A stretch of 64,000 nucleotides of DNA. It comes from Rhodospirillaceae bacterium (GTDB taxonomy: Bacteria; Pseudomonadota; Alphaproteobacteria; Rhodospirillales; UBA2165). The stretch lies in NCBI GenBank assembly GCA_947467145.1, contig CANIGJ010000008.1, positions 1 through 64,000 on the forward strand, in the 5' to 3' direction. Both the position numbers and the translations under genes were made by a program. The notes beneath the pieces were generated by a model, which did no database searches, had not been told where the DNA came from, and saw only the letters and a list, made by a program, of their open reading frames with translations. Shown one piece after another: positions 1 to 64,000 of this stretch; the first letter of the stretch is position 1, and each line of letters opens with the position of its first letter.

Positions 1-18
1 CATGGCGAACCCGACCAT
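1..18 (-). other. possible start of a gene running off the left edge
   Basis: On the reverse strand an ATG at 18-16, with a second in-frame ATG at 3-1, is preceded by GGAG at 26-23. Only six codons (Met-Val-Gly-Phe-Ala-Met) lie in the window, so no product can be named. The 268 bases between this point and the copper gene ending at 287 show no convincing gene on either strand. The spacing of GGAG to the first ATG is short, so this is only a possibility. Confidence 0.2.
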
Positions 19-286
19 ATAACTCCACGCCCTTCATCCCTCCGCCTTCCGCCAACCAGGCAAAAGGCTATCTGCTGCCGGACTTTTACTCCGGCGCAAC
101 CAGATTATCCGGCCGCTTCAGTGAGGGATTATTGCTCCGGCGCTTACAGGGAAGTTACCCCTCGCGATCTAGTCACTCTCGGTTGGCCCTCTCGACGGTT
201 GCGCGGATGACAACAAGAACCAAATGGCAGTCGCCGTAACAATCGCGGCCACGGCATCACTGTCGAACCCAAACGAGCCTTCAATG

Positions 287-610
287 CTATTTGATTGTCT
301 CAAAGGATTGCAGCGTGAAGGCGCCACCGCCACGCCGGACGACGAACTTGATCTTGTCGCCCACGGCAAGTTTGTCGAGGTCCGCTGAGTCGGCGACTTG
401 GAGCACCATGGTCATGGGTTCCATGTCCAAGCCCGCGACGGGGCCGTGACGCACGGTTACTTTCTTCGTCGCCTTGTCGATCTTGCGGACCTCGCCTTCG
501 GCCGTTCCGATATTCGGATCGGCCTGCGCGATTTCCTGTGCAAAGGAGGAATGATGCGCAATCGGCAGCACTAACAGAGCTGCCACAAGCACGAGAATAA
601 TCTTTTTCAT
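287..610 (-). CDS. CusF-family periplasmic copper-binding protein
   Basis: Predicted 107-residue exported protein. A signal peptide (start MKKIILVLVAALLVLP) is followed by a CusF-type small beta-barrel domain with the family pattern GEVRKIDKATKKVTVRHGPV, then MEPMTM, DLDKLAVGDKIKF and a C-terminal aromatic strand. CusF proteins bind Cu(I) or Ag(I) through His/Met residues and a Trp or aromatic cap and hand metal to efflux systems. The start at 610 has GGGAG seven bases upstream; an upstream in-frame extension lacks this and has no signal peptide. It is the last gene of the reverse-strand copper run that begins near 5035. Confidence 0.85.
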   Translation of the reverse strand: MKKIILVLVAALLVLPIAHHSSFAQEIAQADPNIGTAEGEVRKIDKATKKVTVRHGPVAGLDMEPMTMVLQVADSADLDKLAVGDKIKFVVRRGGGAFTLQSFETIK

Positions 611-630
611 GACCGTACTCCCGCGATTCA

Positions 631-1128
631 TTATTTCACGACGATCTTGCCTTTCATGCCGTTTGAATAGTGCCCAGGCAAAAGGCATCCAAAACCAACC
701 TCCCACGTTCCGGCCTTTGTGAAATTCCAGACCAGTTCGGCGGTCTTGCCGGGTTCAACCGAAACCGCATTGGGATCGTCATGTTCCATTTCAGGAAACT
801 TCTCCATCTCGACGGCGTGTTTCGAGAGTTCCGACTCGGTCCCTAGCACAAACTCGTGCTTCGTCTCGCCAGTGTTCTTCACGACGAACTTAATCGTCTG
901 GCCCTTGGAGATTTGAAGCTGGGCCGGCTTGAATCGCATGGCATCCGTCATGGCGACCTCAATCGTCCTGATGTTGCGAGCCTTTGCATCACCCGGTTCG
1001 CCCATGGCGGCGGCGTGCCCATCGTAAGCGGCCCCCTTCTTGCCATGGGCATGGTGGTCGTGGCCTTCATCGGCCAGCGCGGCGGAGGGAAGCGCGATCA
1101 GCGCAGCAAGAATAAAGTGACGGCGCAT
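631..1128 (-). CDS. cupredoxin-domain copper protein
   Basis: Predicted 165-residue periplasmic blue-copper-like protein. It has a signal peptide, a His-rich stretch after it (DEGHDHHAHGKK), then a plastocyanin-like domain. The type 1 copper ligands are visible: a His in GETKHEF, then Cys, His and Met in GCLLPGHYSNGM, spaced as in small cupredoxins. AGGAG lies six bases before the ATG. It sits 20 bases upstream of the cusF-like gene and 22 bases downstream of the multicopper oxidase, so it is probably co-transcribed. The likely role is periplasmic copper binding or electron transfer in copper detoxification; the exact partner is not evident. Confidence 0.88.
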   Translation of the reverse strand: MRRHFILAALIALPSAALADEGHDHHAHGKKGAAYDGHAAAMGEPGDAKARNIRTIEVAMTDAMRFKPAQLQISKGQTIKFVVKNTGETKHEFVLGTESELSKHAVEMEKFPEMEHDDPNAVSVEPGKTAELVWNFTKAGTWEVGFGCLLPGHYSNGMKGKIVVK

Positions 1129-1150
1129 TGAGATCTCCTATATCGAATGG

Positions 1151-2428
1151 TTACGCTTTGAGTTCGTAGGCTACGGTTCCCTTGGGATGCTGATACCAGC
1201 CTGGGTCGCCATATGCGCCGCGAGCAAGTCCCTCCCTGACCTTCGCCACTGTGAACATGCCGCCCATCTCAATTGGACCGAACGGTCCGGTTCCGGTCAT
1301 CATGGGAAGCGTGTTGTCTGGGAGAGGCATTTCCATTTCCCCCATGTCAGCCATCCCGCGCTCCCCCATGGTCATGAAATCCGGAACGAGCGTGATCATA
1401 CGTTTGGCTAGGCCGCGATGATCCACACCGATCATGGTTGGCACGTCATGCCCCATCGGCCCCATCGTGTGATGGGATTTATGGCAATGGACCGCCCAAT
1501 CACCAGGAGCGTTCGCCACGAACTCAACTGCCCGCATCGCTCCAACCGGTATGTCGGTTGTGACCTCGGGCCAACGAGCACTTTCTTTCACCCAACCGCC
1601 GTCAGTACAGGTAACCTCGAAATCGTGCCCATGGAGATGAATGGGGTGGTTTGTCATTGTAAGATTGCCCACCCGGATGCGTACCCGATCCCCACGGCGA
1701 ATGACCAGTGGATCGATCCCGGGGAAAACACGACTGTTCCAACTCCAAAGATTGAAATCCGTCATCGTCGAAACCTTCGGGGTATAGCTACCGGGATCGA
1801 TGTCATAGGCATTGAGAATAAAACCAAAGTCACGATCCACGCGATATTGATTCGCGTCCCTTGGATGAACGATAAACAGACCCATCATGCCCATGGCCAT
1901 CTGAACCATTTCATCGGCATGCGGGTGGTACATGAAGGTGCCACTCTTGGTGAGTTCGAACTCATAAACGTAGGTTTTGCCAACAGGGATCTGGGGCTGT
2001 GTCAAACCACCGACGCCATCCATGCCGTTTGGCAACAGGATGCCATGCCAGTGAATCGTCGTGTGTTCCGGCAATTTGTTAGTCACGAAGATACGAACTC
2101 GGTCACCTTCAACGACCTCGATCGTCGGTCCCGGACTTTGACCGTTGTAACCCCAGAGATTTGCCTTCATGCCGGGCGCCATTTCGCGCACCACCGGTTC
2201 GGCGACGAGATGAAACTCTTTCCATCCGTTGTTCATGCGCCAAGGCGCGGACCAGCCGTTCAGCGTGATGACGGGATTAAAGGGCCGCCCTGTCGAAGGC
2301 GCTTTCGGGACAACCGTGTCGGGTCCTTGCGGGTATGCAGGTTCAGGAACGGCAGCGAGGGCAGCACGGCCAACGGCAGCGGCGGCAAACGCGGCAGCCC
2401 CGGTCAGAAGTGATCTCCGTGTGAACAT
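1151..2428 (-). CDS. multicopper oxidase (Tat-exported copper oxidase)
   Basis: Predicted 425-residue multicopper oxidase of the CopA/laccase type, which oxidises Cu(I) in the periplasm. The start at 2428 is chosen because GGAGAGA precedes it and the protein then opens with a twin-arginine signal (FTRRSLLTGAAAF). Copper-ligand motifs are present in order: HWHG, HPHADE, HPIHLHGHDFE and HCHKSHHTMGPM, covering the type 1 and type 2/3 sites. There are many Met residues, including MVQMAMGMMG and the C-terminal MGEMEMP. It is shorter than three-domain CopA proteins (about 600 residues), like other compact copper oxidases found beside TolC and cupredoxin genes in proteobacteria. Confidence 0.92.
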   Translation of the reverse strand: MFTRRSLLTGAAAFAAAAVGRAALAAVPEPAYPQGPDTVVPKAPSTGRPFNPVITLNGWSAPWRMNNGWKEFHLVAEPVVREMAPGMKANLWGYNGQSPGPTIEVVEGDRVRIFVTNKLPEHTTIHWHGILLPNGMDGVGGLTQPQIPVGKTYVYEFELTKSGTFMYHPHADEMVQMAMGMMGLFIVHPRDANQYRVDRDFGFILNAYDIDPGSYTPKVSTMTDFNLWSWNSRVFPGIDPLVIRRGDRVRIRVGNLTMTNHPIHLHGHDFEVTCTDGGWVKESARWPEVTTDIPVGAMRAVEFVANAPGDWAVHCHKSHHTMGPMGHDVPTMIGVDHRGLAKRMITLVPDFMTMGERGMADMGEMEMPLPDNTLPMMTGTGPFGPIEMGGMFTVAKVREGLARGAYGDPGWYQHPKGTVAYELKA

Positions 2429-2444
2429 GTCTCTCTCCAATGTA

Positions 2445-3851
2445 CTAATCTGCGGCCCCGGCGAGTACGCCAAGCGATGGCGGCTCGTCGCCGCGATCCG
2501 TATCCGCAACGGCAACAAAACGAAGATTCGTCTCCGCCAACCAAAATTCGCGCTGCGCCTCGATAGCCGACACGACAGTGGCGATTTGATCTCGTGCATC
2601 GCCAATCAATTCGAAGACTCCGATCAGCATGCCGTTGAAGCGCAGAACCGTTTCCTCGGAGACTTGCTTGCGAAGCGGCAATACCTCCTTTTGGAAATGA
2701 AGCGCGAGATCGTGCGCAGTTCTATAGTCAACGTAAGCCTCGCGGACTTCCGATCGTGCCTTGATGGCAAGTTCGGCCAGCCGGTCTGCGGCCTGCATGT
2801 AGGTGAACTCCGCTCGTGCGACTTTGGCATCGCCCCAATCGAAGATTGGGATTTCCAATGAGATTTCATAACCGGTCTGGCGCGGCTGGCCCGTAGCACT
2901 ATTACGGAAATAGCTCGTCTCCAGAACATTCACGAAGCGCGTGGTCTTGGTCAGTCCAAGCGACTTCGCCAGTCCCTCGATTTCAGCCTTTCCCATGCGG
3001 ATATCGAACCGCTCGGCAATCGCGCGTGCTTCCATGTCGCCAACGTCCACAGTCTGCTCGGGTGCCTCCGGAAGACGATCTGGCAATTTAAAGGCGAGAT
3101 CAGTCCCCCACAGCCCGAGAACCCGCCCGAGGCGTTCACGTTCATGGACGGCAATTCGTCGCGCGTTCGCGACACGTCCGACGATCTCCGCGTAGAAGAC
3201 CTGCTGGCGCATGAAATCAAGGCTGCTCCAATTGCCTGCCGCGCGGAGACGCTTCGCAAACTCGGCCCGTATGTCGGCCACTTCCTTGACCTGTTCAATG
3301 TAATTGGTGGCCTGTTGGGTTGCCACGGCCCGATACCAAGCCCGCCGAACATCAGCGACGTAAGCAATGACATCATTGGCGGCTTTAAGTTGAGCCTGCT
3401 CAAACCGTCGTTCCTCGATCCCCTTCACCAGCGGAAGCGTAAGAACGCCAAGCAGGTTGAGCGAAAATTGGCGCTCGATATCGAGGTCTTCATTCCGGCT
3501 CAGACGTTTGAACGCGAATCCTGGGTTGGGCAGACGGCTCGCTTGCGCCAGATCACTGGCAGCGAGGCCGAGATCGGCGTAAGCGGCTTGCAGGCCGCGA
3601 TTGTTGAGCAACCCGAGTTTGACCGCGTCATCCACTGAAAGCGGCTTATCGAGCAGTTCGTCGATGCCCTTGCGGAGCAGGGCGCGGTCTTCGTCGGACT
3701 TGATCCAGGTGAGCTTGCCCCCAGTGTGCGGTTCGGTCTCGGTTGAGACGCGGTTGAATCCCTTCTCGGCCATCGGCCCAGCGCAGCCCGCAAGCAACAG
3801 TGCGCCCACTAGGAATGGAACGCGCATGGACGTTTTATAGTGTGTAATCAT
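2445..3851 (-). CDS. TolC-family outer-membrane efflux lipoprotein
   Basis: Predicted 468-residue outer membrane channel of the TolC/CusC/CzcC type. After the start an export signal with a lipobox (LLLAGC) suggests lipid anchoring. Two OEP repeats follow, with the typical helical patterns such as LLNNRGLQAAYADLGLAASDLAQASRL (residues near 100) and the second-half equivalent near VREAYVDYRTAHDLA. The chosen ATG at 3851 is seven bases after the stop of the upstream gene; an internal Met at 3827 would also give the lipoprotein signal. No RND pump or adaptor gene is in the window, so its partner may lie off the left edge or elsewhere. Confidence 0.88.
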   Translation of the reverse strand: MITHYKTSMRVPFLVGALLLAGCAGPMAEKGFNRVSTETEPHTGGKLTWIKSDEDRALLRKGIDELLDKPLSVDDAVKLGLLNNRGLQAAYADLGLAASDLAQASRLPNPGFAFKRLSRNEDLDIERQFSLNLLGVLTLPLVKGIEERRFEQAQLKAANDVIAYVADVRRAWYRAVATQQATNYIEQVKEVADIRAEFAKRLRAAGNWSSLDFMRQQVFYAEIVGRVANARRIAVHERERLGRVLGLWGTDLAFKLPDRLPEAPEQTVDVGDMEARAIAERFDIRMGKAEIEGLAKSLGLTKTTRFVNVLETSYFRNSATGQPRQTGYEISLEIPIFDWGDAKVARAEFTYMQAADRLAELAIKARSEVREAYVDYRTAHDLALHFQKEVLPLRKQVSEETVLRFNGMLIGVFELIGDARDQIATVVSAIEAQREFWLAETNLRFVAVADTDRGDEPPSLGVLAGAAD

Positions 3852-3858
3852 GATGTAC

Positions 3859-4251
3859 CTAGTGCTCGTGATGGCCAGGGGCCGACTCTGTTTGAACCGG
3901 CTCGCGCGGAAATGCCCTTGGCGCTGGAGCTTCCGGCGCTGTCTGTGTTTCCTGCATGGGTTTAGCCTGCTCCGGTTCCGGAATTTCGACATTCCGGACC
4001 GATCCAGTATGCCCGCCCACGGCACGCACGGTTTCGTTCACCGAACGCCATGGCGTGGGGAGATCTGAACGAAAAGAGCGATAACCTTCGAACGCCGATT
4101 TGTAGGACAGCGGTATCGAGGGAGATTGTGGGTCTAACGGGTCACTCTTCTGCGCGAGAGCAGAGTAAGTTGCGAATATCCCCACCACGGACAGTGCAAT
4201 GCACTGCGCAGCCTTCCTCGGCAAACGCAGCTTGGTACGTAAGACAGGCAT
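3859..4251 (-). CDS. hypothetical exported protein of the copper cluster
   Basis: Predicted 130-residue protein. The start at 4251 has a strong GGGAGG six bases upstream; a longer form could start at 4302. It opens with a basic segment and a hydrophobic stretch (CIALSVVGIFATYSALAQ) that looks like a signal peptide, followed by a low-complexity Pro/Glu-rich mature part ending in GHHEH. No domain is recognised. Its place between the His-rich protein and the TolC-like gene, with only seven bases before the latter, argues for a part in copper handling, but no function can be read from the sequence. Confidence 0.7.
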   Translation of the reverse strand: MPVLRTKLRLPRKAAQCIALSVVGIFATYSALAQKSDPLDPQSPSIPLSYKSAFEGYRSFRSDLPTPWRSVNETVRAVGGHTGSVRNVEIPEPEQAKPMQETQTAPEAPAPRAFPREPVQTESAPGHHEH

Positions 4252-4323
4252 GGCCAACCTCCCGAATATCTTGACTAAGCGGCATGGCAGAGCACACCGC
4301 AATCCCAGTTACAGCTAGGGGTA

Positions 4324-4719
4324 TCAGATACGCGGTGGCTTGATGTCGGGTTTGTCGGTGCGGAATGTAGCCGCAGGAAACAACGTCGCCTCAAACTCCT
4401 CGACGGGAGGAATATTCAAGGCAAAGGGTTGTTCCGGCAACACGACAGTGTGGCACATCGGATGAGACTGGCACATCGTGCAAGGCTCCGATTTATCCGA
4501 GGGTGGAGCCTCGTTTTCGCTATCGTGATGGCAACCATCGTCGTGCGCGGTCGCTTGTTCGCCGTCGTGATGATGCGCGCTTGCGCCATGCTCGTTATGT
4601 TGATGAACCGCACCCTGGGCCATGGCGTCAATTTCCATCACCGCCGAATGGGCGAGTGGAATGAACACAATCGACCATGCAAGTACAAACGCCAGAAAAG
4701 TGCGCGGCTTGAAATTCAT
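4324..4719 (-). CDS. His/Cys-rich exported protein, DUF2946-like
   Basis: Predicted 131-residue exported protein (140 if it starts at 4746). A signal peptide (FKPRTFLAFVLAWSIVFIPLAHS) is followed by a metal-ligand-rich stretch with HQHNEHGASAHHHDGEQ, HDDGCHHD and then CTMCQSHPMCH. The pattern resembles small DUF2946-like proteins found next to copper genes. It lies directly downstream of csoR and is the first of the reverse-strand run towards the multicopper oxidase. Neither candidate start has a good ribosome binding site; 4719 is preferred because it gives a clean signal peptide. A copper-binding role is inferred from composition and context only. Confidence 0.7.
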   Translation of the reverse strand: MNFKPRTFLAFVLAWSIVFIPLAHSAVMEIDAMAQGAVHQHNEHGASAHHHDGEQATAHDDGCHHDSENEAPPSDKSEPCTMCQSHPMCHTVVLPEQPFALNIPPVEEFEATLFPAATFRTDKPDIKPPRI

Positions 4720-4759
4720 ACCGAAAAAATGACCGGTGCGGCGCATAAGTCAATGGTCT

Positions 4760-5035
4760 CTATTTGGCGGCTCGACCAAACACGTCGATAAGCTCGGCAA
4801 CCTTCTTTCGCTGCTCGATCTTGTCACCCGAAGCAATAGCGTGTTCGACGCAATGCTCCACGTGATCGCGAAGAATCTCTTCTTCGACTTTGTTGAGCGC
4901 GGCACGCACGGCCGATATCTGCGTCAGCACGTCGATGCAATAGCGATCCTCGGTGACCATGCGCGAAATACCGCGTACTTGGCCTTCGATCCGACTCAGA
5001 CGCTTGAGGCATGTGCCTTTGAGTTTTTCCTGCAT
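4760..5035 (-). CDS. csoR: CsoR/RcnR-family metal-sensing repressor
   Basis: Predicted 91-residue all-helical DNA-binding repressor (DUF156). The hallmark RLSRIEGQVRGISRMV opens the protein, and the copper ligands are visible as Cys in DRYCIDVL and His/Cys in DHVEHC, the Cys-His-Cys set of Cu(I) sensors. The start at 5035 is the family's usual N terminus (MQEKLKG). No Shine-Dalgarno precedes it. It is divergent from the copper ATPase gene, with operator palindromes in the gap, so it most likely represses both that gene and the reverse-strand run beginning with itself, releasing DNA when Cu(I) binds. Confidence 0.9.
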   Translation of the reverse strand: MQEKLKGTCLKRLSRIEGQVRGISRMVTEDRYCIDVLTQISAVRAALNKVEEEILRDHVEHCVEHAIASGDKIEQRKKVAELIDVFGRAAK

Positions 5036-5036
5036 G

Positions 5037-5064
5037 TTGACAACATACCCTATGGGGGTATAGA
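5037..5064 (+). promoter_or_regulatory. promoter of the copper ATPase gene
   Basis: TTGACA at 5037-5042 and TATAGA at 5059-5064 are separated by 16 bases. The spacer is filled by the first CsoR-like operator, so repressor binding would block RNA polymerase directly. A start point near 5071 is expected. Inferred from sequence only. Confidence 0.55.
5045..5061. promoter_or_regulatory. CsoR-type operator 1
   Basis: Interrupted palindrome ataccctatgggggtat, matching the TACCC-N-GGGTA type of operator known for CsoR repressors. It lies 10 bases from the csoR start codon and inside the spacer of the predicted ATPase promoter. Two such sites flank each other in this divergent gap. Confidence 0.7.
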
Positions 5065-5079
5065 AGGCAAGCATCGATA

Positions 5080-5094
5080 TACCCCCGGGGGGTA
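5080..5094. promoter_or_regulatory. CsoR-type operator 2
   Basis: Perfect palindrome tacccccggggggta, the same TACCCC/GGGGTA arrangement as operator 1, centred 34 bases further towards the ATPase gene. It ends four bases before the AAGGAG ribosome binding site of that gene, so it would be inside the transcribed leader if the predicted promoter is right. Confidence 0.65.
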
Positions 5095-5108
5095 ATAAGG
5101 AGATAGCC

Positions 5109-7796
5109 ATGAACGCCAAACTTCAACCGCAGACAGATTGCTGTTCGACCGGGTTGCCCGCAAAGCATTCCTGCTGCACCCCGTCATCAAGCGATAGCAA
5201 CGATAACAAGTCACATAGTTCGCCGGACCATCACGGCCATGCGCATGGTCATCATATGCCGGCCAACGATTCACATGTCCAAAGTGTTGCTAAGGCAACG
5301 GACCCAGTCTGCGGCATGTTGGTCGATCCAAACACTGCGAAGCACAAGACGACGCACGACGGACAGACCTATTTCTTTTGCTGCGCCGGCTGCAAATCCA
5401 AATTCGAGGTCAATCCGGGACAATACATCAAGGCATCCGCCCCCGCCGCATCAATGAGCCATGACCATCACGGCCATCATCACGATCATCATGACGAGAA
5501 GGCGGCTGATCAGGTAAAAGACCCAGTGTGCGGAATGTCAGTTGATCCCCATACCGCGAAGCACCGATCCGAATATCATGGTCATCCCCACTACTTCTGC
5601 TCGGCGGGATGCAAAACCAAGTTCGATGCCGATCCCCAGAAGTATCTCGGCGAGAAGCCCGCTGCGCAGGAGCCGGTTCCGGAGGGCACGATCTATACCT
5701 GCCCGATGCACCCGGAGGTTCGCCAAGAAGGTCCGGGTTCTTGCCCGCTCTGCGGCATGGCGTTGGAGCCACTTCTGGTTACAGCCGAAGCCGGCCCTAA
5801 CCATGAATTGATCGACATGACCCGTCGCTTTTGGACTGGCGTCGCACTGGCGGTGCCGGTCGTCATTCTTGAAATGGGTGGACACCTCTTCAACCTGCAT
5901 CACTACATCGATCCTCAAGTGTCGCTCTGGCTTCAACTGGCCTTTGCGACTCCAGCTGTCCTTTGGTGCGGCTGGCCGTTCTTCACACGCGGCTGGGATT
6001 CTCTCCGGACGCGCAACCTGAACATGTTCACGCTTATCGCTATTGGTACTGGCGTGGCGTGGACGTACAGCATCGTCGCCACGCTCGCTCCCTCACTCTT
6101 TCCAGATGCTTTCCGAGACACAGATGGCACGGTCGGCGTCTATTTTGAGGCCGCCGCCGTCATCACGGTCTTGGTGCTATTGGGGCAAGTCCTGGAACTT
6201 CGGGCACGCGAACAGACTTCCGGAGCGATCCGCGCACTTCTGAATCTCGCGCCGAAGATGGCTCGACGCATCAAGGCAGATGGCACGGAGGAAGAGATCG
6301 AGCTTGAACACGTCGGGGTCGGCGATCACCTGCGTGTACGTCCAGGTGAGAAAATCCCGGTGGATGGATCTATTTTAGACGGTCGGTCGTCCGTGGACGA
6401 ATCCATGGTCACGGGTGAATCGATGCCCGTCTCCAAGGATAGCGGCGAAGCCGTTATTGGCGGCACGATCAATCAGACCGGCGCATTGATCATCCAAGCC
6501 GAGAAGATCGGCAGCGAGACCATGCTGGCCCGTATCGTCCAAATGGTTGCTGAAGCACAACGCAGCCGTGCGCCGATCCAGCGGCTTGCCGACAAGGTTT
6601 CTGCCTGGTTCGTCCCTCTCGTGATGCTGATCGCCGTTGCAGCCTTCTTCGGCTGGACGTTCTTTGGTCCAGAGCCTGCCATCGCCCACGGCCTTGTGGC
6701 TGCCGTCACTGTTCTGATCATCGCCTGTCCATGTGCGCTCGGACTTGCCACCCCCATGTCGATCATGGTCGGCGTCGGTCGCGGCGCTCAAATGGGTGTG
6801 TTGATCAAGAATGCTGAAGCTCTTGAACGACTTGAAAAGGTGGACACCCTTGTTGTCGATAAGACGGGCACGTTGACCGAAGGAAAGCCATCGGTCACGC
6901 AGGTTACCGCGTCGTTCGGCTTCATCGAGGATGACGTTTTGGCTTTCGCCGCTGCGGTCGAACGGTCGAGCGAGCACCCTTTGGCTCGAGCGATTGTCGC
7001 TGCGGCTGACGCGAAGGGGCTTCCCTCGCACAAGGTGTCTGACTTCGACGCCCCGACCGGAAAAGGTGTCCACGGAACCGTCGATGGCAAAAAGGTCGCC
7101 CTCGGTACTGCGAAGTTCCTCGCCGAAAGTGGGATTGACGTGACGGCCCTATCCGCGTCCGCTGATGCCGCTCGGCGTGAAGGAGCCACAGCGATCTTCG
7201 TAGGCGTCGACGGTAAGGTCGCCGGTATGTTCGCCATCGCCGATGCGATTAAGGCCACAACGCCTGACGCCCTGCGCGCCCTCCAGGCCGAAGGCATCCA
7301 CATTGTCATGCTCACGGGTGATAACCGTGTGACGGCCGAGGCGGTCGCGAAGCGTCTCGGCATCCAGGAGGTTGAAGCGGAGGTCCTTCCCGATCAGAAG
7401 AGCAAAGTTGTCGAAGCTCTCAAGCGGAAGGGTAAGGTCGTCGCCATGGCTGGCGACGGTGTAAATGATGCACCGGCCCTCGCTGCGGCAGATGTCGGTA
7501 TTGCCATGGGTTCGGGAACGGACGTCGCGATGGAAACCGCTGGCGTCACGCTTCTTCGCGGCGACCTTATGGGTATCGTTCATGCCCGCAAGCTGTCGAA
7601 GGCGACCATGGGCAATATTCGCCAGAACCTCTTCTTCGCGTTTTTCTACAATGCAGGCGGTGTTCCGCTGGCGGCAGGTCTTCTCTATCCTGCCTTCGGC
7701 ATCCTGCTGTCCCCCGTGGTGGCGGCGGCGGCGATGGCACTCTCGTCGGTTAGCGTGATCGGCAACGCGCTTCGCCTACGCATCAAAACGCTATGA
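5109..7796 (+). CDS. copA: copper-translocating P-type ATPase with two YHS domains
   Basis: Predicted 895-residue P1B ATPase that exports copper across the inner membrane. The N terminus is elaborate: Cys- and His-rich tail ([13 protein letters not shown], then HHGHAHGHH), a YHS domain at about 65-108 (DPVCGM, CCAGCK), a His-rich linker, a second YHS domain at about 138-180 (DPVCGM, CSAGCK), then a heavy-metal-binding motif at 196-222 ([19 protein letters not shown]). The core has the TGES loop, the membrane CPC (540-542), the phosphorylated Asp584 in DKTGT, and the [10 protein letters not shown] hinge. AAGGAG lies six bases before the ATG. It is divergent from csoR. Confidence 0.95.
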
Positions 7797-7803
7797 CTAT
7801 CTC

Positions 7804-7838
7804 GAGGCGGCTCACCTAGTGGGCCGCCTCCTCTTCTA
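7804..7838 (+). terminator. terminator after the copper ATPase gene
   Basis: An 8-bp stem (gaggcggc at 7804-7811, gccgcctc at 7823-7830) with an 11-base loop, followed by a pyrimidine-rich tail (ctcttct). It begins eight bases after the stop codon. From here to 8084 I see no convincing gene. Confidence 0.65.
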
Positions 7839-8084
7839 TAATGGTTGCGCAGATACCTCCGGCTTTGAAGCGTCGCGCGTCATGAATCTACTTAGAGGCA
7901 GGTTCACACTGCCGATCGGCTTAGCATACCCGCAATGCATACGAGCGCGGTTCAAGTCGTGCGACCGAGAACGTACCTATATCGGTAGATCATGTGCTTC
8001 TGGCCGCGCGACAGCACACTGGTCGATAACCTTCACAGACGAGAATAGCCGGCGACACCCGGCGTTGATGGAATATCTGTGGCG

Positions 8085-8444
8085 TTAATGGTGCTGCTCG
8101 TGGTCTTCGGAGTTATCACTCTCAGGGGTTTTCTTTTCGGTGCCCGGTTGATCGCCTTTGCTCATGGATTTCATATCGGCCATCATTTTTGTCATTTGGG
8201 TATGCATAGTTTGCATGTCCGTCATCATCTGGCTCGTTGGACAGTTTTTGTCGTTAGTCATGCAGCCCTCCATCGTCTGATGCATACCACCCATCCGCTT
8301 CTCCATTTCGGCCATGTGACTATTCATGCCGCGCATCATTTCGATGCGGGGCGTTGGGGGCGCTTTACTTTCTTGAGCAGCCGCAATGTGTGCCGATGAA
8401 AAAATACCAGCTACTGCGAGGGCGCCGATAATTGCTTTGTGCAC
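8085..8444 (-). CDS. Met/His-rich exported protein
   Basis: Predicted 119-residue periplasmic protein, starting at a GTG (8444) that has AGGAG seven bases upstream; an in-frame ATG at 8474 lacks this. A signal peptide (HKAIIGALAVAGIFSSAHIAAA) is followed by a mature part dominated by Met (for example MMRGMNSHMAEMEKRMGGMH and MMTDMQTMHTQMTKMMADM) and a His-rich end (DHEQHH). Such methionine runs are soft-metal ligands, and the position in the copper block fits copper buffering. No named domain is recognised. It is probably helical. Confidence 0.78.
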   Translation of the reverse strand: MHKAIIGALAVAGIFSSAHIAAAQESKAPPTPRIEMMRGMNSHMAEMEKRMGGMHQTMEGCMTNDKNCPTSQMMTDMQTMHTQMTKMMADMKSMSKGDQPGTEKKTPESDNSEDHEQHH

Positions 8445-9022
8445 GGTCGTTCTCCTATGCGTAATAACGCTCATTGTTGTCGCTACAAAAAGCGGTACTG
8501 CGCATGGCGCCTACCGTTTTATCGTACTTAGATAGGAGCATGAGGAATCTGTTCGCGTCATGCGCAGAGGTTTTACTGACTGCATCCATTTAAAGCTTGG
8601 ATACCGCTTTAACCTTGATCTGGATCAACCCCACCAAGTATCAAGGGGCACACGCGAAACAGTATTTTCAACTGCTCTTTCATCTTTCCGACGCGCGTTA
8701 TTTAGACAACGAGACTTAGTTCCCTAAGCGGAGACGCCTACTCTTCTGCATGGATTTCATCGTGCGGTTGGTCTTCGCTACACCGTCGAATGACTCGATC
8801 TCTAGAAACAACGCGTCATTCCGCAATTATTCAGATTTCGTGAAATTGCTGCTGGTCGCGCTCGTCATCGTGCCATTACCGCCAAGCCCGCATTTCCTCC
8901 GTCATCCATGCGAATGGCGGTCTATTGGCCCTCCTTGTTCCGACTGTACTGTCGATCTTCAAGCCGCGCGGCGTGACGAGATACGGAATGGCGGAAGCTA
9001 CACCGCGGGGGTTAAGCGACGG
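8445..9022. other. 578-base region with no convincing gene
   Basis: I see no well-supported coding region here. The region holds the ribosome binding site of the Met/His-rich gene at its left end and an FNR/FixK-type palindrome at 8615-8628. A forward open frame from 8750 continues across the CusF-like gene and lacks any recognisable domain; it may include decayed sequence. Confidence 0.5.
8615..8628. promoter_or_regulatory. FNR/FixK/CRP-family binding site
   Basis: TTGATCTGGATCAA is an exact match to the TTGAT-N4-ATCAA consensus of FNR, Anr and FixK regulators. Its centre is about 177 bases upstream of the GTG start of the Met/His-rich gene; if it activates from -41.5 on the reverse strand, transcription would start near 8580. 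No forward gene with a start nearby is convincing. Confidence 0.55.
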
Positions 9023-9346
9023 TCAGTGATGGTGGTCGTCGTGTTCTTCGTCAGACTTCTCGATGTGGACGATCTGAACGACCTTTCCATTTCTAGTCGC
9101 CTCGAATGCAACGAAATCCCCGAGCGCTATTCCTTTGAGCAGGCCAAAATCTTCCAGGTGAAAAACCGTCGATTTTGCCGGAAGGTCGAACGTTTCAAGG
9201 GGACCGTGGTGAAGGGTGATTTCCCTTCTGCCTTCGTTAATGTTCATTAATTTTCCGAGGGCACTTTCTTGTGCCGAAACTGACGGCCCGAAGGCACTAA
9301 ACAGCGCCGCAACACAAATCACGCATCCGATTCGCCGTAACCACAT
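9023..9346 (-). CDS. CusF-like copper-binding protein
   Basis: Predicted 107-residue exported protein with a signal peptide (WLRRIGCVICVAALFSAFG) and a CusF-type domain: GKLMNINEGRREITLHHGPLE, FDLPAKSTVFHL, LLKGIALGDFVAFEA. The C terminus is His-rich (EEHDDHHH). Compared with the cusF-like gene at 287-610 the Met pair is replaced by other residues, so metal preference may differ. The start at 9346 has GGAG eight bases upstream; Met codons at 9373 and 9352 are alternatives. It is the last gene of the copper block before tRNA-Pro. Confidence 0.8.
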   Translation of the reverse strand: MWLRRIGCVICVAALFSAFGPSVSAQESALGKLMNINEGRREITLHHGPLETFDLPAKSTVFHLEDFGLLKGIALGDFVAFEATRNGKVVQIVHIEKSDEEHDDHHH

Positions 9347-9483
9347 AACCATTGCTCCATGGTTACGGTTCATGTGGATGTGGGCGGGGATTCATGTGCT
9401 TGGTCCACCTCAAGGTGTTACCCACTGCGTTACCCAGAACGACCCAAGGGGCCAGGCGTTTCCGCCTAACCCCTTGTTTTAAT

Positions 9484-9560
<77 letters not shown>

Positions 9561-9654
9561 ATTTCATTTGATGCCCCGGACCGACCCGAAAACCGGCCGC
9601 CCGGGAGCGGCAAGGCGCGCACTATAACGGCGCCGGTACGGGCCGACAACCGCG

Positions 9655-10122
9655 CTATAACAGGCGGCGAATAGCCTCCAACTCGGCCAGAATTTCGCGC
9701 AATTGGGCACGGTCCGACCCCGCACTTTGCGGCTTTTCGTCGATTGAGGCCGCCGCCGGCGCGGCGGTTGGCGTAGCGATGGGGGCCCCAACCGTGTCAT
9801 CGTCGTCCTCGGACGTATCGTCCGGTTCCGGCGCATGGCGGGCATGCGGATCGCGCAGGATCTTCTGCACACCCTTGATGGTATAACCGTCCTCATAGAG
9901 CAGGCTGCGGATGCGTCGCAGCAGGTCCATATCCTCGGGCCGGTAATAGCGCCGTCCGCCGCCGCGCTTCATCGGGCGGATCTGGGGGAATTTACTCTCC
10001 CAGAACCGCAGGACGTGCTGCGGCAGGTCGAGCTCGTTGGCAGCCTCGCTGATCGTGCGGAACGCGGTGGCGGATTTACCCCCGCGCCGGTAGGATGCCT
10101 GCGAGTCCTGAACGGCGTTCAT
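9655..10122 (-). CDS. MerR-family transcriptional regulator
   Basis: Predicted 155-residue regulator. The N-terminal half is a MerR helix-turn-helix plus wing ([28 protein letters not shown], then [28 protein letters not shown]). The C-terminal half is acidic and Ala/Pro-rich low complexity ending in a short helix, with no Cys-rich metal site. It begins two bases after the ihfA stop codon. The order fabH, ihfA, merR-like, tRNA-Pro is one I associate with alphaproteobacteria; the ligand and target genes are unknown. It is unrelated to the copper block to its left. Confidence 0.88.
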
Positions 10123-10124
10123 CT

Positions 10125-10466
10125 TCAGGAATTAGAGCCGGACGTACCAGAATTAGACGAGCTGGAACCCGGTGTCGGCTCGCTGATGCGGCTTTTCAGG
10201 ACCTGGGACGGGCGGAACACCAGCACGCGGCGCGGCAGGATGGGGACCTCTTCGCCGGTCTTGGGATTGCGGCCCACCCGCTGGCCCTTATTACGGACCG
10301 AAAAGCTGCCGAAGGACGAAATCTTGACCGTTTCGCCGTGCGCCAGGGTCTCGGAAATTTTGTTCAGGACCGCTTCGAGCAGGTCCGCCGACTCGTTGCG
10401 CGACAGGCCGACCTCTTGATACACGGCCTCGCTCAACTGCGATCGGGTGATCGTTTCTCCCGCCAT
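10125..10466 (-). CDS. ihfA: integration host factor subunit alpha
   Basis: Predicted 113-residue nucleoid protein that pairs with IHF-beta, binds DNA specifically and bends it sharply. The family core is visible: [56 protein letters not shown] and the [13 protein letters not shown] end, with the Pro of the DNA-intercalating arm in GRNPKTG. The start at 10466 is preceded by GGGGGA; a longer frame to 10508 is unlikely. The C-terminal tail is Ser/Gly-rich and longer than in E. coli. A consensus IHF site lies in the psp promoter at 41305. Confidence 0.95.
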
Positions 10467-10634
10467 TTCGACATTCCCCCCAACCAGCAATCTCGTTGCG
10501 GGAGTCATTCTAGGCGTGAAAACAATTTATCTCAATGGGATAACAGCATTCGCTCATGCAATCATTTACATGAGGTCCGCAAGCTAAGGCATTGATTAGA
10601 CTCAAGACGCTCGCCCGGTGGGCGCGCGTCCGTT

Positions 10635-11624
10635 TTACCAGCGCGCGAGCGCCGCACCCCAGGTCAGTCCGCCGCCCATGGCTTCCATGAGGATCAGATC
10701 GCCCTCCTGGATACGGCCGTCGCGCACCGCGGTATCGAGCGCCAGCGGGATCGAGGCGGCCGAGGTATTGGCGTGCTTGTCGACCGTGAGGACGATCTTG
10801 CTCTCGTCCATGCCGAGCTTCTTGCGGGTACCGTCGATGATGCGCTTGTTGGCCTGATGCGGGACCAGCCAGTCGATGTCCTTGGCCTCGAGACCATTGG
10901 CGCTGAGCGCCTCGCCCACGATCGACGACAGGTTGGTCACGGCGTGTTTGAAGACGTCCTTGCCTTCCATCTTGATCACCCCGGCATCGCCGGTCGAGGA
11001 CGGCCCACCGTCGCAATAGAGGATATCGCGCAAGGTGCCGTCGGAATGGATATGGGTCGAGAGGATACCCCGGCGCTGGTTCCAGCGCGGCTCGTTCTCG
11101 GAAATGCCGTTTTCGGCCCTGAGCACCACCGCCCCGGCCCCGTCGCCGAACAGCACGCAGGTGCCCCGGTCTTCCCAATCGACAATGCGCGACATGGTCT
11201 CGGCACCGATCACCAGGGCCGTTTTGGCCTGGCCAGCCTTGATCATGGCATCGACCACGGACAACGAATAGACGAAGCCCGAGCAGACGGCCTGCAAATC
11301 GAACGCCGCGCCCCGCGTCATGCCCAACTGGGCCTGCAGCTTCACCGCGGTCGCCGGGAAGGTATCGTCGGGCGTCGTGGTGCCGACGACGATCAGATCG
11401 ATATCGCTGGCCTTCACCCCGGCATAGTCCATCGCCTTAAGCGCGGCTTCGCGCGCCAGATCGGACGTCATCTGCCCTTCGGCGGCGATATGGCGCTGCT
11501 TGATGCCGGTGCGCTCGGTGATCCACTCGTCGGAGGTATCGACCAATTCGGCCAGCTGATCGTTGGTCAGCACCTTCTCCGGCAGGTAGGACCCCGATCC
11601 CACCAGTCGCGAATAATACGCCAT
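10635..11624 (-). CDS. fabH: 3-oxoacyl-ACP synthase III
   Basis: Predicted 329-residue condensing enzyme that starts fatty acid synthesis by joining acetyl-CoA to malonyl-ACP. The catalytic triad is visible: Cys in AVCSGF, His in VPHQANKRI and Asn in [10 protein letters not shown]. Length is normal for the family. It lies 11 bases downstream of plsX on the same strand, the conserved plsX-fabH pair, with ihfA downstream after a 168-base gap. Confidence 0.97.
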
Positions 11625-11635
11625 TTAAATCCCGC

Positions 11636-12682
11636 CTACCCCGAAACCGATTGAAGGACGCGCCGCTCGTTCATGAGCCGCTCCAGGTCCTGTTTTATGA
11701 CTTCGTTCAAATTGCGGCGCACGAGGTTAATCGCCACGTCGACCGCATGGGCGAAGCCGATCCCATCCGTCCCACCGTGACTTTTAACACAGATTCCGTT
11801 CAAACCGATCAACATCGCACCGTTGTAGCGGCGCGGATCGAACTGCGAGCGGAACTTGCCGATGGCGCCGCGCGCGATCAGCGCGCCGATCCGGCCCATC
11901 AGGCTCCCCATCAGGCTCTGGCGCAGGTAATGGGCGAACATGCGGGCCGTGCCTTCGGCCGTTTTGAGCGCGATATTGCCGCTGAAACCATCGGTTACGA
12001 TGACATCCACGGTGCCCTTGCAGATATCGTCGCCTTCGACGAAGCCGTAGAATTTGATGGGCAGGTTCGATTTCTGGAGAATCGCGGATGCCCCTTTGAC
12101 CGCCTCGTTGCCCTTCAGGACCTCGACGCCGACGTTCAAGATACCGACGACGGGCTCGGCCAGCCCCAATTCGTTGCGCGCAAACGCCTCGCCCATCACG
12201 GCGAATTGAACCAAGTTTTCGGCATCGCATTCGATATTGGCGCCGAGATCGAGCATCACCGCCTCGCCGCGCTGCGTCGGCAGACTGCCCGCGATCGCCG
12301 GCCGGTCGATGCCCGGCAATGTCTTGAGCACGATGGTCGCCATGGCCATCAGCGCGCCGGTATTGCCGGCCGATACGATGGCCGAGGCCTTGCCGTCGGC
12401 AACGGCGTCGATAGCGAGCCGCATGGAAGTCGATTTGCCGCTGCGCAGTGCGCTCGTCGGCTTGGCATCGCCCGCCACCGCATCGGGCGTGTGGCAGACT
12501 TCGCAGGACGCGCGCGCAGCCGGATAATTGGCCAGGATCGGCGTCAATCGGGCTTCATCGCCATACAGCAGAAAATGGACGTCGGTATTTTGGCGGCAGA
12601 CGATGTCGAGTCCTTCGACAATCATCTCCGGCGCGTTGTCGCCACCCATACCGTCGATCGCTACGACGATCCGATCAGCCAC
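11636..12682 (-). CDS. plsX: phosphate acyltransferase PlsX
   Basis: Predicted 348-residue enzyme that makes acyl-phosphate from acyl-ACP, the first step of phospholipid synthesis via PlsY. Family features are the opening VVAIDGMGGDNAPEMIVEGL, the GNTGALMAMA and LDLGANIECDAENLVQFAVMGEAFA segments, and VTDGFSGNIALKTAEG. Length is normal. It starts 69 bases downstream of rpmF, in the order rpmF-plsX-fabH common in bacteria. Confidence 0.97.
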   Translation of the reverse strand: MADRIVVAIDGMGGDNAPEMIVEGLDIVCRQNTDVHFLLYGDEARLTPILANYPAARASCEVCHTPDAVAGDAKPTSALRSGKSTSMRLAIDAVADGKASAIVSAGNTGALMAMATIVLKTLPGIDRPAIAGSLPTQRGEAVMLDLGANIECDAENLVQFAVMGEAFARNELGLAEPVVGILNVGVEVLKGNEAVKGASAILQKSNLPIKFYGFVEGDDICKGTVDVIVTDGFSGNIALKTAEGTARMFAHYLRQSLMGSLMGRIGALIARGAIGKFRSQFDPRRYNGAMLIGLNGICVKSHGGTDGIGFAHAVDVAINLVRRNLNEVIKQDLERLMNERRVLQSVSG

Positions 12683-12751
12683 CGCGCACTATCCCCCGCG
12701 AAAGCACCCATTTCGGGCGCATCGTCGATGTCCAGAAGGCTTGGGTGTCGA

Positions 12752-12937
12752 TTAGGCGACCGTCTTCTGTTCGACGACTTCACGGCCATCATAATAGCCG
12801 CAGGACGAACAAATGTGGTGAGGTCTTTTCTGCTCGCCGCAATTTCCGCATCCGTTGTATGCGTTGGCTGGCAGAGCATCATGGGCCCGGCGCATATTGC
12901 GGCGCGACTTGGAGGTTTTCTTCTTGGGAACTGCCAT
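12752..12937 (-). CDS. rpmF: 50S ribosomal protein L32
   Basis: Predicted 61-residue ribosomal protein. It opens with the family signature [21 protein letters not shown] and carries a zinc-ribbon pattern of CGNCG and CSSCG. The start at 12937 is fixed by this N terminus; the open frame extends further upstream but has no homology there. It lies between the DUF177 gene and plsX, the usual bacterial arrangement. Confidence 0.97.
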
Positions 12938-13093
12938 CGTTCTACTCGCTAAAAAGGCCAAAAAACCGTAGATCGCCCCACAAATTCGCCCTGGGCGTTC
13001 TGGCGATATGTCCGGAAGGGCGCTACTTAAACCAAAATTTGGGCAGACCCGCAAGTTAGCCTTGCGCACGCGCCGCTCAATTCCGCTAAGTCC

Positions 13094-13696
13094 TTAATTT
13101 TTCTTCGTTTTTAGCTGTTCCAGAACGGCGAATGGATTGGGCCGGACGGGTTCCAGGGCCGCTTCGGCGGCATTTATCCCCTCGTCCTCACCACTCGAGA
13201 TCGGCTCGAAGTGCGCGCCGGGGGCGCGGGGGAACGGGTCGATCAGCAGGCCGAGGTTCTGGGCGATCAATTCGCCAAACTCGATTCGGCCGTCCACGAT
13301 GGGCTCCGGCGGGTCGTCATCGTCGATCCCGAATTCGATCTCGTCGGGCTTGTCCTTGAAGGCCCGTTCGACGAATTCGGCGAAAAATTCGCCGTCGATT
13401 CGGTTCGTCAGGGGTTCCAGGGTAACCACGCAGGTCTGGGCGATGTCGGCGGCGAATCGCGCCTTCAGGGCGAGCTTGTTGCCCGACGCGAACGGCGTCA
13501 GCCCAACGCGCGCCGTCAGGTTGCTAATCCCATCGACGCCGAAGCGTACCGCCAGCGCGGCCATCTCCGCCGGCGTTGCCGTGACATCGAGTTCGCGCCG
13601 CTCGCCCTTCAAGGTGACGATTTCGATCTCGCGCACGAATTCCGGACCGGGAATCTTATCGGGCGTGGCTTCGGGTGTCTTCGCTTTGCGTGCCAT
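13094..13696 (-). CDS. DUF177 (YceD) family protein
   Basis: Predicted 200-residue protein of the DUF177/YceD family, which is usually encoded just upstream of rpmF and is implicated in 23S rRNA or large-subunit metabolism. The conserved C-terminal part is visible: CVVTLEPLTNRIDGEFFAEF, then the acidic DDDPPEPIVDGRIEFGELIAQNLGLLIDPFPR. The family's Cys in QTCVVTLEP is kept. It starts 14 bases downstream of the cytochrome chaperone gene, suggesting co-transcription. Confidence 0.88.
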   Translation of the reverse strand: MARKAKTPEATPDKIPGPEFVREIEIVTLKGERRELDVTATPAEMAALAVRFGVDGISNLTARVGLTPFASGNKLALKARFAADIAQTCVVTLEPLTNRIDGEFFAEFVERAFKDKPDEIEFGIDDDDPPEPIVDGRIEFGELIAQNLGLLIDPFPRAPGAHFEPISSGEDEGINAAEAALEPVRPNPFAVLEQLKTKKN

Positions 13697-13710
13697 AACG
13701 CAGGGCCCGT

Positions 13711-14262
13711 TTATCTTTGGGTCGGATCGGGAAAGGCGATCGCGGCGCGGCGGATGTCGTCGCCGGTCCAGTCCTGCGAGCGCGCGATAGCGCTCTTCAG
13801 ATAGGCGCTCAGCCGCGCGATCCCCGCTGCATCCGCCACCGTATCGGCATAGGCATTGCGCACCAAGGCGTCGTCGAGCGCGCTCGCGGATCCTGCCAGC
13901 GCGGCGTCATAGGCACTGATGCGACCGTAGAACAGTGTGGCCATATCCTTGATCTGGCGGCCGACCCTAAGATCGCCGACGCCCATCTCGCGCAGATTGT
14001 AATCGAGATCGGCGAACATCCGGTCGTGCAGCGCCTGGCTGAATTTGCGGTGATCGCCGCCCAGTTCCTTGAGGCGGCGGAGCACGATATAGGCATGCAG
14101 CGCCAGCATGTCGAATCGCCCGCCGACCGTATCGGGAACGCCGCAAACGCCATAGAAATACGGCTGGCGGCCTTGGCGGACGATAAGGCCATACAGCCCC
14201 TCGACATCGCCGCGCCCCCGCGACAGACCAAAGCTTTGGCCCAAACTCTGCAGCAAACCCAT
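13711..14262 (-). CDS. ubiquinol-cytochrome c chaperone family protein
   Basis: Predicted 183-residue protein of the CBP3-like family, in mitochondria needed for cytochrome bc1 assembly and widespread in alphaproteobacteria. Typical segments are GLIVRQGRQPYFYGVCGVPDTVGGRFDMLALHAYIVLRRL and FADLDYNLREMGVGDLRVGRQIKDMATLFYGR. No signal peptide is seen, in keeping with a cytoplasmic factor. It is divergent from bamE, and its upstream region (14263-14416) is the shared promoter gap. Confidence 0.9.
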   Translation of the reverse strand: MGLLQSLGQSFGLSRGRGDVEGLYGLIVRQGRQPYFYGVCGVPDTVGGRFDMLALHAYIVLRRLKELGGDHRKFSQALHDRMFADLDYNLREMGVGDLRVGRQIKDMATLFYGRISAYDAALAGSASALDDALVRNAYADTVADAAGIARLSAYLKSAIARSQDWTGDDIRRAAIAFPDPTQR

Positions 14263-14416
14263 CGGACTGGAACTTTCACCCTAAAAACCTTGGGGCCTTG
14301 CGACAACTCCCGAGGTTTCATCTTCTCTTCACGCGCTGTATTATAGGGTTCGCTCAAATCAATCGCCAGCACCGCGGGCCGGACGCTACAGCCCAACAGA
14401 GATACGTATCCCACCC

Positions 14417-14896
14417 ATGCGCATGCAACGCCTGAAACTCTCTGTCTCATTCCTCGTCAGCACCACCGCGTGCCTCGCCTTGGCAGCGACCATTTCCGCC
14501 TGCTCGTCACGCATCGACCAGCGCGGCAACCTGCCCGATTCCGACATGCTGGCGAACGTCGAGGTCGGCCATATCAACAAACAAGGTGTGCAGGACGTTC
14601 TGGGCACGCCGTCCAGCGTCGGCCTATTCGATGGCGAGACCTGGTATTACATCTCGGAGCGCACCGAAACGACCGCCTTCTTCTCGCCGGTTGTCCTCGA
14701 ACGTAAAGTCATTGTGATCAAGTTCGATGACAAGGGTGTCGTCAGCGCGATGAACACCCTGACCCTCGACGATGCGCGCCAGATCGAAATGGTGGATCGT
14801 CGCACGCCGACGGCGGGCAATGAATTCGGTCTGCTGCGCCAGCTGTTCGGCAATATCGGCCGCTTTGAAGGTAGCAAGGGCGCTCCGCCCAAGTAG
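14417..14896 (+). CDS. bamE: outer membrane protein assembly factor BamE
   Basis: Predicted 159-residue outer membrane lipoprotein of the SmpA/OmlA family, part of the BAM complex. The export signal ends in a lipobox-like ISAC followed by SS. The BamE fold is visible in HINKQGVQDVLGTPSSVGLFDGETWYYISER and ERKVIVIKFDDKGVV. A Met two codons in (14423) is an alternative start. It is divergent from the cytochrome chaperone gene, an arrangement common in alphaproteobacteria. Confidence 0.93.
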   Translation: MRMQRLKLSVSFLVSTTACLALAATISACSSRIDQRGNLPDSDMLANVEVGHINKQGVQDVLGTPSSVGLFDGETWYYISERTETTAFFSPVVLERKVIVIKFDDKGVVSAMNTLTLDDARQIEMVDRRTPTAGNEFGLLRQLFGNIGRFEGSKGAPPK

Positions 14897-14945
14897 GCCC
14901 TGCGCGCGCGCAGCGCGCGGCTTCACTCACGGTTTTCTAGGCAAC

Positions 14946-14977
14946 AAAAAAGCCCGGATGCTTTCGCACCCGGGCTT
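14946..14977 (-). terminator. terminator of hppA
   Basis: Inverted repeat agcccggatgc / gcacccgggct (14951-14976) with a TTTC loop. On the reverse strand it is followed by a run of six T, so it terminates hppA, whose stop codon is about 20 bases away. Confidence 0.85.
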
Positions 14978-14997
14978 CAATGTTTCAGGCTGACTTG

Positions 14998-17094
14998 TTA
15001 GCCGGCCAGCATCGCGATCAAGAGGATCGCAACGATGTTGATGATCTTGATCATCGGGTTGACGGCCGGACCGGCGGTGTCCTTGTACGGATCGCCAACC
15101 GTGTCGCCCGTCACCGCGGCCTTGTGGGCTTCCGAGCCCTTGCCGCCGTGATGACCGTCTTCGATGTACTTCTTCGCGTTGTCCCACGCGCCGCCGCCCG
15201 AGGTCATCGAGAGCGCGACGAACAGGCCCGTCACGATGGTGCCGAGCAGCATCGCGCCCAGCGCCGAGAAGGCCGCAGCCTGACCGCCGACCCAGTTGAT
15301 CACGTAGTACATGACCACCGGAGCCAACACAGGCAGTAAGGACGGAACGATCATTTCCTTGATCGCCGCCTTGGTCAGGATGTCCACGCACTTGCCGTAT
15401 TCCGGCTTCTGCGTGCCCGTCATGATGCCCGGGAGTTCGCGGAACTGACGACGCACTTCGACCACGATCGCACCCGCCGCACGGCCAACCGCCGTCATGC
15501 CCATCGCACCGAACAGGTACGGGAGCAGGCCGCCGATGAAGAGGCCGATGACGACATACGGGTCTTGCAGGTTGAAGGTGACGTTCAGGTTCGGGAAGTA
15601 GTGCTTCAGATCTTCCGTGTAAGCCGCGAACAGCACCAGCGAGGCGAGACCGGCGGAACCGATCGCATAGCCCTTGGTGACGGCTTTCGTCGTGTTGCCG
15701 ACCGCGTCGAGCGCGTCGGTCGTTTTACGAACTTCCGGAGGAAGGTCGGCCATTTCGGCGATGCCGCCCGCGTTGTCGGTCACCGGACCGAACGCATCGA
15801 GCGCCACGACGATGCCCGCCAGCGCCAGCATGGTCGTCGCCGCCATCGCGATGCCGTAGAGGCCCGCCTGGAGGTACGCCACGATGATACCGGCCGAGAT
15901 CACGACGACCGGCAATGCGGTCGCTTCCATCGAGATCGCGAGACCCTGGATGACGTTGGTGCCGTGGCCGGTTTCCGAGGCCTTGGCGACGCTCTGCACC
16001 GGACGATAGTTCGTGCCGGTGTAGTACTCCGTAATCCAGACGATCAGCGCGGTGACGGCCAGGCCGACGATCGCGCAGATGAACAGCTTGGTGCCCGTGA
16101 TCGAGATCGTCGCCGTCTTAAAGACGGTGTCCCAACCGAGGTACTGATTGATCACGACCGCGATCAGGATTGCCGACAACACGCCCGAGGCGATGAGGCC
16201 CTTATAAAGAGCGCCCATGATGTTGTTGCTGGCGCCCAAGCGGACGAAGAAGGTCGAGATGACCGAGGCGATGATGCAGACCGCACCGACGAGCAGCGGC
16301 AGAACCATCAACTGGGTCTGGGCAGCGTCGGTGAAGAAGATCGCACCCAGCAGCATGGTGGCGACGATCGTGACCGCATAGGTCTCGAACAAGTCGGCGG
16401 CCATACCGGCGCAGTCGCCGACGTTGTCACCGACGTTGTCGGCGATCACGCCCGCGTTGCGTGGGTCATCTTCCGGAATGCCGGCTTCGATCTTACCGAC
16501 GAGGTCGGAACCGACGTCCGCACCCTTGGTGAAGATGCCGCCGCCGAGACGCGCGAAGATCGAGATCAGCGAAGCGCCGAAGCCGAGAGCGACGAGCGAT
16601 TCGAGAACGTGGCGCATACCGGCCGCGTTCGTCGTGTCGTACATGCCGACCAGGATGTAGTAGTAGATCGCGACGCCGAGCAGCGCCAAACCGACCACCA
16701 GCATGCCGGTGATCGCGCCCGACTTGAACGCGATGTCGAGACCGCCCGCGAGCCCCTGCGTACGGGAAGCCTCGGCCGTGCGCACGTTGGCGCGCACCGA
16801 CACGTTCATGCCGACATAACCCGCAACACCCGACAGCACCGCACCGATCACGAAACCGATGGCGGAGGTCATGCCCAGCTTCCAGCCGAGCAGGATTGCG
16901 ATAACGACGCCGGCGATGGCGATCGTGCTGTATTGGCGGTTCAGGTAGGCGCTAGCACCTTCCTGGATCGCCGCAGCGATTTCCTGCATGCGTGCGTTGC
17001 CCGCCGGTGCGGCGAGAATCGACTTCGCAGCCCATGCGCCGTACAGCAGCGCGAGGACGCCACAGGCGATAATCAGGTGTGGAATATATTCCAT
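14998..17094 (-). CDS. hppA: proton-translocating membrane pyrophosphatase
   Basis: Predicted 698-residue membrane protein with about 16 transmembrane helices that couples pyrophosphate hydrolysis to proton pumping. Substrate-site motifs are clear: [43 protein letters not shown] and [19 protein letters not shown]. Lys470 in GNTTKA marks the potassium-independent class (potassium-dependent enzymes have Ala there). The start at 17094 gives the usual N terminus; the open frame upstream is not conserved-looking. It stands alone on the reverse strand between bamE and the FliL-like gene. Confidence 0.96.
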
Positions 17095-17239
17095 GCGATG
17101 AGGCCTTTGACTTGATTGATTGTTAGTACTTAGACGAACGGCCGTGGGGGCCAGTTTCGGGCGCGGAAGATGCCAGAAGCCGCCCAACAAAGCAACGCTT
17201 GGCGGGAATGGGCCCTTGCCCCATATCCCCCCGGTATCG

Positions 17240-17695
17240 TTAGACTTTCCGTTCCAGGATCGACTGGATCAGGACGGCGTCGAACACCCCCTTGCCGATG
17301 GCGCGTTCGCCGATGATGGCGAGGCGTTTCTTCAAGGTTTCCGTGTCGACATCTTTTTTGTCCCGCAAAATCCGGGGCACGTAGGAGCGCAGATCGGTCA
17401 CGAAGGCGTCGGTCAGCTTGGGCATCTGCTTGGTCAGGCCCTGCTCGCGCGACTGGGTGGTTTCGAACTGGATCTCGATCTGGATGGTCGAAATGACCCG
17501 GTCGTTAACGATGATCGGCACGTTCAGGGGTTCCATCGAGACGAATCGAACCGGATCGACCTTGGTCGTGGGCGCCGCCGGTGCGGCCTCGTGCTTAGCC
17601 GCGAACGGCCCCATCTCAAGCTGCTGCATGATTGTGATTGCGCCGCCCGCCAGAACGATGAATCCGGCAACCACCATGATCAAAATACGCGACAT
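17240..17695 (-). CDS. FliL-like membrane protein
   Basis: Predicted 151-residue protein with one N-terminal transmembrane helix ([20 protein letters not shown]) and an extracytoplasmic domain with the FliL pattern: [25 protein letters not shown] and [18 protein letters not shown], then [13 protein letters not shown] and [11 protein letters not shown]. FliL proteins are linked to the flagellar stator, but no flagellar gene is nearby, so it may be a FliL-related membrane protein of unknown role. It lies 52 bases downstream of thiL and may be in the same transcript. Confidence 0.65.
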
Positions 17696-17747
17696 GCCGG
17701 CGTGTCCCCCCGCCAATCCCCAAAAAACGTCTAGACCCTATGTTCGC

Positions 17748-18758
17748 TCAAAAATGGGCAAACCCCAAGCAGTCCAGTTCGATCGGTTTTCCGTCGGGTC
17801 CCGCGATCGCAACCGTTCCCTGGCCGGCAACGATACGCCCGACATTATAAACCGGGGTGCGCGCGGCCTCGGCTGCGGCGCGCACCTGGGCTTCGGCCGC
17901 CGCCGGCGCGGTAAAGACCAGTTCGTAATCGTCGCCGCCCGCCAGAATCAATGTGACCAGACCGGGATCGGTCGCCACCAACGCCCGCAACTCGGCGCTC
18001 ACCGGTATATCGGCGAACCGAATCTCCGCCCCAACCGCGGAGGCCTCGCAGATATGGCCGAGGTCGGCCGCCAAGCCGTCGGAGACATCGGCGGCGGCCG
18101 TCGCGATCCCACGCAACGACTGGCCCAGCGCCAAACGCGGGAACGGCATATCGAGACGCTTGTCGGCGTGCGGGAAGGACGCCCCGTTCGGCGGCGTCCA
18201 ACCTTGGCGAATTTTCACCGCCAGCGCCGCATCGCCGATGGTGCCCGACACCCAAACCATATCGCCGACCTGCGCGCCGGATCGCCGCAGGACTTTACTC
18301 TTAGGCGCCGAACCGAAAGCCGTGATCGCGAGCGTCATCGGCCCGGTCGTCGACACCGTGTCGCCGCCCAGCAGCGACGTTTCGAACTGCGCCTGGCATT
18401 GCATGAGCCCACGCGAAAAATCGCTCAGCCAGGCGTCGGTCTGTGCCGGCAACCAACCCTTTGGTAATGCGAAGTCGAGCGTATAGCCGAGCGGTGCCGC
18501 CCCCATCGCGGCAAGATCGGACAGGTTCACCGCTAGCAGCTTCCAGCCCAGATTGCGCGCCCCGTCGCTCGCAAAAAAGTGAATGCCGGCGACCATCGCG
18601 TCGGTTGTGACCACGCAGGTCTCGCCCGGTGGAACGTCGAAGACCGCACCATCATCGGTGAGGCCGAAGGCGCCAGGGTCGGTGGCGAGCGGAGCGAAAT
18701 AGCGGCCGATCAGATCGAACTCGCCGAAGCGGTCCGAAGCCGGCGCGTCGTCACTCAC
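17748..18758 (-). CDS. thiL: thiamine-monophosphate kinase
   Basis: Predicted 336-residue enzyme that phosphorylates thiamine monophosphate to thiamine pyrophosphate. Family motifs are GEFDLIGRYFAPLA, LTDDGAVFDVPPGE, VVTTDAMVAGIHFF, LLGGDTVSTTGPM and ADVSDGLAADLGHIC. The start is a GTG at 18758 with GGAG nine bases upstream; it overlaps the end of nusB by eight bases (GTGAGTGA). The nusB-thiL pair is common in bacteria. Confidence 0.95.
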   Translation of the reverse strand: MSDDAPASDRFGEFDLIGRYFAPLATDPGAFGLTDDGAVFDVPPGETCVVTTDAMVAGIHFFASDGARNLGWKLLAVNLSDLAAMGAAPLGYTLDFALPKGWLPAQTDAWLSDFSRGLMQCQAQFETSLLGGDTVSTTGPMTLAITAFGSAPKSKVLRRSGAQVGDMVWVSGTIGDAALAVKIRQGWTPPNGASFPHADKRLDMPFPRLALGQSLRGIATAAADVSDGLAADLGHICEASAVGAEIRFADIPVSAELRALVATDPGLVTLILAGGDDYELVFTAPAAAEAQVRAAAEAARTPVYNVGRIVAGQGTVAIAGPDGKPIELDCLGFAHF

Positions 18759-19251
18759 CAGAACGTTCTCCAAGCTCCTCGGCTCGCAGCACATGCGCGA
18801 TCTTGTCGAGCACGCCGTTCACCAGCGCCGGTTCCTTGTCCTCATAGAAGTCGCGCGCTATCTCGACATATTCATTGATGACGACGCGCGCCGGCACCTT
18901 GGGATCGGAGAACATCTCATGCGCCGCGGTGCGCAAGATGGCGCGCAAGATCGCATCCAACCCTTCGACCGAGCGATCGCGATCGAGCGACTTGCTGATC
19001 ATGTCGTCATAGAACGACTTCTTGGCGACGACGCCACGCACTAGATCGGCGAGTTTCTTGCGATCGATCGTGTCACCCGTGGTGTGGCCGTCGAGGCCCG
19101 ACCAACGGTCGTGCAGGTAATCCATCAAAATGGCATCGACGTGCGCGCCGGTCAGATCGATCTCGTAAAGACCCTGCACGGCGGCCAGGCGCGCCGCACT
19201 CGTGCCCACCCGTCCTTTGGCTGCGTTAGCCTTGCCGGGTTTCTTGCTCAT
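18751..19251 (-). CDS. nusB: transcription antitermination factor NusB
   Basis: Predicted 166-residue all-helical RNA-binding protein that acts with NusE in rRNA antitermination. The signature is visible in SAARLAAVQGLYEIDLTG, the ILRAILRTAAHEMFSDPKVPARVVINEYVEIARDFYEDKEPALVNGVLDKI half, and the short KP-rich N terminus. It overlaps the end of ribH by four bases and thiL by eight, so the genes are translationally linked. Confidence 0.96.
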   Translation of the reverse strand: MSKKPGKANAAKGRVGTSAARLAAVQGLYEIDLTGAHVDAILMDYLHDRWSGLDGHTTGDTIDRKKLADLVRGVVAKKSFYDDMISKSLDRDRSVEGLDAILRAILRTAAHEMFSDPKVPARVVINEYVEIARDFYEDKEPALVNGVLDKIAHVLRAEELGERSGE

Positions 19252-19685
19252 CGCGCGCCAGTGCGAGCGCGAATATCGATCATCGTCAAACAGGCTTTCG
19301 CCGCCTTACCGCCCAGATCGCGCTTGGTCACATCGGCCCGCTCATAGGCCTGATCGCCATTCTCGCAGGTGAGGATGCCGAAACCATGCGGCATTGCGCC
19401 CTGCACCGCTAGATCCATCAACGCACGGCTCACTTCGCGGCAGATATGGTCGTAATGATCGGTCTGGCCACGGATGACGCAGCCCAGCGAGACGACGCCG
19501 TCATATTTGCCTGTATCCCACGCGAACTTCACAGCGGCCGGAATCTCGAACACGCCCGGCACGGAAATCCGTTCGATCGCATGACCAGACGGCGCGATCA
19601 CTTTGGATGCGCCATCGAACAGCCAGTCGGCGATCTTTTCGTAGAAACGCGCCTCGACGACGAGTATCGGCTTAAGCGCGGTCAT
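19248..19685 (-). CDS. ribH: 6,7-dimethyl-8-ribityllumazine synthase
   Basis: Predicted 145-residue enzyme that condenses the butanone phosphate and ribityl-aminouracil precursors to lumazine. Family segments are VEARFYEKIADWLFDGA, SVPGVFEIPAAVKFA, YDGVVSLGCVIRGQTDHYDHIC (with the catalytic His) and GFGILTCENGDQAYERA. Short N terminus and normal length. Overlaps the ribBX end by 14 bases. Confidence 0.95.
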   Translation of the reverse strand: MTALKPILVVEARFYEKIADWLFDGASKVIAPSGHAIERISVPGVFEIPAAVKFAWDTGKYDGVVSLGCVIRGQTDHYDHICREVSRALMDLAVQGAMPHGFGILTCENGDQAYERADVTKRDLGGKAAKACLTMIDIRARTGAR

Positions 19686-20820
19686 GCGATTCCTCCATTT
19701 TATAAGCGGACAGGTCGGAGGAAATTTTGATCGGACGCTGCTCGACGATCTTCAAGCCATAGCCTTCAATGGCGATCATCGTGCGCTTGGTGTTCGACAG
19801 CAGGATCATGTCGCGGATGCCGAGATCGAGCAGGATCTGCGCGCCCGTGCCGTAATCGCGCAGTTCCAGATACGGGCTTTCACGATCGGAGAAGTGGCTG
19901 CGCACGCGCGCCGACAGGACCGACGGATTGCCGCTGCGGATCAGCACGACAGCGCCGCGCCCGGCCTCGTTGATCTGGGCCATCGCCGTGTGCAGCTCGA
20001 GCGATTTTTGCACGCTGTAGATATCGTCGAAAATATTGAAGGCCTGCACGCGCACTAGAACGGGCTCCGGGCCAGACAGATCGCCCTTGATGAGCGCCAG
20101 ATGCTCGCCGACTTCACCTTCGTTTCGATAAACGACAATGCGGAAGCTGCCGGAATCTCGGGATTCGAATTTGCTTTCGGCGATGGGCTTGGCGATCCGG
20201 TCATGACGCAGGCGGTAGGCGATGAGATCCGCGATGGTCGCGATCTTCAGGCCATGACGCTGCGCAAACGCCACGAGATCGGGCATGCGCGCCATCGTCC
20301 CGTCGTCTTTCATGATCTCGCAGATCACACCGGCGGGATTGAGACCGGCGAGACGCGAGATATCGACGGACGCTTCGGTATGACCGGTGCGCACCAGCAC
20401 ACCGCCGTCCTTCGCCATCAGCGGAAAGACGTGGCCCGGCGTCGTGATCCCTTCGCGCCCTTTGGTCGCATCGATGGCAGCTGCAATTGTACGCGCACGA
20501 TCCGACGCCGAAATGCCGGTGCTGACACCTTCGCGCGCTTCGATGGAAACGGTGAAGGCCGTCTGATGGCGCGTGCCGTTATCGGGCGACATCGACGGCA
20601 AGCCGAGCTGTTCAATGCGGCTCCGGGTCATGGCGAGGCAAACCAGGCCGCGACCATGCTTGGCCATGAAATTGATCGCATCCGGCGTCGCCATCTGCGC
20701 CGGGATCACCAGATCGCCTTCGTTCTCGCGGTCTTCGTCATCGACCAGGATGAACATACGTCCGTTGCGCGCGTCCTCGATGATCTCTTCGATCGACGAC
20801 AGATACTTCTGGTGTTCCAC
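19672..20820 (-). CDS. ribBX: RibBX: DHBP synthase with a degenerate GTP cyclohydrolase II domain
   Basis: Predicted 382-residue protein. Residues 1-205 are a complete 3,4-dihydroxy-2-butanone 4-phosphate synthase (VDDEDRENEGDLVIPA, TGISASDRARTI, GHVFPLMA, RTGHTEASVDI). Residues 226-370 align with GTP cyclohydrolase II, including LRDYGTGAQILLDLGIRDM. Where active enzymes have the three zinc Cys (pattern SECLTGD ... RCDC), this protein reads VRVQAFNIFDDIYSVQKSL at 256-274, with no Cys. It fits the RibBX group described for proteobacteria, so a separate RibA is expected elsewhere in the genome. Confidence 0.9.
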   Translation of the reverse strand: MEHQKYLSSIEEIIEDARNGRMFILVDDEDRENEGDLVIPAQMATPDAINFMAKHGRGLVCLAMTRSRIEQLGLPSMSPDNGTRHQTAFTVSIEAREGVSTGISASDRARTIAAAIDATKGREGITTPGHVFPLMAKDGGVLVRTGHTEASVDISRLAGLNPAGVICEIMKDDGTMARMPDLVAFAQRHGLKIATIADLIAYRLRHDRIAKPIAESKFESRDSGSFRIVVYRNEGEVGEHLALIKGDLSGPEPVLVRVQAFNIFDDIYSVQKSLELHTAMAQINEAGRGAVVLIRSGNPSVLSARVRSHFSDRESPYLELRDYGTGAQILLDLGIRDMILLSNTKRTMIAIEGYGLKIVEQRPIKISSDLSAYKMEESHDRA

Positions 20821-20826
20821 GAACGG

Positions 20827-21414
20827 TCAGTCCTTCCCCAAGAGGCGCGCAACATATCGTGCGACAAGGTCGATTTCCAGGTTTACGCGCGTACCCTGAA
20901 CCATGGCCCCAAAGGTGGTCTGCGCCTGGGTATGGGGAATGATATTGACGCCAAAGGACGTATCGTCGACCGCATTGACGGTCAGCGAGACGCCATCGAC
21001 CGAAATCGACCCTTTGGCGGCGATATAGCGCATCAGTTCTTTCGGTGCGACAAAGGTGAAGCGCTTGGAATCGCCGTCAGGACGAAGCTCGCGCAGGGTG
21101 CCGACACCGTCCACATGGCCGCTGACCATATGCCCGCCCAGTTCAGCGCTGGCCGTCAGTGGGCGTTCCAGGTTCACGCGGGCACCCGGTTTCCAATCGC
21201 CCAAGGTCGTGCACGACAAGGTTTCGGCCGACACATCGGCGGCGAACCAGCCGGGCCCCTTCTCAATCACAGTGAGGCAGGCGCCCGAGCAGGCGATCGA
21301 GGCGCCAATATCGACACTGTTCATATCGAAATGGGTCTCGATCTCAATGCGCGTGTCGCCGGCTTGCGTGATCGAACGCACTTTGCCGAGGTCGGTGACG
21401 ATACCGGTAAACAT
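20827..21414 (-). CDS. ribE: riboflavin synthase, alpha subunit type
   Basis: Predicted 195-residue enzyme that dismutates lumazine to riboflavin. It has the internal duplication of the family: the N-terminal barrel FTGIVTDLGKVRSI with DIGASIACSGACLTVIE, and the second barrel beginning HMVSGHVDGVGTL with GSISVDGVSLTVN. Length is normal. It lies between ribD and ribBX; the 85-base gap to ribD shows no riboswitch. Confidence 0.95.
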   Translation of the reverse strand: MFTGIVTDLGKVRSITQAGDTRIEIETHFDMNSVDIGASIACSGACLTVIEKGPGWFAADVSAETLSCTTLGDWKPGARVNLERPLTASAELGGHMVSGHVDGVGTLRELRPDGDSKRFTFVAPKELMRYIAAKGSISVDGVSLTVNAVDDTSFGVNIIPHTQAQTTFGAMVQGTRVNLEIDLVARYVARLLGKD

Positions 21415-21499
21415 AAGCCTTTGATTATCTTAAAAAACCGGGCCCCGCGACCCCAAAAACTGCAACGCAATGTTGCGGATTCCGCAGCGATCCGGCGTC

Positions 21500-22618
21500 C
21501 TAGCGCCGCCGCGTCAGGATTTCCAGGTTATCCGCGCCCCAGTTGGTTACCGAGCGGCGCTCGAACGCGAACAGCTCGTCGACCCCCTGGACCCCAAGCC
21601 CGGCGATCGCCGGTAGGCCGTCGCCGCCAACGATGGCGGGGGCACGGAACCACGCGATGCGATCGATCAAATCGGCCTGCAGCATCGACGCGGACAGCCG
21701 CCCGCCGCCTTCGACCAGAATGCGCGTCAGCCCCCGTTCAGCTAAGACGTGCGCGGTTTCGATGATATCGACGCCGCCGCCCTCGCCCGCCGCATGGACT
21801 TCGATCAGGATTACCCCGGCATCCACCAGCGGTTCTTTCACATCGGATGCGTGCCCCATCTGGGTGACGACCCACAGCGGCGCCAAAGACAATGTCTGCA
21901 CCAGGCGACTCGATGGCAACAGTCGCAGACGGGCATCGACGACGACGCGCGGACGTCTGGGTTCTTCCGAGGCACCCGGCACGCGCATGGTCAAAGTGGG
22001 ATCGTCGGCTAACGCCGTGTTCGAGCCGACCATGATCGCGTCGTGTTGCAGGCGCAGAAGCTGTCCGGCGGCGCGCGCCGCCTCGCCGGTGATCCATTGG
22101 CTGTCGCCGGTCACGGTCGCGATGCGTCCGTCCAAGGTCGTCGCGGTCTTCAAGGTGAAAAGCGGGCGCTGCTGCGTGACGCGCAGGATGAAGCCGGCAT
22201 TCAGCGCCTTGGCCTCATCGGCGAACCGATCGCGCACGACGCGGATGCCGGCGGCTTCAAGTTTGGCGTAACCACGACCAGAGACGCGAGGATCGGGATC
22301 TTCCATCGCACCGACGACGCATTTAATCCCCGCCGCGATCAGCGCATCGGCGCAGGGCCCGGTCTGGCCTGTATGCGAACACGGCTCCAAGGTGACATGT
22401 GCGGTCGCACCTTTGGCGTCCGCCCCCGCGCGCGTCAGGGCCTCGGTTTCGGCATGGGGTCGCCCGCCGGGTTGCGTCCAGCCGCGTGCTATGACGCGGC
22501 CGTTCTTGACGATGACACAGCCGACGGCGGGATTGGGCCACGTATTACCGAGCCCGCGTGCGGCCAGCGCCAGGGCCGCCCGCATGAATTCGGGCGCATC
22601 ATCCGACGCGCCCGACAT
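21500..22618 (-). CDS. ribD: bifunctional riboflavin deaminase-reductase RibD
   Basis: Predicted 372-residue enzyme for steps two and three of riboflavin synthesis. The N-terminal zinc deaminase has HAETEAL and PCSHTGQTGPC; the C-terminal reductase has KTATTLDGRIAT, DSQWITGEAAR, DAIMVGSNTALADDPTLT and ILVEGGGRLSASML. It starts one base before the nrdR stop region, so nrdR and ribD are close-coupled, as in many bacteria. Confidence 0.95.
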   Translation of the reverse strand: MSGASDDAPEFMRAALALAARGLGNTWPNPAVGCVIVKNGRVIARGWTQPGGRPHAETEALTRAGADAKGATAHVTLEPCSHTGQTGPCADALIAAGIKCVVGAMEDPDPRVSGRGYAKLEAAGIRVVRDRFADEAKALNAGFILRVTQQRPLFTLKTATTLDGRIATVTGDSQWITGEAARAAGQLLRLQHDAIMVGSNTALADDPTLTMRVPGASEEPRRPRVVVDARLRLLPSSRLVQTLSLAPLWVVTQMGHASDVKEPLVDAGVILIEVHAAGEGGGVDIIETAHVLAERGLTRILVEGGGRLSASMLQADLIDRIAWFRAPAIVGGDGLPAIAGLGVQGVDELFAFERRSVTNWGADNLEILTRRR

Positions 22619-22619
22619 T

Positions 22620-23072
22620 TTATTCTTCGCTCAAGGTGCCGATGAACTTCTCGAAATCCTTGGCTTCGCGGAAATTGCGATAGACCGAGGCGAAGCGCAC
22701 ATAGGCGACCGGATCGAGATCGGCCAGCACATCCATCACGATCTCGCCGATCACCTTGGATGGCAATTCGGCTTCGCCCAGGCTTTCGAGACGGCGCTGG
22801 ATCGAATTGACGATACGCTCGATCTGTTCGTCCTCGACCGGGCGCTTCTGCAACGCAATGCGCAGCGAGCGCTGCAGCTTTTCGCGATCGAACGGCTCTT
22901 TCTTGCCGCCCTTCTTGGTGACGGTGAGTTCGCGCAGCTGCACGCGTTCGAACGTCGTCCAACGGGCACCGCATTCCTGACACGAGCGACGGCGGCGGAT
23001 TGACGCCCCATCCTCGGTCGGACGCGAGTCCTTCACCTGAGAATCTTCATGACCACAAAACGGACAGCGCAT
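22620..23072 (-). CDS. nrdR: ribonucleotide reductase regulator NrdR
   Basis: Predicted 150-residue repressor of ribonucleotide reductase genes. The N-terminal zinc ribbon is [16 protein letters not shown] with [14 protein letters not shown], followed by the ATP-cone domain ([51 protein letters not shown]). Length and start are typical. It lies 40 bases downstream of glyA and directly precedes ribD. Confidence 0.96.
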
Positions 23073-23112
23073 AGGCCCCCTCTTTCGCCGAGTCTCGCCC
23101 GGCGTCCCCTAC

Positions 23113-24387
23113 CTAATGCCCCTTATAAATCGGAAATCGTTTACAAAGTTCGAGCGTCTTGGCCCGTGCAGCCTTTTCGGCAGCCGAATTGTCCTCGCGG
23201 TTCGCAGCTAGGCCATCGAGCACGTCGGCGATGATGCCGCCGATCTCTTGATATTCGGCCTGACCGAAGCCGCGCGTCGTACCGGCGGGCGTGCCCAAAC
23301 GCACGCCCGACGTCACGGTCGGCTTTTCCGGATCGAACGGGATGCCGTTCTTGTTGCTCGTGATGCCGGCTTTGCCGAGCGAGGCTTCGGCAATATTGCC
23401 GGTCAGCTTCTTCGGCCGCATATCGACCAGCATCAGATGCGTGTCGGTGCCGCCCGAAACGATGCCGCAGCCGCGCTCCACCAGTTTCGCCGCCAGGGTC
23501 TTGGCATTGGCCACGACATTCGCCGCATAGGTTTTGAATTCGGGTTGCAGCGCCTCGCCGAAGGCCACCGCCTTGCCGGCGATCACATGCATGAGCGGAC
23601 CGCCTTGCATCATCGGGAACACGGCCGAATTGATCTTTTTACCGATCTCAAGATCGTTCGACAGGATCAGGCCGCCGCGCGGACCGCGCAGCGTCTTATG
23701 CGTGGTCGAGGTCGTGACATGTGCATGCGGCACCGGGCTCGGATGCACGCCGGCCGCGACGAGACCGGCGAAATGCGCCATATCGACCAGGAAATAGGCG
23801 CCCACTTCATCGGCGATTTCGCGGAACGCCTTGAAATCGATAATGCGCGGATAGGCCGAACCACCCGCGATGATCATCTTCGGCTTGTTGGCCTTGGCGA
23901 GATCGCGCACCTGATCCATGTCGATCAGGCAGTCTTGCTGGCGCACGCCGTACTGCACGGCCTTGAACCACTTGCCCGACAGGTTGGGCGGCGCGCCATG
24001 CGTCAGATGGCCGCCCGCGGCGAGCGACATGCCCATGATGGTGTCGCCCGGCTGCAGCAGCGCCGCCATCGTTTCCTGGTTGGCTTGCGAACCCGAATGC
24101 GGCTGAACGTTGACGTAAGTGCAGCCGAACAGCTGCTTGGCGCGCTCGATCGCCAGTTCCTCGGCGATATCGACGAATTCGCAGCCGCCGTAGTAGCGCT
24201 TACCCGGATAACCCTCGGCGTATTTGTTGGTCATCACCGAGCCCTGCGCCTGCAACACGGCGCGGCTGACGATGTTTTCGGACGCGATCATCTCGATGCG
24301 GTCTTGCTGGCGACCGAGCTCCAGGCCCATCGCCTTGAAGATTTCGGGATCGCGTTCGGCCAAGCTGGAATCGAAAAATTGGGACAT
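23113..24387 (-). CDS. glyA: serine hydroxymethyltransferase
   Basis: Predicted 424-residue PLP enzyme that interconverts serine and glycine with tetrahydrofolate, feeding one-carbon metabolism. The PLP lysine lies in [15 protein letters not shown]; other landmarks are LIASENIVS-like [34 protein letters not shown] and [12 protein letters not shown]. It starts 14 bases after the rpiB stop, and nrdR follows, the conserved rpiB-glyA-nrdR order. Confidence 0.97.
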
Positions 24388-24401
24388 GGATACGCCTTAG
24401 G

Positions 24402-24851
24402 TTAGGAAACGGTCATTTTGTCGATGCGGCGCTGATGGCGACCGCCCTCGAACTCGGTCTCGAGGAAAACTTTGAGGCAATCGCGCGCCACTTCGCTGCC
24501 GATCACCCGCGCCCCCAGCGCCAACACGTTGGCGTCATTATGTAGGCGCGACAGTTTGGCGGCCGTCGTATTATGCGCGAGTGCCGCGCGAACGTGGCTA
24601 TGGCGGTTGGCGGCGATGGAAATGCCGATGCCGGTGCCGCAGATCAGGATGCCGCGCTTCACCTCGCCTTTTTTAATGGCAGCAGCCAGCTTATCGGCGA
24701 AGTCGGGATAATCGACCGAGTCAGGCCCGTTGGTGCCCAGATCGAGGACCCCAAACCCGGCCGTCTTCAGATCGGCGATCAGGATAGCCTTGAGCTCGGG
24801 ACCTGCGTGATCGCAAGCGATTCCAATGGTTTCAGGGCGCTGCGCGTCCAT
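24402..24851 (-). CDS. rpiB: ribose-5-phosphate isomerase B
   Basis: Predicted 149-residue isomerase of ribose 5-phosphate and ribulose 5-phosphate in the pentose phosphate pathway. Visible are IGIACDHAGPELK, DLGTNGPDSVDYPDFADKLA, the catalytic Cys in RGILICGTGIGISIAANR, and NDANVLALGARVIGSEVA. The start at 24851 gives the usual short N terminus; the open frame continues upstream. It is the first gene of a run extending to thiL and is divergent from mucR. Confidence 0.94.
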   Translation of the reverse strand: MDAQRPETIGIACDHAGPELKAILIADLKTAGFGVLDLGTNGPDSVDYPDFADKLAAAIKKGEVKRGILICGTGIGISIAANRHSHVRAALAHNTTAAKLSRLHNDANVLALGARVIGSEVARDCLKVFLETEFEGGRHQRRIDKMTVS

Positions 24852-25000
24852 GGCGGGGCTAATTCCGGCGGTGGCGGTAAAGACGGCGCTACCATATATC
24901 GGCGCGATTCCCAAGTCCAACACAACGTGTCGAGGGGATAACGGCCAGGTAACGGACCGGCCTCAATAAAAAAATCTTCTAATATTGAAATAATGACCGT

Positions 25001-25029
25001 GTGAAATCGGTCTATGTCCCATCTATACT
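25001..25029 (+). promoter_or_regulatory. candidate promoter of mucR
   Basis: GTGAAA at 25001-25006 and TATACT at 25024-25029 are 17 bases apart, 40 bases before the mucR ATG. The surrounding 24965-25040 stretch is strikingly AT-rich, as expected where MucR proteins bind their own promoters. Confidence 0.4.
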
Positions 25030-25068
25030 ATTAGTAATGGTCCATCTTGATTGTCGGAACCAAGTCAA

Positions 25069-25515
25069 ATGGCTGATGAAAAAGTGCCTGACGTAACACG
25101 CGAAGAATTACTGCGCTACGCAACTGAAATCGTCGCCTCCTATCTGGGGCGCAACAAGGTCCCCGGCGAGCAGTTGAGCGACGTAATCACCACCGTCTTC
25201 AACTCGCTGAGCAATCTGGACGGCGGCGGCATCGACGAGATCTATCGCGGTAGCCTGAAACCGGCCGTGCCGGTCAAGAAGTCGATCATGCCGGAATACA
25301 TCGTCTGCCTGGAAGACGGCAAGAAACTCAAGATGTTGAAGCGCTACCTGCGCACCAATTACAATATGACCCCAGACGAATATCGTGCCAAATGGGGACT
25401 GGCGCCCGACTACCCGATGGTGGCGCCCAATTATGCCAAGCAACGCTCCGACTTCGCCAAGAACATCGGCCTGGGCCGCGATACCACACGCAAGCGCAGC
25501 GGCCGGAAATCGTAA
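25069..25515 (+). CDS. mucR: MucR/Ros-family transcriptional regulator
   Basis: Predicted 148-residue global regulator of the alphaproteobacterial MucR type, which binds AT-rich DNA and controls surface polysaccharide, motility and cell-cycle genes. The core is clear: EELLRYATEIVASYLGRNKV, then IVCLEDGKKLKMLKRYLRTN and MTPDEYRAKWGLAPDYPMVAPNYAKQRSDFAKNIGLGR. The zinc ligands of Ros (Cys, Cys, His, His) are here Cys, Asp, Tyr and Asn/Tyr, so zinc binding is doubtful. The ATG at 25069 is preferred over a TTG at 25051. Confidence 0.93.
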   Translation: MADEKVPDVTREELLRYATEIVASYLGRNKVPGEQLSDVITTVFNSLSNLDGGGIDEIYRGSLKPAVPVKKSIMPEYIVCLEDGKKLKMLKRYLRTNYNMTPDEYRAKWGLAPDYPMVAPNYAKQRSDFAKNIGLGRDTTRKRSGRKS

Positions 25516-25539
25516 CCGCCCTCGCCTTCGTTATTGGCC

Positions 25540-26310
25540 ATGATCGTCGTCGATAACATCCGCAAATCATTCGGCGGCGTGGCGGCGCTCGACGGCTGTT
25601 CGCTGGCCATCGCCGACGGCGCCATCACCGGATTGATCGGCCCCAACGGCGCGGGCAAATCGACTTTGTTCGACGTGATCGCGGGTGCGACGCGCGCCGA
25701 CAGCGGTATCGTGAAACTCGACGGCGCCGACATCACCCATGTGGCCGAACATGAGCGCGTGCCGCTCGGCCTCGTGCGCACCTTTCAGGTGCCGCAGGAA
25801 TTTCCCCGTCTCAGTGTACGCGAAAACCTGATGATGGTGCCGGCGAACCAGGCCGGCGAAAATCTGTTCGCGGCCTGGACGATGCGCGCGCGCATTCGTG
25901 CCGAGGAGACCGCGATCCGTGGCAAGGCCGACGAGGTGCTCGCCTTCCTCAGCCTCGATCCGTTGGCCGACGCACCGGCGGGCAGCCTATCGGGCGGACA
26001 GAAGAAGCTGCTCGAGCTTGGCCGCACCATGATGCTCGAGCCTAAGGTTGTGCTGCTCGATGAGCCGGGGGCCGGCGTGAACCGCTTCCTGCTGGCCAAG
26101 CTTGTCGACGCGATCCGCAAGCTCAATACCGAACGCGGCTATACCTTTTGCATCATCGAACACGACATGGACCTCGTCGCCGAACTGTGCGATCCGGTCA
26201 TCGTGATGGCGGAAGGACGCGTGCTGGCGCAAGGAACCATGAACGAGGTGCGGGCCGACGCCCGCGTGCGTGACGCCTATTTCGGCGGCGGCCGGGTCAC
26301 GACCGCATGA
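25540..26310 (+). CDS. livG: branched-chain amino acid ABC transporter ATPase LivG type
   Basis: Predicted 256-residue ATPase of the LivG class. Walker A is GPNGAGKST, the signature is LSGGQKKLLELGRTMM, Walker B is VVLLDEPGAGVN, and the LivG-type insertion with RTFQVPQEFPRLSVRENLMM is present. It begins a tightly packed operon (livG, livF, livH, livM) with ATGA overlaps. The substrate could be branched-chain amino acids or related amides; no binding protein gene is in the operon itself. Confidence 0.93.
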   Translation: MIVVDNIRKSFGGVAALDGCSLAIADGAITGLIGPNGAGKSTLFDVIAGATRADSGIVKLDGADITHVAEHERVPLGLVRTFQVPQEFPRLSVRENLMMVPANQAGENLFAAWTMRARIRAEETAIRGKADEVLAFLSLDPLADAPAGSLSGGQKKLLELGRTMMLEPKVVLLDEPGAGVNRFLLAKLVDAIRKLNTERGYTFCIIEHDMDLVAELCDPVIVMAEGRVLAQGTMNEVRADARVRDAYFGGGRVTTA

Positions 26311-27014
26311 GCGACGATCTGCTCGTCATCGACAATGTGCATGGCGGTTATGGCGGCGCCGATATCCTGACCGGGGCAAGCCTACGTGTCAGCGGACCGG
26401 AAATCGTTGTCATCGTCGGCCCCAATGGCGCGGGCAAATCGACGCTCATGAAATCGATCTTCGGCCTGGTGCAGATCCGTGGCGGCACGATCTCGGCGCT
26501 CGGCCACGACATCACCAACCAGCGCGCCGATCTGATCGCCAAAGCCGGGCTCGCTTACGTGCCGCAGGAACGCAACGTATTCCCCTCGCTTACCGTCGAT
26601 GAAAACCTCGACATGGGCGGCTATCTGAAAAAATCCGACGCCGCACACAAGGACCGCATCTACGCGATCTTCCCACAGCTCGCCAATCGCAAGACCCAAC
26701 GCGCGGGCTCGCTGTCGGGCGGCGAACGCCAGATGCTGGCGATGGGCCGCGCGCTGATGATCGAGCCGAAGCTATTGCTGCTCGACGAGCCGACAGCAGC
26801 ACTCGCCCCCAAGTTGGTCGACGAAACCTTGGACAAGATCGGCGAGATCAAAGCACTCGGTGTCGGCGTGCTGATGGTCGAACAGAACGCCAAACAAGCC
26901 CTGGCGCGCGCCGATCGCGGCATCGTCATGGTCATGGGCAAGGTGCGGATGGAAGACGACGCTGCCAATCTTCTGGCGCGGCCCGACCTGCCCGAACTGT
27001 TTTTGGGCGGCTGA
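26307..27014 (+). CDS. livF: branched-chain amino acid ABC transporter ATPase LivF type
   Basis: Predicted 235-residue second ATPase of the transporter. Walker A GPNGAGKSTLMKSI, the LivF-type VPQERNVFPSLTVDENLDMG, signature LSGGERQMLAMGRALM and Walker B LLLLDEPTAALAP are seen. Its ATG overlaps the livG stop (ATGA), which implies coupled translation. Confidence 0.93.
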   Translation: MSDDLLVIDNVHGGYGGADILTGASLRVSGPEIVVIVGPNGAGKSTLMKSIFGLVQIRGGTISALGHDITNQRADLIAKAGLAYVPQERNVFPSLTVDENLDMGGYLKKSDAAHKDRIYAIFPQLANRKTQRAGSLSGGERQMLAMGRALMIEPKLLLLDEPTAALAPKLVDETLDKIGEIKALGVGVLMVEQNAKQALARADRGIVMVMGKVRMEDDAANLLARPDLPELFLGG

Positions 27015-27018
27015 CGCA

Positions 27019-27885
27019 ATGACCATCACCGACTTCCTCCAGCTCATTATTTTCGGCATCGTATCGGGCGCGATCTTCGCGCTCGGCGGTATCGGCATCT
27101 CGGTGATCTTCGGCATCCTGCGCTTCGCACACCTCGCGCATGGCGACATGATGACCTTCGGCGCGTACCTCGCACTCGCCGCCATCACGTCGCTGCACTT
27201 GCCCGTGCTGGCGGCGCTTCCCATCGCCATGATCGGCACCGCGGCGGCGGCCATCGCCATCGACTATGTGTTCTATCGGCGCTTTCGCCAGGCGCGGCCG
27301 GTCGTGCTGCTGATCTCGTCCTTCGGTATCGCGCTGGTGTTGCGCAGCGCCGTGCAACTCATCTGGGGACCGGGCAATTACGTTTATGAATCCGGCATCA
27401 GCATTCCCTATGTGATCTTCGATCTGCGCATCAAGCCGGATCATCTGCTGATCGTCGCCAGCACGATTGCGATCATCGTCGCCTTCCATTTGTTCCTCAC
27501 CTATACGCGGCTCGGCAAGGCGATGCGCGCCATGAGCGACGATCCCGATCTCGCGCGCGTCAGCGGCGTCGATACCGAACGCGTCGTCGTGTGGACCTGG
27601 GCCATCGGTGGCGCACTGGCGGCGGCCGGCGGCGTGTTTCTGGCGCTCGATACGCAGCTTAATCCCCTGCTCTGCTGGAACATCCTGCTGCCCATGTTCG
27701 CCGCCGCCATCGTCGGCGGCATCGGACGGCCCTACGGCGCCATCGCAGGCGGGCTGCTGATCGGCATCGTCGAGGAACTATCGACCTCGTTTATCGATCC
27801 GGCCTACAAGCCCGCCGTCGCCTTCGTCATCATGGTGGCAGTCTTGCTATGGCGGCCGACCGGCATCCTGAAGGGGACCACCTGA
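27019..27885 (+). CDS. livH: branched-chain amino acid ABC transporter permease LivH type
   Basis: Predicted 288-residue inner-membrane permease with about eight transmembrane helices. Family segments are GAIFALGGIGISVIFGILRFAHLAHGDMM near the N terminus and RLGKAMRAMSDDPDLARVSGVDTERVVVWTWAIGGALAAAGG, with IVGGIGRPYGAIAGGLLIG late. It starts four bases after livF and its stop overlaps the livM start. Confidence 0.93.
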   Translation: MTITDFLQLIIFGIVSGAIFALGGIGISVIFGILRFAHLAHGDMMTFGAYLALAAITSLHLPVLAALPIAMIGTAAAAIAIDYVFYRRFRQARPVVLLISSFGIALVLRSAVQLIWGPGNYVYESGISIPYVIFDLRIKPDHLLIVASTIAIIVAFHLFLTYTRLGKAMRAMSDDPDLARVSGVDTERVVVWTWAIGGALAAAGGVFLALDTQLNPLLCWNILLPMFAAAIVGGIGRPYGAIAGGLLIGIVEELSTSFIDPAYKPAVAFVIMVAVLLWRPTGILKGTT

Positions 27886-28805
27886 TGGATATGGGTGGCC
27901 TGCTCAATTACGCGATCTTCTTCGCAACCTTCGCCGGCATCTTCGCCGTCGTCGCCCTCGGCCTCAACGTGCAATGGGGTCTGTCGGGCCAATTCAATTT
28001 CGGCATCGCCGGTTTCTTTGCGGTGGGCAGTTACACGACCGCCATCCTGACCAGCGAGCCGGTGGCGACGCGTATCGGCGGCTTCGATCTGCCGATCGTC
28101 GTCGGCCTGATCGCAGCGATGATCTTATCAGCGCTGGTCGCCTGGGCGGTCGGCTGGGTGACGGCGGGCCTGCGCACCGATTATCTCGCCATCGCCACCA
28201 TCGGTGTCGCCGAATGCATCCGCCTGATCGTGAAGAACGAAGACTGGCTGACCAACGGCGTACGCGGCATACCGGGCATCCCGCGCCTCGCCGCCGACTG
28301 GTTCGGCCCCAGCCCCTGGATCATGCTGCTGTTGGTCGCGGCCTGCGTAATCTTTGCCTATGCGGCGATCGAGGCGGCGCGCGCCTCACCCTGGGGCCGC
28401 CTGCAGCTCGCCATCCGCGAGAACGAACGCGGCGCCACAGCGGCGGGCAAAAACATCGCGCGCGCCCGGCTCGAAGCTTTCGTCTTCGGTGCGGCCTTCA
28501 TGGGATTGGGCGGAGCACTTTACGCGCATCTATTCGGCTTCATCAGCCCAGAAGCGTTCGGGCCGAATTTCTCGACCTTCCTCGTCTGGGTCATGCTGAT
28601 CGCCGGCGGCAGCGGCAACAACAAGGGCGCGATCCTCGGCTCCTTCGTCATCTGGCTGATCTGGTCGGGCACGGAGATCCTGACCAACCGCCTGCCGGTG
28701 GAATATGTGAACCAGGCCGGCGCGCTGCGCCTGCTGCTCATCGGGCTGCTCGTGCAGGTCGTGCTGATCTATCGCCCGCAGGGCTTGCTGCCGGAAAAAC
28801 TTTGA
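27885..28805 (+). CDS. livM: branched-chain amino acid ABC transporter permease LivM type
   Basis: Predicted 306-residue second permease. Typical are NVQWGLSGQFNFGIAGFFAVGSYTTA near the start, LRTDYLAIATIGVAECIRL and SPWGRLQLAIRENERGATAAGKNIARARLEAFVFGAAFMGLGGAL. The ATG at 27885 overlaps the livH stop (TGATG), and its own stop overlaps the next gene, so all five genes are probably one transcript. Confidence 0.93.
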   Translation: MDMGGLLNYAIFFATFAGIFAVVALGLNVQWGLSGQFNFGIAGFFAVGSYTTAILTSEPVATRIGGFDLPIVVGLIAAMILSALVAWAVGWVTAGLRTDYLAIATIGVAECIRLIVKNEDWLTNGVRGIPGIPRLAADWFGPSPWIMLLLVAACVIFAYAAIEAARASPWGRLQLAIRENERGATAAGKNIARARLEAFVFGAAFMGLGGALYAHLFGFISPEAFGPNFSTFLVWVMLIAGGSGNNKGAILGSFVIWLIWSGTEILTNRLPVEYVNQAGALRLLLIGLLVQVVLIYRPQGLLPEKL

Positions 28806-29320
28806 TGCTGACGCTCATCCTCGATCAGTTGCTAACGCCGCTCGGCACCGCGCTCATCCTGACCGACAAGAAGGGTAATTTGCGCGCCCTCGACTGGAGC
28901 GATTACGAGACGCGCCTCAATCGCCTGCTGCGCCTGCATTACGGCAAAGATTACGAGATCGTCGAAGGCATGCGGCTATCCAATGCCAGCCTGCTGGTCG
29001 GCAAATATTTCGCCGGCGATCTGAAAGCCATCGACAAGATCAAGGTCGAAACCAACGGCACACCCTTTCAAAAGAAAGTTTGGGCGGCCTTGCGCAAAAT
29101 CCCGGCCGGCAAGACCACGACCTATGCCGCGCTCGCCAAAAAGCTCGGCGCGCCCAGTGCGGTACGCGCGGTGGGCGCGGCCAATGGCGCGAACCCTGTC
29201 GGCATCGTCATCCCTTGCCATCGCATGCTCGGGACCAACGGCAAGCTCACCGGTTACGGCGGCGGGTTACACCGCAAGCAATACCTGTTGGAGCACGAAG
29301 GCGCGCTGCAAAGCGATTAG
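28805..29320 (+). CDS. ogt: methylated-DNA--protein-cysteine S-methyltransferase
   Basis: Predicted 171-residue suicide repair protein that removes alkyl groups from O6-guanine. The acceptor Cys lies in IVIPCHRMLG; the helix-turn-helix and Asn hinge appear as KVWAALRKIPAGKTTTYAALAKKLG and AVRAVGAANGANPV, and GYGGGLHRKQYLLEHEG closes the protein. The start overlaps the livM stop (TGATG), an odd partner for a transport operon. Its end overlaps the convergent hydrolase gene by four bases. Confidence 0.94.
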   Translation: MLTLILDQLLTPLGTALILTDKKGNLRALDWSDYETRLNRLLRLHYGKDYEIVEGMRLSNASLLVGKYFAGDLKAIDKIKVETNGTPFQKKVWAALRKIPAGKTTTYAALAKKLGAPSAVRAVGAANGANPVGIVIPCHRMLGTNGKLTGYGGGLHRKQYLLEHEGALQSD

Positions 29321-30477
29321 CTCCGCACGCCGAGCTTCTTCGTCATCCAATCCAGAATGATGCCGTCGGTCGGATCGGGCGAGCCGTCCATCGGGCGGCC
29401 CATATGCGCGCCATTGGCGACGAAGCGCGCTTCCTTCGGTCCGCCATGTTCGAGCACTAGATAATAATCCTGGATCGGCGTGATCGGATCCTTCACGCCG
29501 TTAACGCACAGCAAGGACGTACTTGGTTTATCCAAGATGCCCTGATCGAGCAGCGACAGGCGCGGCGCGTAAGCAAGCCAACCCTCGTGGCTCGGATGAC
29601 CAAAGGCATTGCCGCGCGTTTCCGATTGCCCCCACGGGATGCCGTTCTTCTGCGCGCGTTCGATCTCGGGGGCGGAGAACACCAGATGCGCGCCGCCGCC
29701 CTGACTGATCACGCCCTTGAAGCGATCCTTATGCGTATGCGCGACCTTGGTCGCCCAATAGCCGCCGAAGCTGCCGCCCCAGCCGCCGACGCGCGTGGCA
29801 TCAAGATCGGACCGCGTATCGATCCAATCGAAGATCGCATCCCACTGCCGCTCGGCATCTTCCGATCCCTTGATCGGTGAATCGCCGGTGCCCGGCATGT
29901 CGATGAGAATCGTGGCTATGCCTTCGTTGAAGAACATCAAGCTTCGATGGATATTGTCTTCCTTGAAGGTATCGATGCCGGCCCACACGATCATCACCGG
30001 CATCGGTTTCTTGGCAGCCTTCGGCAGACGCAGGTAAGCGACGACCTTGTCGCCTTCGCCCGGCCGCCCCTTGAACGGCATTTCGATGCGTTCGGGCGGG
30101 CTTTCAACGAAGCTCCATGCCTTCAAGACACAACCTTGCGATTTCTTGTAGGCCTCACGCTTGCCGTCGGTATTCATGCACGGGAAACGCGCGGTGCGAT
30201 AAAGCCCGTAGGCCTTCAGATAATTGGCCCGCGTCGCATCCTTATCGCCCTTCGCTTCCGCTTCCTGCGCCAACGCCTCGTAGCGCGGTGCGGCGGCGGC
30301 GAATTCACGCGTATAGGAATCGTGATCCCCCTGTTCGTCGAACAGCGGGATCACCTTGGTCATGATGCGTTCGGCATCTTCGTAGGGCACGAAGTTGAAA
30401 GGATAGAGATCCTTCTGCGCGTGCTTCTGCCACTTGGCTTGCCACGTCTCGGCCAAGGTCGGCGATTTGATCGTCAT
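29317..30477 (-). CDS. alpha/beta hydrolase, FrsA/DHPON-hydrolase-like
   Basis: Predicted 386-residue hydrolase. The N-terminal third is helical (a cap or lid, with TRANYLKAYGLYRTARFPCMNTDGK), the rest is an alpha/beta hydrolase core with VMIVWAGIDTFKEDN, the nucleophile Ser in GGWGGSFGGYWATK, an acid in VNGVKDPITP and the His probably in ANGAHMGRP. The layout resembles FrsA and 2,6-dihydroxypseudooxynicotine hydrolase-like enzymes, which cleave C-C or ester bonds. The substrate is not evident. It lies downstream of the binding-protein gene on the same strand, separated by a repeat element. Confidence 0.82.
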   Translation of the reverse strand: MTIKSPTLAETWQAKWQKHAQKDLYPFNFVPYEDAERIMTKVIPLFDEQGDHDSYTREFAAAAPRYEALAQEAEAKGDKDATRANYLKAYGLYRTARFPCMNTDGKREAYKKSQGCVLKAWSFVESPPERIEMPFKGRPGEGDKVVAYLRLPKAAKKPMPVMIVWAGIDTFKEDNIHRSLMFFNEGIATILIDMPGTGDSPIKGSEDAERQWDAIFDWIDTRSDLDATRVGGWGGSFGGYWATKVAHTHKDRFKGVISQGGGAHLVFSAPEIERAQKNGIPWGQSETRGNAFGHPSHEGWLAYAPRLSLLDQGILDKPSTSLLCVNGVKDPITPIQDYYLVLEHGGPKEARFVANGAHMGRPMDGSPDPTDGIILDWMTKKLGVRS

Positions 30478-30506
30478 ACTTTGAATCCCCTGCTTCTTAT
30501 TCTTCA

Positions 30507-30622
30507 GCCGTCATGCTCGGACTTGTTCCGAGCATCCACGGAGAGGCGCGTCTGCGCCGATATGAGTCTTTTCGCGTGATCGCGCTTCCGTCGATCCTCC
30601 GGACAAGCCGGAGGATGACGGC
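30507..30622. repeat. two-hairpin intergenic repeat, copy 1
   Basis: About 115 bases bounded by gccgtcat and atgacggc. Two hairpins (atgctcgg-acttgtt-ccgagcat and atcctccgg-acaag-ccggaggat) flank a core with aggcgcgtctgcgccg, atgagtcttttcgcg and atcgcgctt. The same core occurs in inverted orientation at 42958-43067. It lies between two reverse-strand genes. Confidence 0.8.
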
Positions 30623-30634
30623 GCTATAGCACCG

Positions 30635-31831
30635 TCATTTCGGCTCGAACACCTTGATCGTGACGATCTGGCCGCCCTTGAATTCCCAATGCGCATAGGT
30701 GCCGACGACGTCGCCCGCCGCGTCGAAATTCTGCGGACCGCCCCCGCCGACATAATCGATATCCTGACCGGCTTCGAGGGCCTTCTTCGCCTTGGCGAAT
30801 TCACCCGGGCGGATTGCTTCGCCGGGCGGATTGGCGACGAAGCGCAGCGCATCGCGGATCGCCTTCGGATCGCTCGACTTCGCCTTCACCGCCGCCAAGC
30901 CGATCAGCATCGCCGCATCGTAGGCCGCATCGATATAGGGTTTCGGCGGCAGCTCCTTGAAGCGCTTCTCGTAAAGCTTCTTGAACAAGTCCGACGACTC
31001 ACCCGCCGCCTGCGGCGCGGTGGCGAACGCGCCCTCAACGAACTTCGCGCCGATCGCTTGCGCAACTTCGGGTGCCTTCATGCCGTCGGCAAACGCGAAC
31101 TTCTTGAAGAAGCCGCCTTCGAGGGCCTGCTTGAGGATCGGGATACCGTCCTCGGGGTACGCGAGCAGCATGAGGACTTCCGCGCCGCCTTGGGCCGCGC
31201 GCTGTAATTCGCCGCGAAACGACGCCTGCTTCGGCTCGTAGGCGATGGATTGGGTGACCTTGCCGTCGTAGGCCTTGGCGAACGCCTCGGCCAGGCCTTT
31301 GCCGTAATCGTTGTTCACATAGATGATCGCGACGGATTTGACGCCTTTCTCTTTCGCGATCTGCGCCAGCGCCACACCCTGCACGGCGTCGGTCGGTACC
31401 GTGCGGAACAGGAAATCGCCGTCCTTCAGGGTCGTGATCTCGGGCGAGGTCGACGCCGTGGAGATTTGGATCATGCTCGCGGGAACGGCAACCGAGGTTG
31501 CCACCGGAATGGTGACGCCCGACGACAAGGCGCCGATGATCGCATTCACCTTCTCGATATCGACCAGGCGTTTGGCGGCATCGACCCCGGCTTGCGGCGA
31601 GGTTTGGTCGTCACCGACCGCCAGGGTGACTTGGCCACCGTTCACGCCGCCAGCCGCGTTCATTTCCTCGACCGCGAGGCGCACGCCGTTCAAACCGACC
31701 TCGCCGTAGGAGCCCAGCCCCCCGGTCATCGACATCAGCACGCCGAGCTTAAGTCCCTGCTGCTGCGCCTGCACGGGCATCGCGAGCGCCGCGACGCCGA
31801 GTACCGACGCCAAAACCGTTTTTGTCCACAT
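30635..31831 (-). CDS. branched-chain amino acid ABC transporter substrate-binding protein
   Basis: Predicted 398-residue periplasmic binding protein of the LivJ/Peripla_BP_6 family. It has a signal peptide (ending in PVQAQQQG), the opening LKLGVLMSMTGGLGSYGEVGLNGVRLAVEEMNAAGGVNGGQV, and the hinge region IIGALSSGVTIPVATSVAVPASMIQISTASTSPEIT. It probably serves the livGFHM transporter encoded nearby on the other strand, but is not in that operon. The ligand cannot be read from the sequence. Confidence 0.9.
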   Translation of the reverse strand: MWTKTVLASVLGVAALAMPVQAQQQGLKLGVLMSMTGGLGSYGEVGLNGVRLAVEEMNAAGGVNGGQVTLAVGDDQTSPQAGVDAAKRLVDIEKVNAIIGALSSGVTIPVATSVAVPASMIQISTASTSPEITTLKDGDFLFRTVPTDAVQGVALAQIAKEKGVKSVAIIYVNNDYGKGLAEAFAKAYDGKVTQSIAYEPKQASFRGELQRAAQGGAEVLMLLAYPEDGIPILKQALEGGFFKKFAFADGMKAPEVAQAIGAKFVEGAFATAPQAAGESSDLFKKLYEKRFKELPPKPYIDAAYDAAMLIGLAAVKAKSSDPKAIRDALRFVANPPGEAIRPGEFAKAKKALEAGQDIDYVGGGGPQNFDAAGDVVGTYAHWEFKGGQIVTIKVFEPK

Positions 31832-31932
31832 ACTGAAACTCCGCCCCGCAAGGATACTATTGCCGCGATGTTAATTGACTTTGCCCCGTCCCGGCAATTA
31901 TCGGTGAGATAATAAGTCCAGGGAGACAGCAA

Positions 31933-32958
31933 ATGAAATTCGGCCTATTCGACCATATCGACCGCCGCGACGAAGCGCCGGGTACCACCTATGCGGGGCG
32001 GATCGAAATGGCCGTCGCTGCCGAAAAGGCCGGCTTCTATGGTTATCACCTCGCCGAACATCATTGGACGCCGCTCGGCATGGCGCCGTCGCCTGGCATC
32101 TTCCTCGCTTCGCTCATCCAGCGCACGACCAAACTGCGCATCGGCTCGATGGTGCATCTGCTGCCGGTCTATCACCCGCTGCGCCTGATCGAGGAGATCT
32201 GCATGCTCGATCATCTGTCGGGGGGACGTTTCGATTTCGGCGTCGGGCGCGGCGTATCGCCGTTCGAGATCGGCTATTTCGGCATCAACGCCATCGAAGG
32301 CTATGCCCGCTATGAAGAAACCCTCGACATCGTCCTCAAGGGCCTGACCAGCGACACGCTGACGCACAAAGGCGAGTACTATCAATTCCACGGCGTGCCG
32401 ATGGAAATGAAGCCGCTGCAGAAACCCTATCCGCCGCTATGGGCGGGTGCCGGTTCACCATCCAGTCTCGATTTCTGCGCCGAACGCGGCGCGCACGTCG
32501 TCGCACTCGGTCCCAATGTCGCAGTCAAGGCCGCCGCCGATCGCTACAAGGATTCGTGGGAAAAGTTCGCTCCGCAGCGCAAGGAGCGCGGCTGCCCCGT
32601 CGATAAGCCTTTTATCGGCCATTCGCTGAATTTCTTCGTGGCCGAGACGGACGAAGAAGCCGAACGTATCGCCACACCCGCTTTCGCGCGCTATCACGAT
32701 TCACTCGTTCATCTCTGGCTCAAGTGGCGCACGCGTCCGGCGCTCATCGCTGGCGATCTCGCGACCGCGCGCAAAGGCGGCTCGACGGTCATCGGCTCGC
32801 CCGCCACCGTGCGCGAATTGATCGAGAAACGTTTCAGCGAGACCGGCACCAACTACGCCATGCTGGAAATGGCCTGGGGCAGCCTCGGCCACGAGGCCGA
32901 GATGCGCTCGATGGAATTGTTCGCCACGGAAGTCATGCCGCACTTCGCCGACAAATAA
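31933..32958 (+). CDS. LLM-class flavin-dependent oxidoreductase
   Basis: Predicted 341-residue luciferase-like monooxygenase (bacterial luciferase fold, FMNH2 dependent). Typical are KFGLFDHIDRRDEAPGTTYAGRIEMAVAAEKAGFYGYHLAEHHWTPLG, LRIGSMVHLLPVYHPLRLIEEICMLDHLSGGRFDFGVGRGVSPFE and PPLWAGAGSPSS. AGGGAG precedes the ATG by seven bases or so. It is divergent from the binding-protein gene and one base before a drug-exporter gene. The substrate is unknown. Confidence 0.9.
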   Translation: MKFGLFDHIDRRDEAPGTTYAGRIEMAVAAEKAGFYGYHLAEHHWTPLGMAPSPGIFLASLIQRTTKLRIGSMVHLLPVYHPLRLIEEICMLDHLSGGRFDFGVGRGVSPFEIGYFGINAIEGYARYEETLDIVLKGLTSDTLTHKGEYYQFHGVPMEMKPLQKPYPPLWAGAGSPSSLDFCAERGAHVVALGPNVAVKAAADRYKDSWEKFAPQRKERGCPVDKPFIGHSLNFFVAETDEEAERIATPAFARYHDSLVHLWLKWRTRPALIAGDLATARKGGSTVIGSPATVRELIEKRFSETGTNYAMLEMAWGSLGHEAEMRSMELFATEVMPHFADK

Positions 32959-32959
32959 A

Positions 32960-34162
32960 GTGAGCGCGTCAGATCCCGCTTTATTCCGGCGAACCTATTG
33001 GGTGCTGTGCCTGACCATCGGCGTCGGCCCGCTCGCCGTCGACACATCCCTGCCCGCCATGGGCGACATGGCAGCGGACCTCGGGCTCGGCATCGGCCGC
33101 ATCCAGGCCAGCCTCAGCGCCTTCATCATCGGCGTCGCCATCGGGCAATTATCCTGGGGCACGCTGGCCGACCGCTTCGGCCGCCGCCCCATGCTGCTGA
33201 TCGGGCTCGCGACCTACGTCGTGACCGCACTCGCGGTCGCCGCCCTGTCGTCAATCGAATGGATCATGGCCGCGCGTGTCATCCAGGGCTTCGGCAGCGC
33301 CGCCGTCTTCATCATCTCGCGCGCCGTGGTGCGCGACCTGTTCGACGTGACCACCGGCGCCAAGATGTTCGCGCGCCTATTCCAGACCGTCGGCCTGTTC
33401 GCGGTCGTCTGCCCCATCATCGGCGGCCAGCTTACCGAACTGTTCGGTTGGCGCGCGGTCTATCTGTTCATGGCAAGCTGGTCCGTGCTGGGCATCATTC
33501 TCATCGCCTCCACGCTTAAGGAAAGCCTGGCCGCGCCCGATCATCACGCGTTGCGCCTGGGGCGCATCTGGATGAGCTTCGCCGAGCTGCTGGGCGATGC
33601 CACCTTTCGCGCCTATTTAATCCTGGGCGCTGCGGCCTATATCGGGCTGTTTGCGATCCTCGCCGGCATGCCGATCGTCGTCATCAATCATCTGGGCGAA
33701 AGCCCGGCCGTGTTCGGCTATGTCTATTCCGCCGTGATGGTGGTCTATCTCGCAGCAACCATGCTGGCCGGCGGATTGGTTTCCCGCATCGGCATCGAGC
33801 GCATGGCGAAATGGGGCGTCGCGACCATCGCGCTGTCGGCGATCCTCACCCTGGCGGCGCACCTTGGCGATCTGATCGCGCTGTGGAGCGTCTTCGTGGT
33901 CAACGCCGTGGTGATGGTCGGTTTCGCGCTGGCCATGCCGGCGACCACGGCAGGTGCGCTCGCCAAGTTCCAGCACATGGCCGGACGCGCCACCTCGCTC
34001 ATGGGCTTCGCGCATCAGGCGGTCGGCGCGCTCGCCGTGTACCTCATGGGATTGGCCAGCGGCGGCCCGCATCCGCACACGATCGCCATGGGCAGCGCCG
34101 GGATCGTCGCCGTCGGCGCCTATCTAGTCCTCTTAAGGCCGCTCTACCGCCGCGTCATGTGA
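32960..34162 (+). CDS. Bcr/CflA-type MFS exporter
   Basis: Predicted 400-residue twelve-helix major facilitator of the Bcr/CflA drug-resistance family. It opens with VGPLAVDTSLPAMGDMAADLG, and has the motif A loop LSWGTLADRFGRRPMLLIG and the motif C-like region near ARVIQGFGSAAVFIISRAVVRDLFD. The GTG start (32960) follows the preceding stop by one base. It is followed by a second exporter of the same family, so the pair may arise from tandem duplication with divergence. Confidence 0.9.
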   Translation: MSASDPALFRRTYWVLCLTIGVGPLAVDTSLPAMGDMAADLGLGIGRIQASLSAFIIGVAIGQLSWGTLADRFGRRPMLLIGLATYVVTALAVAALSSIEWIMAARVIQGFGSAAVFIISRAVVRDLFDVTTGAKMFARLFQTVGLFAVVCPIIGGQLTELFGWRAVYLFMASWSVLGIILIASTLKESLAAPDHHALRLGRIWMSFAELLGDATFRAYLILGAAAYIGLFAILAGMPIVVINHLGESPAVFGYVYSAVMVVYLAATMLAGGLVSRIGIERMAKWGVATIALSAILTLAAHLGDLIALWSVFVVNAVVMVGFALAMPATTAGALAKFQHMAGRATSLMGFAHQAVGALAVYLMGLASGGPHPHTIAMGSAGIVAVGAYLVLLRPLYRRVM

Positions 34163-34204
34163 GATATGCGGCCTTCGCACTTGCGGAATGAGCCGGTTCG
34201 GGGC

Positions 34205-35485
34205 ATGAAAGCGCTCGCGCCGCCCTATCGCCTCGATCAAGCGGCCTTAACTCAGCAAAGCTCGGTCCTTCTCATGGCGACGCGCCGTTCGTTCATGTTC
34301 TACGCCGTCATGCTCGGCATCCTCACCATGATGATGCCGATGGGAACGGACATCTTCCTGGCCTCGATGCCGGCCTTCGCGCGCGGTTATGGCATGCCGG
34401 TCAGCGCCGCGGAACTGACGCTCGCCGCTTTCTTCGCCGGCAACGCGTTTGGCCAGATCTTCTGGGGGCCGCTGTCCGACCGCTTCGGCCGCAAGCCGAT
34501 CATCGTCATCGCCGTCGCCGCCTATTTCCTCGCCGCCATGGCCATCGCGCTGTCGGATAATTTCACCTTGGTCGTCATCCTGCGCGTCGTGCAGGGTGCG
34601 GCGGCATCGTCGGGCCGCATCCTGGCCAACGCGGTGTCGCGCGATCTGTACGATCGCGACAAACTGGCACAGCTCATATCCTTCATCATGGCGACGGGTG
34701 CGATCTCGGCGATCGTCACCGGACCGCTCGGCGGTTTCATCGCCGATCATTTCGATTGGCAGGCCGCCTTCATCGTGCCTGCGGTCTATGCTTTGGTCAG
34801 CTTGCTCGTATTTGTGTTTTATTACGACGAGACCATCGTCGAGCGGAACCCGCTGGCGATCCGCCCGCTCCCCATGCTGACCAGTATTGGCGAGATCGCG
34901 CGCAACCGCGTCTTCGTCGCCTATGTGCTGACCAGCGGCTGCGCCATGGTCGGCCTCTCGGCCTTTCTCAATTCCGGACCCGGACTGCTGATCGGCATCT
35001 ATGGCGTGGCGCCAGGCACCTTCGGCATTCTATACGCCATGTTGCCGGTGGGCTTCATGGCCGGCTCGATCCTGTCGGCGCGTTACGGCGGGCGCTGGAA
35101 GTCGCACACCTTCCTGATCATCGGCACGACCAGCATGACTGTCGCTGGTTTGGCGATGTTGGCCTTCGCAATCTTCGGGCTGCCCGATCCGCGCGCCATG
35201 GTGCTGCCGATGATCCCCTATCTGTTCGGCTTCGCCTGCATCATCCCGCAATGCGCGTCCGGCGCGTTGACGCCGTTCGGCCGCATGGCAGGGACCGCGT
35301 CGTCGTTGCAGGGTTTCACCCAAAGCATGATGGGCGCCGCCGTTTCGGTCGTCCTGGCGCTCAGCGCCAACGGCACGCTCTATCCGATGGGCATCGCCAT
35401 TGCGACCTCGGGCATCGCCAGCATCGCCTCGTATATAATCCTGGTCCGCCGTATGCATCGGCCCAGCGCGGTCAAGTCCGTATGA
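34205..35485 (+). CDS. second Bcr/CflA-type MFS exporter
   Basis: Predicted exporter of about 426 residues if it starts at 34205; starts at 34166 and 34274 are also open, the last giving the family's usual 403 residues (ATRRSFMFYAVML). Motifs match the preceding gene: MPMGTDIFLASMPAFARGYGM, FGQIFWGPLSDRFGRKPIIVI and RVVQGAAASSGRILANAVSRDLYD. The substrate is unknown. The two exporters are clearly distinct in sequence. Confidence 0.88.
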   Translation: MKALAPPYRLDQAALTQQSSVLLMATRRSFMFYAVMLGILTMMMPMGTDIFLASMPAFARGYGMPVSAAELTLAAFFAGNAFGQIFWGPLSDRFGRKPIIVIAVAAYFLAAMAIALSDNFTLVVILRVVQGAAASSGRILANAVSRDLYDRDKLAQLISFIMATGAISAIVTGPLGGFIADHFDWQAAFIVPAVYALVSLLVFVFYYDETIVERNPLAIRPLPMLTSIGEIARNRVFVAYVLTSGCAMVGLSAFLNSGPGLLIGIYGVAPGTFGILYAMLPVGFMAGSILSARYGGRWKSHTFLIIGTTSMTVAGLAMLAFAIFGLPDPRAMVLPMIPYLFGFACIIPQCASGALTPFGRMAGTASSLQGFTQSMMGAAVSVVLALSANGTLYPMGIAIATSGIASIASYIILVRRMHRPSAVKSV

Positions 35486-35550
35486 CGGGCTTCTTGCAGG
35501 CTTAACGTCGCCCGTGCCACTCTCCGCCCAGTAGGCCAGAGTAAAAATTC

Positions 35551-36411
35551 ATGGATTGGCTTTTCGCGCAGCCCGTTGATTCGGTTTCGGTCCTCTCGAA
35601 CCGCATCATATTGATCGTCGCTATGACCGGTGTCGCATCCGCGGCCTTGGCCGGGCTTGCCATGATGACGGTGGGCGGCGGGAAATTCGCGGCCCTCGGC
35701 ACCATGGCGGTGCCGATCGCCTTCCTGACCGGATTCTTCTTCTTCCTCGGCCTGCCGCCGGTCTGGTCGACCGACCCGCTGCACCTCCTGCCCTACGTCA
35801 TCCTGCTGGGACTGCTGGCCGGAGTGATCATCGACACCCTCAGCCATATCGAAAATCTCCGCCTCGCCGTCGTTCTGGCCTGGCCCGCCATCGTCGTCAT
35901 CGGCATCGGCTGGAAGGAAATGCCCGACTTCGCCACCATCGCCGGCCTGCCCATGGCGGTGCTGTGGCTCTGCGCGGTGCTCGGCTATCTATGGCTGGGC
36001 CTCGAACACAAGTCGCAATCGACACCGATCGTGTGCCTGCTTGCGGTCACCGTCGGCATCGGCCTGCTCGCCTTCATCGGCGGCAGCAAGATCGTCACTG
36101 TGCTGAGCGGCATCCTGGCGGCCGCGCAGATCGGCTTCTTCGCGCTCAACTGGCCGAACGTGCGCTTCCCATTGCTCGCCACCGGCAATTTCGGCATCGC
36201 AGGCGCGGTCCTGTCACTCGCGGTCATGGAAGCGCTCTATACGACCGTCCCGGTCGAAGCGCTCGCCATCCTCATGCTGGTGCTCGCCATGCCGCTGATC
36301 GCCGGCCGCCTGCCCTTCGGCTCGGGCCCCAAGATGGGGCCGATCGTCCTGCTGCTGACCTGCCTGATCCCTATCGCCGGCGCGGTCGCGCTGGCGCGGT
36401 ATCTGAAGTGA
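35551..36411 (+). CDS. hypothetical multi-pass membrane protein
   Basis: Predicted 286-residue protein almost entirely made of hydrophobic helices, about eight or nine (for example IILIVAMTGVASAALAGLAMM and AVPIAFLTGFFFFLGL). I recognise no family. Its stop overlaps the start of the betaine-type transporter gene (GTGA), so it may be translationally coupled to that system; whether it takes part in transport or is a passenger is not clear from the sequence. Confidence 0.75.
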   Translation: MDWLFAQPVDSVSVLSNRIILIVAMTGVASAALAGLAMMTVGGGKFAALGTMAVPIAFLTGFFFFLGLPPVWSTDPLHLLPYVILLGLLAGVIIDTLSHIENLRLAVVLAWPAIVVIGIGWKEMPDFATIAGLPMAVLWLCAVLGYLWLGLEHKSQSTPIVCLLAVTVGIGLLAFIGGSKIVTVLSGILAAAQIGFFALNWPNVRFPLLATGNFGIAGAVLSLAVMEALYTTVPVEALAILMLVLAMPLIAGRLPFGSGPKMGPIVLLLTCLIPIAGAVALARYLK

Positions 36412-38297
36412 CCTTGCGCATCGCGGGCATCGCCTTACGCCTGCTCGCGTTCTTTTCGCTCGTCTCCTATTTCACCAATCCGGCTCATGCCGCCGAATGC
36501 GGGCGCGTGCGGATCGCGGAGATGAGCTGGGGCTCGGCCGCGGTCATCGCACATGTCGAACGCCTCATTCTAGAGAAAGGCTACGGCTGTCAGGTCGAGA
36601 TGGTCGCGGGCGATACCGTGCCCACGCTGACCGCGATGGCCGAACGCGGCGAGCCCGACGTGGCACCTGAGCTGTGGATCAATGCCGCGCGCGACGTCAT
36701 CGAACGCAGTGTCCAAGAAAACCGTATCAAGATCGCCGCCAAGGTGTTGAGCGACGGCGGTGTCGAAGGCTGGTACGTGCCGAAATATATGGTCGAGAAA
36801 AATCCCGAACTGACGACGCTCAATGCCGTGCTGAAACGACCCGACCTGTTCCCCGATGCCGAGACGCGCGGCAAGGGCCGCTTCTATACCTGCCCCGCCG
36901 GCTGGGCCTGCCAGATCGTGAACGACAATCTATTCAAGGCGTACGGTTTGGACAAAGCGGGCTTCGTGGCGTTCGATCCGGGTTCCGGCGAAGGCTTGGC
37001 CGCCGCCATCGCCAAGGCGCACGAACGCAGCGAGCCGTTCTTCGGCTATTACTTCGGCCCGACCGCCATGCTCGGCCGCTATCCGATGCAGCGCTTGGGC
37101 GGCATGGAACACGATCCCGCGACGTGGGATTGCATGTCCAAACCCAATTGCGCCACACCGCGACCCAACATGTATCCGCCGGCCGACGTCATCGGCGTCG
37201 TCACCGCACGCTTCGCCGAACGCGCACCCGATGTCTTCGCCGTACTGCAAAAGATTTCCTGGCCGAACGCAACGGTGAGCGCGATCCTGGCGTGGCAGGA
37301 AGATCAGCGCGCCACGGCGGCCGAGGCGGCCGAACATTTCATCGCGACCGACGAGGCGATCTGGACGCAATGGGTGCCGGCCGAGATAGCGGCCAAGGTG
37401 CGCGCCGTAGGACCGACGTGGTATTCCGAATTTCCCGCTTTGGATCCCGCACGCCTGCGCGAACTCGAACGTGCCATTGATGAATCCTACCGCACCTTCA
37501 CACGCACGTATGGTCCAAGCATCGAACGCGTCTTCACGCCCTTGCTCGCTTTGCTCGTCGTCATCGAGGATGCGCTGCTCGCCACGCCCTGGTGGATCGT
37601 CTTCGGCGCCTTGGTGGCGCTGGTCTATCTCGCCGGGCGGGCACTCATGCTCACCATCGGCGTCGCGGTCGCCTTCTATGACATCGGCTGGCTCGGCATG
37701 TGGGACGATACGATGCGCACGCTCGCCATCATCTCGGTCGCTACCATCATCGCCATCGCGCTCGGCATTCCTATCGGTGTCTGGATGGCGCGCTCGAATC
37801 GCGCGCAGGCGGTCTTCACGCCGCTGCTCGACGTGATGCAGACCTTGCCGATCTTCGTCTATCTCATTCCGGTGGTGATGCTGCTCGGCCTCGGCAAGGT
37901 GCCCGGCCTGATCGCGGTCGTCATCTATGCGATTCCGCCGGTCATCCGGCTCACCAATCTCGGCCTGCGCCTGGTCGACAAGGACGTGCTCGAAGCCGCC
38001 GACGCCTTCGGCGCCAATTGGCGCCAGCGCCTGCTCGGCGTGCAGCTTCCCCTCGCCCTTCCTAACGTCATGGCCGGCATCAATCAGACGGTGATGCTCG
38101 CGCTCTCCATGGTCGTGATTGCGTCAATGATCGGCGTACGCGGTCTCGGCCAACCGGTACTGCGCGCCGTCACCAACCAATATTTCGCCGTCGGGCTCTT
38201 CTACGGCGCGGCGGTCGTGGCGCTGGCCATCATGTTCGACCGCACCTTCCAGGCCTATGGCAAGCGCGTCCAAGCGCTCCGAAAGACCGTGCCATGA
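36408..38297 (+). CDS. glycine-betaine type ABC transporter: binding protein fused to permease
   Basis: Predicted 629-residue fusion. A signal peptide (1-29, ending in AHAAE) leads to an OpuAC-type binding domain (about 30-345) with Trp-containing ligand segments EMSWGSAAVIAHVERL, PELWINAARDVIE and GWYVPKYMVEKNP. From about 375 a ProW/OpuAB-type permease follows, with the EAA loop EAADAFGANWRQRLLGVQLPLALP. The GTG start overlaps the preceding stop; a longer frame overlapping that gene is rejected. Fusions in this class normally have the permease first, so the order is unusual. Probably moves betaine, choline or a similar quaternary amine. Confidence 0.9.
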   Translation: MTLRIAGIALRLLAFFSLVSYFTNPAHAAECGRVRIAEMSWGSAAVIAHVERLILEKGYGCQVEMVAGDTVPTLTAMAERGEPDVAPELWINAARDVIERSVQENRIKIAAKVLSDGGVEGWYVPKYMVEKNPELTTLNAVLKRPDLFPDAETRGKGRFYTCPAGWACQIVNDNLFKAYGLDKAGFVAFDPGSGEGLAAAIAKAHERSEPFFGYYFGPTAMLGRYPMQRLGGMEHDPATWDCMSKPNCATPRPNMYPPADVIGVVTARFAERAPDVFAVLQKISWPNATVSAILAWQEDQRATAAEAAEHFIATDEAIWTQWVPAEIAAKVRAVGPTWYSEFPALDPARLRELERAIDESYRTFTRTYGPSIERVFTPLLALLVVIEDALLATPWWIVFGALVALVYLAGRALMLTIGVAVAFYDIGWLGMWDDTMRTLAIISVATIIAIALGIPIGVWMARSNRAQAVFTPLLDVMQTLPIFVYLIPVVMLLGLGKVPGLIAVVIYAIPPVIRLTNLGLRLVDKDVLEAADAFGANWRQRLLGVQLPLALPNVMAGINQTVMLALSMVVIASMIGVRGLGQPVLRAVTNQYFAVGLFYGAAVVALAIMFDRTFQAYGKRVQALRKTVP

Positions 38298-39334
38298 GCA
38301 ACACCAAGATCGAACTGCGCGGCCTCACCAAGGTTTACGGCGCAGAACCGGAGATGGCGCTGAAGCTGGCGCGCGACGGCCTCACCAAACAAGAGGTCAT
38401 GGACAGCATCGGCCATGTGGTGGCGCTGCGCGATATCGACCTCGATATCCAAAGCGGCGCGATCCACATCGTCATGGGCTTGTCGGGCTCGGGCAAATCG
38501 ACCCTGATCCGCCTGATCAACCGGCTAATCGAACCGACCGGCGGCAGCATCCATCTCGAAGGCATGGATATCGTCAAGCTATCGCGCGAGCCGCTGATGG
38601 AGCTGCGCCGCCGCCATATCGCCATGGTGTTCCAACGTTTCGCGCTGTTCCCGCATCGTAGCGTGCGCGACAACGTCGCCTACGGGCTCGAGGTCCAAGG
38701 CGTGAACACAGAACCGCGCCGCAAGCGCGCCGACGAATGGATCGAACGCGTCGGATTGACTGGTTACGCCGACCGGGCACCGTCGGAACTATCCGGCGGC
38801 ATGCAGCAACGCGTCGGCTTGGCGCGTGCGCTCTGCGCCGGAGCGGAAATCTTGTTGATGGACGAACCGTTCGGTGCGCTCGATCCGCTGATCCGCGCCG
38901 AAATGCAGGATGTATTGCTGAAGCTGCAAGCCGATCTGAAAAAGACCATCTTGTTTATCACCCACGATCTCGGTGAAGCGCTGCGCCTCGGCAACCGCGT
39001 CGCCATCTTGCGCGATGGACTACTGGTGCAAGATGCCGAGCCCGAAGACATTGTGATGAACCCTGCCGACGCCTACGTCGCCGAATTCGTGCGCGACATC
39101 AATCGCGGCCGCGTGCTGACGGCGCGCGCTCTCGTTCATGCCAAGTCGCAGGCGCCGCTGCTCGCCGTGGCGGGACCGACCATTCCAGCCGCAATGGCGC
39201 TGGAGGATGCGGCGGCGTTGTTGGTGCGCGAAGGTGCTGCCGAAGGCATCGTCGTGCTGCCCGGCGATCAAGTGCTCGGAAAACTCACCCTGGCTGAGAT
39301 CATCACCGCGATGGTGCGGCCGGACAAAACTTAA
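38294..39334 (+). CDS. proV: glycine-betaine type ABC transporter ATPase
   Basis: Predicted 346-residue ProV/OpuAA-type ATPase. It has the class-specific N-terminal extension (LTKVYGAEPEMALKLARDGLTKQEVMDS), Walker A GLSGSGKST, signature LSGGMQQRVGLARALC and Walker B ILLMDEPFGALDPL. The C terminus (EDAAALLVREGAAEGIVVLP ... VLGKLTLAEIITAMV) is a shortened CBS-like region. The start overlaps the permease stop by four bases. Confidence 0.92.
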   Translation: MSNTKIELRGLTKVYGAEPEMALKLARDGLTKQEVMDSIGHVVALRDIDLDIQSGAIHIVMGLSGSGKSTLIRLINRLIEPTGGSIHLEGMDIVKLSREPLMELRRRHIAMVFQRFALFPHRSVRDNVAYGLEVQGVNTEPRRKRADEWIERVGLTGYADRAPSELSGGMQQRVGLARALCAGAEILLMDEPFGALDPLIRAEMQDVLLKLQADLKKTILFITHDLGEALRLGNRVAILRDGLLVQDAEPEDIVMNPADAYVAEFVRDINRGRVLTARALVHAKSQAPLLAVAGPTIPAAMALEDAAALLVREGAAEGIVVLPGDQVLGKLTLAEIITAMVRPDKT

Positions 39335-39335
39335 A

Positions 39336-39403
39336 CCTCATCCTGAGCCTGTCGAAGGATAGGCAAGCGGCACATCCCATGCTTCGACAAGCTCAGCATG
39401 AGG
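39336..39403. repeat. long inverted repeat after proV
   Basis: Arms of 25 bases at 39336-39360 and 39379-39403 match with three mismatches around an 18-base loop. The arms contain the cctgagcctgtcgaagg / cttcgacaagctcag pattern that I know as a widespread intergenic hairpin in alphaproteobacteria. It sits between convergent genes and may also stop transcription of both. Confidence 0.75.
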
Positions 39404-39406
39404 ACG

Positions 39407-40144
39407 TTATCCCGCGCTCGGCGCCTTGCACTTGTCGCCGGTCACGATGACGAAGCCGCGCGTTTCCGCCGTCTGCATCGAGAAGCGATATTCCGCCGTG
39501 TCGGTCATCACCGAATATTGCATCGGCAGCACGCCCGAGGTCTCGACCCTGCGGCCGCCAAGGGTGAGGAACGATACGGTGATCGGTTGCGCCGGATCGA
39601 AAGCCGCCAACTTGGCGCCGTCGCTCGTCGCGGTTTTGCCTTCCGCCGTCACGGTGATCGAATTGTCGGCGAAGCCCACGCTGTCATTGCCGCCCGGATG
39701 CAGTGGTGTCCGCACGATGAAGCGCTTGGTGACCGGTTTGTCTTCGCAGGCCGGCTTATTGACGATGGAACTGATCGCCATGGCGAGGCGCGCCGGCAGC
39801 ACGCCCTCGTTCAAGCGCGCGCGCAATTGCGCCTGCAAATCCTTCGCCGGGCCCGTCGGCACATCGCGCTCATACATCTGCTTCCAATAGGCTTCCTGTC
39901 CGGCGGCTTGTTCCACCGCCGACTGCGCCTTGGCGTCGCGCTCTTCAAAGCTCGCCATGTTCTGCTTGAGCTGACCGATCTCGTTCTGCAGGCGCACGAC
40001 CTCGCGCTCGGCGAACATGCCGCCCGCCGTATAGATCGCGTAGCCGGCGCCACCGACCAGCGCCAGGACGAAGACGACGGAGAAGAAGCGCGACCGGCTC
40101 TGACGGCGCGACCGACGGCGGCTTTCATGCAGGCTCAAAGGCAT
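39407..40144 (-). CDS. hypothetical membrane-anchored protein with coiled coil
   Basis: Predicted 245-residue protein. A basic N terminus (SRRRSRRQSRSRFF) precedes one transmembrane helix (VVFVLALVGGAGYAIYTAG), then a coiled-coil-like stretch (REVVRLQNEIGQLKQNMASFEERDAKAQSAVEQ) and a C-terminal domain of probable beta structure with two well-separated Cys (PACEDKP, GDKCKAP). No family is recognised. The topology suggests an inner-membrane protein with its bulk in the periplasm. It lies next to pspF on the same strand but 46 bases away. Confidence 0.75.
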   Translation of the reverse strand: MPLSLHESRRRSRRQSRSRFFSVVFVLALVGGAGYAIYTAGGMFAEREVVRLQNEIGQLKQNMASFEERDAKAQSAVEQAAGQEAYWKQMYERDVPTGPAKDLQAQLRARLNEGVLPARLAMAISSIVNKPACEDKPVTKRFIVRTPLHPGGNDSVGFADNSITVTAEGKTATSDGAKLAAFDPAQPITVSFLTLGGRRVETSGVLPMQYSVMTDTAEYRFSMQTAETRGFVIVTGDKCKAPSAG

Positions 40145-40190
40145 TCGAGCGTCACTCCACTCTGTTTTGTTTACTTAAACGTATTGGGGC

Positions 40191-41225
40191 TCAGGCGATC
40201 GCATATTTGCGCAGCCGGCTTCTAAACTGGTGATAACCGAGTCCCAGATGTTTCGCAGCGTCTTTTTGATTGTGGCGATTGACCTCCAACGCCTCGCTCA
40301 GCAACCGGCTTTCGATCGCGGCGAGCGTTTCCTTGAGGTCGAGCGGGCTTTTGGCGTGCGGCGCACTCATTCCACTGGCCGTGACATCGACCGGTTGTGA
40401 TTTTGCTGTGACTGCAGCTTTCCCAAGATTACTTTGGGGGCGGAACGGCGATTCGAACGGATCGAAATTGATCGCCACGACCGGCGTCTCGGGACTGGAA
40501 TGCAGATACACCGCGCGCTCCACCGCGTTGCGCAATTCACGGATATTGCCCGGCCAGGCATGTTTGGCGAGTGCCGCCAGCGCGGCTGGCGAAAATCCGG
40601 GAAAACTCGGCCACCCTAATTCGTTCGACATGCGGCGCCCAAAATGTGTCGCCAGTAGGGCGATGTCGTGCTCGCGCGCGCGCAAGGGCGGCACGGTCAA
40701 CACGTCGAACGACAAACGGTCGAGCAGATCGGCGCGAAAGCGCCCGGCGTCCGCTTCGCTCGGCAGGTCGACATTGGTCGCGCCGACCACGCGCACATCG
40801 ACACTGATCGTGCGGTTGCCGCCGACGCGCTCGAACGTGCCGTATTCGATGACGCGCAGGATCTTCTCCTGCGCCTTCAGCGTCGCGTTGGCGATTTCAT
40901 CCAGGAACAAGGTGCCGCCATTGGCGACCTCGAAGCGCCCGACGCGGCGCTGCGTGGCGCCGGTGAACGCGCCGGCCTCATGACCGAACAGTTCGGTTTC
41001 CAACAGCGTGTCGGGCAGTGAGGCGCAATTGAGTTCGACGAACGGCCCCTGCCAGCGTTTGGATAAAAAGTGCAGCCGGTTGGCGATCAGCTCCTTGCCG
41101 GTGCCGCGCTCACCGATCACCAGGACCGGGCGGTCCTGCGGTGCGGCCAATTGGACCCGCTCCATCAGATCGAGAAAATGCGCGGACTCGCCGATCATCG
41201 GCGGCAATTCGGGAAGACGTTCCAT
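40191..41225 (-). CDS. pspF: phage shock operon activator PspF
   Basis: Predicted 344-residue sigma-54 enhancer-binding protein without a receiver domain. The AAA+ core has Walker A GERGTGKELIA, the sigma-54 contact loop GAFTGATQRRVGRFE, Walker B GGTLFLDEI, and a Fis-type helix-turn-helix at the end (NQKDAAKHLGLGYHQFRSRLRKY). It is divergent from pspABC, with a sigma-54 promoter in between; PspA inhibits it in the known systems. Length fits PspF. Confidence 0.93.
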   Translation of the reverse strand: MERLPELPPMIGESAHFLDLMERVQLAAPQDRPVLVIGERGTGKELIANRLHFLSKRWQGPFVELNCASLPDTLLETELFGHEAGAFTGATQRRVGRFEVANGGTLFLDEIANATLKAQEKILRVIEYGTFERVGGNRTISVDVRVVGATNVDLPSEADAGRFRADLLDRLSFDVLTVPPLRAREHDIALLATHFGRRMSNELGWPSFPGFSPAALAALAKHAWPGNIRELRNAVERAVYLHSSPETPVVAINFDPFESPFRPQSNLGKAAVTAKSQPVDVTASGMSAPHAKSPLDLKETLAAIESRLLSEALEVNRHNQKDAAKHLGLGYHQFRSRLRKYAIA

Positions 41226-41304
41226 GGCGAAAATATAGACTAGTTAGCGAATTTCACCACTTTTTATCATAAACACATACATCGCTCTAAAAAATATATA
41301 ATAA

Positions 41305-41317
41305 TATCAATATCTTA
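41305..41317 (+). promoter_or_regulatory. IHF binding site in the psp control region
   Basis: TATCAATATCTTA is an exact match to the IHF consensus WATCAA-N4-TTR. It lies just upstream of the -24 element in a very AT-rich gap, where an IHF bend would bring bound PspF to the polymerase, as known for the E. coli psp promoter. Confidence 0.6.
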
Positions 41318-41321
41318 GCTT

Positions 41322-41337
41322 TGGCATGCTTCCTGCT
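41322..41337 (+). promoter_or_regulatory. sigma-54 promoter of pspABC
   Basis: TGGCATGCTTCCTGCT matches the -24/-12 consensus (TGGCACG-N4-TTGCW) with two mismatches and correct spacing between GG and GC. A start near 41348 is expected, 24 bases before pspA, whose ATG has AGGAG seven bases upstream. Confidence 0.8.
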
Positions 41338-41371
41338 CTTATTGGCTCAATAGCAGTTCAGGAGCATTGTG

Positions 41372-42055
41372 ATGGGTATCTTTTCGAGACTGGGCGACAT
41401 CATCAATTCGAACGTCACCGCGATCCTCGATCGCGCGGAGGACCCGGAAAAGATCGTCCGCCTGATGATCCAGGAAATGCAGGAGACCCTCGTCGAGGTG
41501 CGCGCCAATGCGGCCAAGCTGATCGCGGATCGCAAGGAAGCCAACCGCACCCAGGCCCGCATCGAAGCCGCCGCCGCCGATTGGCTGAAGAAGGCCGAAC
41601 TCGCCGTCTCCAAGGATCGCGAGGATTTGGCCAAGGGCGCGCTGCTTGAAAAAGCGAAGCTGGACGAGACCTCGCGCCTGCTCGAAGAAGACATCGAAGC
41701 GCTCGATAACGCCATCGCCAGCCACGAGGCTGATATCGTGAAGCTCGAAGCCAAGCTGCGCGAAGCCGCCGCCAAGCAGAAGACCATGCAGGCCCGCGCG
41801 CAAAGTGCCACGAGCGCCATCCGCATCCGCAAGCAGGTGTCGGATCGGCGCATCGACGATGCCTTCACCCGCTTCGAGAAGATGGAAAAGCGCATCGATA
41901 GCTTGGAAGGCGAAGCGGAGTCCTACAATCTGGGCACCGGCAAGAGCCTCGCCGACGAGATCGCCGATCTCGAAACCGACGGCCGCGTCGAAGCCGAGCT
42001 GAACGAGCTGAAGGCGAAACTGCGCGGCGCCCGCGCGCCAACGCTAAAAGCCTAA
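41372..42055 (+). CDS. pspA: phage shock protein A
   Basis: Predicted 227-residue IM30/PspA family protein: amphipathic N terminus (GIFSRLGDIINSNVTAILDRAEDPEKIVRLMIQEMQE), then long coiled-coil helices to the end. It binds stressed inner membrane and inhibits PspF in known systems. The ATG at 41372 with AGGAG upstream is chosen. First gene of the sigma-54 controlled operon. Confidence 0.95.
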   Translation: MGIFSRLGDIINSNVTAILDRAEDPEKIVRLMIQEMQETLVEVRANAAKLIADRKEANRTQARIEAAAADWLKKAELAVSKDREDLAKGALLEKAKLDETSRLLEEDIEALDNAIASHEADIVKLEAKLREAAAKQKTMQARAQSATSAIRIRKQVSDRRIDDAFTRFEKMEKRIDSLEGEAESYNLGTGKSLADEIADLETDGRVEAELNELKAKLRGARAPTLKA

Positions 42056-42114
42056 GCGTCGCCCTAGAAACGCCTAAAAGTTGCGCTAAATCGGAGGACT
42101 GACTAGGAACACCG

Positions 42115-42342
42115 ATGGAATTCTTTCTCACGATTATTGTCGCCACGTTTGCGGTGATCGTCTTGCCGATCTGGATCATCGCGCACTACGCGACGCGCTG
42201 GCGTACGTCGAAGGTCATCACGAACGCGGACGAACAATTGCTCTCCGAGCTGTGGGAGTCCGCACGCAAGATGGAAGATCGCATTCGCAACCTGGAGCGC
42301 ATCCTCGACGAGGATTCGCCCCATTGGAGGGAACGTCTATGA
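42115..42342 (+). CDS. pspB: phage shock protein B
   Basis: Predicted 75-residue inner-membrane protein with one N-terminal transmembrane helix (FLTIIVATFAVIVLPIWIIAHY) and a helical cytoplasmic tail (ADEQLLSELWESARKMEDRIRNLERIL), as in PspB, which works with PspC to sense envelope stress. GGAGG is about 15 bases upstream. Its stop overlaps pspC. Confidence 0.9.
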   Translation: MEFFLTIIVATFAVIVLPIWIIAHYATRWRTSKVITNADEQLLSELWESARKMEDRIRNLERILDEDSPHWRERL

Positions 42343-42731
42343 ACACCAGGACCAACCAGCCCTGGAGCCCGAGCCGGCTGTATCGCGATACCGATAACGC
42401 CATGATGATGGGCGTGTGCGCCGGCATCGCCGATTATTTTGGCCTGCCGCGCTGGGCCGTGCGCGTCGGCTGGGTGTTCTTGCTGTTCGCCTTCACCTTC
42501 ATGACGGTGATCGCCTACTTCGCCATGGGCTTTGTGCTGAAGCCCAAGCCGCTCGATCTTTACGCCAATGCGGAAGACGAACGCTTCTGGCGCGAAGCGC
42601 GCGTCGATCCCAAACGCAGCGTCGGCGATCTGCAGTCGAAATACCGCCACATCGAAAAGCGCATCCGTGACGCCGAAGCGTTCGTGACGTCGAGCGAATT
42701 CAAGCTGCGCCGGGATTTCCGAGGACTTTAA
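42339..42731 (+). CDS. pspC: phage shock protein C
   Basis: Predicted 130-residue PspC-domain protein: RLYRDTDNAMMMGVCAGIADYFGLPRWAVRVGWVFLLF followed by a hydrophobic segment, then a C-terminal helical tail. The ATG overlaps the pspB stop (ATGA) and has GGAGG upstream. In known systems PspB and PspC signal through PspA. Confidence 0.92.
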   Translation: MNTRTNQPWSPSRLYRDTDNAMMMGVCAGIADYFGLPRWAVRVGWVFLLFAFTFMTVIAYFAMGFVLKPKPLDLYANAEDERFWREARVDPKRSVGDLQSKYRHIEKRIRDAEAFVTSSEFKLRRDFRGL

Positions 42732-42735
42732 GCCG

Positions 42736-42948
42736 ATGAAGAACGTCACCCGCACCGTCGATTTCGGTCTCGCCGTCTGGGCGCTGCGCGGCGCCTTCAT
42801 GGCCGGCAAGCTGACGCCGATGGGCGCGCTCCTGCTGCTGCCGACCGCCATCACCTTGGCGCGCGACGGGATCGGCCTGGCGCGTGAAGGCGCGCAATAT
42901 CTGCGCGAGCGCAAGAAGCTCAAAAGCGTCGTTACCCGCGTCCATTAA
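42736..42948 (+). CDS. small membrane protein at the end of the psp operon
   Basis: Predicted 70-residue protein with two short hydrophobic segments (FGLAVWALRGAFMAG and MGALLLLPTAITLA) and a basic tail (LRERKKLKSVVTR). It starts four bases after pspC and is clearly in the same transcript. It holds the position of pspD but I cannot show homology. Confidence 0.72.
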   Translation: MKNVTRTVDFGLAVWALRGAFMAGKLTPMGALLLLPTAITLARDGIGLAREGAQYLRERKKLKSVVTRVH

Positions 42949-42957
42949 AAATAGGGC

Positions 42958-43067
42958 GTCATGGCCGGGCTTGACCCGGCCATCCACGAAAGCGCGATAG
43001 CGCGAAAAGACTCATGACGGCGCAGACGCGCCTACCGTGGATGCCCGGATCAAGTCCGGGCATGACG
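42958..43067. repeat. two-hairpin intergenic repeat, copy 2
   Basis: About 110 bases bounded by gtcat and atgac. Two hairpins (atggccggg-cttga-cccggccat and atgcccgga-tcaag-tccgggcat) flank a core that is the reverse complement of the core at 30507-30622. It begins 10 bases after the last psp-operon gene and may end the operon transcript. Confidence 0.82.
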
Positions 43068-43179
43068 AGAGGCTACAGAACACAACCTCAGCCGCGTTTG
43101 AAACCGCTGGCCTGACCCACTAAGAGAGAGAAAGCAAAGCGACCTCGCGTCGCATACTTATTCTCTAGTGGAGCCTGTC

Positions 43180-43572
43180 ATGACCGAATTCTTCAATCCG
43201 AAGCCCGCCGACGTCCGCGCCCCGGGCGGCCCCTATTCGCACGGCGTCGTCGTCAAGGCCGGCACCGATCTCGTCTACACCGCGGGTCAGGTCGGCGAGC
43301 GCCCGGACGGCAGCGTGCCGTCGACCATCGAGGAACAATGCGACGTCGCCTACGCCAATCTGCTCGGCGTGTTGAAGGCGCAAGGCCTGGCCGCGAAGGA
43401 CATCATCCAGATCCACGTCTACGTGACGGATCGCGCCTATCGCGAACCCTCCAGCGCCGCGCGCGTCAAACATCTGGGCGATCACAAGCCGACCAGCACC
43501 TTCCTGATTGTTCAGGGCCTCGCCCACCACAGCCTGATGATCGAGATCGAGGCGATCGCCGCGAAACCCTGA
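43180..43572 (+). CDS. RidA-family deaminase/endoribonuclease-like protein
   Basis: Predicted 130-residue protein of the YjgF/YER057c/UK114 (Rid) family; RidA members hydrolyse reactive enamine/imine intermediates. Visible are APGGPYSHGVVVKAGTDLVYTAGQVGE, VYVTDRAYREPSSAARVKHLG and the closing TSTFLIVQGLAHHSLMIEIEAIA. The canonical Rid Arg near 105 is not in its usual IEVDAVA context and should be checked. The ATG at 43180 is chosen over a GTG at 43168. Confidence 0.88.
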   Translation: MTEFFNPKPADVRAPGGPYSHGVVVKAGTDLVYTAGQVGERPDGSVPSTIEEQCDVAYANLLGVLKAQGLAAKDIIQIHVYVTDRAYREPSSAARVKHLGDHKPTSTFLIVQGLAHHSLMIEIEAIAAKP

Positions 43573-43594
43573 TGCCGCACGGCGGCTAGCGGTC

Positions 43595-44083
43595 ATGGCC
43601 TGGGATCCGCTCGTCAAAAAGGTCGCCTGGTTCGGCGGCGCCTACCTGTTCGTAGCCGCCACCGTCGCCCTCTACATCGTCATGACCGGGTCCTTCGCCG
43701 GACGCGGCACCGGGGTCGATCCCGAGACCGCCGCGCGCGGGCACAGCCATTACGAGGCCCATTGCGCGCGCTGCCACGGCGCGGACCTCAAGGGTCAGCC
43801 GGGCTGGGAAACGCGCCGCGCCGACGGCACCGTGCCCGCCCCGCCACAGGACGAAAGCGGCCATACCTGGCAGCATCCCGACCGGCAGATTTTCGATTAC
43901 ATCAAGCTCGGCGGCGGCATCTTCTCCAAACGCGGCGAACGCTCCGAGATGCCGGGCTATGCCGATCAGCTCTCCGATCCGCAGATCTGGGAGGTCATCG
44001 CCTACATCAAAAGCCGCTGGCCCGAAGAGACCCGTGCCCGCCAGCTCCGCGCCAATATGATCGGCGGGTTTGAGCACCATTAG
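43595..44083 (+). CDS. membrane-anchored c-type cytochrome
   Basis: Predicted 162-residue monoheme cytochrome c. One N-terminal transmembrane helix (GGAYLFVAATVALYIVM) anchors a periplasmic domain with the heme motif CARCH (EAHCARCHGADLKG) and a Met ligand likely in SEMPGYADQLSDPQIWEVIAYIKSRW. It starts 23 bases after the RidA-like gene. The physiological partner is unknown. Confidence 0.9.
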   Translation: MAWDPLVKKVAWFGGAYLFVAATVALYIVMTGSFAGRGTGVDPETAARGHSHYEAHCARCHGADLKGQPGWETRRADGTVPAPPQDESGHTWQHPDRQIFDYIKLGGGIFSKRGERSEMPGYADQLSDPQIWEVIAYIKSRWPEETRARQLRANMIGGFEHH

Positions 44084-44141
44084 GATTTATCCCCAGATTT
44101 ACCCCGCTCTAGTCCATTGATTTCGTTGTCAAATAAAAGTT

Positions 44142-44156
44142 GTTGCCATTTTGTTC
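44142..44156. promoter_or_regulatory. SOS-box-like sequence
   Basis: GTTG-N7-GTTC matches the alphaproteobacterial LexA box (GTTC-N7-GTTC) at seven of eight fixed positions; a further GTTC is at 44169-44172. It lies about 70 bases before a 29-codon gene. One mismatch in a short motif makes this a weak call. Confidence 0.35.
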
Positions 44157-44224
44157 TATTCATGGTTTGTTCTCATCCCAACGCACATACCCTTGGGCGT
44201 TGCGACTAGAACGGGAGCAAAACC

Positions 44225-44314
44225 ATGAGAACCATGACCGCGACTTATCTGAAGGACTTCTTCGCCCTCAGCATCTTCTTCACCGCCGGTTATGTCTGGC
44301 TGGTCATCGCCTGA
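44225..44314 (+). CDS. 29-residue single-span membrane peptide
   Basis: A 29-codon open frame with GGAG seven bases before its ATG. The peptide has a short polar start (RTMTATYLKDF) and then a hydrophobic helix to its end (FALSIFFTAGYVWLVIA), so it would be a single-span inner-membrane peptide. An SOS-box-like sequence lies upstream. Caulobacter SidA, a LexA-controlled division inhibitor that targets FtsW, is also a 29-residue membrane peptide, but I cannot show sequence similarity. No other gene fits in 44084-44407. Confidence 0.5.
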   Translation: MRTMTATYLKDFFALSIFFTAGYVWLVIA

Positions 44315-44407
44315 CTAAAGTGGAGCAACCCCACACCGTAAGCCTCGGGCCGTAAGCTATCCGGCCGTAAACCGCCTACCCCTTTGCCCCTCACCAGGGA
44401 GGGTTCC

Positions 44408-44812
44408 TTATTCGGGCGGTACCGGCCGGGGCTTATGCTCGGAATCGAGCGCCACATAAGTGAAGGTGCCTTCGGTCACCATCTTGGGCTCGGTCGGCTC
44501 GTAATGCGGCGTCGCCCAGACCTGGATATTGACGGTAAGCGAGGTCCGACCCACCTTCGCGATATCGGCATAACAGGTGACCAGATCGCCGACCTGCACC
44601 GGCAGGTGGAACGCGATCTGCTGGACGGCCACGGTGACGCAGCGCCCGCGCGCGCGCCGTGCCGCCGCGATGCCGCCGGCGATGTCCATCTGCGACAGGA
44701 TCCAGCCGCCGAAAATATCGCCGGCCGGATTGGCGTCCGCGGGCATCGCGACGGTCGAAATCGTCAGGTTGCCGCGGGGTTGTTGAGGGGATGCCATTGG
44801 GGTGTTTTCCAT
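44408..44812 (-). CDS. acyl-CoA thioesterase, YciA-like hotdog protein
   Basis: Predicted 134-residue hotdog-fold thioesterase. Family segments are AMPADANPAGDIFGGWILSQMDIAGGIAAARRA, RCVTVAVQQIAFHLPVQVGDLVTCYADI and GRTSLTVNIQVWA. The start at 44812 avoids a duplicated Met at 44815. It is divergent from parE and probably acts on a range of acyl-CoAs. Confidence 0.9.
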   Translation of the reverse strand: MENTPMASPQQPRGNLTISTVAMPADANPAGDIFGGWILSQMDIAGGIAAARRARGRCVTVAVQQIAFHLPVQVGDLVTCYADIAKVGRTSLTVNIQVWATPHYEPTEPKMVTEGTFTYVALDSEHKPRPVPPE

Positions 44813-44954
44813 CAAGAATCACTATATAGGGGGTGCGTCGCCCAATGATAGACAATCAGGCTCCATCGTTCGTCATGGCAGCCTTGCGAAGAGGCAAAAC
44901 CATGGCCGCCGATAGGCCGGATATCGACATCGGATCGACAGAAATAGACGGGTT

Positions 44955-44991
44955 TTGTCGAGAATTGTCGATTTTTGTCGAGAAATGTCTA
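44955..44991. repeat. 10-bp phased heptamer repeats upstream of parE
   Basis: TTGTCGA occurs at 44955, 44965 and 44975 with exact 10-bp spacing, followed by the related ATGTCTA at 44985. An inverted TCGACA at 44935-44940 pairs with the first copy. The array lies 68-104 bases before the parE start, on one face of the helix. Confidence 0.8.
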
Positions 44992-45058
44992 TCCGCGGCG
45001 CACGACGCATTTTGTAGACAAGTTACGTAAGGGCCAAATTTGATATGAGGAAGGCCGC

Positions 45059-47083
45059 GTGAACGATCTGTTCGGTAAAGGCGCCCCCGCCCAGAATTCC
45101 GGCAAGGGTGCTGCCGCCAAAAGCAAAAGCTATTCGGCCAAGGATATCGAAGTCCTCGAAGGGCTCGAACCCGTCCGCCGTCGCCCCGGCATGTATATCG
45201 GCGGCACCGACGAGCGCGCCATGCACCATCTGGCGGCGGAAATCCTCGACAACGCCATGGACGAAGCGGTCGCCGGCGAAGCGAGTTGGATCGAATTCGA
45301 ACTCTCCGAGGATCAGAGCATCACCGTGCGCGACAATGGGCGCGGCATCCCGGTCGATCCCCATCCCAAATTCAAGAACAAGTCGGCGCTGGAAGTCATC
45401 TTCACCACCCTGCATTCGGGCGGCAAGTTCGGCGGCGGTGCCTACGAGACGTCAGGCGGTCTGCACGGCGTCGGCAGCTCCGTGGTCAATGCGCTGTCCG
45501 ACCGGTTGGTGGTCGAAGTCGCGCGCGACAAAAAGGTCTGGTCGCAGACTTATGAGCGCGGCGAGCCGAAAACCAAACTGAAAGAAATCGGCGCGGCGTC
45601 GAACCGGCGCGGCACCACCATCACCTTCCATCCCGATCCGGAAATCTTCGGCAAGAATCCGACCTTCAATCCGGGCACGCTCTATCGCCTCGCCCGCTCG
45701 AAGGCGTATCTGTTCCGCGGCGTCGAGATCCGCTGGTCGTGCGCCGAAGCGTTGATCGGATCGAAGGACGACACACCCGCCACGGCCGTTCTGCATTTCC
45801 CGGGCGGTCTCAAGGATTATCTGGATTCCGCCATCGGCGAACGCCGCACCGTCACGCCGACGCCGTTCTTCGGCAAGGAAGCCTTGAGCGGCTCCAAGGG
45901 CAGCGTCGAATGGGCGCTCGCCTGGCCGGAAGACGAAGACGGCTTTTTCAATTCCTACTGCAACACGATCCCGACGCCGGAAGGCGGCACGCATGAAGCG
46001 GGCTTCCGCTCCGCGATCGGACGGGCACTGCGCGCCTATGGCGAACTGATCGGCAACAAGCAGGCCGCCAAGATCAACGCGGAAGACGCGCTCGGCGATG
46101 CCACCGTCATGTTGTCCTTGTTCATCCCCGAGCCGCAGTTCCAGGGCCAGACCAAGGAAAAGCTCGCGACCGTCGAAGCCGAGAAGCTCGTCTCCGGCTC
46201 GGTCGGCGATCACTTCGACCATTGGCTGACCGGCGATCCGGTCACCGCCAAGCGCCTACTCGAATATGTCATCGAGCGCGCCGACATCCGTTTGAAGCGC
46301 CGCCAGGAAAAGGTGCTGAAGCGCCAATCGGCGACGCGCAAGCTGCGCCTGCCCGGCAAGCTCACCGATTGCACCAAACAAAGCGCCGAAGGCACCGAGA
46401 TCTTCATCGTCGAAGGCGACTCGGCCGGCGGCTCGGCCAAGCAGGCGCGCGATCGCGCCACGCAAGCCGTGCTACCCTTGCGCGGCAAGATCCTCAACGT
46501 TGCCTCTGCATCAAGCGACAAGATGCAGGCCAACCAGGAAATCAACGATCTGCAGGAAGCGCTCGGCTGCGGTGTCGGCACGCGCTACCGCGACGACGAT
46601 CTGCGTTACGACAAGGTCATCATCATGACCGACGCCGACGTCGACGGCGCACATATCGCCTCGCTGCTCATGACCTTCTTCTATCGCGAGATGCCGCAGC
46701 TCATCGAGAACGGCCATCTGTTCCTCGCCCAGCCGCCGCTCTATCGCATCGCGCAAGGATCGAAGACGCTGTATGCGCGCGACGACGCGCACCGCGAGGA
46801 ACTGATCAAGAAAGAGTTCAGCGGACGCGGCAAGGTCGAGATCAGCCGCTTCAAAGGTCTGGGCGAAATGCCGATGCAGCAATTGCGCGAAACGGCGATG
46901 AGCCCGAAAAGCCGCACCCTGCTCCGCGTCACCGTGCCCGAACGCATCACCGACGAACAGAAGCAGGAAGCCAAGGAAACCGAAACCCTGGTCGAGCATC
47001 TGATGGGCCGCAAGCCGGAACTCCGCCTCGCCTTCATCCAGGAAAACGCCGCAAAGGTCGACGAGCAGAAGATCGATTTGTAG
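45059..47083 (+). CDS. parE: DNA topoisomerase IV subunit B
   Basis: Predicted 674-residue ATPase subunit of topoisomerase IV, which unlinks daughter chromosomes. Visible in order: GLEPVRRRPGMYIGGTDERAMHHL, EILDNAMDEAVAGEA, the ATP site VRDNGRGIPVDPHPKF, GGLHGVGSSVVNALS, then the TOPRIM core EGDSAGGSAKQARDR, PLRGKILNV and IIMTDADVDGAHIASLL, ending with RFKGLGEMP. The start is a GTG with GAGGAAG upstream. Length fits ParE rather than GyrB. Confidence 0.96.
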   Translation: MNDLFGKGAPAQNSGKGAAAKSKSYSAKDIEVLEGLEPVRRRPGMYIGGTDERAMHHLAAEILDNAMDEAVAGEASWIEFELSEDQSITVRDNGRGIPVDPHPKFKNKSALEVIFTTLHSGGKFGGGAYETSGGLHGVGSSVVNALSDRLVVEVARDKKVWSQTYERGEPKTKLKEIGAASNRRGTTITFHPDPEIFGKNPTFNPGTLYRLARSKAYLFRGVEIRWSCAEALIGSKDDTPATAVLHFPGGLKDYLDSAIGERRTVTPTPFFGKEALSGSKGSVEWALAWPEDEDGFFNSYCNTIPTPEGGTHEAGFRSAIGRALRAYGELIGNKQAAKINAEDALGDATVMLSLFIPEPQFQGQTKEKLATVEAEKLVSGSVGDHFDHWLTGDPVTAKRLLEYVIERADIRLKRRQEKVLKRQSATRKLRLPGKLTDCTKQSAEGTEIFIVEGDSAGGSAKQARDRATQAVLPLRGKILNVASASSDKMQANQEINDLQEALGCGVGTRYRDDDLRYDKVIIMTDADVDGAHIASLLMTFFYREMPQLIENGHLFLAQPPLYRIAQGSKTLYARDDAHREELIKKEFSGRGKVEISRFKGLGEMPMQQLRETAMSPKSRTLLRVTVPERITDEQKQEAKETETLVEHLMGRKPELRLAFIQENAAKVDEQKIDL

Positions 47084-47132
47084 TAGCAGTCATCATAGCA
47101 TTGAAGTCGGACCTAACCTCTCAGAGCTTAAA

Positions 47133-47813
47133 ATGACCGACAACTGGAAGAATGACTTACCTTCGGATTCTATCGCTGCAGCTCAATTTGCGATCGAAAG
47201 GTTTCACGAGTTTGATCGCCCTTTTATAGGCAAAGCGATTAATAGAGACATCTACGACGAATACATTCGTCAATATGTTTTGGTGTGGTATCTCGCCGAG
47301 AAAGTTATTCCTGGCCTTAAACGCCCCGAACTTAAAAGCGATAGGAATGAGAGTTTAACGGAAATTCGTGGCTTTGTTGTGCGGGTGAGCAACAGCTGCG
47401 AAAGCGTACGATTAGAGAATTTACTTTCGAACACAGAGAAAGATGTAAAAGCCCATTTCGGCGACACGATTGTCTATAGATTTTCGACTGATGAGCAGAA
47501 GCGCATTGCGGTATTAATTGCCGAATTGCGCGAGCTAATTAGTGAGTCTGAACTTCTGGATGATGACCACAAGCGGCGTTTATTGGCGCGTTTAGAAAAA
47601 CTTCAGGCCGAAGTTCATAAAAAAATCTCTAATTTAGATGTCTTTTGGGGCGTGGTAGGCGATGCCGGCGTCGCATTAGGAAAATTGGGAAATGACGCGA
47701 AGCCGATAGTTGATCGTTTCCGCGAAGTAATTGAGACCGCATGGAAGGCTCAAGCCAAAGCAGAGCAACTTCCTCCGAGCGACAAGATTCCCTTGTTGAC
47801 TAAGACCGATTAA
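47133..47813 (+). CDS. AT-rich hypothetical protein
   Basis: Predicted 226-residue soluble, mostly helical protein. It opens [40 protein letters not shown]; a charged helical segment ([35 protein letters not shown]) precedes [32 protein letters not shown] recognise no family. Its base composition and codon use are clearly more AT-rich than parE and the genes to its right, which suggests recent transfer. It stands alone 49 bases after parE. Confidence 0.75.
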
Positions 47814-47880
47814 ATCGCGAAGCGCACGACATCTTAAGCAATGCAAGCTTCGTCGCATAAATGCTGAGAGTCCGTACGAA

Positions 47881-48354
47881 GTGACCAATCTTCTTCTCGC
47901 ACTTTGTCCTTGCGGCTCCGGCGTCGACGCGAAAACCTGCTGCGAAGCGATCATCACCGGCATGACGCAAGCGCGCACAGCGGTCGAGCTTATGCGCGCG
48001 CGGTATACCGCGTTCGTCACCGGCCGCATGAACGGCGCATTCGTGCGCAACACGACAGCGCCCGAAACGCGCAGCACCGACAATATTCCTTCGCCGCAGA
48101 TCGGCGGTCTGGGTTTGGACATCCGCCGCGTGAGCGCCGGCGGCGAGCACGATCAGACGGGAACCGTTGAGTTCGTCGCCCGCCTTTTGGTGCAAGGCTG
48201 CCCCGAAGCGCATCATGAAATTTCACGCTTCCGTCGCGAAGCCGGCGCCTGGGTCTATATCGACGGCAGCTTCCCCGCACACGCCAAGGTCGGGCGTAAC
48301 GATCCCTGCCCGTGCGGGTCCGGCAAAAAGTTCAAGCAATGCTGCGGCACGTAG
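47881..48354 (+). CDS. YchJ-like SEC-C motif protein
   Basis: Predicted 157-residue protein with a Cys-rich motif at each end: CPCGSG...CC at the N terminus and the canonical SEC-C zinc motif [14 protein letters not shown] at the C terminus. The central YchJ/NTF2-like domain is visible in [15 protein letters not shown] and [12 protein letters not shown]. The start is a GTG. The role is unknown; SEC-C motifs bind zinc and often mediate protein contacts. Confidence 0.9.
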
Positions 48355-48428
48355 ATCGCAGTTGAACTGATGCGCGTTTAGCGCGTAAACACGAATTAAA
48401 GAAACGTATAAATCCAGGGAGCGTTCAC

Positions 48429-49976
48429 GTGAAATCCTTTACTCATCTCACGAAGCTATTCGGCTATGGCCTTGTGGCCGCCGCCACGTTGGCGAGCCCC
48501 GCTCTGGCGCAGAAGGCCAAGGACACCTTGCGCTTTCCCGTCGCGGATATGGAAGCCGGCCTCGATTCCTATCTGCTGCCCGGCAGTTTCACGCCGAGTT
48601 GGGCGCCGTCGTTCTTCGACAATCTGCTGTCCTACGATCCGGTCAAAAGCGCCTTCGTGTCGCAGTTGGCGACGTCCTGGTCGCAGCCCGACGCCGTCAC
48701 CTATGAGTTCGAGCTGAAGAGCGGCCTGACCTGGCATGACGGCCAGCCCATCACCGCCGACGATGCGGTCTATACGATCAACTACCTCATCGATCCTAAG
48801 GTGACGCTCCGCTACAAGCCGCGCTGGGCGTGGATCAAATCGGTCGAAAAGTTGGGGCCGCAGAAATTCCGTCTCGTATCGAAAGAGCCGGTGCCGTACG
48901 GCCTGATCACCATGGCATCCGACACGCCGATCTATCCCAAACACGCGCATGAGCCGGTCGCCAACAAACTCGACTTCGCGACCCGCCCGATCGGATCGGG
49001 TCCGTTGCGCGTCACGCAATTCGACAAGAACACCGGCATCGTCGCCGAGAAGTTCGAGAAGTTCGTGCCGAGTGCGGTGAAGACAGCTGCCGGCTTCGGT
49101 CGCCTGACCGCGCCGCCGATCCAGGATTACGGAACCTTGACCGCGGCCCTGCTGACCGGCACGGCCGACGTCGTGCGCGATCTACCCATCGATCAGGTCG
49201 TCGCGATGACCGAAAGCGGTAAGTTCGAGGTCTCACTCGCGCCGCCCTATGTCGGCTATTCGTTCCTCGGCTTCCCCTCGACGGCGGTGGCTAATGTCCC
49301 CGCACTTGGCGATGTGCGCGTGCGCACCGCGATCATGAAAGCCATCGATCGCGACGCCATCGCCAAGATCCGACTCGCCAAGTTCGCCAGCGGCGTCAGC
49401 CCCAGCGAGGCGCTCTGTTCGAAAGAACAATTGGGCTGCGGTTATACCAAGCTGGTGCCGACGTACGATCCGGCCGGCGCCAAGAAGCTGCTCGAAGAAG
49501 CCGGCTACGCCAACGGCTTCGATGTCACCATCAGCGTGTTCCCGGTCAATGTTTCGGAAGCGACCGCGATGGCCGGCATGCTACGCACCGTCGGTATCCG
49601 TGCCAGCGTGCAATCGCACCCGCCGGCGCAGCGCGTTCAGCTCATCAATCAGGGCAAGGTCGAGCTCGGCTATTACGGCTGGGACGGCAGCAGCTCGTTC
49701 GAAAGCTCCGGACCGATCGGCCGCCATGTGGACAGCAACGAATATGCCGATCCCGCGCTCGCCAAACTGGCCGACGCCACACGCCTGATCATGGACGATG
49801 CGGCGCGGCGCATGGCGACCGCCAAAGTCTTCGACTACATCACCGAGCAGGCCTACGCCTTCGTCATGGTGCCGAGCCGGGCCACCTACACGCACACCAA
49901 AGAGGTCAAGCTCAATGCCCCGCAAGGCGTGATGCGCGCGACCCCCGTCAATCCGCACGAGTTCGCCTGGAAATAA
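48429..49976 (+). CDS. ABC transporter substrate-binding protein, family 5
   Basis: Predicted 515-residue periplasmic binding protein of the peptide/nickel/opine type (SBP_bac_5). It has a signal peptide ending in SPALAQKAK and the typical segments FELKSGLTWHDGQPITADDAVYTINYL, GSGPLRVTQFDKNTGIVAEKFE and VRTAIMKAIDRDAIAKI. The GTG start has GGGAG upstream. No permease or ATPase gene is next to it, so its transporter is encoded elsewhere. Confidence 0.9.
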   Translation: MKSFTHLTKLFGYGLVAAATLASPALAQKAKDTLRFPVADMEAGLDSYLLPGSFTPSWAPSFFDNLLSYDPVKSAFVSQLATSWSQPDAVTYEFELKSGLTWHDGQPITADDAVYTINYLIDPKVTLRYKPRWAWIKSVEKLGPQKFRLVSKEPVPYGLITMASDTPIYPKHAHEPVANKLDFATRPIGSGPLRVTQFDKNTGIVAEKFEKFVPSAVKTAAGFGRLTAPPIQDYGTLTAALLTGTADVVRDLPIDQVVAMTESGKFEVSLAPPYVGYSFLGFPSTAVANVPALGDVRVRTAIMKAIDRDAIAKIRLAKFASGVSPSEALCSKEQLGCGYTKLVPTYDPAGAKKLLEEAGYANGFDVTISVFPVNVSEATAMAGMLRTVGIRASVQSHPPAQRVQLINQGKVELGYYGWDGSSSFESSGPIGRHVDSNEYADPALAKLADATRLIMDDAARRMATAKVFDYITEQAYAFVMVPSRATYTHTKEVKLNAPQGVMRATPVNPHEFAWK

Positions 49977-50016
49977 GCTAAGAAAATAGTCTAAACGATT
50001 GCGTCCCGTTCGCGCC

Positions 50017-51258
50017 TTACGGCGCGGCGGGATCGCGCACCGTCAAGGTGAAGCCGGCGGCGCGGATGCTGTTCATCACGTCGCGCGCATGTGCCTCGTC
50101 GCGTGTCTCGATGGTGATGCCGAGACGCGCCGAGCTGGCCGACAGATCCATCGCGAAGCGGCTGTGCACGACCTCCAACACATTGGCGCCCTGCGCAGCG
50201 CAGATGCCCGACACCGCATGCAACTGCCCGGGCTTGTCCGGCATTTCGATATCCATGGTCAGCACCTGGCCCGCACGCACGAGGCCGCGCATTAGGACGG
50301 ATGACAACAGGCGTGAATCGATGTTGCCGCCCGACAGCAGCAGGCCAACGCGTTTGCCCGCGAACTTCGTCGAATGTTCGAGTAGTGCCGCCAGCGGCGC
50401 CGCCCCTGCCCCTTCCGCCACGGTCTTGTCCAACGTCGCGAACATGCCGATGGCGCGCTCGATGCCAGTCTCACTCACCGTCACGATATCGCTCACCAAC
50501 TCGCGCACGATGGCGATGGTCTTGTCGCCAACGCGCTGCACCGCGATGCCTTCGGCCAGGGTCGAGCCGCCGCAGGCGGCCGTTTGCCCGCGCACCGCGT
50601 TGATCATCGCGGGGTAGAGTGCGGCTTCGACGCCGAAGATTTCGATCTTGGGATTGATGCTTTTCGCCGCCAGCGCCACACCGGCGATGAGGCCGCCGCC
50701 ACCCACCGGGATGACGAGCATGTCGAGGGTGGGTGCATCCTCCATCATCTCGAGCCCGGCCGTGCCTTGGCCGGCGATGACTTCTTCGTCGTTATAGGGA
50801 TGAACGAGCGTCAGCCCGCGCTCGCGCGCAATGCGTTCGCCGGCGACCGAGGCCGCGGTGAAATCGTCGTCTTCGAGCAAGACCGTGGCGCCGTAATCGC
50901 GCGTCTTGCGGATCTTCACAAACGGCGTGCCCTTGGGCATCACGATCGTGGCCGGGATGCCGAGGCGTGCGGCGTGATAGGCCACACCTTGGGCATGATT
51001 GCCCGCCGACATGGCGATGACGCCGGCCGCCGCTTGAGTGGCGCTCAAGGTCGTCAGCTTGGCGATGGCGCCGCGCGCCTTGAAGGCACCCGTGCGCTGC
51101 ATGTTTTCGTATTTGACGTGAACTGTCGCACCAGTGGCGCGCGACAGCGGTTCGGATTCGAGCGTCGGCGTACGCACGATATGCTCCGCGATCCGCAGTG
51201 CGGCGGCGCGCACGGCTTCGGCGGTTAAGGCTTGTGGTTTGGCGGTGGAAGTGGACAT
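50017..51258 (-). CDS. ilvA: threonine ammonia-lyase with ACT domain
   Basis: Predicted 413-residue PLP enzyme that deaminates threonine to 2-oxobutyrate, the first step to isoleucine or a catabolic route. The PLP Lys is in RTGAFKARGAIAKL; VIPVGGGGLIAGVALAAKSINPKIEIFGVE binds the cofactor phosphate. A single ACT-like domain follows (LTMDIEMPDKPGQLHAVSGICAAQGANVLEV). The start at 51258 is typical; the open frame continues upstream without homology. It could equally be called tdcB. Confidence 0.92.
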   Translation of the reverse strand: MSTSTAKPQALTAEAVRAAALRIAEHIVRTPTLESEPLSRATGATVHVKYENMQRTGAFKARGAIAKLTTLSATQAAAGVIAMSAGNHAQGVAYHAARLGIPATIVMPKGTPFVKIRKTRDYGATVLLEDDDFTAASVAGERIARERGLTLVHPYNDEEVIAGQGTAGLEMMEDAPTLDMLVIPVGGGGLIAGVALAAKSINPKIEIFGVEAALYPAMINAVRGQTAACGGSTLAEGIAVQRVGDKTIAIVRELVSDIVTVSETGIERAIGMFATLDKTVAEGAGAAPLAALLEHSTKFAGKRVGLLLSGGNIDSRLLSSVLMRGLVRAGQVLTMDIEMPDKPGQLHAVSGICAAQGANVLEVVHSRFAMDLSASSARLGITIETRDEAHARDVMNSIRAAGFTLTVRDPAAP

Positions 51259-51525
51259 GGCAACGGACCTTTTTCGGTCAGACGGACGGCAGACAACAGG
51301 CGAAGACGCGCAACCCGATTCTTCTAGAGAATCGGGCCCATAATTCGGCTGCTGGCGATCCATTGCATCATGAGGAACAAGATATAACAGCCTTCGCGCG
51401 GTCGGCAAGCCGCCGCCCCAAAATCGCCGCACTCATCAAAGGATCATCGCGCCAGCCTTGCCGGGATAAGGTTCGACCTTCTAGGCTCATCTGCAGTGCC
51501 CAACCATTCATGATTGGACGATAAA

Positions 51526-52110
51526 ATGACCCTACTCCCCAACAGGATTCTTCAGGCCGCGGTCGTCGGCCTCGCCCTCACCCTCGCCGGCTTTGCTGTC
51601 GTCGCCCAAGAAACGCCGAAGCTCGACGTGCCCTTCGTGCCCACCCCGCAGGAAACCGTTGACCGCATGCTCGCCATGGCCAAGGTCGGCCCCAACGATT
51701 ACCTCATCGATCTCGGCTCGGGCGACGGGCGCATTCCGATCACGGCGGCCAAGAAGTTCGGCATCAAGGCGATGGGCGTCGATCTCAATCCGGTCCGCAT
51801 CGCCGAAAGCAATGACAACGCCAAAAAAGAAGGCGTCACCGATAAGGTCGAGTTTAAGCAGGGCGATCTGTTCCAGCAGGACATCTCCAAGGCGACGGTG
51901 CTCACCATGTATCTGCTGCCCGACGTGAACATGAAGCTGCGCCCGAAAATCTGGAGCGATCTGAAACCCGGCACGCGCATCGTCAGCCACGCCTTCTCGA
52001 TGGGCGATTGGACGCCGGAAGCCACGACGACCGGACCTGACGGCCGCAACACGGTTTACTTGTGGATCGTGCCCGATCCCAAAGTCGGCCCCAAGGGTGT
52101 GCAAAAATAA
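51526..52110 (+). CDS. exported or membrane-anchored FAM173-like methyltransferase
   Basis: Predicted 194-residue class I methyltransferase. Residues 1-28 form a signal-like helix (RILQAAVVGLALTLAGFAVVAQ). The catalytic part begins VPFVPTPQETVDRML, with the SAM site YLIDLGSGDGRIPITAAKK, then GVDLNPVRIAES and LYLLPDVNMKLRPKIW. This pattern resembles the FAM173/ATPSCKMT family, which methylates a lysine of the ATP synthase c subunit in animals and carries an N-terminal membrane helix. The substrate here is unknown. A strong terminator follows. Confidence 0.85.
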   Translation: MTLLPNRILQAAVVGLALTLAGFAVVAQETPKLDVPFVPTPQETVDRMLAMAKVGPNDYLIDLGSGDGRIPITAAKKFGIKAMGVDLNPVRIAESNDNAKKEGVTDKVEFKQGDLFQQDISKATVLTMYLLPDVNMKLRPKIWSDLKPGTRIVSHAFSMGDWTPEATTTGPDGRNTVYLWIVPDPKVGPKGVQK

Positions 52111-52133
52111 AGCGGATCGCATCCGCGTTGACG

Positions 52134-52166
52134 AGGGCCGCGCCGTTCAAGCGCGGCCCTTTTCTT
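52134..52166 (+). terminator. terminator after the methyltransferase gene
   Basis: A perfect 10-bp stem (agggccgcgc at 52134-52143, gcgcggccct at 52151-52160) with a seven-base loop, followed by TTTCTT. It lies 24 bases after the stop codon. Confidence 0.88.
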
Positions 52167-52273
52167 AGGCACACATACGCCGGATCTAATACTTTCGATA
52201 CACGATCTTATCCCATTGCGGTGTCGCCTCGCCGCGTCGGTTGGTGCATAAAGGAATCGCGAAAGGAATATCG

Positions 52274-53092
52274 ATGCCTGCTGCACCTTCCGACGCCAAA
52301 AAACCCGATTGGCCGAAGACCGCGGCCGGAACGGTCGATTGGGAAGCCGTCTTCGATCATCCCGAAACGGGATTGCTGGCCCAGATCGCCCGCGCCGAAA
52401 CGCCACAAGCGTTGCGCGAACAGGCGATCGCGATCATTCAGCAACTCTTTTCGCGCAAAGGCGACGAAGCCGATGCCGCTAAGCTCACCAGCGAGCTGTC
52501 CGATCTGATCGCCGACACGATGCCGCCCGACCGCTTGGCCCTCGTGCATTATGCGGTTACCGCAACGTTCCGCGAGATCAAAACTTTTCGCCAAAAGAAG
52601 GCGGCCGAATACGAACTCGCGAAGGCCAACAAAGCCGGCACGGCCGAGCGGCGCACGGCGGGAAAATCGCCGCAAAGCATCAAGCAGGCATTGGCGCGCA
52701 AGAAGCAGCGCCGGATGATGATGGCCATCGCATCGGTCGTCGCGATCCTAGGTATTGGCGCCGGCGCCTTCTTCTATCTGCGCGGCCCCCTGCATCCGCC
52801 GCGCGCCGACCAGATCTTGTTGCAACAGATGCGCTCGGCCGCCGCTGGCGGATCGGCGCGCACGCATGTTTATGGTGGTGCGCTGCAAACGCGGCGCTGG
52901 CTGGGCGATGTGACGATCGCGGCCGAGAATATCCCGCTCGATGCCTGTATTGCCGTGGGCGCCATCCTGGCGCGCAGCGGCACGCTCACCGTGAACGGCA
53001 ACCTGCTGGAGCGCGGCGTGATCGACGCGGCGCGCGAGGTCTGCAAGGCCGCCACCGCACCCATTCGCCTTTCCTGGATCCCCGCGCAATAA
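52274..53092 (+). CDS. hypothetical protein with a central membrane helix
   Basis: Predicted 272-residue protein. The N-terminal 130 residues are soluble and helical (LLAQIARAETPQALREQAIAIIQQLF, DLIADTMPPDRLALVHYAVTATFREIKTFRQ). A basic stretch (KQALARKKQRRMM) leads to one transmembrane helix (MAIASVVAILGIGAGAFFYL) and a 90-residue outer domain with two Cys. No family is recognised. GGAA lies seven bases before the ATG at 52274. It directly precedes the broken arfB copy. Confidence 0.75.
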   Translation: MPAAPSDAKKPDWPKTAAGTVDWEAVFDHPETGLLAQIARAETPQALREQAIAIIQQLFSRKGDEADAAKLTSELSDLIADTMPPDRLALVHYAVTATFREIKTFRQKKAAEYELAKANKAGTAERRTAGKSPQSIKQALARKKQRRMMMAIASVVAILGIGAGAFFYLRGPLHPPRADQILLQQMRSAAAGGSARTHVYGGALQTRRWLGDVTIAAENIPLDACIAVGAILARSGTLTVNGNLLERGVIDAAREVCKAATAPIRLSWIPAQ

Positions 53093-53105
53093 CTATACTC
53101 GGGCC

Positions 53106-53210
53106 ATGATTAAGGTCACCGACACCATCAGTCTCAACGAGAACGAGATCGAAGAGGATTTCATCCGCTCGCCCGGACCAGGCGGACAGCATGTCAACAC
53201 GTGTTGTTAA
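53106..53210 (+). pseudogene. arfB: truncated 5' copy of arfB
   Basis: Thirty-four codons that match the first 31 codons of the intact arfB at 53736 (25 of 31 residues the same), up to and including GPGGQHVN, then three foreign codons (Thr-Cys-Cys) and TAA. Its GC-rich codon use fits the host, as does the body of the downstream gene, so this is most likely the original start of the host gene, cut off by the insertion that begins at about 53200. Confidence 0.85.
53187..53199. repeat. left copy of the 13-bp junction repeat
   Basis: cagcatgtcaaca, coding for the QHVN residues of the GGQ loop, is repeated exactly at 53817-53829. The two copies bound a 630-base segment and are the likely crossover sequence. 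Confidence 0.8.
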
Positions 53211-53258
53211 TTTTGCGGTACTTTTGTAGCTACTAAAATCAGATGGGGGGACATTTAC

Positions 53259-53717
53259 GTGGAACAGCTTGATATTGAAAAATTGTCCACCGCGATTTCG
53301 GGACATATGAGCTTCCTAAACACCAACGCACGCGATTACCTGGCAGCTCTGCATCCAGGGCAAAATATTGCGCCGATCTTCGTGTCAGAATTGCCACTTC
53401 TGTATACAGCGACCTTCGTAAACTCGGTAATGCGCACATTAGAAATAGGAAACGATTTCGATCTATTTATATCTCTGGTAACACGCTCACTTATCGCGAC
53501 GTTTAATATACCCAACCAAGATGCGCTTGAATTAGCGGGTAAAGCTGCTGAGCTTGCCTACGCTTCAATGAATGCCCCCGCACGATCCGTAGAAAATATA
53601 GTTGCACGCGCAGCTAGACGACACGCGGCCGCAATTCATCCAACTGACGTCAAAGAAGAATACCTCGACGTATACGCGTTGATTATGCTTTCGATTCAAA
53701 CGAACGGGCCTAAATAG
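53259..53717 (+). CDS. unknown protein carried by the arfB insertion
   Basis: Predicted 152-residue soluble, probably all-helical protein starting at a GTG with GGGGGG eight bases upstream. Segments include LSTAISGHMSFLNTNARDYL, TATFVNSVMRTLEIGNDFDLFISLVTRSL and ALELAGKAAELAYASMNAPARSVENIVARAARRHAAA. I recognise no family and see no integrase or nuclease motif. Codon use is AT-richer than the flanks. It is the only gene of the inserted segment, 18 bases before the rebuilt arfB. Confidence 0.65.
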   Translation: MEQLDIEKLSTAISGHMSFLNTNARDYLAALHPGQNIAPIFVSELPLLYTATFVNSVMRTLEIGNDFDLFISLVTRSLIATFNIPNQDALELAGKAAELAYASMNAPARSVENIVARAARRHAAAIHPTDVKEEYLDVYALIMLSIQTNGPK

Positions 53718-53735
53718 CGAATCGGAAGGCACTGA

Positions 53736-54158
53736 ATGATCCGCGTAACTGACTCTATCGCCCTGAACGATGATGAAATTGAAGAAAATTTCATCCGTTC
53801 CCCTGGTCCAGGCGGTCAGCATGTCAACAAGACCGAAAGCGCCGTGCAGTTGCGGTTCAACGCGCGCCGCAGCAAAGCGCTCTCCAATGCGATCTATCTG
53901 CGCCTCGTGCCGCTCGCCGGCAGCCGTCTCACCAAGGACGGGGTCATGGTGATCACCGCCAATCAGTACCGCGAGCGTGAGCGCAACCGCGAGGATGCGC
54001 TGGGCCGCCTGATCGATCTGATCCGCGCGGCGGCCGTCCCACCCAAGCACCGCCGCGCCACCAAACCGACCAAGGGTTCCAAGGAACGCCGGCTGGACGG
54101 TAAACAGAAGCGCGGCGAGACCAAGAAAGGCCGTGGCCGCCCAGGGCTCGGCGATTAA
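53736..54158 (+). CDS. arfB: alternative ribosome-rescue factor ArfB (rebuilt gene)
   Basis: Predicted 140-residue peptidyl-tRNA hydrolase of stalled ribosomes. The catalytic loop FIRSPGPGGQHVNKTESAVQLRFN and the basic C-terminal tail (KPTKGSKERRLDGKQKRGETKKGRGRPG) that enters the mRNA channel are both intact. GGAAGG lies six bases before the ATG. Codons 1-31 have AT-richer codon use than the rest (for example gat gat gaa att gaa gaa), and the switch to GC-rich codons comes right after GGQHVN. The first 31 codons seem to have come with the inserted segment. Confidence 0.92.
   Translation: MIRVTDSIALNDDEIEENFIRSPGPGGQHVNKTESAVQLRFNARRSKALSNAIYLRLVPLAGSRLTKDGVMVITANQYRERERNREDALGRLIDLIRAAAVPPKHRRATKPTKGSKERRLDGKQKRGETKKGRGRPGLGD
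53817..53829. repeat. right copy of the 13-bp junction repeat
   Basis: Exact repeat of 53187-53199, located inside the intact arfB at the QHVN codons, where codon use changes from AT-rich to GC-rich. Confidence 0.8.
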
Positions 54159-54287
54159 GGCCTAAGCAACTGATCGCGCACACCTATTTGGGGCGTGGTT
54201 GTCCCTAACTGTCTTTTTCGGCGAATCCGCCCTATCTTGGCCAGAATCGTGCGCTAGCGTACGCAAGATTTAAGAGGGATTTCCGAC

Positions 54288-55334
54288 ATTAGCGATTTGC
54301 TTGCCGGCGCCGATCACCGCCGCGACGGTGCCGACGCACCCACACCTGAACAATCCTGGATCAAGATCGCGCGCGAATACGGCGTCGCCGATCCGCGCCG
54401 CAGCGTGTTCCAGCTCGTCACCACCGCCGTGCCGATGGCCGCGCTGTTGATCTTGATGCAACAGAGCCTGGCCGTCGGCTATTGGGCGACCTTGCTGCTC
54501 GCGATCCCGACCGCCGGTCTGCTCGTCCGCCTGTTCATGATCCAGCACGATTGTGGCCATCATTCGTTTTTCCGCGCACGCTGGCTCAACGATGCCGTCG
54601 GGCGCGTGATCAGCGTATTCACGCTGACGCCGTACGATCAGTGGCGCAACGCGCACGCTTATCATCATGCGACCTCGGGCGATCTCGACCGGCGCGGCAT
54701 CGGCGATATCGATATGCTGACGGTGAGCGAATATCGCGCCCTCGGCCGGCGCGGCCGCTTCCTCTATCGCCTCTATCGCAATCCGCTGGTGACCTTCGGC
54801 ATCGGTCCGGCTTGGGTCTTCGTCATCCGCCAGCGATTCCCGTTCCGCTCGCGGCCCGACGGCGCGCGCGGGCTAATCAGCGTCGTCGCGACCAATATCG
54901 CCATCGCCGCCGTACTGGCGCTCGCCATGTATCTGGTTGGCGTCGCCGATATCCTCATGGTGCAGATTCCCGTCACCTTGATCGCGTCATCCATCGGCGT
55001 GTGGCTATTTTTCGTACAGCATCAATACGAGCGGACGTATTGGGAACATCACAAGGACTGGTCGTTCGAAGAAGCAGCACTGCGCGGCAGTTCCTATTAC
55101 GCCCTACCCCGCGTGCTCCGCTGGTTCACCGCCGACATCGGCACCCATCACATCCACCATCTGTGCAGCCGTATCCCGAATTACCGGCTGAACGAATGCT
55201 TGGCGGCGAACCCCAAGCTCGCAGAGGTCGAACGCCTGACCTTCTGGCAGAGCATCAAATGCATCCGCCTCACGCTCTGGGATGAAGAAACCAAACGGCT
55301 GGTCGGCTTCCGTGAAGCGGCGAAAGCCGCCTAG
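54288..55334 (+). CDS. membrane fatty acid desaturase
   Basis: Predicted 348-residue acyl-lipid desaturase. The three His boxes are complete: HDCGHH (87-92), HAYHH (123-127) and HHIHH (287-291), among four membrane segments. No ATG exists near the start. An ATT at 54288 with GAGGGA eight bases upstream would give an N terminus reading Ser-Asp-Leu-Leu-Ala after the start; a TTG at 54297 is the alternative but lies 17 bases from that site. Regiospecificity is not clear from sequence. Confidence 0.92.
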   Translation: MSDLLAGADHRRDGADAPTPEQSWIKIAREYGVADPRRSVFQLVTTAVPMAALLILMQQSLAVGYWATLLLAIPTAGLLVRLFMIQHDCGHHSFFRARWLNDAVGRVISVFTLTPYDQWRNAHAYHHATSGDLDRRGIGDIDMLTVSEYRALGRRGRFLYRLYRNPLVTFGIGPAWVFVIRQRFPFRSRPDGARGLISVVATNIAIAAVLALAMYLVGVADILMVQIPVTLIASSIGVWLFFVQHQYERTYWEHHKDWSFEEAALRGSSYYALPRVLRWFTADIGTHHIHHLCSRIPNYRLNECLAANPKLAEVERLTFWQSIKCIRLTLWDEETKRLVGFREAAKAA

Positions 55335-55395
55335 AGCCACGTTTGTCACCCATTCGATCCTAGACTTTTTTCATACGGTTGGTTCTTATCGGGCC

Positions 55396-55956
55396 ATGAT
55401 TCGTACGATCGCCGTCCGTGCCGCCCTCGTCGCCATAGCCGTTACGTTGGCGATGCCTGCGGGCGCGCAGACATCCGCCGCCCCGCCCCCCAGCGCACCG
55501 CCGGCGTTGCCGCAACTCGATCTCAACAAGATCTTCGATGCCATCGCGCGCACTTTGGCCGGGGCCATCCAACAAGCGCGCGACGAAGCCATCAAAGGCG
55601 GTGTGCAGCCGATCCCGCCCGCCATGCGCAAGCAACTCGCCACAGTCTTCCCGATCGAACTGCTCGACCGTGTGCGCTACCACGTCGGCAAGGAAGGCTC
55701 GCTCGCCATGTCGGCGTTCCAGTACGGCCATGTCCAGGCCGTGACACTGATCGACACCATTGTGTTCCGTAACGAAGCCGATGCGCTCAGCAGCGACGTA
55801 CTATGGGCGCACGAACTGACGCATGTGCGCCAATACGACCGTTGGGGGTTGGATGAATTCGCGCGCCGCTATGCCGGCGACCATAAGGCAGTCGAGGCCG
55901 AGGCCTACGGCTTCCAAGCCGAATACGAAGCGCGCAAAAAAGGCGCGGCGCGCTGA
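55396..55956 (+). CDS. exported HExxH protein (DUF4157-like)
   Basis: Predicted 186-residue exported protein. A signal peptide (TIAVRAALVAIAVTLAMPAGA) precedes a Pro/Ala linker and a domain with LWAHELTHVRQYDRWGLDEFARRY, which has the HExxH zinc-protease-like motif of DUF4157 proteins. Upstream, LLDRVRYHVG and TLIDTIVFRNEAD match the usual lead-in. Whether it has protease activity is unknown. The ATG at 55396 is chosen; the frame runs back into the desaturase gene. Confidence 0.85.
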   Translation: MIRTIAVRAALVAIAVTLAMPAGAQTSAAPPPSAPPALPQLDLNKIFDAIARTLAGAIQQARDEAIKGGVQPIPPAMRKQLATVFPIELLDRVRYHVGKEGSLAMSAFQYGHVQAVTLIDTIVFRNEADALSSDVLWAHELTHVRQYDRWGLDEFARRYAGDHKAVEAEAYGFQAEYEARKKGAAR

Positions 55957-55959
55957 GGC

Positions 55960-56904
55960 TTAGTTAAGCCCCAGCATCAGCTCCAGGTTCTGCACCGCCT
56001 GCCCCGAGGCACCCTTCCCGAGATTGTCGAGGACCGCGCAGACCACGGCCTGTTCGCGCGCGTCATTGGCGAAGACGTGCAAGGTCAAGCCGTCGGTATC
56101 GTTCAGATCCTCGGCGTCGAGTTTGTCCTTATAGGCAGCAGCGTCTTTCAGGCTTGAGACCGTCACGCCCTTCGCGCCGCCCCGGCCCGCGTAATGATCG
56201 GCAAGTGCCGCATGGATGTCGGCGGACTTCGGCGCACCGGGCAGCGCCCACAGATGCAACGGCAAGGACACGATCATGCCTTGGGCAAAGCGGCCGACGC
56301 TCGGCACGAAAATCGGGCGATGGCCGAGGCCGCCGTGCTTTTCGATCTCGGGCACGTGTTTATGCTCAAGGCTCAGGCCGTAGAGATAAAAATTGCTGTC
56401 GGTGGCGTTGGCCGCCTGCGGATTCTCGAACGCCGCGATCAGGCTCTTGCCGCCGCCGGAATAACCCGAGACCGCATTGAGGGTCACCGGATGGTTGGCC
56501 GGCAGCACGCCCGCGCTCACCAACGGATGCAGGAACGACACCGCACCGCAGGCATAGCAGCCGGGGTTGGTCACACGCTGAGAGGCCGCGATCTCGGCGG
56601 GCCGTGTCGCGGTATGTTCCGGGAAGCCATAGGTCCAATCCGGGTTCACACGATAGGCGGTCGAGGCGTCGATGACGCGCGCGTTTTTATCTTCGATCAT
56701 CGACACGGCTTCCTTCGCCGCATCGTCCGGCAGGCAGAGGAGCGAGACGTCGGCGCTATTGAGCATGGCGGCGCGGCGTTGGGCGTCCTTGCGCTCGGCA
56801 TCGCTCAAATGCAGCAGTTCGATATCGCGCCGGCCCGCGAGGCGCGATTGGATCTGCAGGCCGGTGGTGCCGGCTTCGCCGTCGATGAAAACCTTTGCCG
56901 TCAT
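55960..56904 (-). CDS. argC: N-acetyl-gamma-glutamyl-phosphate reductase
   Basis: Predicted 314-residue enzyme of arginine synthesis, of the short type (ArgC type 2). Visible are FIDGEAGTTGLQIQSRLA at the NADP site, the active-site Cys in RVTNPGCYACGAVSFL, and SGYSGGGKSLI. The start at 56904 gives the usual N terminus. It lies downstream of rpsI, across a terminator. Confidence 0.94.
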   Translation of the reverse strand: MTAKVFIDGEAGTTGLQIQSRLAGRRDIELLHLSDAERKDAQRRAAMLNSADVSLLCLPDDAAKEAVSMIEDKNARVIDASTAYRVNPDWTYGFPEHTATRPAEIAASQRVTNPGCYACGAVSFLHPLVSAGVLPANHPVTLNAVSGYSGGGKSLIAAFENPQAANATDSNFYLYGLSLEHKHVPEIEKHGGLGHRPIFVPSVGRFAQGMIVSLPLHLWALPGAPKSADIHAALADHYAGRGGAKGVTVSSLKDAAAYKDKLDAEDLNDTDGLTLHVFANDAREQAVVCAVLDNLGKGASGQAVQNLELMLGLN

Positions 56905-56924
56905 GACAGGTACTCCCAAAAAGA

Positions 56925-56958
56925 AAACGGGCGTTCCCCCTAGAGGAAACGCCCGTTT
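56925..56958 (-). terminator. terminator of the rplM-rpsI transcript
   Basis: An 11-bp stem (aaacgggcgtt / aacgcccgttt) with a 12-base loop, followed on the reverse strand by a T-rich tail broken by one C. It lies between rpsI and argC and should separate their transcripts, at least partly. Confidence 0.75.
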
Positions 56959-56981
56959 CACATTGAGCTTGTTCCGAAGGG

Positions 56982-57488
56982 TTAGCGCTTGGAGAACTGG
57001 AAGCTACGACGGGCTTTCGCACGGCCGTACTTCTTACGTTCAACCACACGCGAGTCGCGGGTCAAGAAGCCGCCCTTCTTGAGCGTCGGGCGCAGGCCCG
57101 GCTCATGATAGGTCAGCGCCTTCGAGATGCCGTGACGCACCGCGCCGGCCTGGCCCGAGAGCCCGCCGCCGACAACAGTGACCATCACGTCGTACTGATC
57201 GCGACGATTGATGGCAACGAAAGGCTGGTCGATCATCATGCGCAGAACGGGGCGCGCGAAATAGGTCGCGAGCGCACGGCCGTTGACGACGATCTTGCCG
57301 CTGCCGGCTTTGATCCAAACGCGAGCGACCGCGTTTTTGCGTTTGCCGGTGGCATAGGCGCGGCCCTGGGCATCAACCTTGGGTTCGCGCTGAATGGCGG
57401 CGGAGACGGCCTGAGCGGCAGTCGGCGATGCCGCCGAGGTGCCTTCCATGGATGCCTTGAGGTCTTCGAGAGACGAACGATCGGCCAC
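56982..57488 (-). CDS. rpsI: 30S ribosomal protein S9
   Basis: Predicted 168-residue ribosomal protein. The conserved part ([46 protein letters not shown], and the tail [17 protein letters not shown]) is complete. The first 40 residues are an Ala-rich extension seen in alphaproteobacteria. It starts two bases after the rplM stop. Confidence 0.97.
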
Positions 57489-57490
57489 GA

Positions 57491-57955
57491 TTAGGCGCTC
57501 CTCTTATTCATGCGATGGCGCGCGCCGAAATCAATCGCTTCGGGCGCCTGGCCGGCGTGGGGATGTTCGGCCCCTTTGTAGATGTGCAGCTTCTTCATCT
57601 GCGCGCGGCCGAGCGGGCTGCGCGTGATCATCCGCTCCACGGCCTTTTCGAGCACGCGCTCCGGATGCGGGCCGGCGAGCGTGGTGCCCGCGACGCGTTC
57701 CTTGATGCCGCCCGGATGACCGGTGTGGTAGTAGAATTTCTTGTCGGTGGCCTTCTTGCCCGTCAGCGCGATCTTCTCGCAATTGACGACAATGATATTG
57801 TCGCCGCAATCGATATGGGGCGTGAACAGGGTCTTGTGCTTGCCGCGCAAGCGCATCGCGATGAAGGTCGCGAGACGGCCGAGAACGATGTTCTCAGCGT
57901 CGATCACGTACCAGCCGCGCGTCACTTCCGACGGTTTCGCGGAATAGGTTTTCAT
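57491..57955 (-). CDS. rplM: 50S ribosomal protein L13
   Basis: Predicted 154-residue ribosomal protein, with [57 protein letters not shown] and [20 protein letters not shown]. First gene of the rplM-rpsI pair. Confidence 0.97.
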
Positions 57956-57982
57956 GACACTTCCTAATGTTGTGCGGGGCGG

Positions 57983-58010
57983 AGTATCGATAAATCCCAG
58001 GTAATGTCAA
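57983..58010 (-). promoter_or_regulatory. promoter of rplM-rpsI
   Basis: On the reverse strand TTGACA (58010-58005) and GATACT (57988-57983) are 16 bases apart, 28 bases before the rplM ATG, with TAGGAAG as ribosome binding site. Confidence 0.6.
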
Positions 58011-58039
58011 CGGTTCACGTGTGTGGTAAAATAATACCG

Positions 58040-59953
58040 TCATTCCACAATCAGGTGATCCGGTGCCAATTCCCGCCCTTTTCGCGCCCACATCAGGCGA
58101 TAGGCCTGTTCCAAATCGCGGCTCATGCGCTGGGTATCGAAGAGCAGCCCGGCCCGCCGGTTGGCCTCGAGCTTGGCCTGCAGGGCCCCCAGGTACTGGG
58201 GATCGCGCGCCAGCCGCAGCGCTAGCGCCTCGTAGGCGGCCCAATCGCCCACGATCAGTTCCGGCAAACCCAACGCCGTCAGCAGGCTCGCCGCCACCCG
58301 CGCGGCATAGGCCTGCCCGGCGCAGGTCAGCACGGGCAAACCGGCCCACAGGGCATCGGCTGCGGTCGCATGTGCGTTATAGGGCAACGTATCCAAGAAA
58401 AGGTCCGCCACACGGTGACGCGCCAGATGCTCAGCCATCGGCAGGCGGTCGGCGAAGATCAATCGATCGGCGGCGATCCCCCGCGCCTCAGCCTCACGGC
58501 GCAGATTGGTCATCGTCGTCGCCTCGGCACGCCTGAGCCACAGCACGCTGCCCTCGACCTGACGCAAGAGCCGCATCCAGATGTCGAACAGATCGGGCGT
58601 GATCTTGTAGCTGTTGTTGAAACAGCAAAAGACGAAGCCGGACGCGGGCAATCCCAGTTCGGTCCGCGTTGGCGTTGTCTCCGCGATCGCGCGTCCATCG
58701 TCATTCGGCAGATAGCTGCCCGGTAGATAGACGACCTTTTCGGAATAGAACGCGCGCGCATCTTCCGGGATCAAGGTTTCGTCGGCCAGGATGTAATCCA
58801 TATAGTCGCTGCCGGTCGTGGCCGAGAAGCCGAGATAGCTGACCTGAATCGGTGCCGCCCGATTGGCGAAGATCCCGGTCCGGCCATATCGCGTGTATCC
58901 GGTCAGATCGACGGCGATATCGATGCCGGCCTCGCGGGCCAGCCGCGCCGCATCGGCATCCGGCACATGCCCGACCTCGGTGACGGTGTCGAAGGCGGCC
59001 ATGACGCGCCCGCGCGTCGCGCTCCGATCGTCGGGCCCGAAGGAGAAGCCGTGAATCTCGAACTGCGCGCGATCGTGGCGTTCGAAAATGCCCGCCATCA
59101 GATGCGCAACCGGGTGATCGCGAAAATCGGCCGAGAAATAACCGATGCGGATCTTGTCGCGCGCCGGCACCGCGCCATGGGACCAGCCACCGACGGATGG
59201 GATCAGCTTTGCTTCGATTTCGGCGGCCTGGCGCTGCACCGGCAGCGCATCGGTCAGCGACAGCACGGGCAAGGTGCGGCTGACCTTTTCGCCGCGTCCG
59301 ATCTTTTCAATGATAGCCGCCGCGCTCGTCTTGAAATCCGACCAGTCGCAGATGCGCATCTTGGAATTCAGGACATTGCCCGCCAGGAACTGCAGACCGG
59401 GCTTCAGCGCCAGCGCGCGATTGAAACTAATCAGCGCGTCCTCGTAACGTCGCAAATCTTGCAACACCGACGCGCGATTGGCATGGGCTTCGACATAGTC
59501 GCGCTTCAAGGCGATCGCTTTGTCGTAACTCGCCAGCGCGTCTTCAAACCGGCCAAGCTTTTTCAGCACCGCGCCCCGGTTGCCGTGCGCTTCGGCGTAA
59601 TCCGGCTTCAGTGCAATTGCCGCATCATAGACCGCCAGCGCTTCGGCCGACCGGTTGAGCGATTGCAAGGCGGCGCCGAGATTGTTGTGTGCGCCGATAT
59701 CGCGCGGGTTTAACTTGATCGCCGTGCTGATCGTCTCGACCGCGCGGGACAAACGTCCCGTCTGGATGGCGATCACGCCGAGCAAATGCCAGGCCTCAGC
59801 GGCGGCTGGGTTGGACTTCACCAGGCCGGCGCACAGCGCCTCGGCCTCGCTCAATTTCCCCTGCTGGTAAAGCAACACGGCCGATTGGAGTGTTTTCTGA
59901 GGGATCAAGGCACTGTTTCTTTTTTGGTCGCATCCAGCATGGCGAGTTGCCAT
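58040..59953 (-). CDS. TPR protein with SPINDLY/O-GlcNAc-transferase-like domain
   Basis: Predicted 637-residue protein. The N-terminal third has about five TPR repeats (for example AWHLLGVIAIQTGRLSRAVETISTAIKLNP and NLGAALQSLNRSAEALAVYDAAIALKP). The rest is a Glyco_transf_41 (SPINDLY) domain: RIGYFSADFRDHPVAHLMAGIFERHD, DLTGYTRYGRTGIFANRAAPIQVSYLGFSATTGSDYMDYILAD, and LFLDTLPYNAHATAADALWAGLPVLTCAG. In bacteria such proteins glycosylate proteins or, in some cases, flagellins; the target is unknown here. Confidence 0.92.
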   Translation of the reverse strand: MATRHAGCDQKRNSALIPQKTLQSAVLLYQQGKLSEAEALCAGLVKSNPAAAEAWHLLGVIAIQTGRLSRAVETISTAIKLNPRDIGAHNNLGAALQSLNRSAEALAVYDAAIALKPDYAEAHGNRGAVLKKLGRFEDALASYDKAIALKRDYVEAHANRASVLQDLRRYEDALISFNRALALKPGLQFLAGNVLNSKMRICDWSDFKTSAAAIIEKIGRGEKVSRTLPVLSLTDALPVQRQAAEIEAKLIPSVGGWSHGAVPARDKIRIGYFSADFRDHPVAHLMAGIFERHDRAQFEIHGFSFGPDDRSATRGRVMAAFDTVTEVGHVPDADAARLAREAGIDIAVDLTGYTRYGRTGIFANRAAPIQVSYLGFSATTGSDYMDYILADETLIPEDARAFYSEKVVYLPGSYLPNDDGRAIAETTPTRTELGLPASGFVFCCFNNSYKITPDLFDIWMRLLRQVEGSVLWLRRAEATTMTNLRREAEARGIAADRLIFADRLPMAEHLARHRVADLFLDTLPYNAHATAADALWAGLPVLTCAGQAYAARVAASLLTALGLPELIVGDWAAYEALALRLARDPQYLGALQAKLEANRRAGLLFDTQRMSRDLEQAYRLMWARKGRELAPDHLIVE

Positions 59954-60009
59954 AAATCCTACAAGATTTTAGCTTCTATAGTCAGAACCGCACAGCTTGC
60001 AGGATCAAA

Positions 60010-60825
60010 GTGACCACCTCGGCCGAAACATTGGCAGCCAACGAGCCCATCCTGCTGCGTCAGGACAGTGACGCGGGAATCACGACCCTGACCCTGAACC
60101 GGCCCGACAAGCGCAATGCGTTGTCGTCCGAACTGATCGCCGAGTTGGACCGCACCCTGGAGGCTATCGCCCATGACCTGACCGTCAAAGTGGTGATCCT
60201 GGCCGGCGCCGGGCCCGTCTTTTCATCCGGGCATGATCTCAAGGAACTCAAGGCGATCTCCGATACCGCAGCGATGAACGAGCTTTTTGCCGCCTGCTCG
60301 CGCATGATGATGCGCATCAAGCAGTTGCCGCAACCGGTCATCGCCCGCGTGCACGGCATCGCCACTGCCGCCGGCTGTCAGCTCGTGGCGTCCTGCGATC
60401 TCGCCATCGCGGCCGATACGGCGAAGTTCGGTACTCCGGGCGTGAACATCGGGCTGTTCTGCACCACGCCGGCCGTCGCCATCGCGCGCACGATCGGGGC
60501 CAAGCACGCGATGGAGATGCTGCTGCTGGGCGAGGCCATCGACGCCGAAACCGCCTATCGCTTCGGCCTGGTCAATCGCGTCACACCGTCCTCGGCGCTC
60601 GATTATGTCGTCATGGAATTCGCCGAGGCGATTGCGAGCAAATCGAGCGAGACGATTGCCATCGGCAAGGCGACCTTCCAGAAGCAGCTCGAGATGGACA
60701 TGGAGCAGGCCTATACCTTTGCGAGCGAAGTGATGGCCCGCAACATGATGGAACATGATGCACAGGAAGGCATCGATGCTTTCCTCGGCAAGCGCACGCC
60801 CGCATGGCGCGGACGTCAGGAGTAG
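60010..60825 (+). CDS. enoyl-CoA hydratase/isomerase
   Basis: Predicted 271-residue crotonase-fold protein. Visible are TLTLNRPDKRNALSSELIAELD, the oxyanion-hole segment LAGAGPVFSSGHDLKEL and the second hole segment VASCDLAIAADTAKFGTPGVNIGLFCTTPAVAIAR. Where classical hydratases have two catalytic Glu, this member differs (TPAVAIA), more like ECHDC3/isomerase-type proteins, so the reaction is uncertain. The start is a GTG. It precedes the CoA-binding gene by five bases. Confidence 0.88.
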   Translation: MTTSAETLAANEPILLRQDSDAGITTLTLNRPDKRNALSSELIAELDRTLEAIAHDLTVKVVILAGAGPVFSSGHDLKELKAISDTAAMNELFAACSRMMMRIKQLPQPVIARVHGIATAAGCQLVASCDLAIAADTAKFGTPGVNIGLFCTTPAVAIARTIGAKHAMEMLLLGEAIDAETAYRFGLVNRVTPSSALDYVVMEFAEAIASKSSETIAIGKATFQKQLEMDMEQAYTFASEVMARNMMEHDAQEGIDAFLGKRTPAWRGRQE

Positions 60826-60830
60826 CGACG

Positions 60831-61328
60831 ATGGCGGAACTTTCCTACACGGACGCCTACATCGCCGACATCCTCGGCTCGGTCGCGACCATCGCCATGG
60901 TCGGCGCGTCGCCCGATTGGGTGCGCCCGAGCTATTTCGCGATGAAATATCTCCAATCCAAAGGCTTCCGTGTGATCCCGGTCAATCCGCGCGCCGCCGG
61001 CACGCAGATTCTGGGTGAGACAACCTATGCCGATCTCGCCGCCGTGCCGCACCAATTCCAGATGGTCGATATCTTCCGCAATTCCGAAGCGGCCGGACCG
61101 ATCGTCGACGAGGCCATCGCGCTCGCCCAGGACAAGGGCATCGACGTGATCTGGATGCAGCTGGGCGTGCGTAATGACGAGGCGGCCGCCCGCGCCGAGA
61201 AAGCCGGATTGAAAGTCGTGATGAATCGCTGCCCCAAGATCGAGTATGGCCGCCTGTTCGGTGAGCTGTCCTGGTCGGGCGTGAACACCAAAATTATTTC
61301 GGCCAAGCGCCAGAGGCTGCGTCGCTGA
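60831..61328 (+). CDS. CoA-binding domain protein (YccU-like)
   Basis: Predicted 165-residue single-domain Rossmann protein of the CoA_binding_2 family: ILGSVATIAMVGASPDWVRPSYFAMKYLQSKGFRVIPVNPRAAG, DIFRNSEAAGPIVDEAI and VIWMQLGVRNDEAAARAEKAGLKVVMNRCPKIEYGRL. Function in the cell is unknown. It lies in an apparent run with the enoyl-CoA hydratase and the sulfhydrylase, separated by a single base from the latter. Confidence 0.92.
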   Translation: MAELSYTDAYIADILGSVATIAMVGASPDWVRPSYFAMKYLQSKGFRVIPVNPRAAGTQILGETTYADLAAVPHQFQMVDIFRNSEAAGPIVDEAIALAQDKGIDVIWMQLGVRNDEAAARAEKAGLKVVMNRCPKIEYGRLFGELSWSGVNTKIISAKRQRLRR

Positions 61329-61329
61329 T

Positions 61330-62631
61330 ATGACTGACGATAAAAAAGACAAAGAATTCGGTTTCGCGACGCGTGCGATCCATGCCGGCTCGCGGCCCGA
61401 GCCGCTGACCGGTGCGCGCAACACGCCGATCTATCAGACCACGTCCTATGTGTTCGAAGATACCGATCACGCGGCCGACCTGTTCAACCTGTCGCGCTTC
61501 GGCTTCATCTATTCGCGCCTGACCAATCCGACCGTATCTGTGCTGGAAGAGCGCTGCGCCGCCCTGGAAAACGGCCGCGCCGCCGTTGCCGCCGCCTCCG
61601 GCCATGCCGCGCAATTCCTGACCTTCTTTACGCTGCTGGAACCCGGCGACGAGTTTTTGGCATCGCGTAACCTTTACGGCGGCTCGATGACGCAGTTCGG
61701 CCTATCGTTCAAACGCCTCGGCTGGACCTGCCATTTCGTCGATCCGACGGACCCCGAAAATTTCCGCAAAGCGCTGACGCCCAAGTGCAAGGGCATCTTC
61801 ATTGAGACCTTGGCCAATCCGGGCGGCATCGTGCTCGACGTCGAAAAGATCGCCGCCGTCGCGCGCGACGCACAGATCCCGCTGATCGTCGACAACACGA
61901 TGGCGTCGCCCTATCTGCACAACCCGATCGAATGGGGTGCCGATATCGTCATCCATTCCACGACCAAATTCCTGTCGGGCCACGGCACATCGATGGGCGG
62001 CGTGGTGATCGAGTCCGGCAAATTCGATTGGTTCAAGGCGGGCAAGTTTCCGACAATGACCCAGCCGGACCCCGCCTATCACGGCCTCACTTTCTACGAG
62101 ACGTTCGGCGATTTCGGCTTCACAACCAAGGCGCGCGCGGTGGCGTTGCGCGATTTCGGCCCTTCCATGGCACCGATGAACGCGTTCCTCACCATCACCG
62201 GGATCGAGACACTACCGCTGCGCATGGAACGCCACGTCGCCAACGCGCAAGCCGTCGCCAAGTTCCTCGCTGGCCATCCCAAGGTCGAATGGGTCAGCTA
62301 TGCCGGGCTGCCGTCCAGCCCGTATCATGATCTCGCGAAGAAATATCTGCCCAAAGGCCCCGGCTCGGTCTTCACCTTCGGCGTGAAAGGCGGCTTCGAT
62401 GTCGGCCGACGCATGGTCGAAGGGATGGAGCTGTTCTCGCATCTCGCCAATATCGGCGACACGCGCAGCCTGATCCTGCACCCCGCCTCCACCACGCATC
62501 GTCAATTGAGCGAAGAGCAGCGCGTCGCGTCGGGCGCGGGGCCGGACGTGATCCGTCTGTCCATCGGATTGGAGAGCATCGAGGATATTCTGGAAGACCT
62601 CGATCGCGGCCTGTCGCGAGCGACAAAATAA
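61330..62631 (+). CDS. metY: O-acetylhomoserine sulfhydrylase
   Basis: Predicted 433-residue PLP enzyme that makes homocysteine (or methionine with methanethiol) from O-acetylhomoserine. Landmarks are FATRAIHAGSRPEPLTGARNTPIYQTTSYVFED, GFIYSRLTNPTVSVLEERCAALENG, the PLP Lys in HSTTKFLSGHGTSMGG and HPASTTHRQLSEEQ. Length is typical of the MetY class; cystathionine synthases are shorter. Confidence 0.93.
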   Translation: MTDDKKDKEFGFATRAIHAGSRPEPLTGARNTPIYQTTSYVFEDTDHAADLFNLSRFGFIYSRLTNPTVSVLEERCAALENGRAAVAAASGHAAQFLTFFTLLEPGDEFLASRNLYGGSMTQFGLSFKRLGWTCHFVDPTDPENFRKALTPKCKGIFIETLANPGGIVLDVEKIAAVARDAQIPLIVDNTMASPYLHNPIEWGADIVIHSTTKFLSGHGTSMGGVVIESGKFDWFKAGKFPTMTQPDPAYHGLTFYETFGDFGFTTKARAVALRDFGPSMAPMNAFLTITGIETLPLRMERHVANAQAVAKFLAGHPKVEWVSYAGLPSSPYHDLAKKYLPKGPGSVFTFGVKGGFDVGRRMVEGMELFSHLANIGDTRSLILHPASTTHRQLSEEQRVASGAGPDVIRLSIGLESIEDILEDLDRGLSRATK

Positions 62632-62658
62632 TTTAAGTGGCGCGAGCCAACAAATAAC

Positions 62659-64000
62659 TCAGTTGGACGAAGCGAGGCGCAGGCGATCTTCCAAGGCGGC
62701 ATCGACCGCTTCGAATACATGCTCCCAGTCGCCGGGTGCGGGCTGGCGGAACACACGGATCGACGGATGCCAGTCGTGTCCCGAACCGCCCGTGCCAAAG
62801 CGCCATTCAGGCGAATAATTCAGCATGGTCCAGGTCGGGATGCCCAACGATCCCGAAACCTGAATGGTCGAATTGTCGATGGAGATCACATGATCCATCG
62901 CCGCGACCTGCGCGAACCAATCCTCGATGCTGGTAAAGGGATCGATCTCGGTGTCGCGATGGATGGTCACGCCGAGGCGGTCCTGCACGGCCGCGATCTC
63001 GCTGCCAACGTCGCCATATTGCAGACTGATGAAGCGGCAGCCGGGACGCTTGAGGATCGCATCCCAGTAATCGAGCGCGGCACTGCGTTCGTGCCCAACC
63101 ACCGGATTGCCGCTGCGCCAACAGATCCCGATCAGCAGGCCGTCGGCCAGATCGTCGTAACGCGCACGCAAGCTCCGCGTGCGGGCGGGATCCGCCACGA
63201 GATAATGCCCCGGGTTCGATCCGAACGCTTCTTTCGACGCACGATAGCGCACACAAAGCGAGGCCAGCGGCAATTGCACGTCGATGTCGGCACGGTCGAT
63301 CGCCGCATCAGGTGGCGTTTCACGGGCAACGACGCTCGCGGTCGGAAACGAGCGGCGATAAAGCGGCACCAGACGGGCGTTACACTCGATGGTGACATGG
63401 GCCGCTTCCGCGATCACATCGGGCAGCGCGTTGGCGAACATGATCTCGTCGCCAATGCCCTGCTCGCTCCACACCAGCACGTTTTTTCCCGCGAGGTCTT
63501 CGCCATCCCAATAGGGATAAGGAAAATCGCGCCACGTGGACGGAAAGGCCGGGCAATCCCAGCGCCACTCGTTCTCCTGCCAGCCTTCGGCATATTTGCC
63601 CTGCATCAAAAGCACGCGGCTGAGATTGAAATGCGCCTCGGCATAATGCGGATGGATCGCAATCGCCTGGCGCAATGCGGATTCCGCCTCGGTCATGTTT
63701 AGTTGATCGGCCATCAGATTGCCGAGATTGTTGAACGCCGCCGCATTGCCGGCATCGATACTGATCGCTTCATCGAAGCTATCGATGGCGGCGCGCAGCT
63801 CGCCCCGCATGACTTGCTCGTTGCCGAGTCCCATCACGACTTCGGAATAATGACGACGCAATGCCTCATCGCCCGGCGCCCATTGGAGGGCGCGTTCGAT
63901 CGTCGTCCGCGCCTCGGCGAACGCCTTGCGCGCAACCTGTTCGCTGGCCAGATGATCAAGTGCGGCCACAAGCGCTGCCCGGGCGGGCGCCAACGGCCCG
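62659..64000 (-). CDS. TPR protein with GT9-like domain, 5' end outside the window
   Basis: At least 447 residues; the reading frame runs through the right edge, so the start is missing. The visible N-terminal part has TPR repeats (AFNNLGNLMADQLNMTEAESALRQAIAIHPHYAEAHFNLSRVLLMQGKYAEGW). The C-terminal half resembles the TPR-linked glycosyltransferase family 9-like domain: VLVWSEQGIGDEIMFANALPDVIAEA, GICWRSGNPVVGHERSAAL and ISIDNSTIQVSGSLGIPTWTML. Target unknown. It is convergent with metY. Confidence 0.85.
   Translation of the reverse strand, partial: GPLAPARAALVAALDHLASEQVARKAFAEARTTIERALQWAPGDEALRRHYSEVVMGLGNEQVMRGELRAAIDSFDEAISIDAGNAAAFNNLGNLMADQLNMTEAESALRQAIAIHPHYAEAHFNLSRVLLMQGKYAEGWQENEWRWDCPAFPSTWRDFPYPYWDGEDLAGKNVLVWSEQGIGDEIMFANALPDVIAEAAHVTIECNARLVPLYRRSFPTASVVARETPPDAAIDRADIDVQLPLASLCVRYRASKEAFGSNPGHYLVADPARTRSLRARYDDLADGLLIGICWRSGNPVVGHERSAALDYWDAILKRPGCRFISLQYGDVGSEIAAVQDRLGVTIHRDTEIDPFTSIEDWFAQVAAMDHVISIDNSTIQVSGSLGIPTWTMLNYSPEWRFGTGGSGHDWHPSIRVFRQPAPGDWEHVFEAVDAALEDRLRLASSN

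Follow-up and report, generated by a model that had tools for sequence, protein, structure and literature searches.

The arfB locus in the window

The window analysed here, a stretch of 64,000 nucleotides of a Rhodospirillaceae genome (GenBank assembly GCA_947467145.1, contig CANIGJ010000008.1), carries two starts of arfB, the gene of a protein described as an alternative ribosome-rescue factor (PMC4814080). The first is an orphan; the second opens a complete gene. The locus is composed as follows.

53106-53198, plus strand: orphan arfB 5' end of 31 codons, probably native; putative left half of the attachment site
53193-53198, plus strand: GTCAAC, the putative crossover core, with the central AA at 53196-53197
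53199-53220, plus strand: putative left arm of an element, sharing 17 of 22 bases with the arm of the only other genome of the genus (G001), cargoes differing
53259-53717, plus strand: cargo gene of 152 codons, GTG start, AT-rich
53724-53729, plus strand: GGAAGG, a candidate ribosome-binding site 6 bases ahead of the arfB ATG
53736-53828, plus strand: arfB 5' end, 31 codons, presumably supplied by the element; AT-rich third positions, GC3 0.48
53829-54158, plus strand: arfB 3' part with host-like codon use, the right half of the original gene

The orphan translates as MIKVTDTISLNENEIEEDFIRSPGPGGQHVN and, as the initial annotation had stated, soon runs through ACG TGT TGT into a TAA (53208-53210). 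Its likeness to the start of the complete gene was also recovered (74% identity across 94 bases, the two starts lying 630 bases apart; by eye, 25 of 31 residues agree), as was the shared 13-mer CAGCATGTCAACA at 53187-53199 and 53817-53829. The distance of 630 bases given for the inserted unit holds from start to start; the gap proper, 53199-53735, measures only 537 bases. The complete arfB, 53736-54158, encodes 140 residues that match Pfam RF-1 (PF00472, E 1.2e-21, residues 7-133), and by eye the protein has the GGQ motif and the Lys/Arg-rich end of RF-1-type peptidyl-tRNA hydrolases. The window's genome (G000) contains a single arfB 3' part.

Where along the complete gene does codon use change? 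A single change point falls after codon 29 (support 25-35), where GC3 rises from 0.43 to 0.83, and its strength was matched in 0 of 2000 shuffles. The reported switch in codon use is therefore real, and the foreign-looking portion ends about where the orphan ends. The 3' part has a GC3 of 0.82, against 0.78 for the adjoining desaturase gene. Around the cargo gene GC is 0.44-0.47 in the inner 300-base segments and 0.57-0.68 well outside. That the rebuilt gene received a new 5' end is supported, a foreign origin of that end being argued from codon use.

The cargo gene (GC3 0.44) gives few clues to its function. Its 152-residue product has no match in Pfam, NCBIfam, PADLOC or PHROGs, its single-sequence model is all-helical at low confidence (mean pLDDT 63), and that model matches nothing in the PDB at E<=0.001. 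Homologues next to other arfB genes, which had been expected, did not turn up: a search of genome contigs gave none, and the 317 genomes of the order contain no credible relative, two weak matches (E 0.003 and 0.007) being treated as chance. Neither a recombinase nor a right arm was detected within 53199-53735 by the list of open reading frames and a Pfam profile search. The one cargo protein lacks a recombinase match in four libraries, tyrosine integrases included, and the only Recombinase-domain match of the window genome lies away from arfB (contig C19). A scan of the insert for promoters and terminators returned one of each, the same as in shuffles.

The same break in related genomes

The whole-protein search covered 100 genomes, the window's own and 99 relatives. 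Both genomes of the window genus have an orphan start before a full arfB. In G001 the break is the same, the cargo is different (an M23 peptidase and a 143-residue protein without matches) and the two starts lie 1.9 kb apart. The orphans of the two genomes are 80% identical, much as two close neighbour genes are (80% and 82%), and this agrees with a native start in each genome. For longer flanking blocks the identity lies between 74% and 89%. The complete arfB copy of G001 (L033 4749-5171) has an AT-rich tail past codon 123.

The 31-residue arfB start was then used as a query against f22, the family that contains Magnetospirillum; 49 of its 55 genomes matched. The gene is broken at the same codons in 8 of the 55, and eight orphan starts occur in seven of them (two consecutive ones in G078; one each in G181, G183, G184, G196, G200 and G202). 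Start-to-start spacings are 166 (three times), 491, 606, 777, 916 (including one added unmatched first codon) and 1193 bases. The cargo consists of lipoprotein-like proteins, judged by eye, in G078 and G202 and of a metallophosphoesterase in G184; a tRNA/Rfam scan of the G181 region found nothing. These family-wide counts are based largely on metagenome-assembled and draft genomes, and with thresholds of E 1e-4, 1e-5 and 2e-5 decayed or arfB-distant orphans would escape.

Outside f22, 68 genomes with at least two matches were rechecked together with three from f22 (13 such genomes of genus g62 were left out); 70 of the 71 matched, and no contig held two starts. In G151 a second match lies on another contig, in an open frame of 104 residues. 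The 3' part of arfB was matched in 242 of the 317 genomes of the order at E<=1e-8, twice in five of them: close together in G196 and G197, on another contig in G183, and in G010 and G013, whose second matches were set aside because of fragmented contigs and as a judged paralogue, respectively.

The points at which the orphans leave arfB are nearly uniform. Nine of ten left junctions exit at or just past the GTCAAC core, the tenth (G202) about 12 bases later. Seven of the eight in f22 read GTCAA[CTG], 12 bases, [TC]CATAGCTAG; the G184 junction carries substitutions and reads CATAGCGAG. The left arm is the same at all eight f22 junctions, one of them decayed and one, that of G202, arfB-like in its first half. 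The roughly 12 arfB-like bases after the G202 core count against the explanation that we favour below. An insertion at the GGQ codons, as first proposed for the window, is supported, and so is its recurrence before differing cargo. The same break in G001, in G196 (two contigs) and in G197 (one contig), the latter two near-closed, means that it is not a local assembly artefact.

Uninterrupted sites, which the initial annotation had named as support for an insertion, exist in syntenic relatives within f22; in the window genus none was found, its two known genomes both being occupied. By shared neighbour genes, the uninterrupted site of G182 corresponds to the broken ones of G181 and G184, and those of G188 and G193 to that of G200; G090, also uninterrupted, has only the upstream genes in common with G183. 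Between G181 and G182 the orphan is 97%, the 3' part of the full gene 91% and the replaced start 95% identical. At 95% to an uninterrupted relative, the replaced start of G181 does not look foreign, which speaks against our preferred explanation. The sequence upstream of the carried arfB resembles, by eye, that of several uninterrupted arfB genes and so is no mark of an element.

Larger inserts in G196, G197 and G183

The most complete arrangement was found in G196. Its native arfB lies in halves 4.7 kb apart (L113 8444-8536 and 13267-13599), with both junctions surviving on a single contig. The insert between them begins with the left arm, followed by a second, complete arfB (8610-9029) and a further 4.2 kb to the end of a recombinase gene. 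It also includes a fragment that resembles residues 1-450 of a restriction-modification protein and a protein with weak helix-turn-helix matches. Of the recombinase, which is of the large serine type, the C-terminal part is present (PF13408, E 8e-11; PHROG 95 integrase, E 1.7e-15) and the catalytic N-terminus is missing; its stop codon sits within an inverted right arm, which is fused directly to the native arfB 3' half. Among the arfB loci, G196 alone has a serine recombinase at the attachment site. No arfB locus examined has an intact integrase, a point against our preferred explanation. The carried arfB of G196 has a change point of its own after codon 66, where GC3 goes from 0.66 to 0.92, so that this copy may itself be a chimaera.

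The remnant in G197, contained in one contig, is the mirror image: a complete arfB, nucleotidyltransferase and HEPN genes, an inverted arm and an orphan 3' half. The gene pair (L167 5085-5880) is MntA/HEPN-like. One contig of G183 carries a native-like 5' orphan (84% identical to G090), followed by the left arm, a complete arfB and another 3.3 kb; a second contig opens with a piece of an arfB 3' part whose identity to this complete arfB is 71%. The end of the arfB contig (L168 9840-9938, minus strand) gives a weak Recombinase match (E 1.2e-4) resembling a serine-recombinase C-terminus.

The two arms of G196 are inverted repeats at 19 of 22 positions, a value reached by none of the 37,956 other 22-mers of the fetched locus (maximum 15), and the right arm of G197 agrees with the left arm of G196 at 18 of 22. 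The attP half-sites of A118-type integrases are given as 25 bp long and pseudo-palindromic (PMC3783163), and arms of about 25 bases with this property occur in f22, in G196 and likewise in the right arm of G197. The attP-like palindrome deduced from G196 centres on CAAC, which also stands in the window core. The 15-mer of the f22 left arm, searched with up to two mismatches in the 55 genomes, gained fewer matches than its reversed control, and for this reason only near-exact arm matches were used; the right arm of G196 was found in this way. The window/G001 arm shares 6 to 8 of 22 bases with the two f22 right arms (7 and 8 for the window's own arm), and an exact search for the window-type arm in seven genomes returned only its two known places.

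The integrase fragment of G196 has relatives (46-48%) in two other genomes of the 317, neither in arfB. They lie at L169 (G188:C17) 6749-8584 and L170 (G193:C1) 10158-11609 in a gene which, from its motif, we take to be comM/yifB-like. In both genomes that gene breaks off at identical codons (GAHNLL), and a motif search within the fetched stretches did not find the rest of it.

The f22 sequences show a break that recurs at one codon, arms in inverted pairs and, within a split native gene, a complete arfB. Taken together with the recombinase C-terminus at one right arm and the uninterrupted sites of syntenic relatives, these features identify the f22 breaks as probable remnants of serine-integrase elements.

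Is the carried arfB protected from the integrase that cuts the native gene? A complete arfB behind the cargo-free 166-bp left end reads CAG AAT GTA/GTG AAT in all three cases (G078, G196 and G183), and the G001 complete gene has, separately, CAG CAT GTA AAT. GTC is present in all ten orphan starts. GTC AAC is kept in the full genes of the window, G202, G200, G181 and G184. Among the 22 other f22 arfB genes fetched, GTC is absent from codon 30 in three (G175, G159 and G177). The comparison of 3/3 with 3/22 gives 0.0087, for a codon picked after looking and with G078 and G196 closely related in this gene (96% identity in the 5' end). In G183 simple AT bias is disfavoured, since the remaining third positions of its copy are rich in GC. 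An attack-and-rescue scheme, in which the carried arfB would be synonymously recoded at the integrase core (GTC AAC to GTA/GTG AAT) and so unattackable, is an idea that we put forward tentatively and regard as rather doubtful. A recoded core also occurs in G175 (L114 11168) and G159 (L215 2814), with no orphan start or left arm detected in the fetched stretch; possibly these two genes are old replacements.

The candidate element and its known counterparts

We consider it probable, by a fair distance short of certain, that the window insert is the remnant of an element of the large-serine-integrase type that targets arfB at the codons after GGQ and supplies an arfB of its own. Such an element would recombine, most likely through a large serine integrase, at GTC-AA-C, and the native gene would be parted into two orphans, one 5' (attL) and one 3' (attR). 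It would bring its own arfB, complete in the best-preserved cases, and so provide a working ribosome-rescue gene. The carried arfB could then recombine with a native half, an event that would trim the element, on the right in most cases and on the left in G197. With the integrase end lost, what remained would be a chimaeric arfB preceded by a 5' orphan, the left arm and a few cargo genes. Given the structure of G196 and G197, the window looks like the leftover of something bigger. By analogy we infer that its insert is of the same kind as those of f22, that the integrase acted at the AA and that the right end has since been lost. Three points weigh against this membership: the arm is different, no right junction of its type was found and neither of the two genomes of the genus offers an empty site. 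In addition, a random homologous crossover is unlikely to land on the core, as that of the window seems to have done, and this counts against the explanation.

Two attP-like patterns had no match in viral contigs, a further point against the explanation, and the 25 viral-contig matches to the f22 left-arm pattern were dismissed by eye as chance, with no arfB codons ahead of them. At 45 arfB-like viral loci, tblastn gave no match to the G188 serine integrase, the similarity to arfB being partial or distant. An arfB-like match was given by 2 phage and 66 plasmid records, in each over at least 80% of the query.

Could the small units be mobile in their own right? They would then be moved by an integrase acting in trans, their attachment site would lie between the left arm and the arfB 5' end, and each insertion would rebuild arfB exactly at the core and leave the site reusable. 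The change point of the window at the core agrees with this, as do the unchanged GTC AAC in the full genes of 5/5 cargo-bearing units (G001 and the first unit of G078 excluded), the two stacked units of G078, the cargo-free 166-bp unit of three genomes and the fact that 12 of the 14 genomes scanned, among them G000 and G001, have serine-integrase domains at other places. Yet in G196 and G197 the right arm repeats the left arm in inverted orientation rather than being an arfB start; the arfB start as right arm of an integron-like cassette was demoted to a rival once these arms had been found. In G196, and apparently in G183, the 166-bp unit forms the left end of a larger element; units were found neither free nor at another site, and G181, which is occupied, has no serine-integrase domain match in a genome that is 79% complete. 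We therefore regard independent mobility of the units as unlikely. The self-standing 630-base mobile unit of the initial annotation is not supported, the native arfB of G196 being split around a larger element with a complete arfB, and the window arrangement is no isolated 630-bp invention. CIMEs and integron cassettes are recombinase-less units with att-like ends that are sometimes stacked. They differ from the present case in that the ends are serine-integrase-like in the window's relatives.

A core-exact chimaera and the G078 stack would also be accounted for if a second element entered the carried arfB and an excision from the second left to the first right end followed. This route requires a carried arfB with an unchanged core, whereas the copies that follow the cargo-free left end of G196, G183 and G078 are changed; no intermediate was seen, and we hold editing in two steps to be quite improbable. 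Least credible of all is an old tandem duplication of arfB, or a transformation with an illegitimate end in the GGQ stretch, without any site-specific recombinase: GGQ is highly conserved, homology-assisted joining is plausible and the window insert lacks a recombinase, but the f22 arm stands before unrelated cargo at 8/8 left junctions, its inverted form at both right junctions, and relatives have uninterrupted sites, the G001-shared arm being the one such argument for the window itself.

If the preferred explanation holds, the integrating elements that repair the damage they do have a further target, a ribosome-rescue factor struck in its catalytic codons, and what is carried here seems to be an entire spare gene, not merely a gene end. 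A spare copy presumably pays. Remnants of every form (left, right, both and stacked), together with uninterrupted sites, trace a decay into orphan gene starts, which annotation might mistake for frameshifts or for duplications. Should the carried copies indeed be recoded for protection, the system would be a parallel in nature to engineered gene drives with their recoded rescue, and would offer integrase/core pairs aimed at a highly conserved site.

Among best-matching titles and abstract starts, the best 3 to 15 of up to 451 papers each time, there was no report of arfB/yaeJ as an integration site, of Magnetospirillum serine recombinases at arfB or of elements with an intact or recoded spare gene copy; with most subscription papers falling outside, this is weak evidence of absence. 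The main text of one integrase paper, PMC12884075, mentions neither arfB nor yaeJ.

How does the arfB locus compare with known systems? In the window the arfB 5' end is replaced, to judge by codon use, and a remnant 5' end is left, as with gene-restoring islands of the SXT/dusA type. The islands associated with dusA use tyrosine integrases. In f22, unlike systems with a tyrosine integrase of the SXT/dusA type, the sole recombinase next to an arm belongs to the serine class. Islands at dusA resemble the arfB locus in entering a conserved gene near its 5' end, replacing that end and leaving a remnant; they differ in target, and 48 kb were deleted with one of them (PMC4482086). The sections of PMC4482086 on which this comparison draws mention no complete second gene copy. 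ICEs of the SXT/R391 type likewise target the 5' end of a translation-termination gene, prfC (PMC2791158), but they are conjugative, use a tyrosine recombinase and do not enter arfB. CP4-57 and other ssrA (tmRNA) elements also place mobile DNA at a ribosome-rescue gene (PMC10107115), differing in that they use the 3' end of an RNA gene and a P4-type integrase. Prophages and islands with large serine integrases (phiC31, A118 and Bxb1 type) are alike in having a Zn-ribbon recombinase at one of their ends and inverted arms, some 24 bases long, around a central dinucleotide. From these the arfB elements are set apart by their target, the GGQ codons of arfB, by the complete arfB that they carry and by an integrase seen in truncated form.
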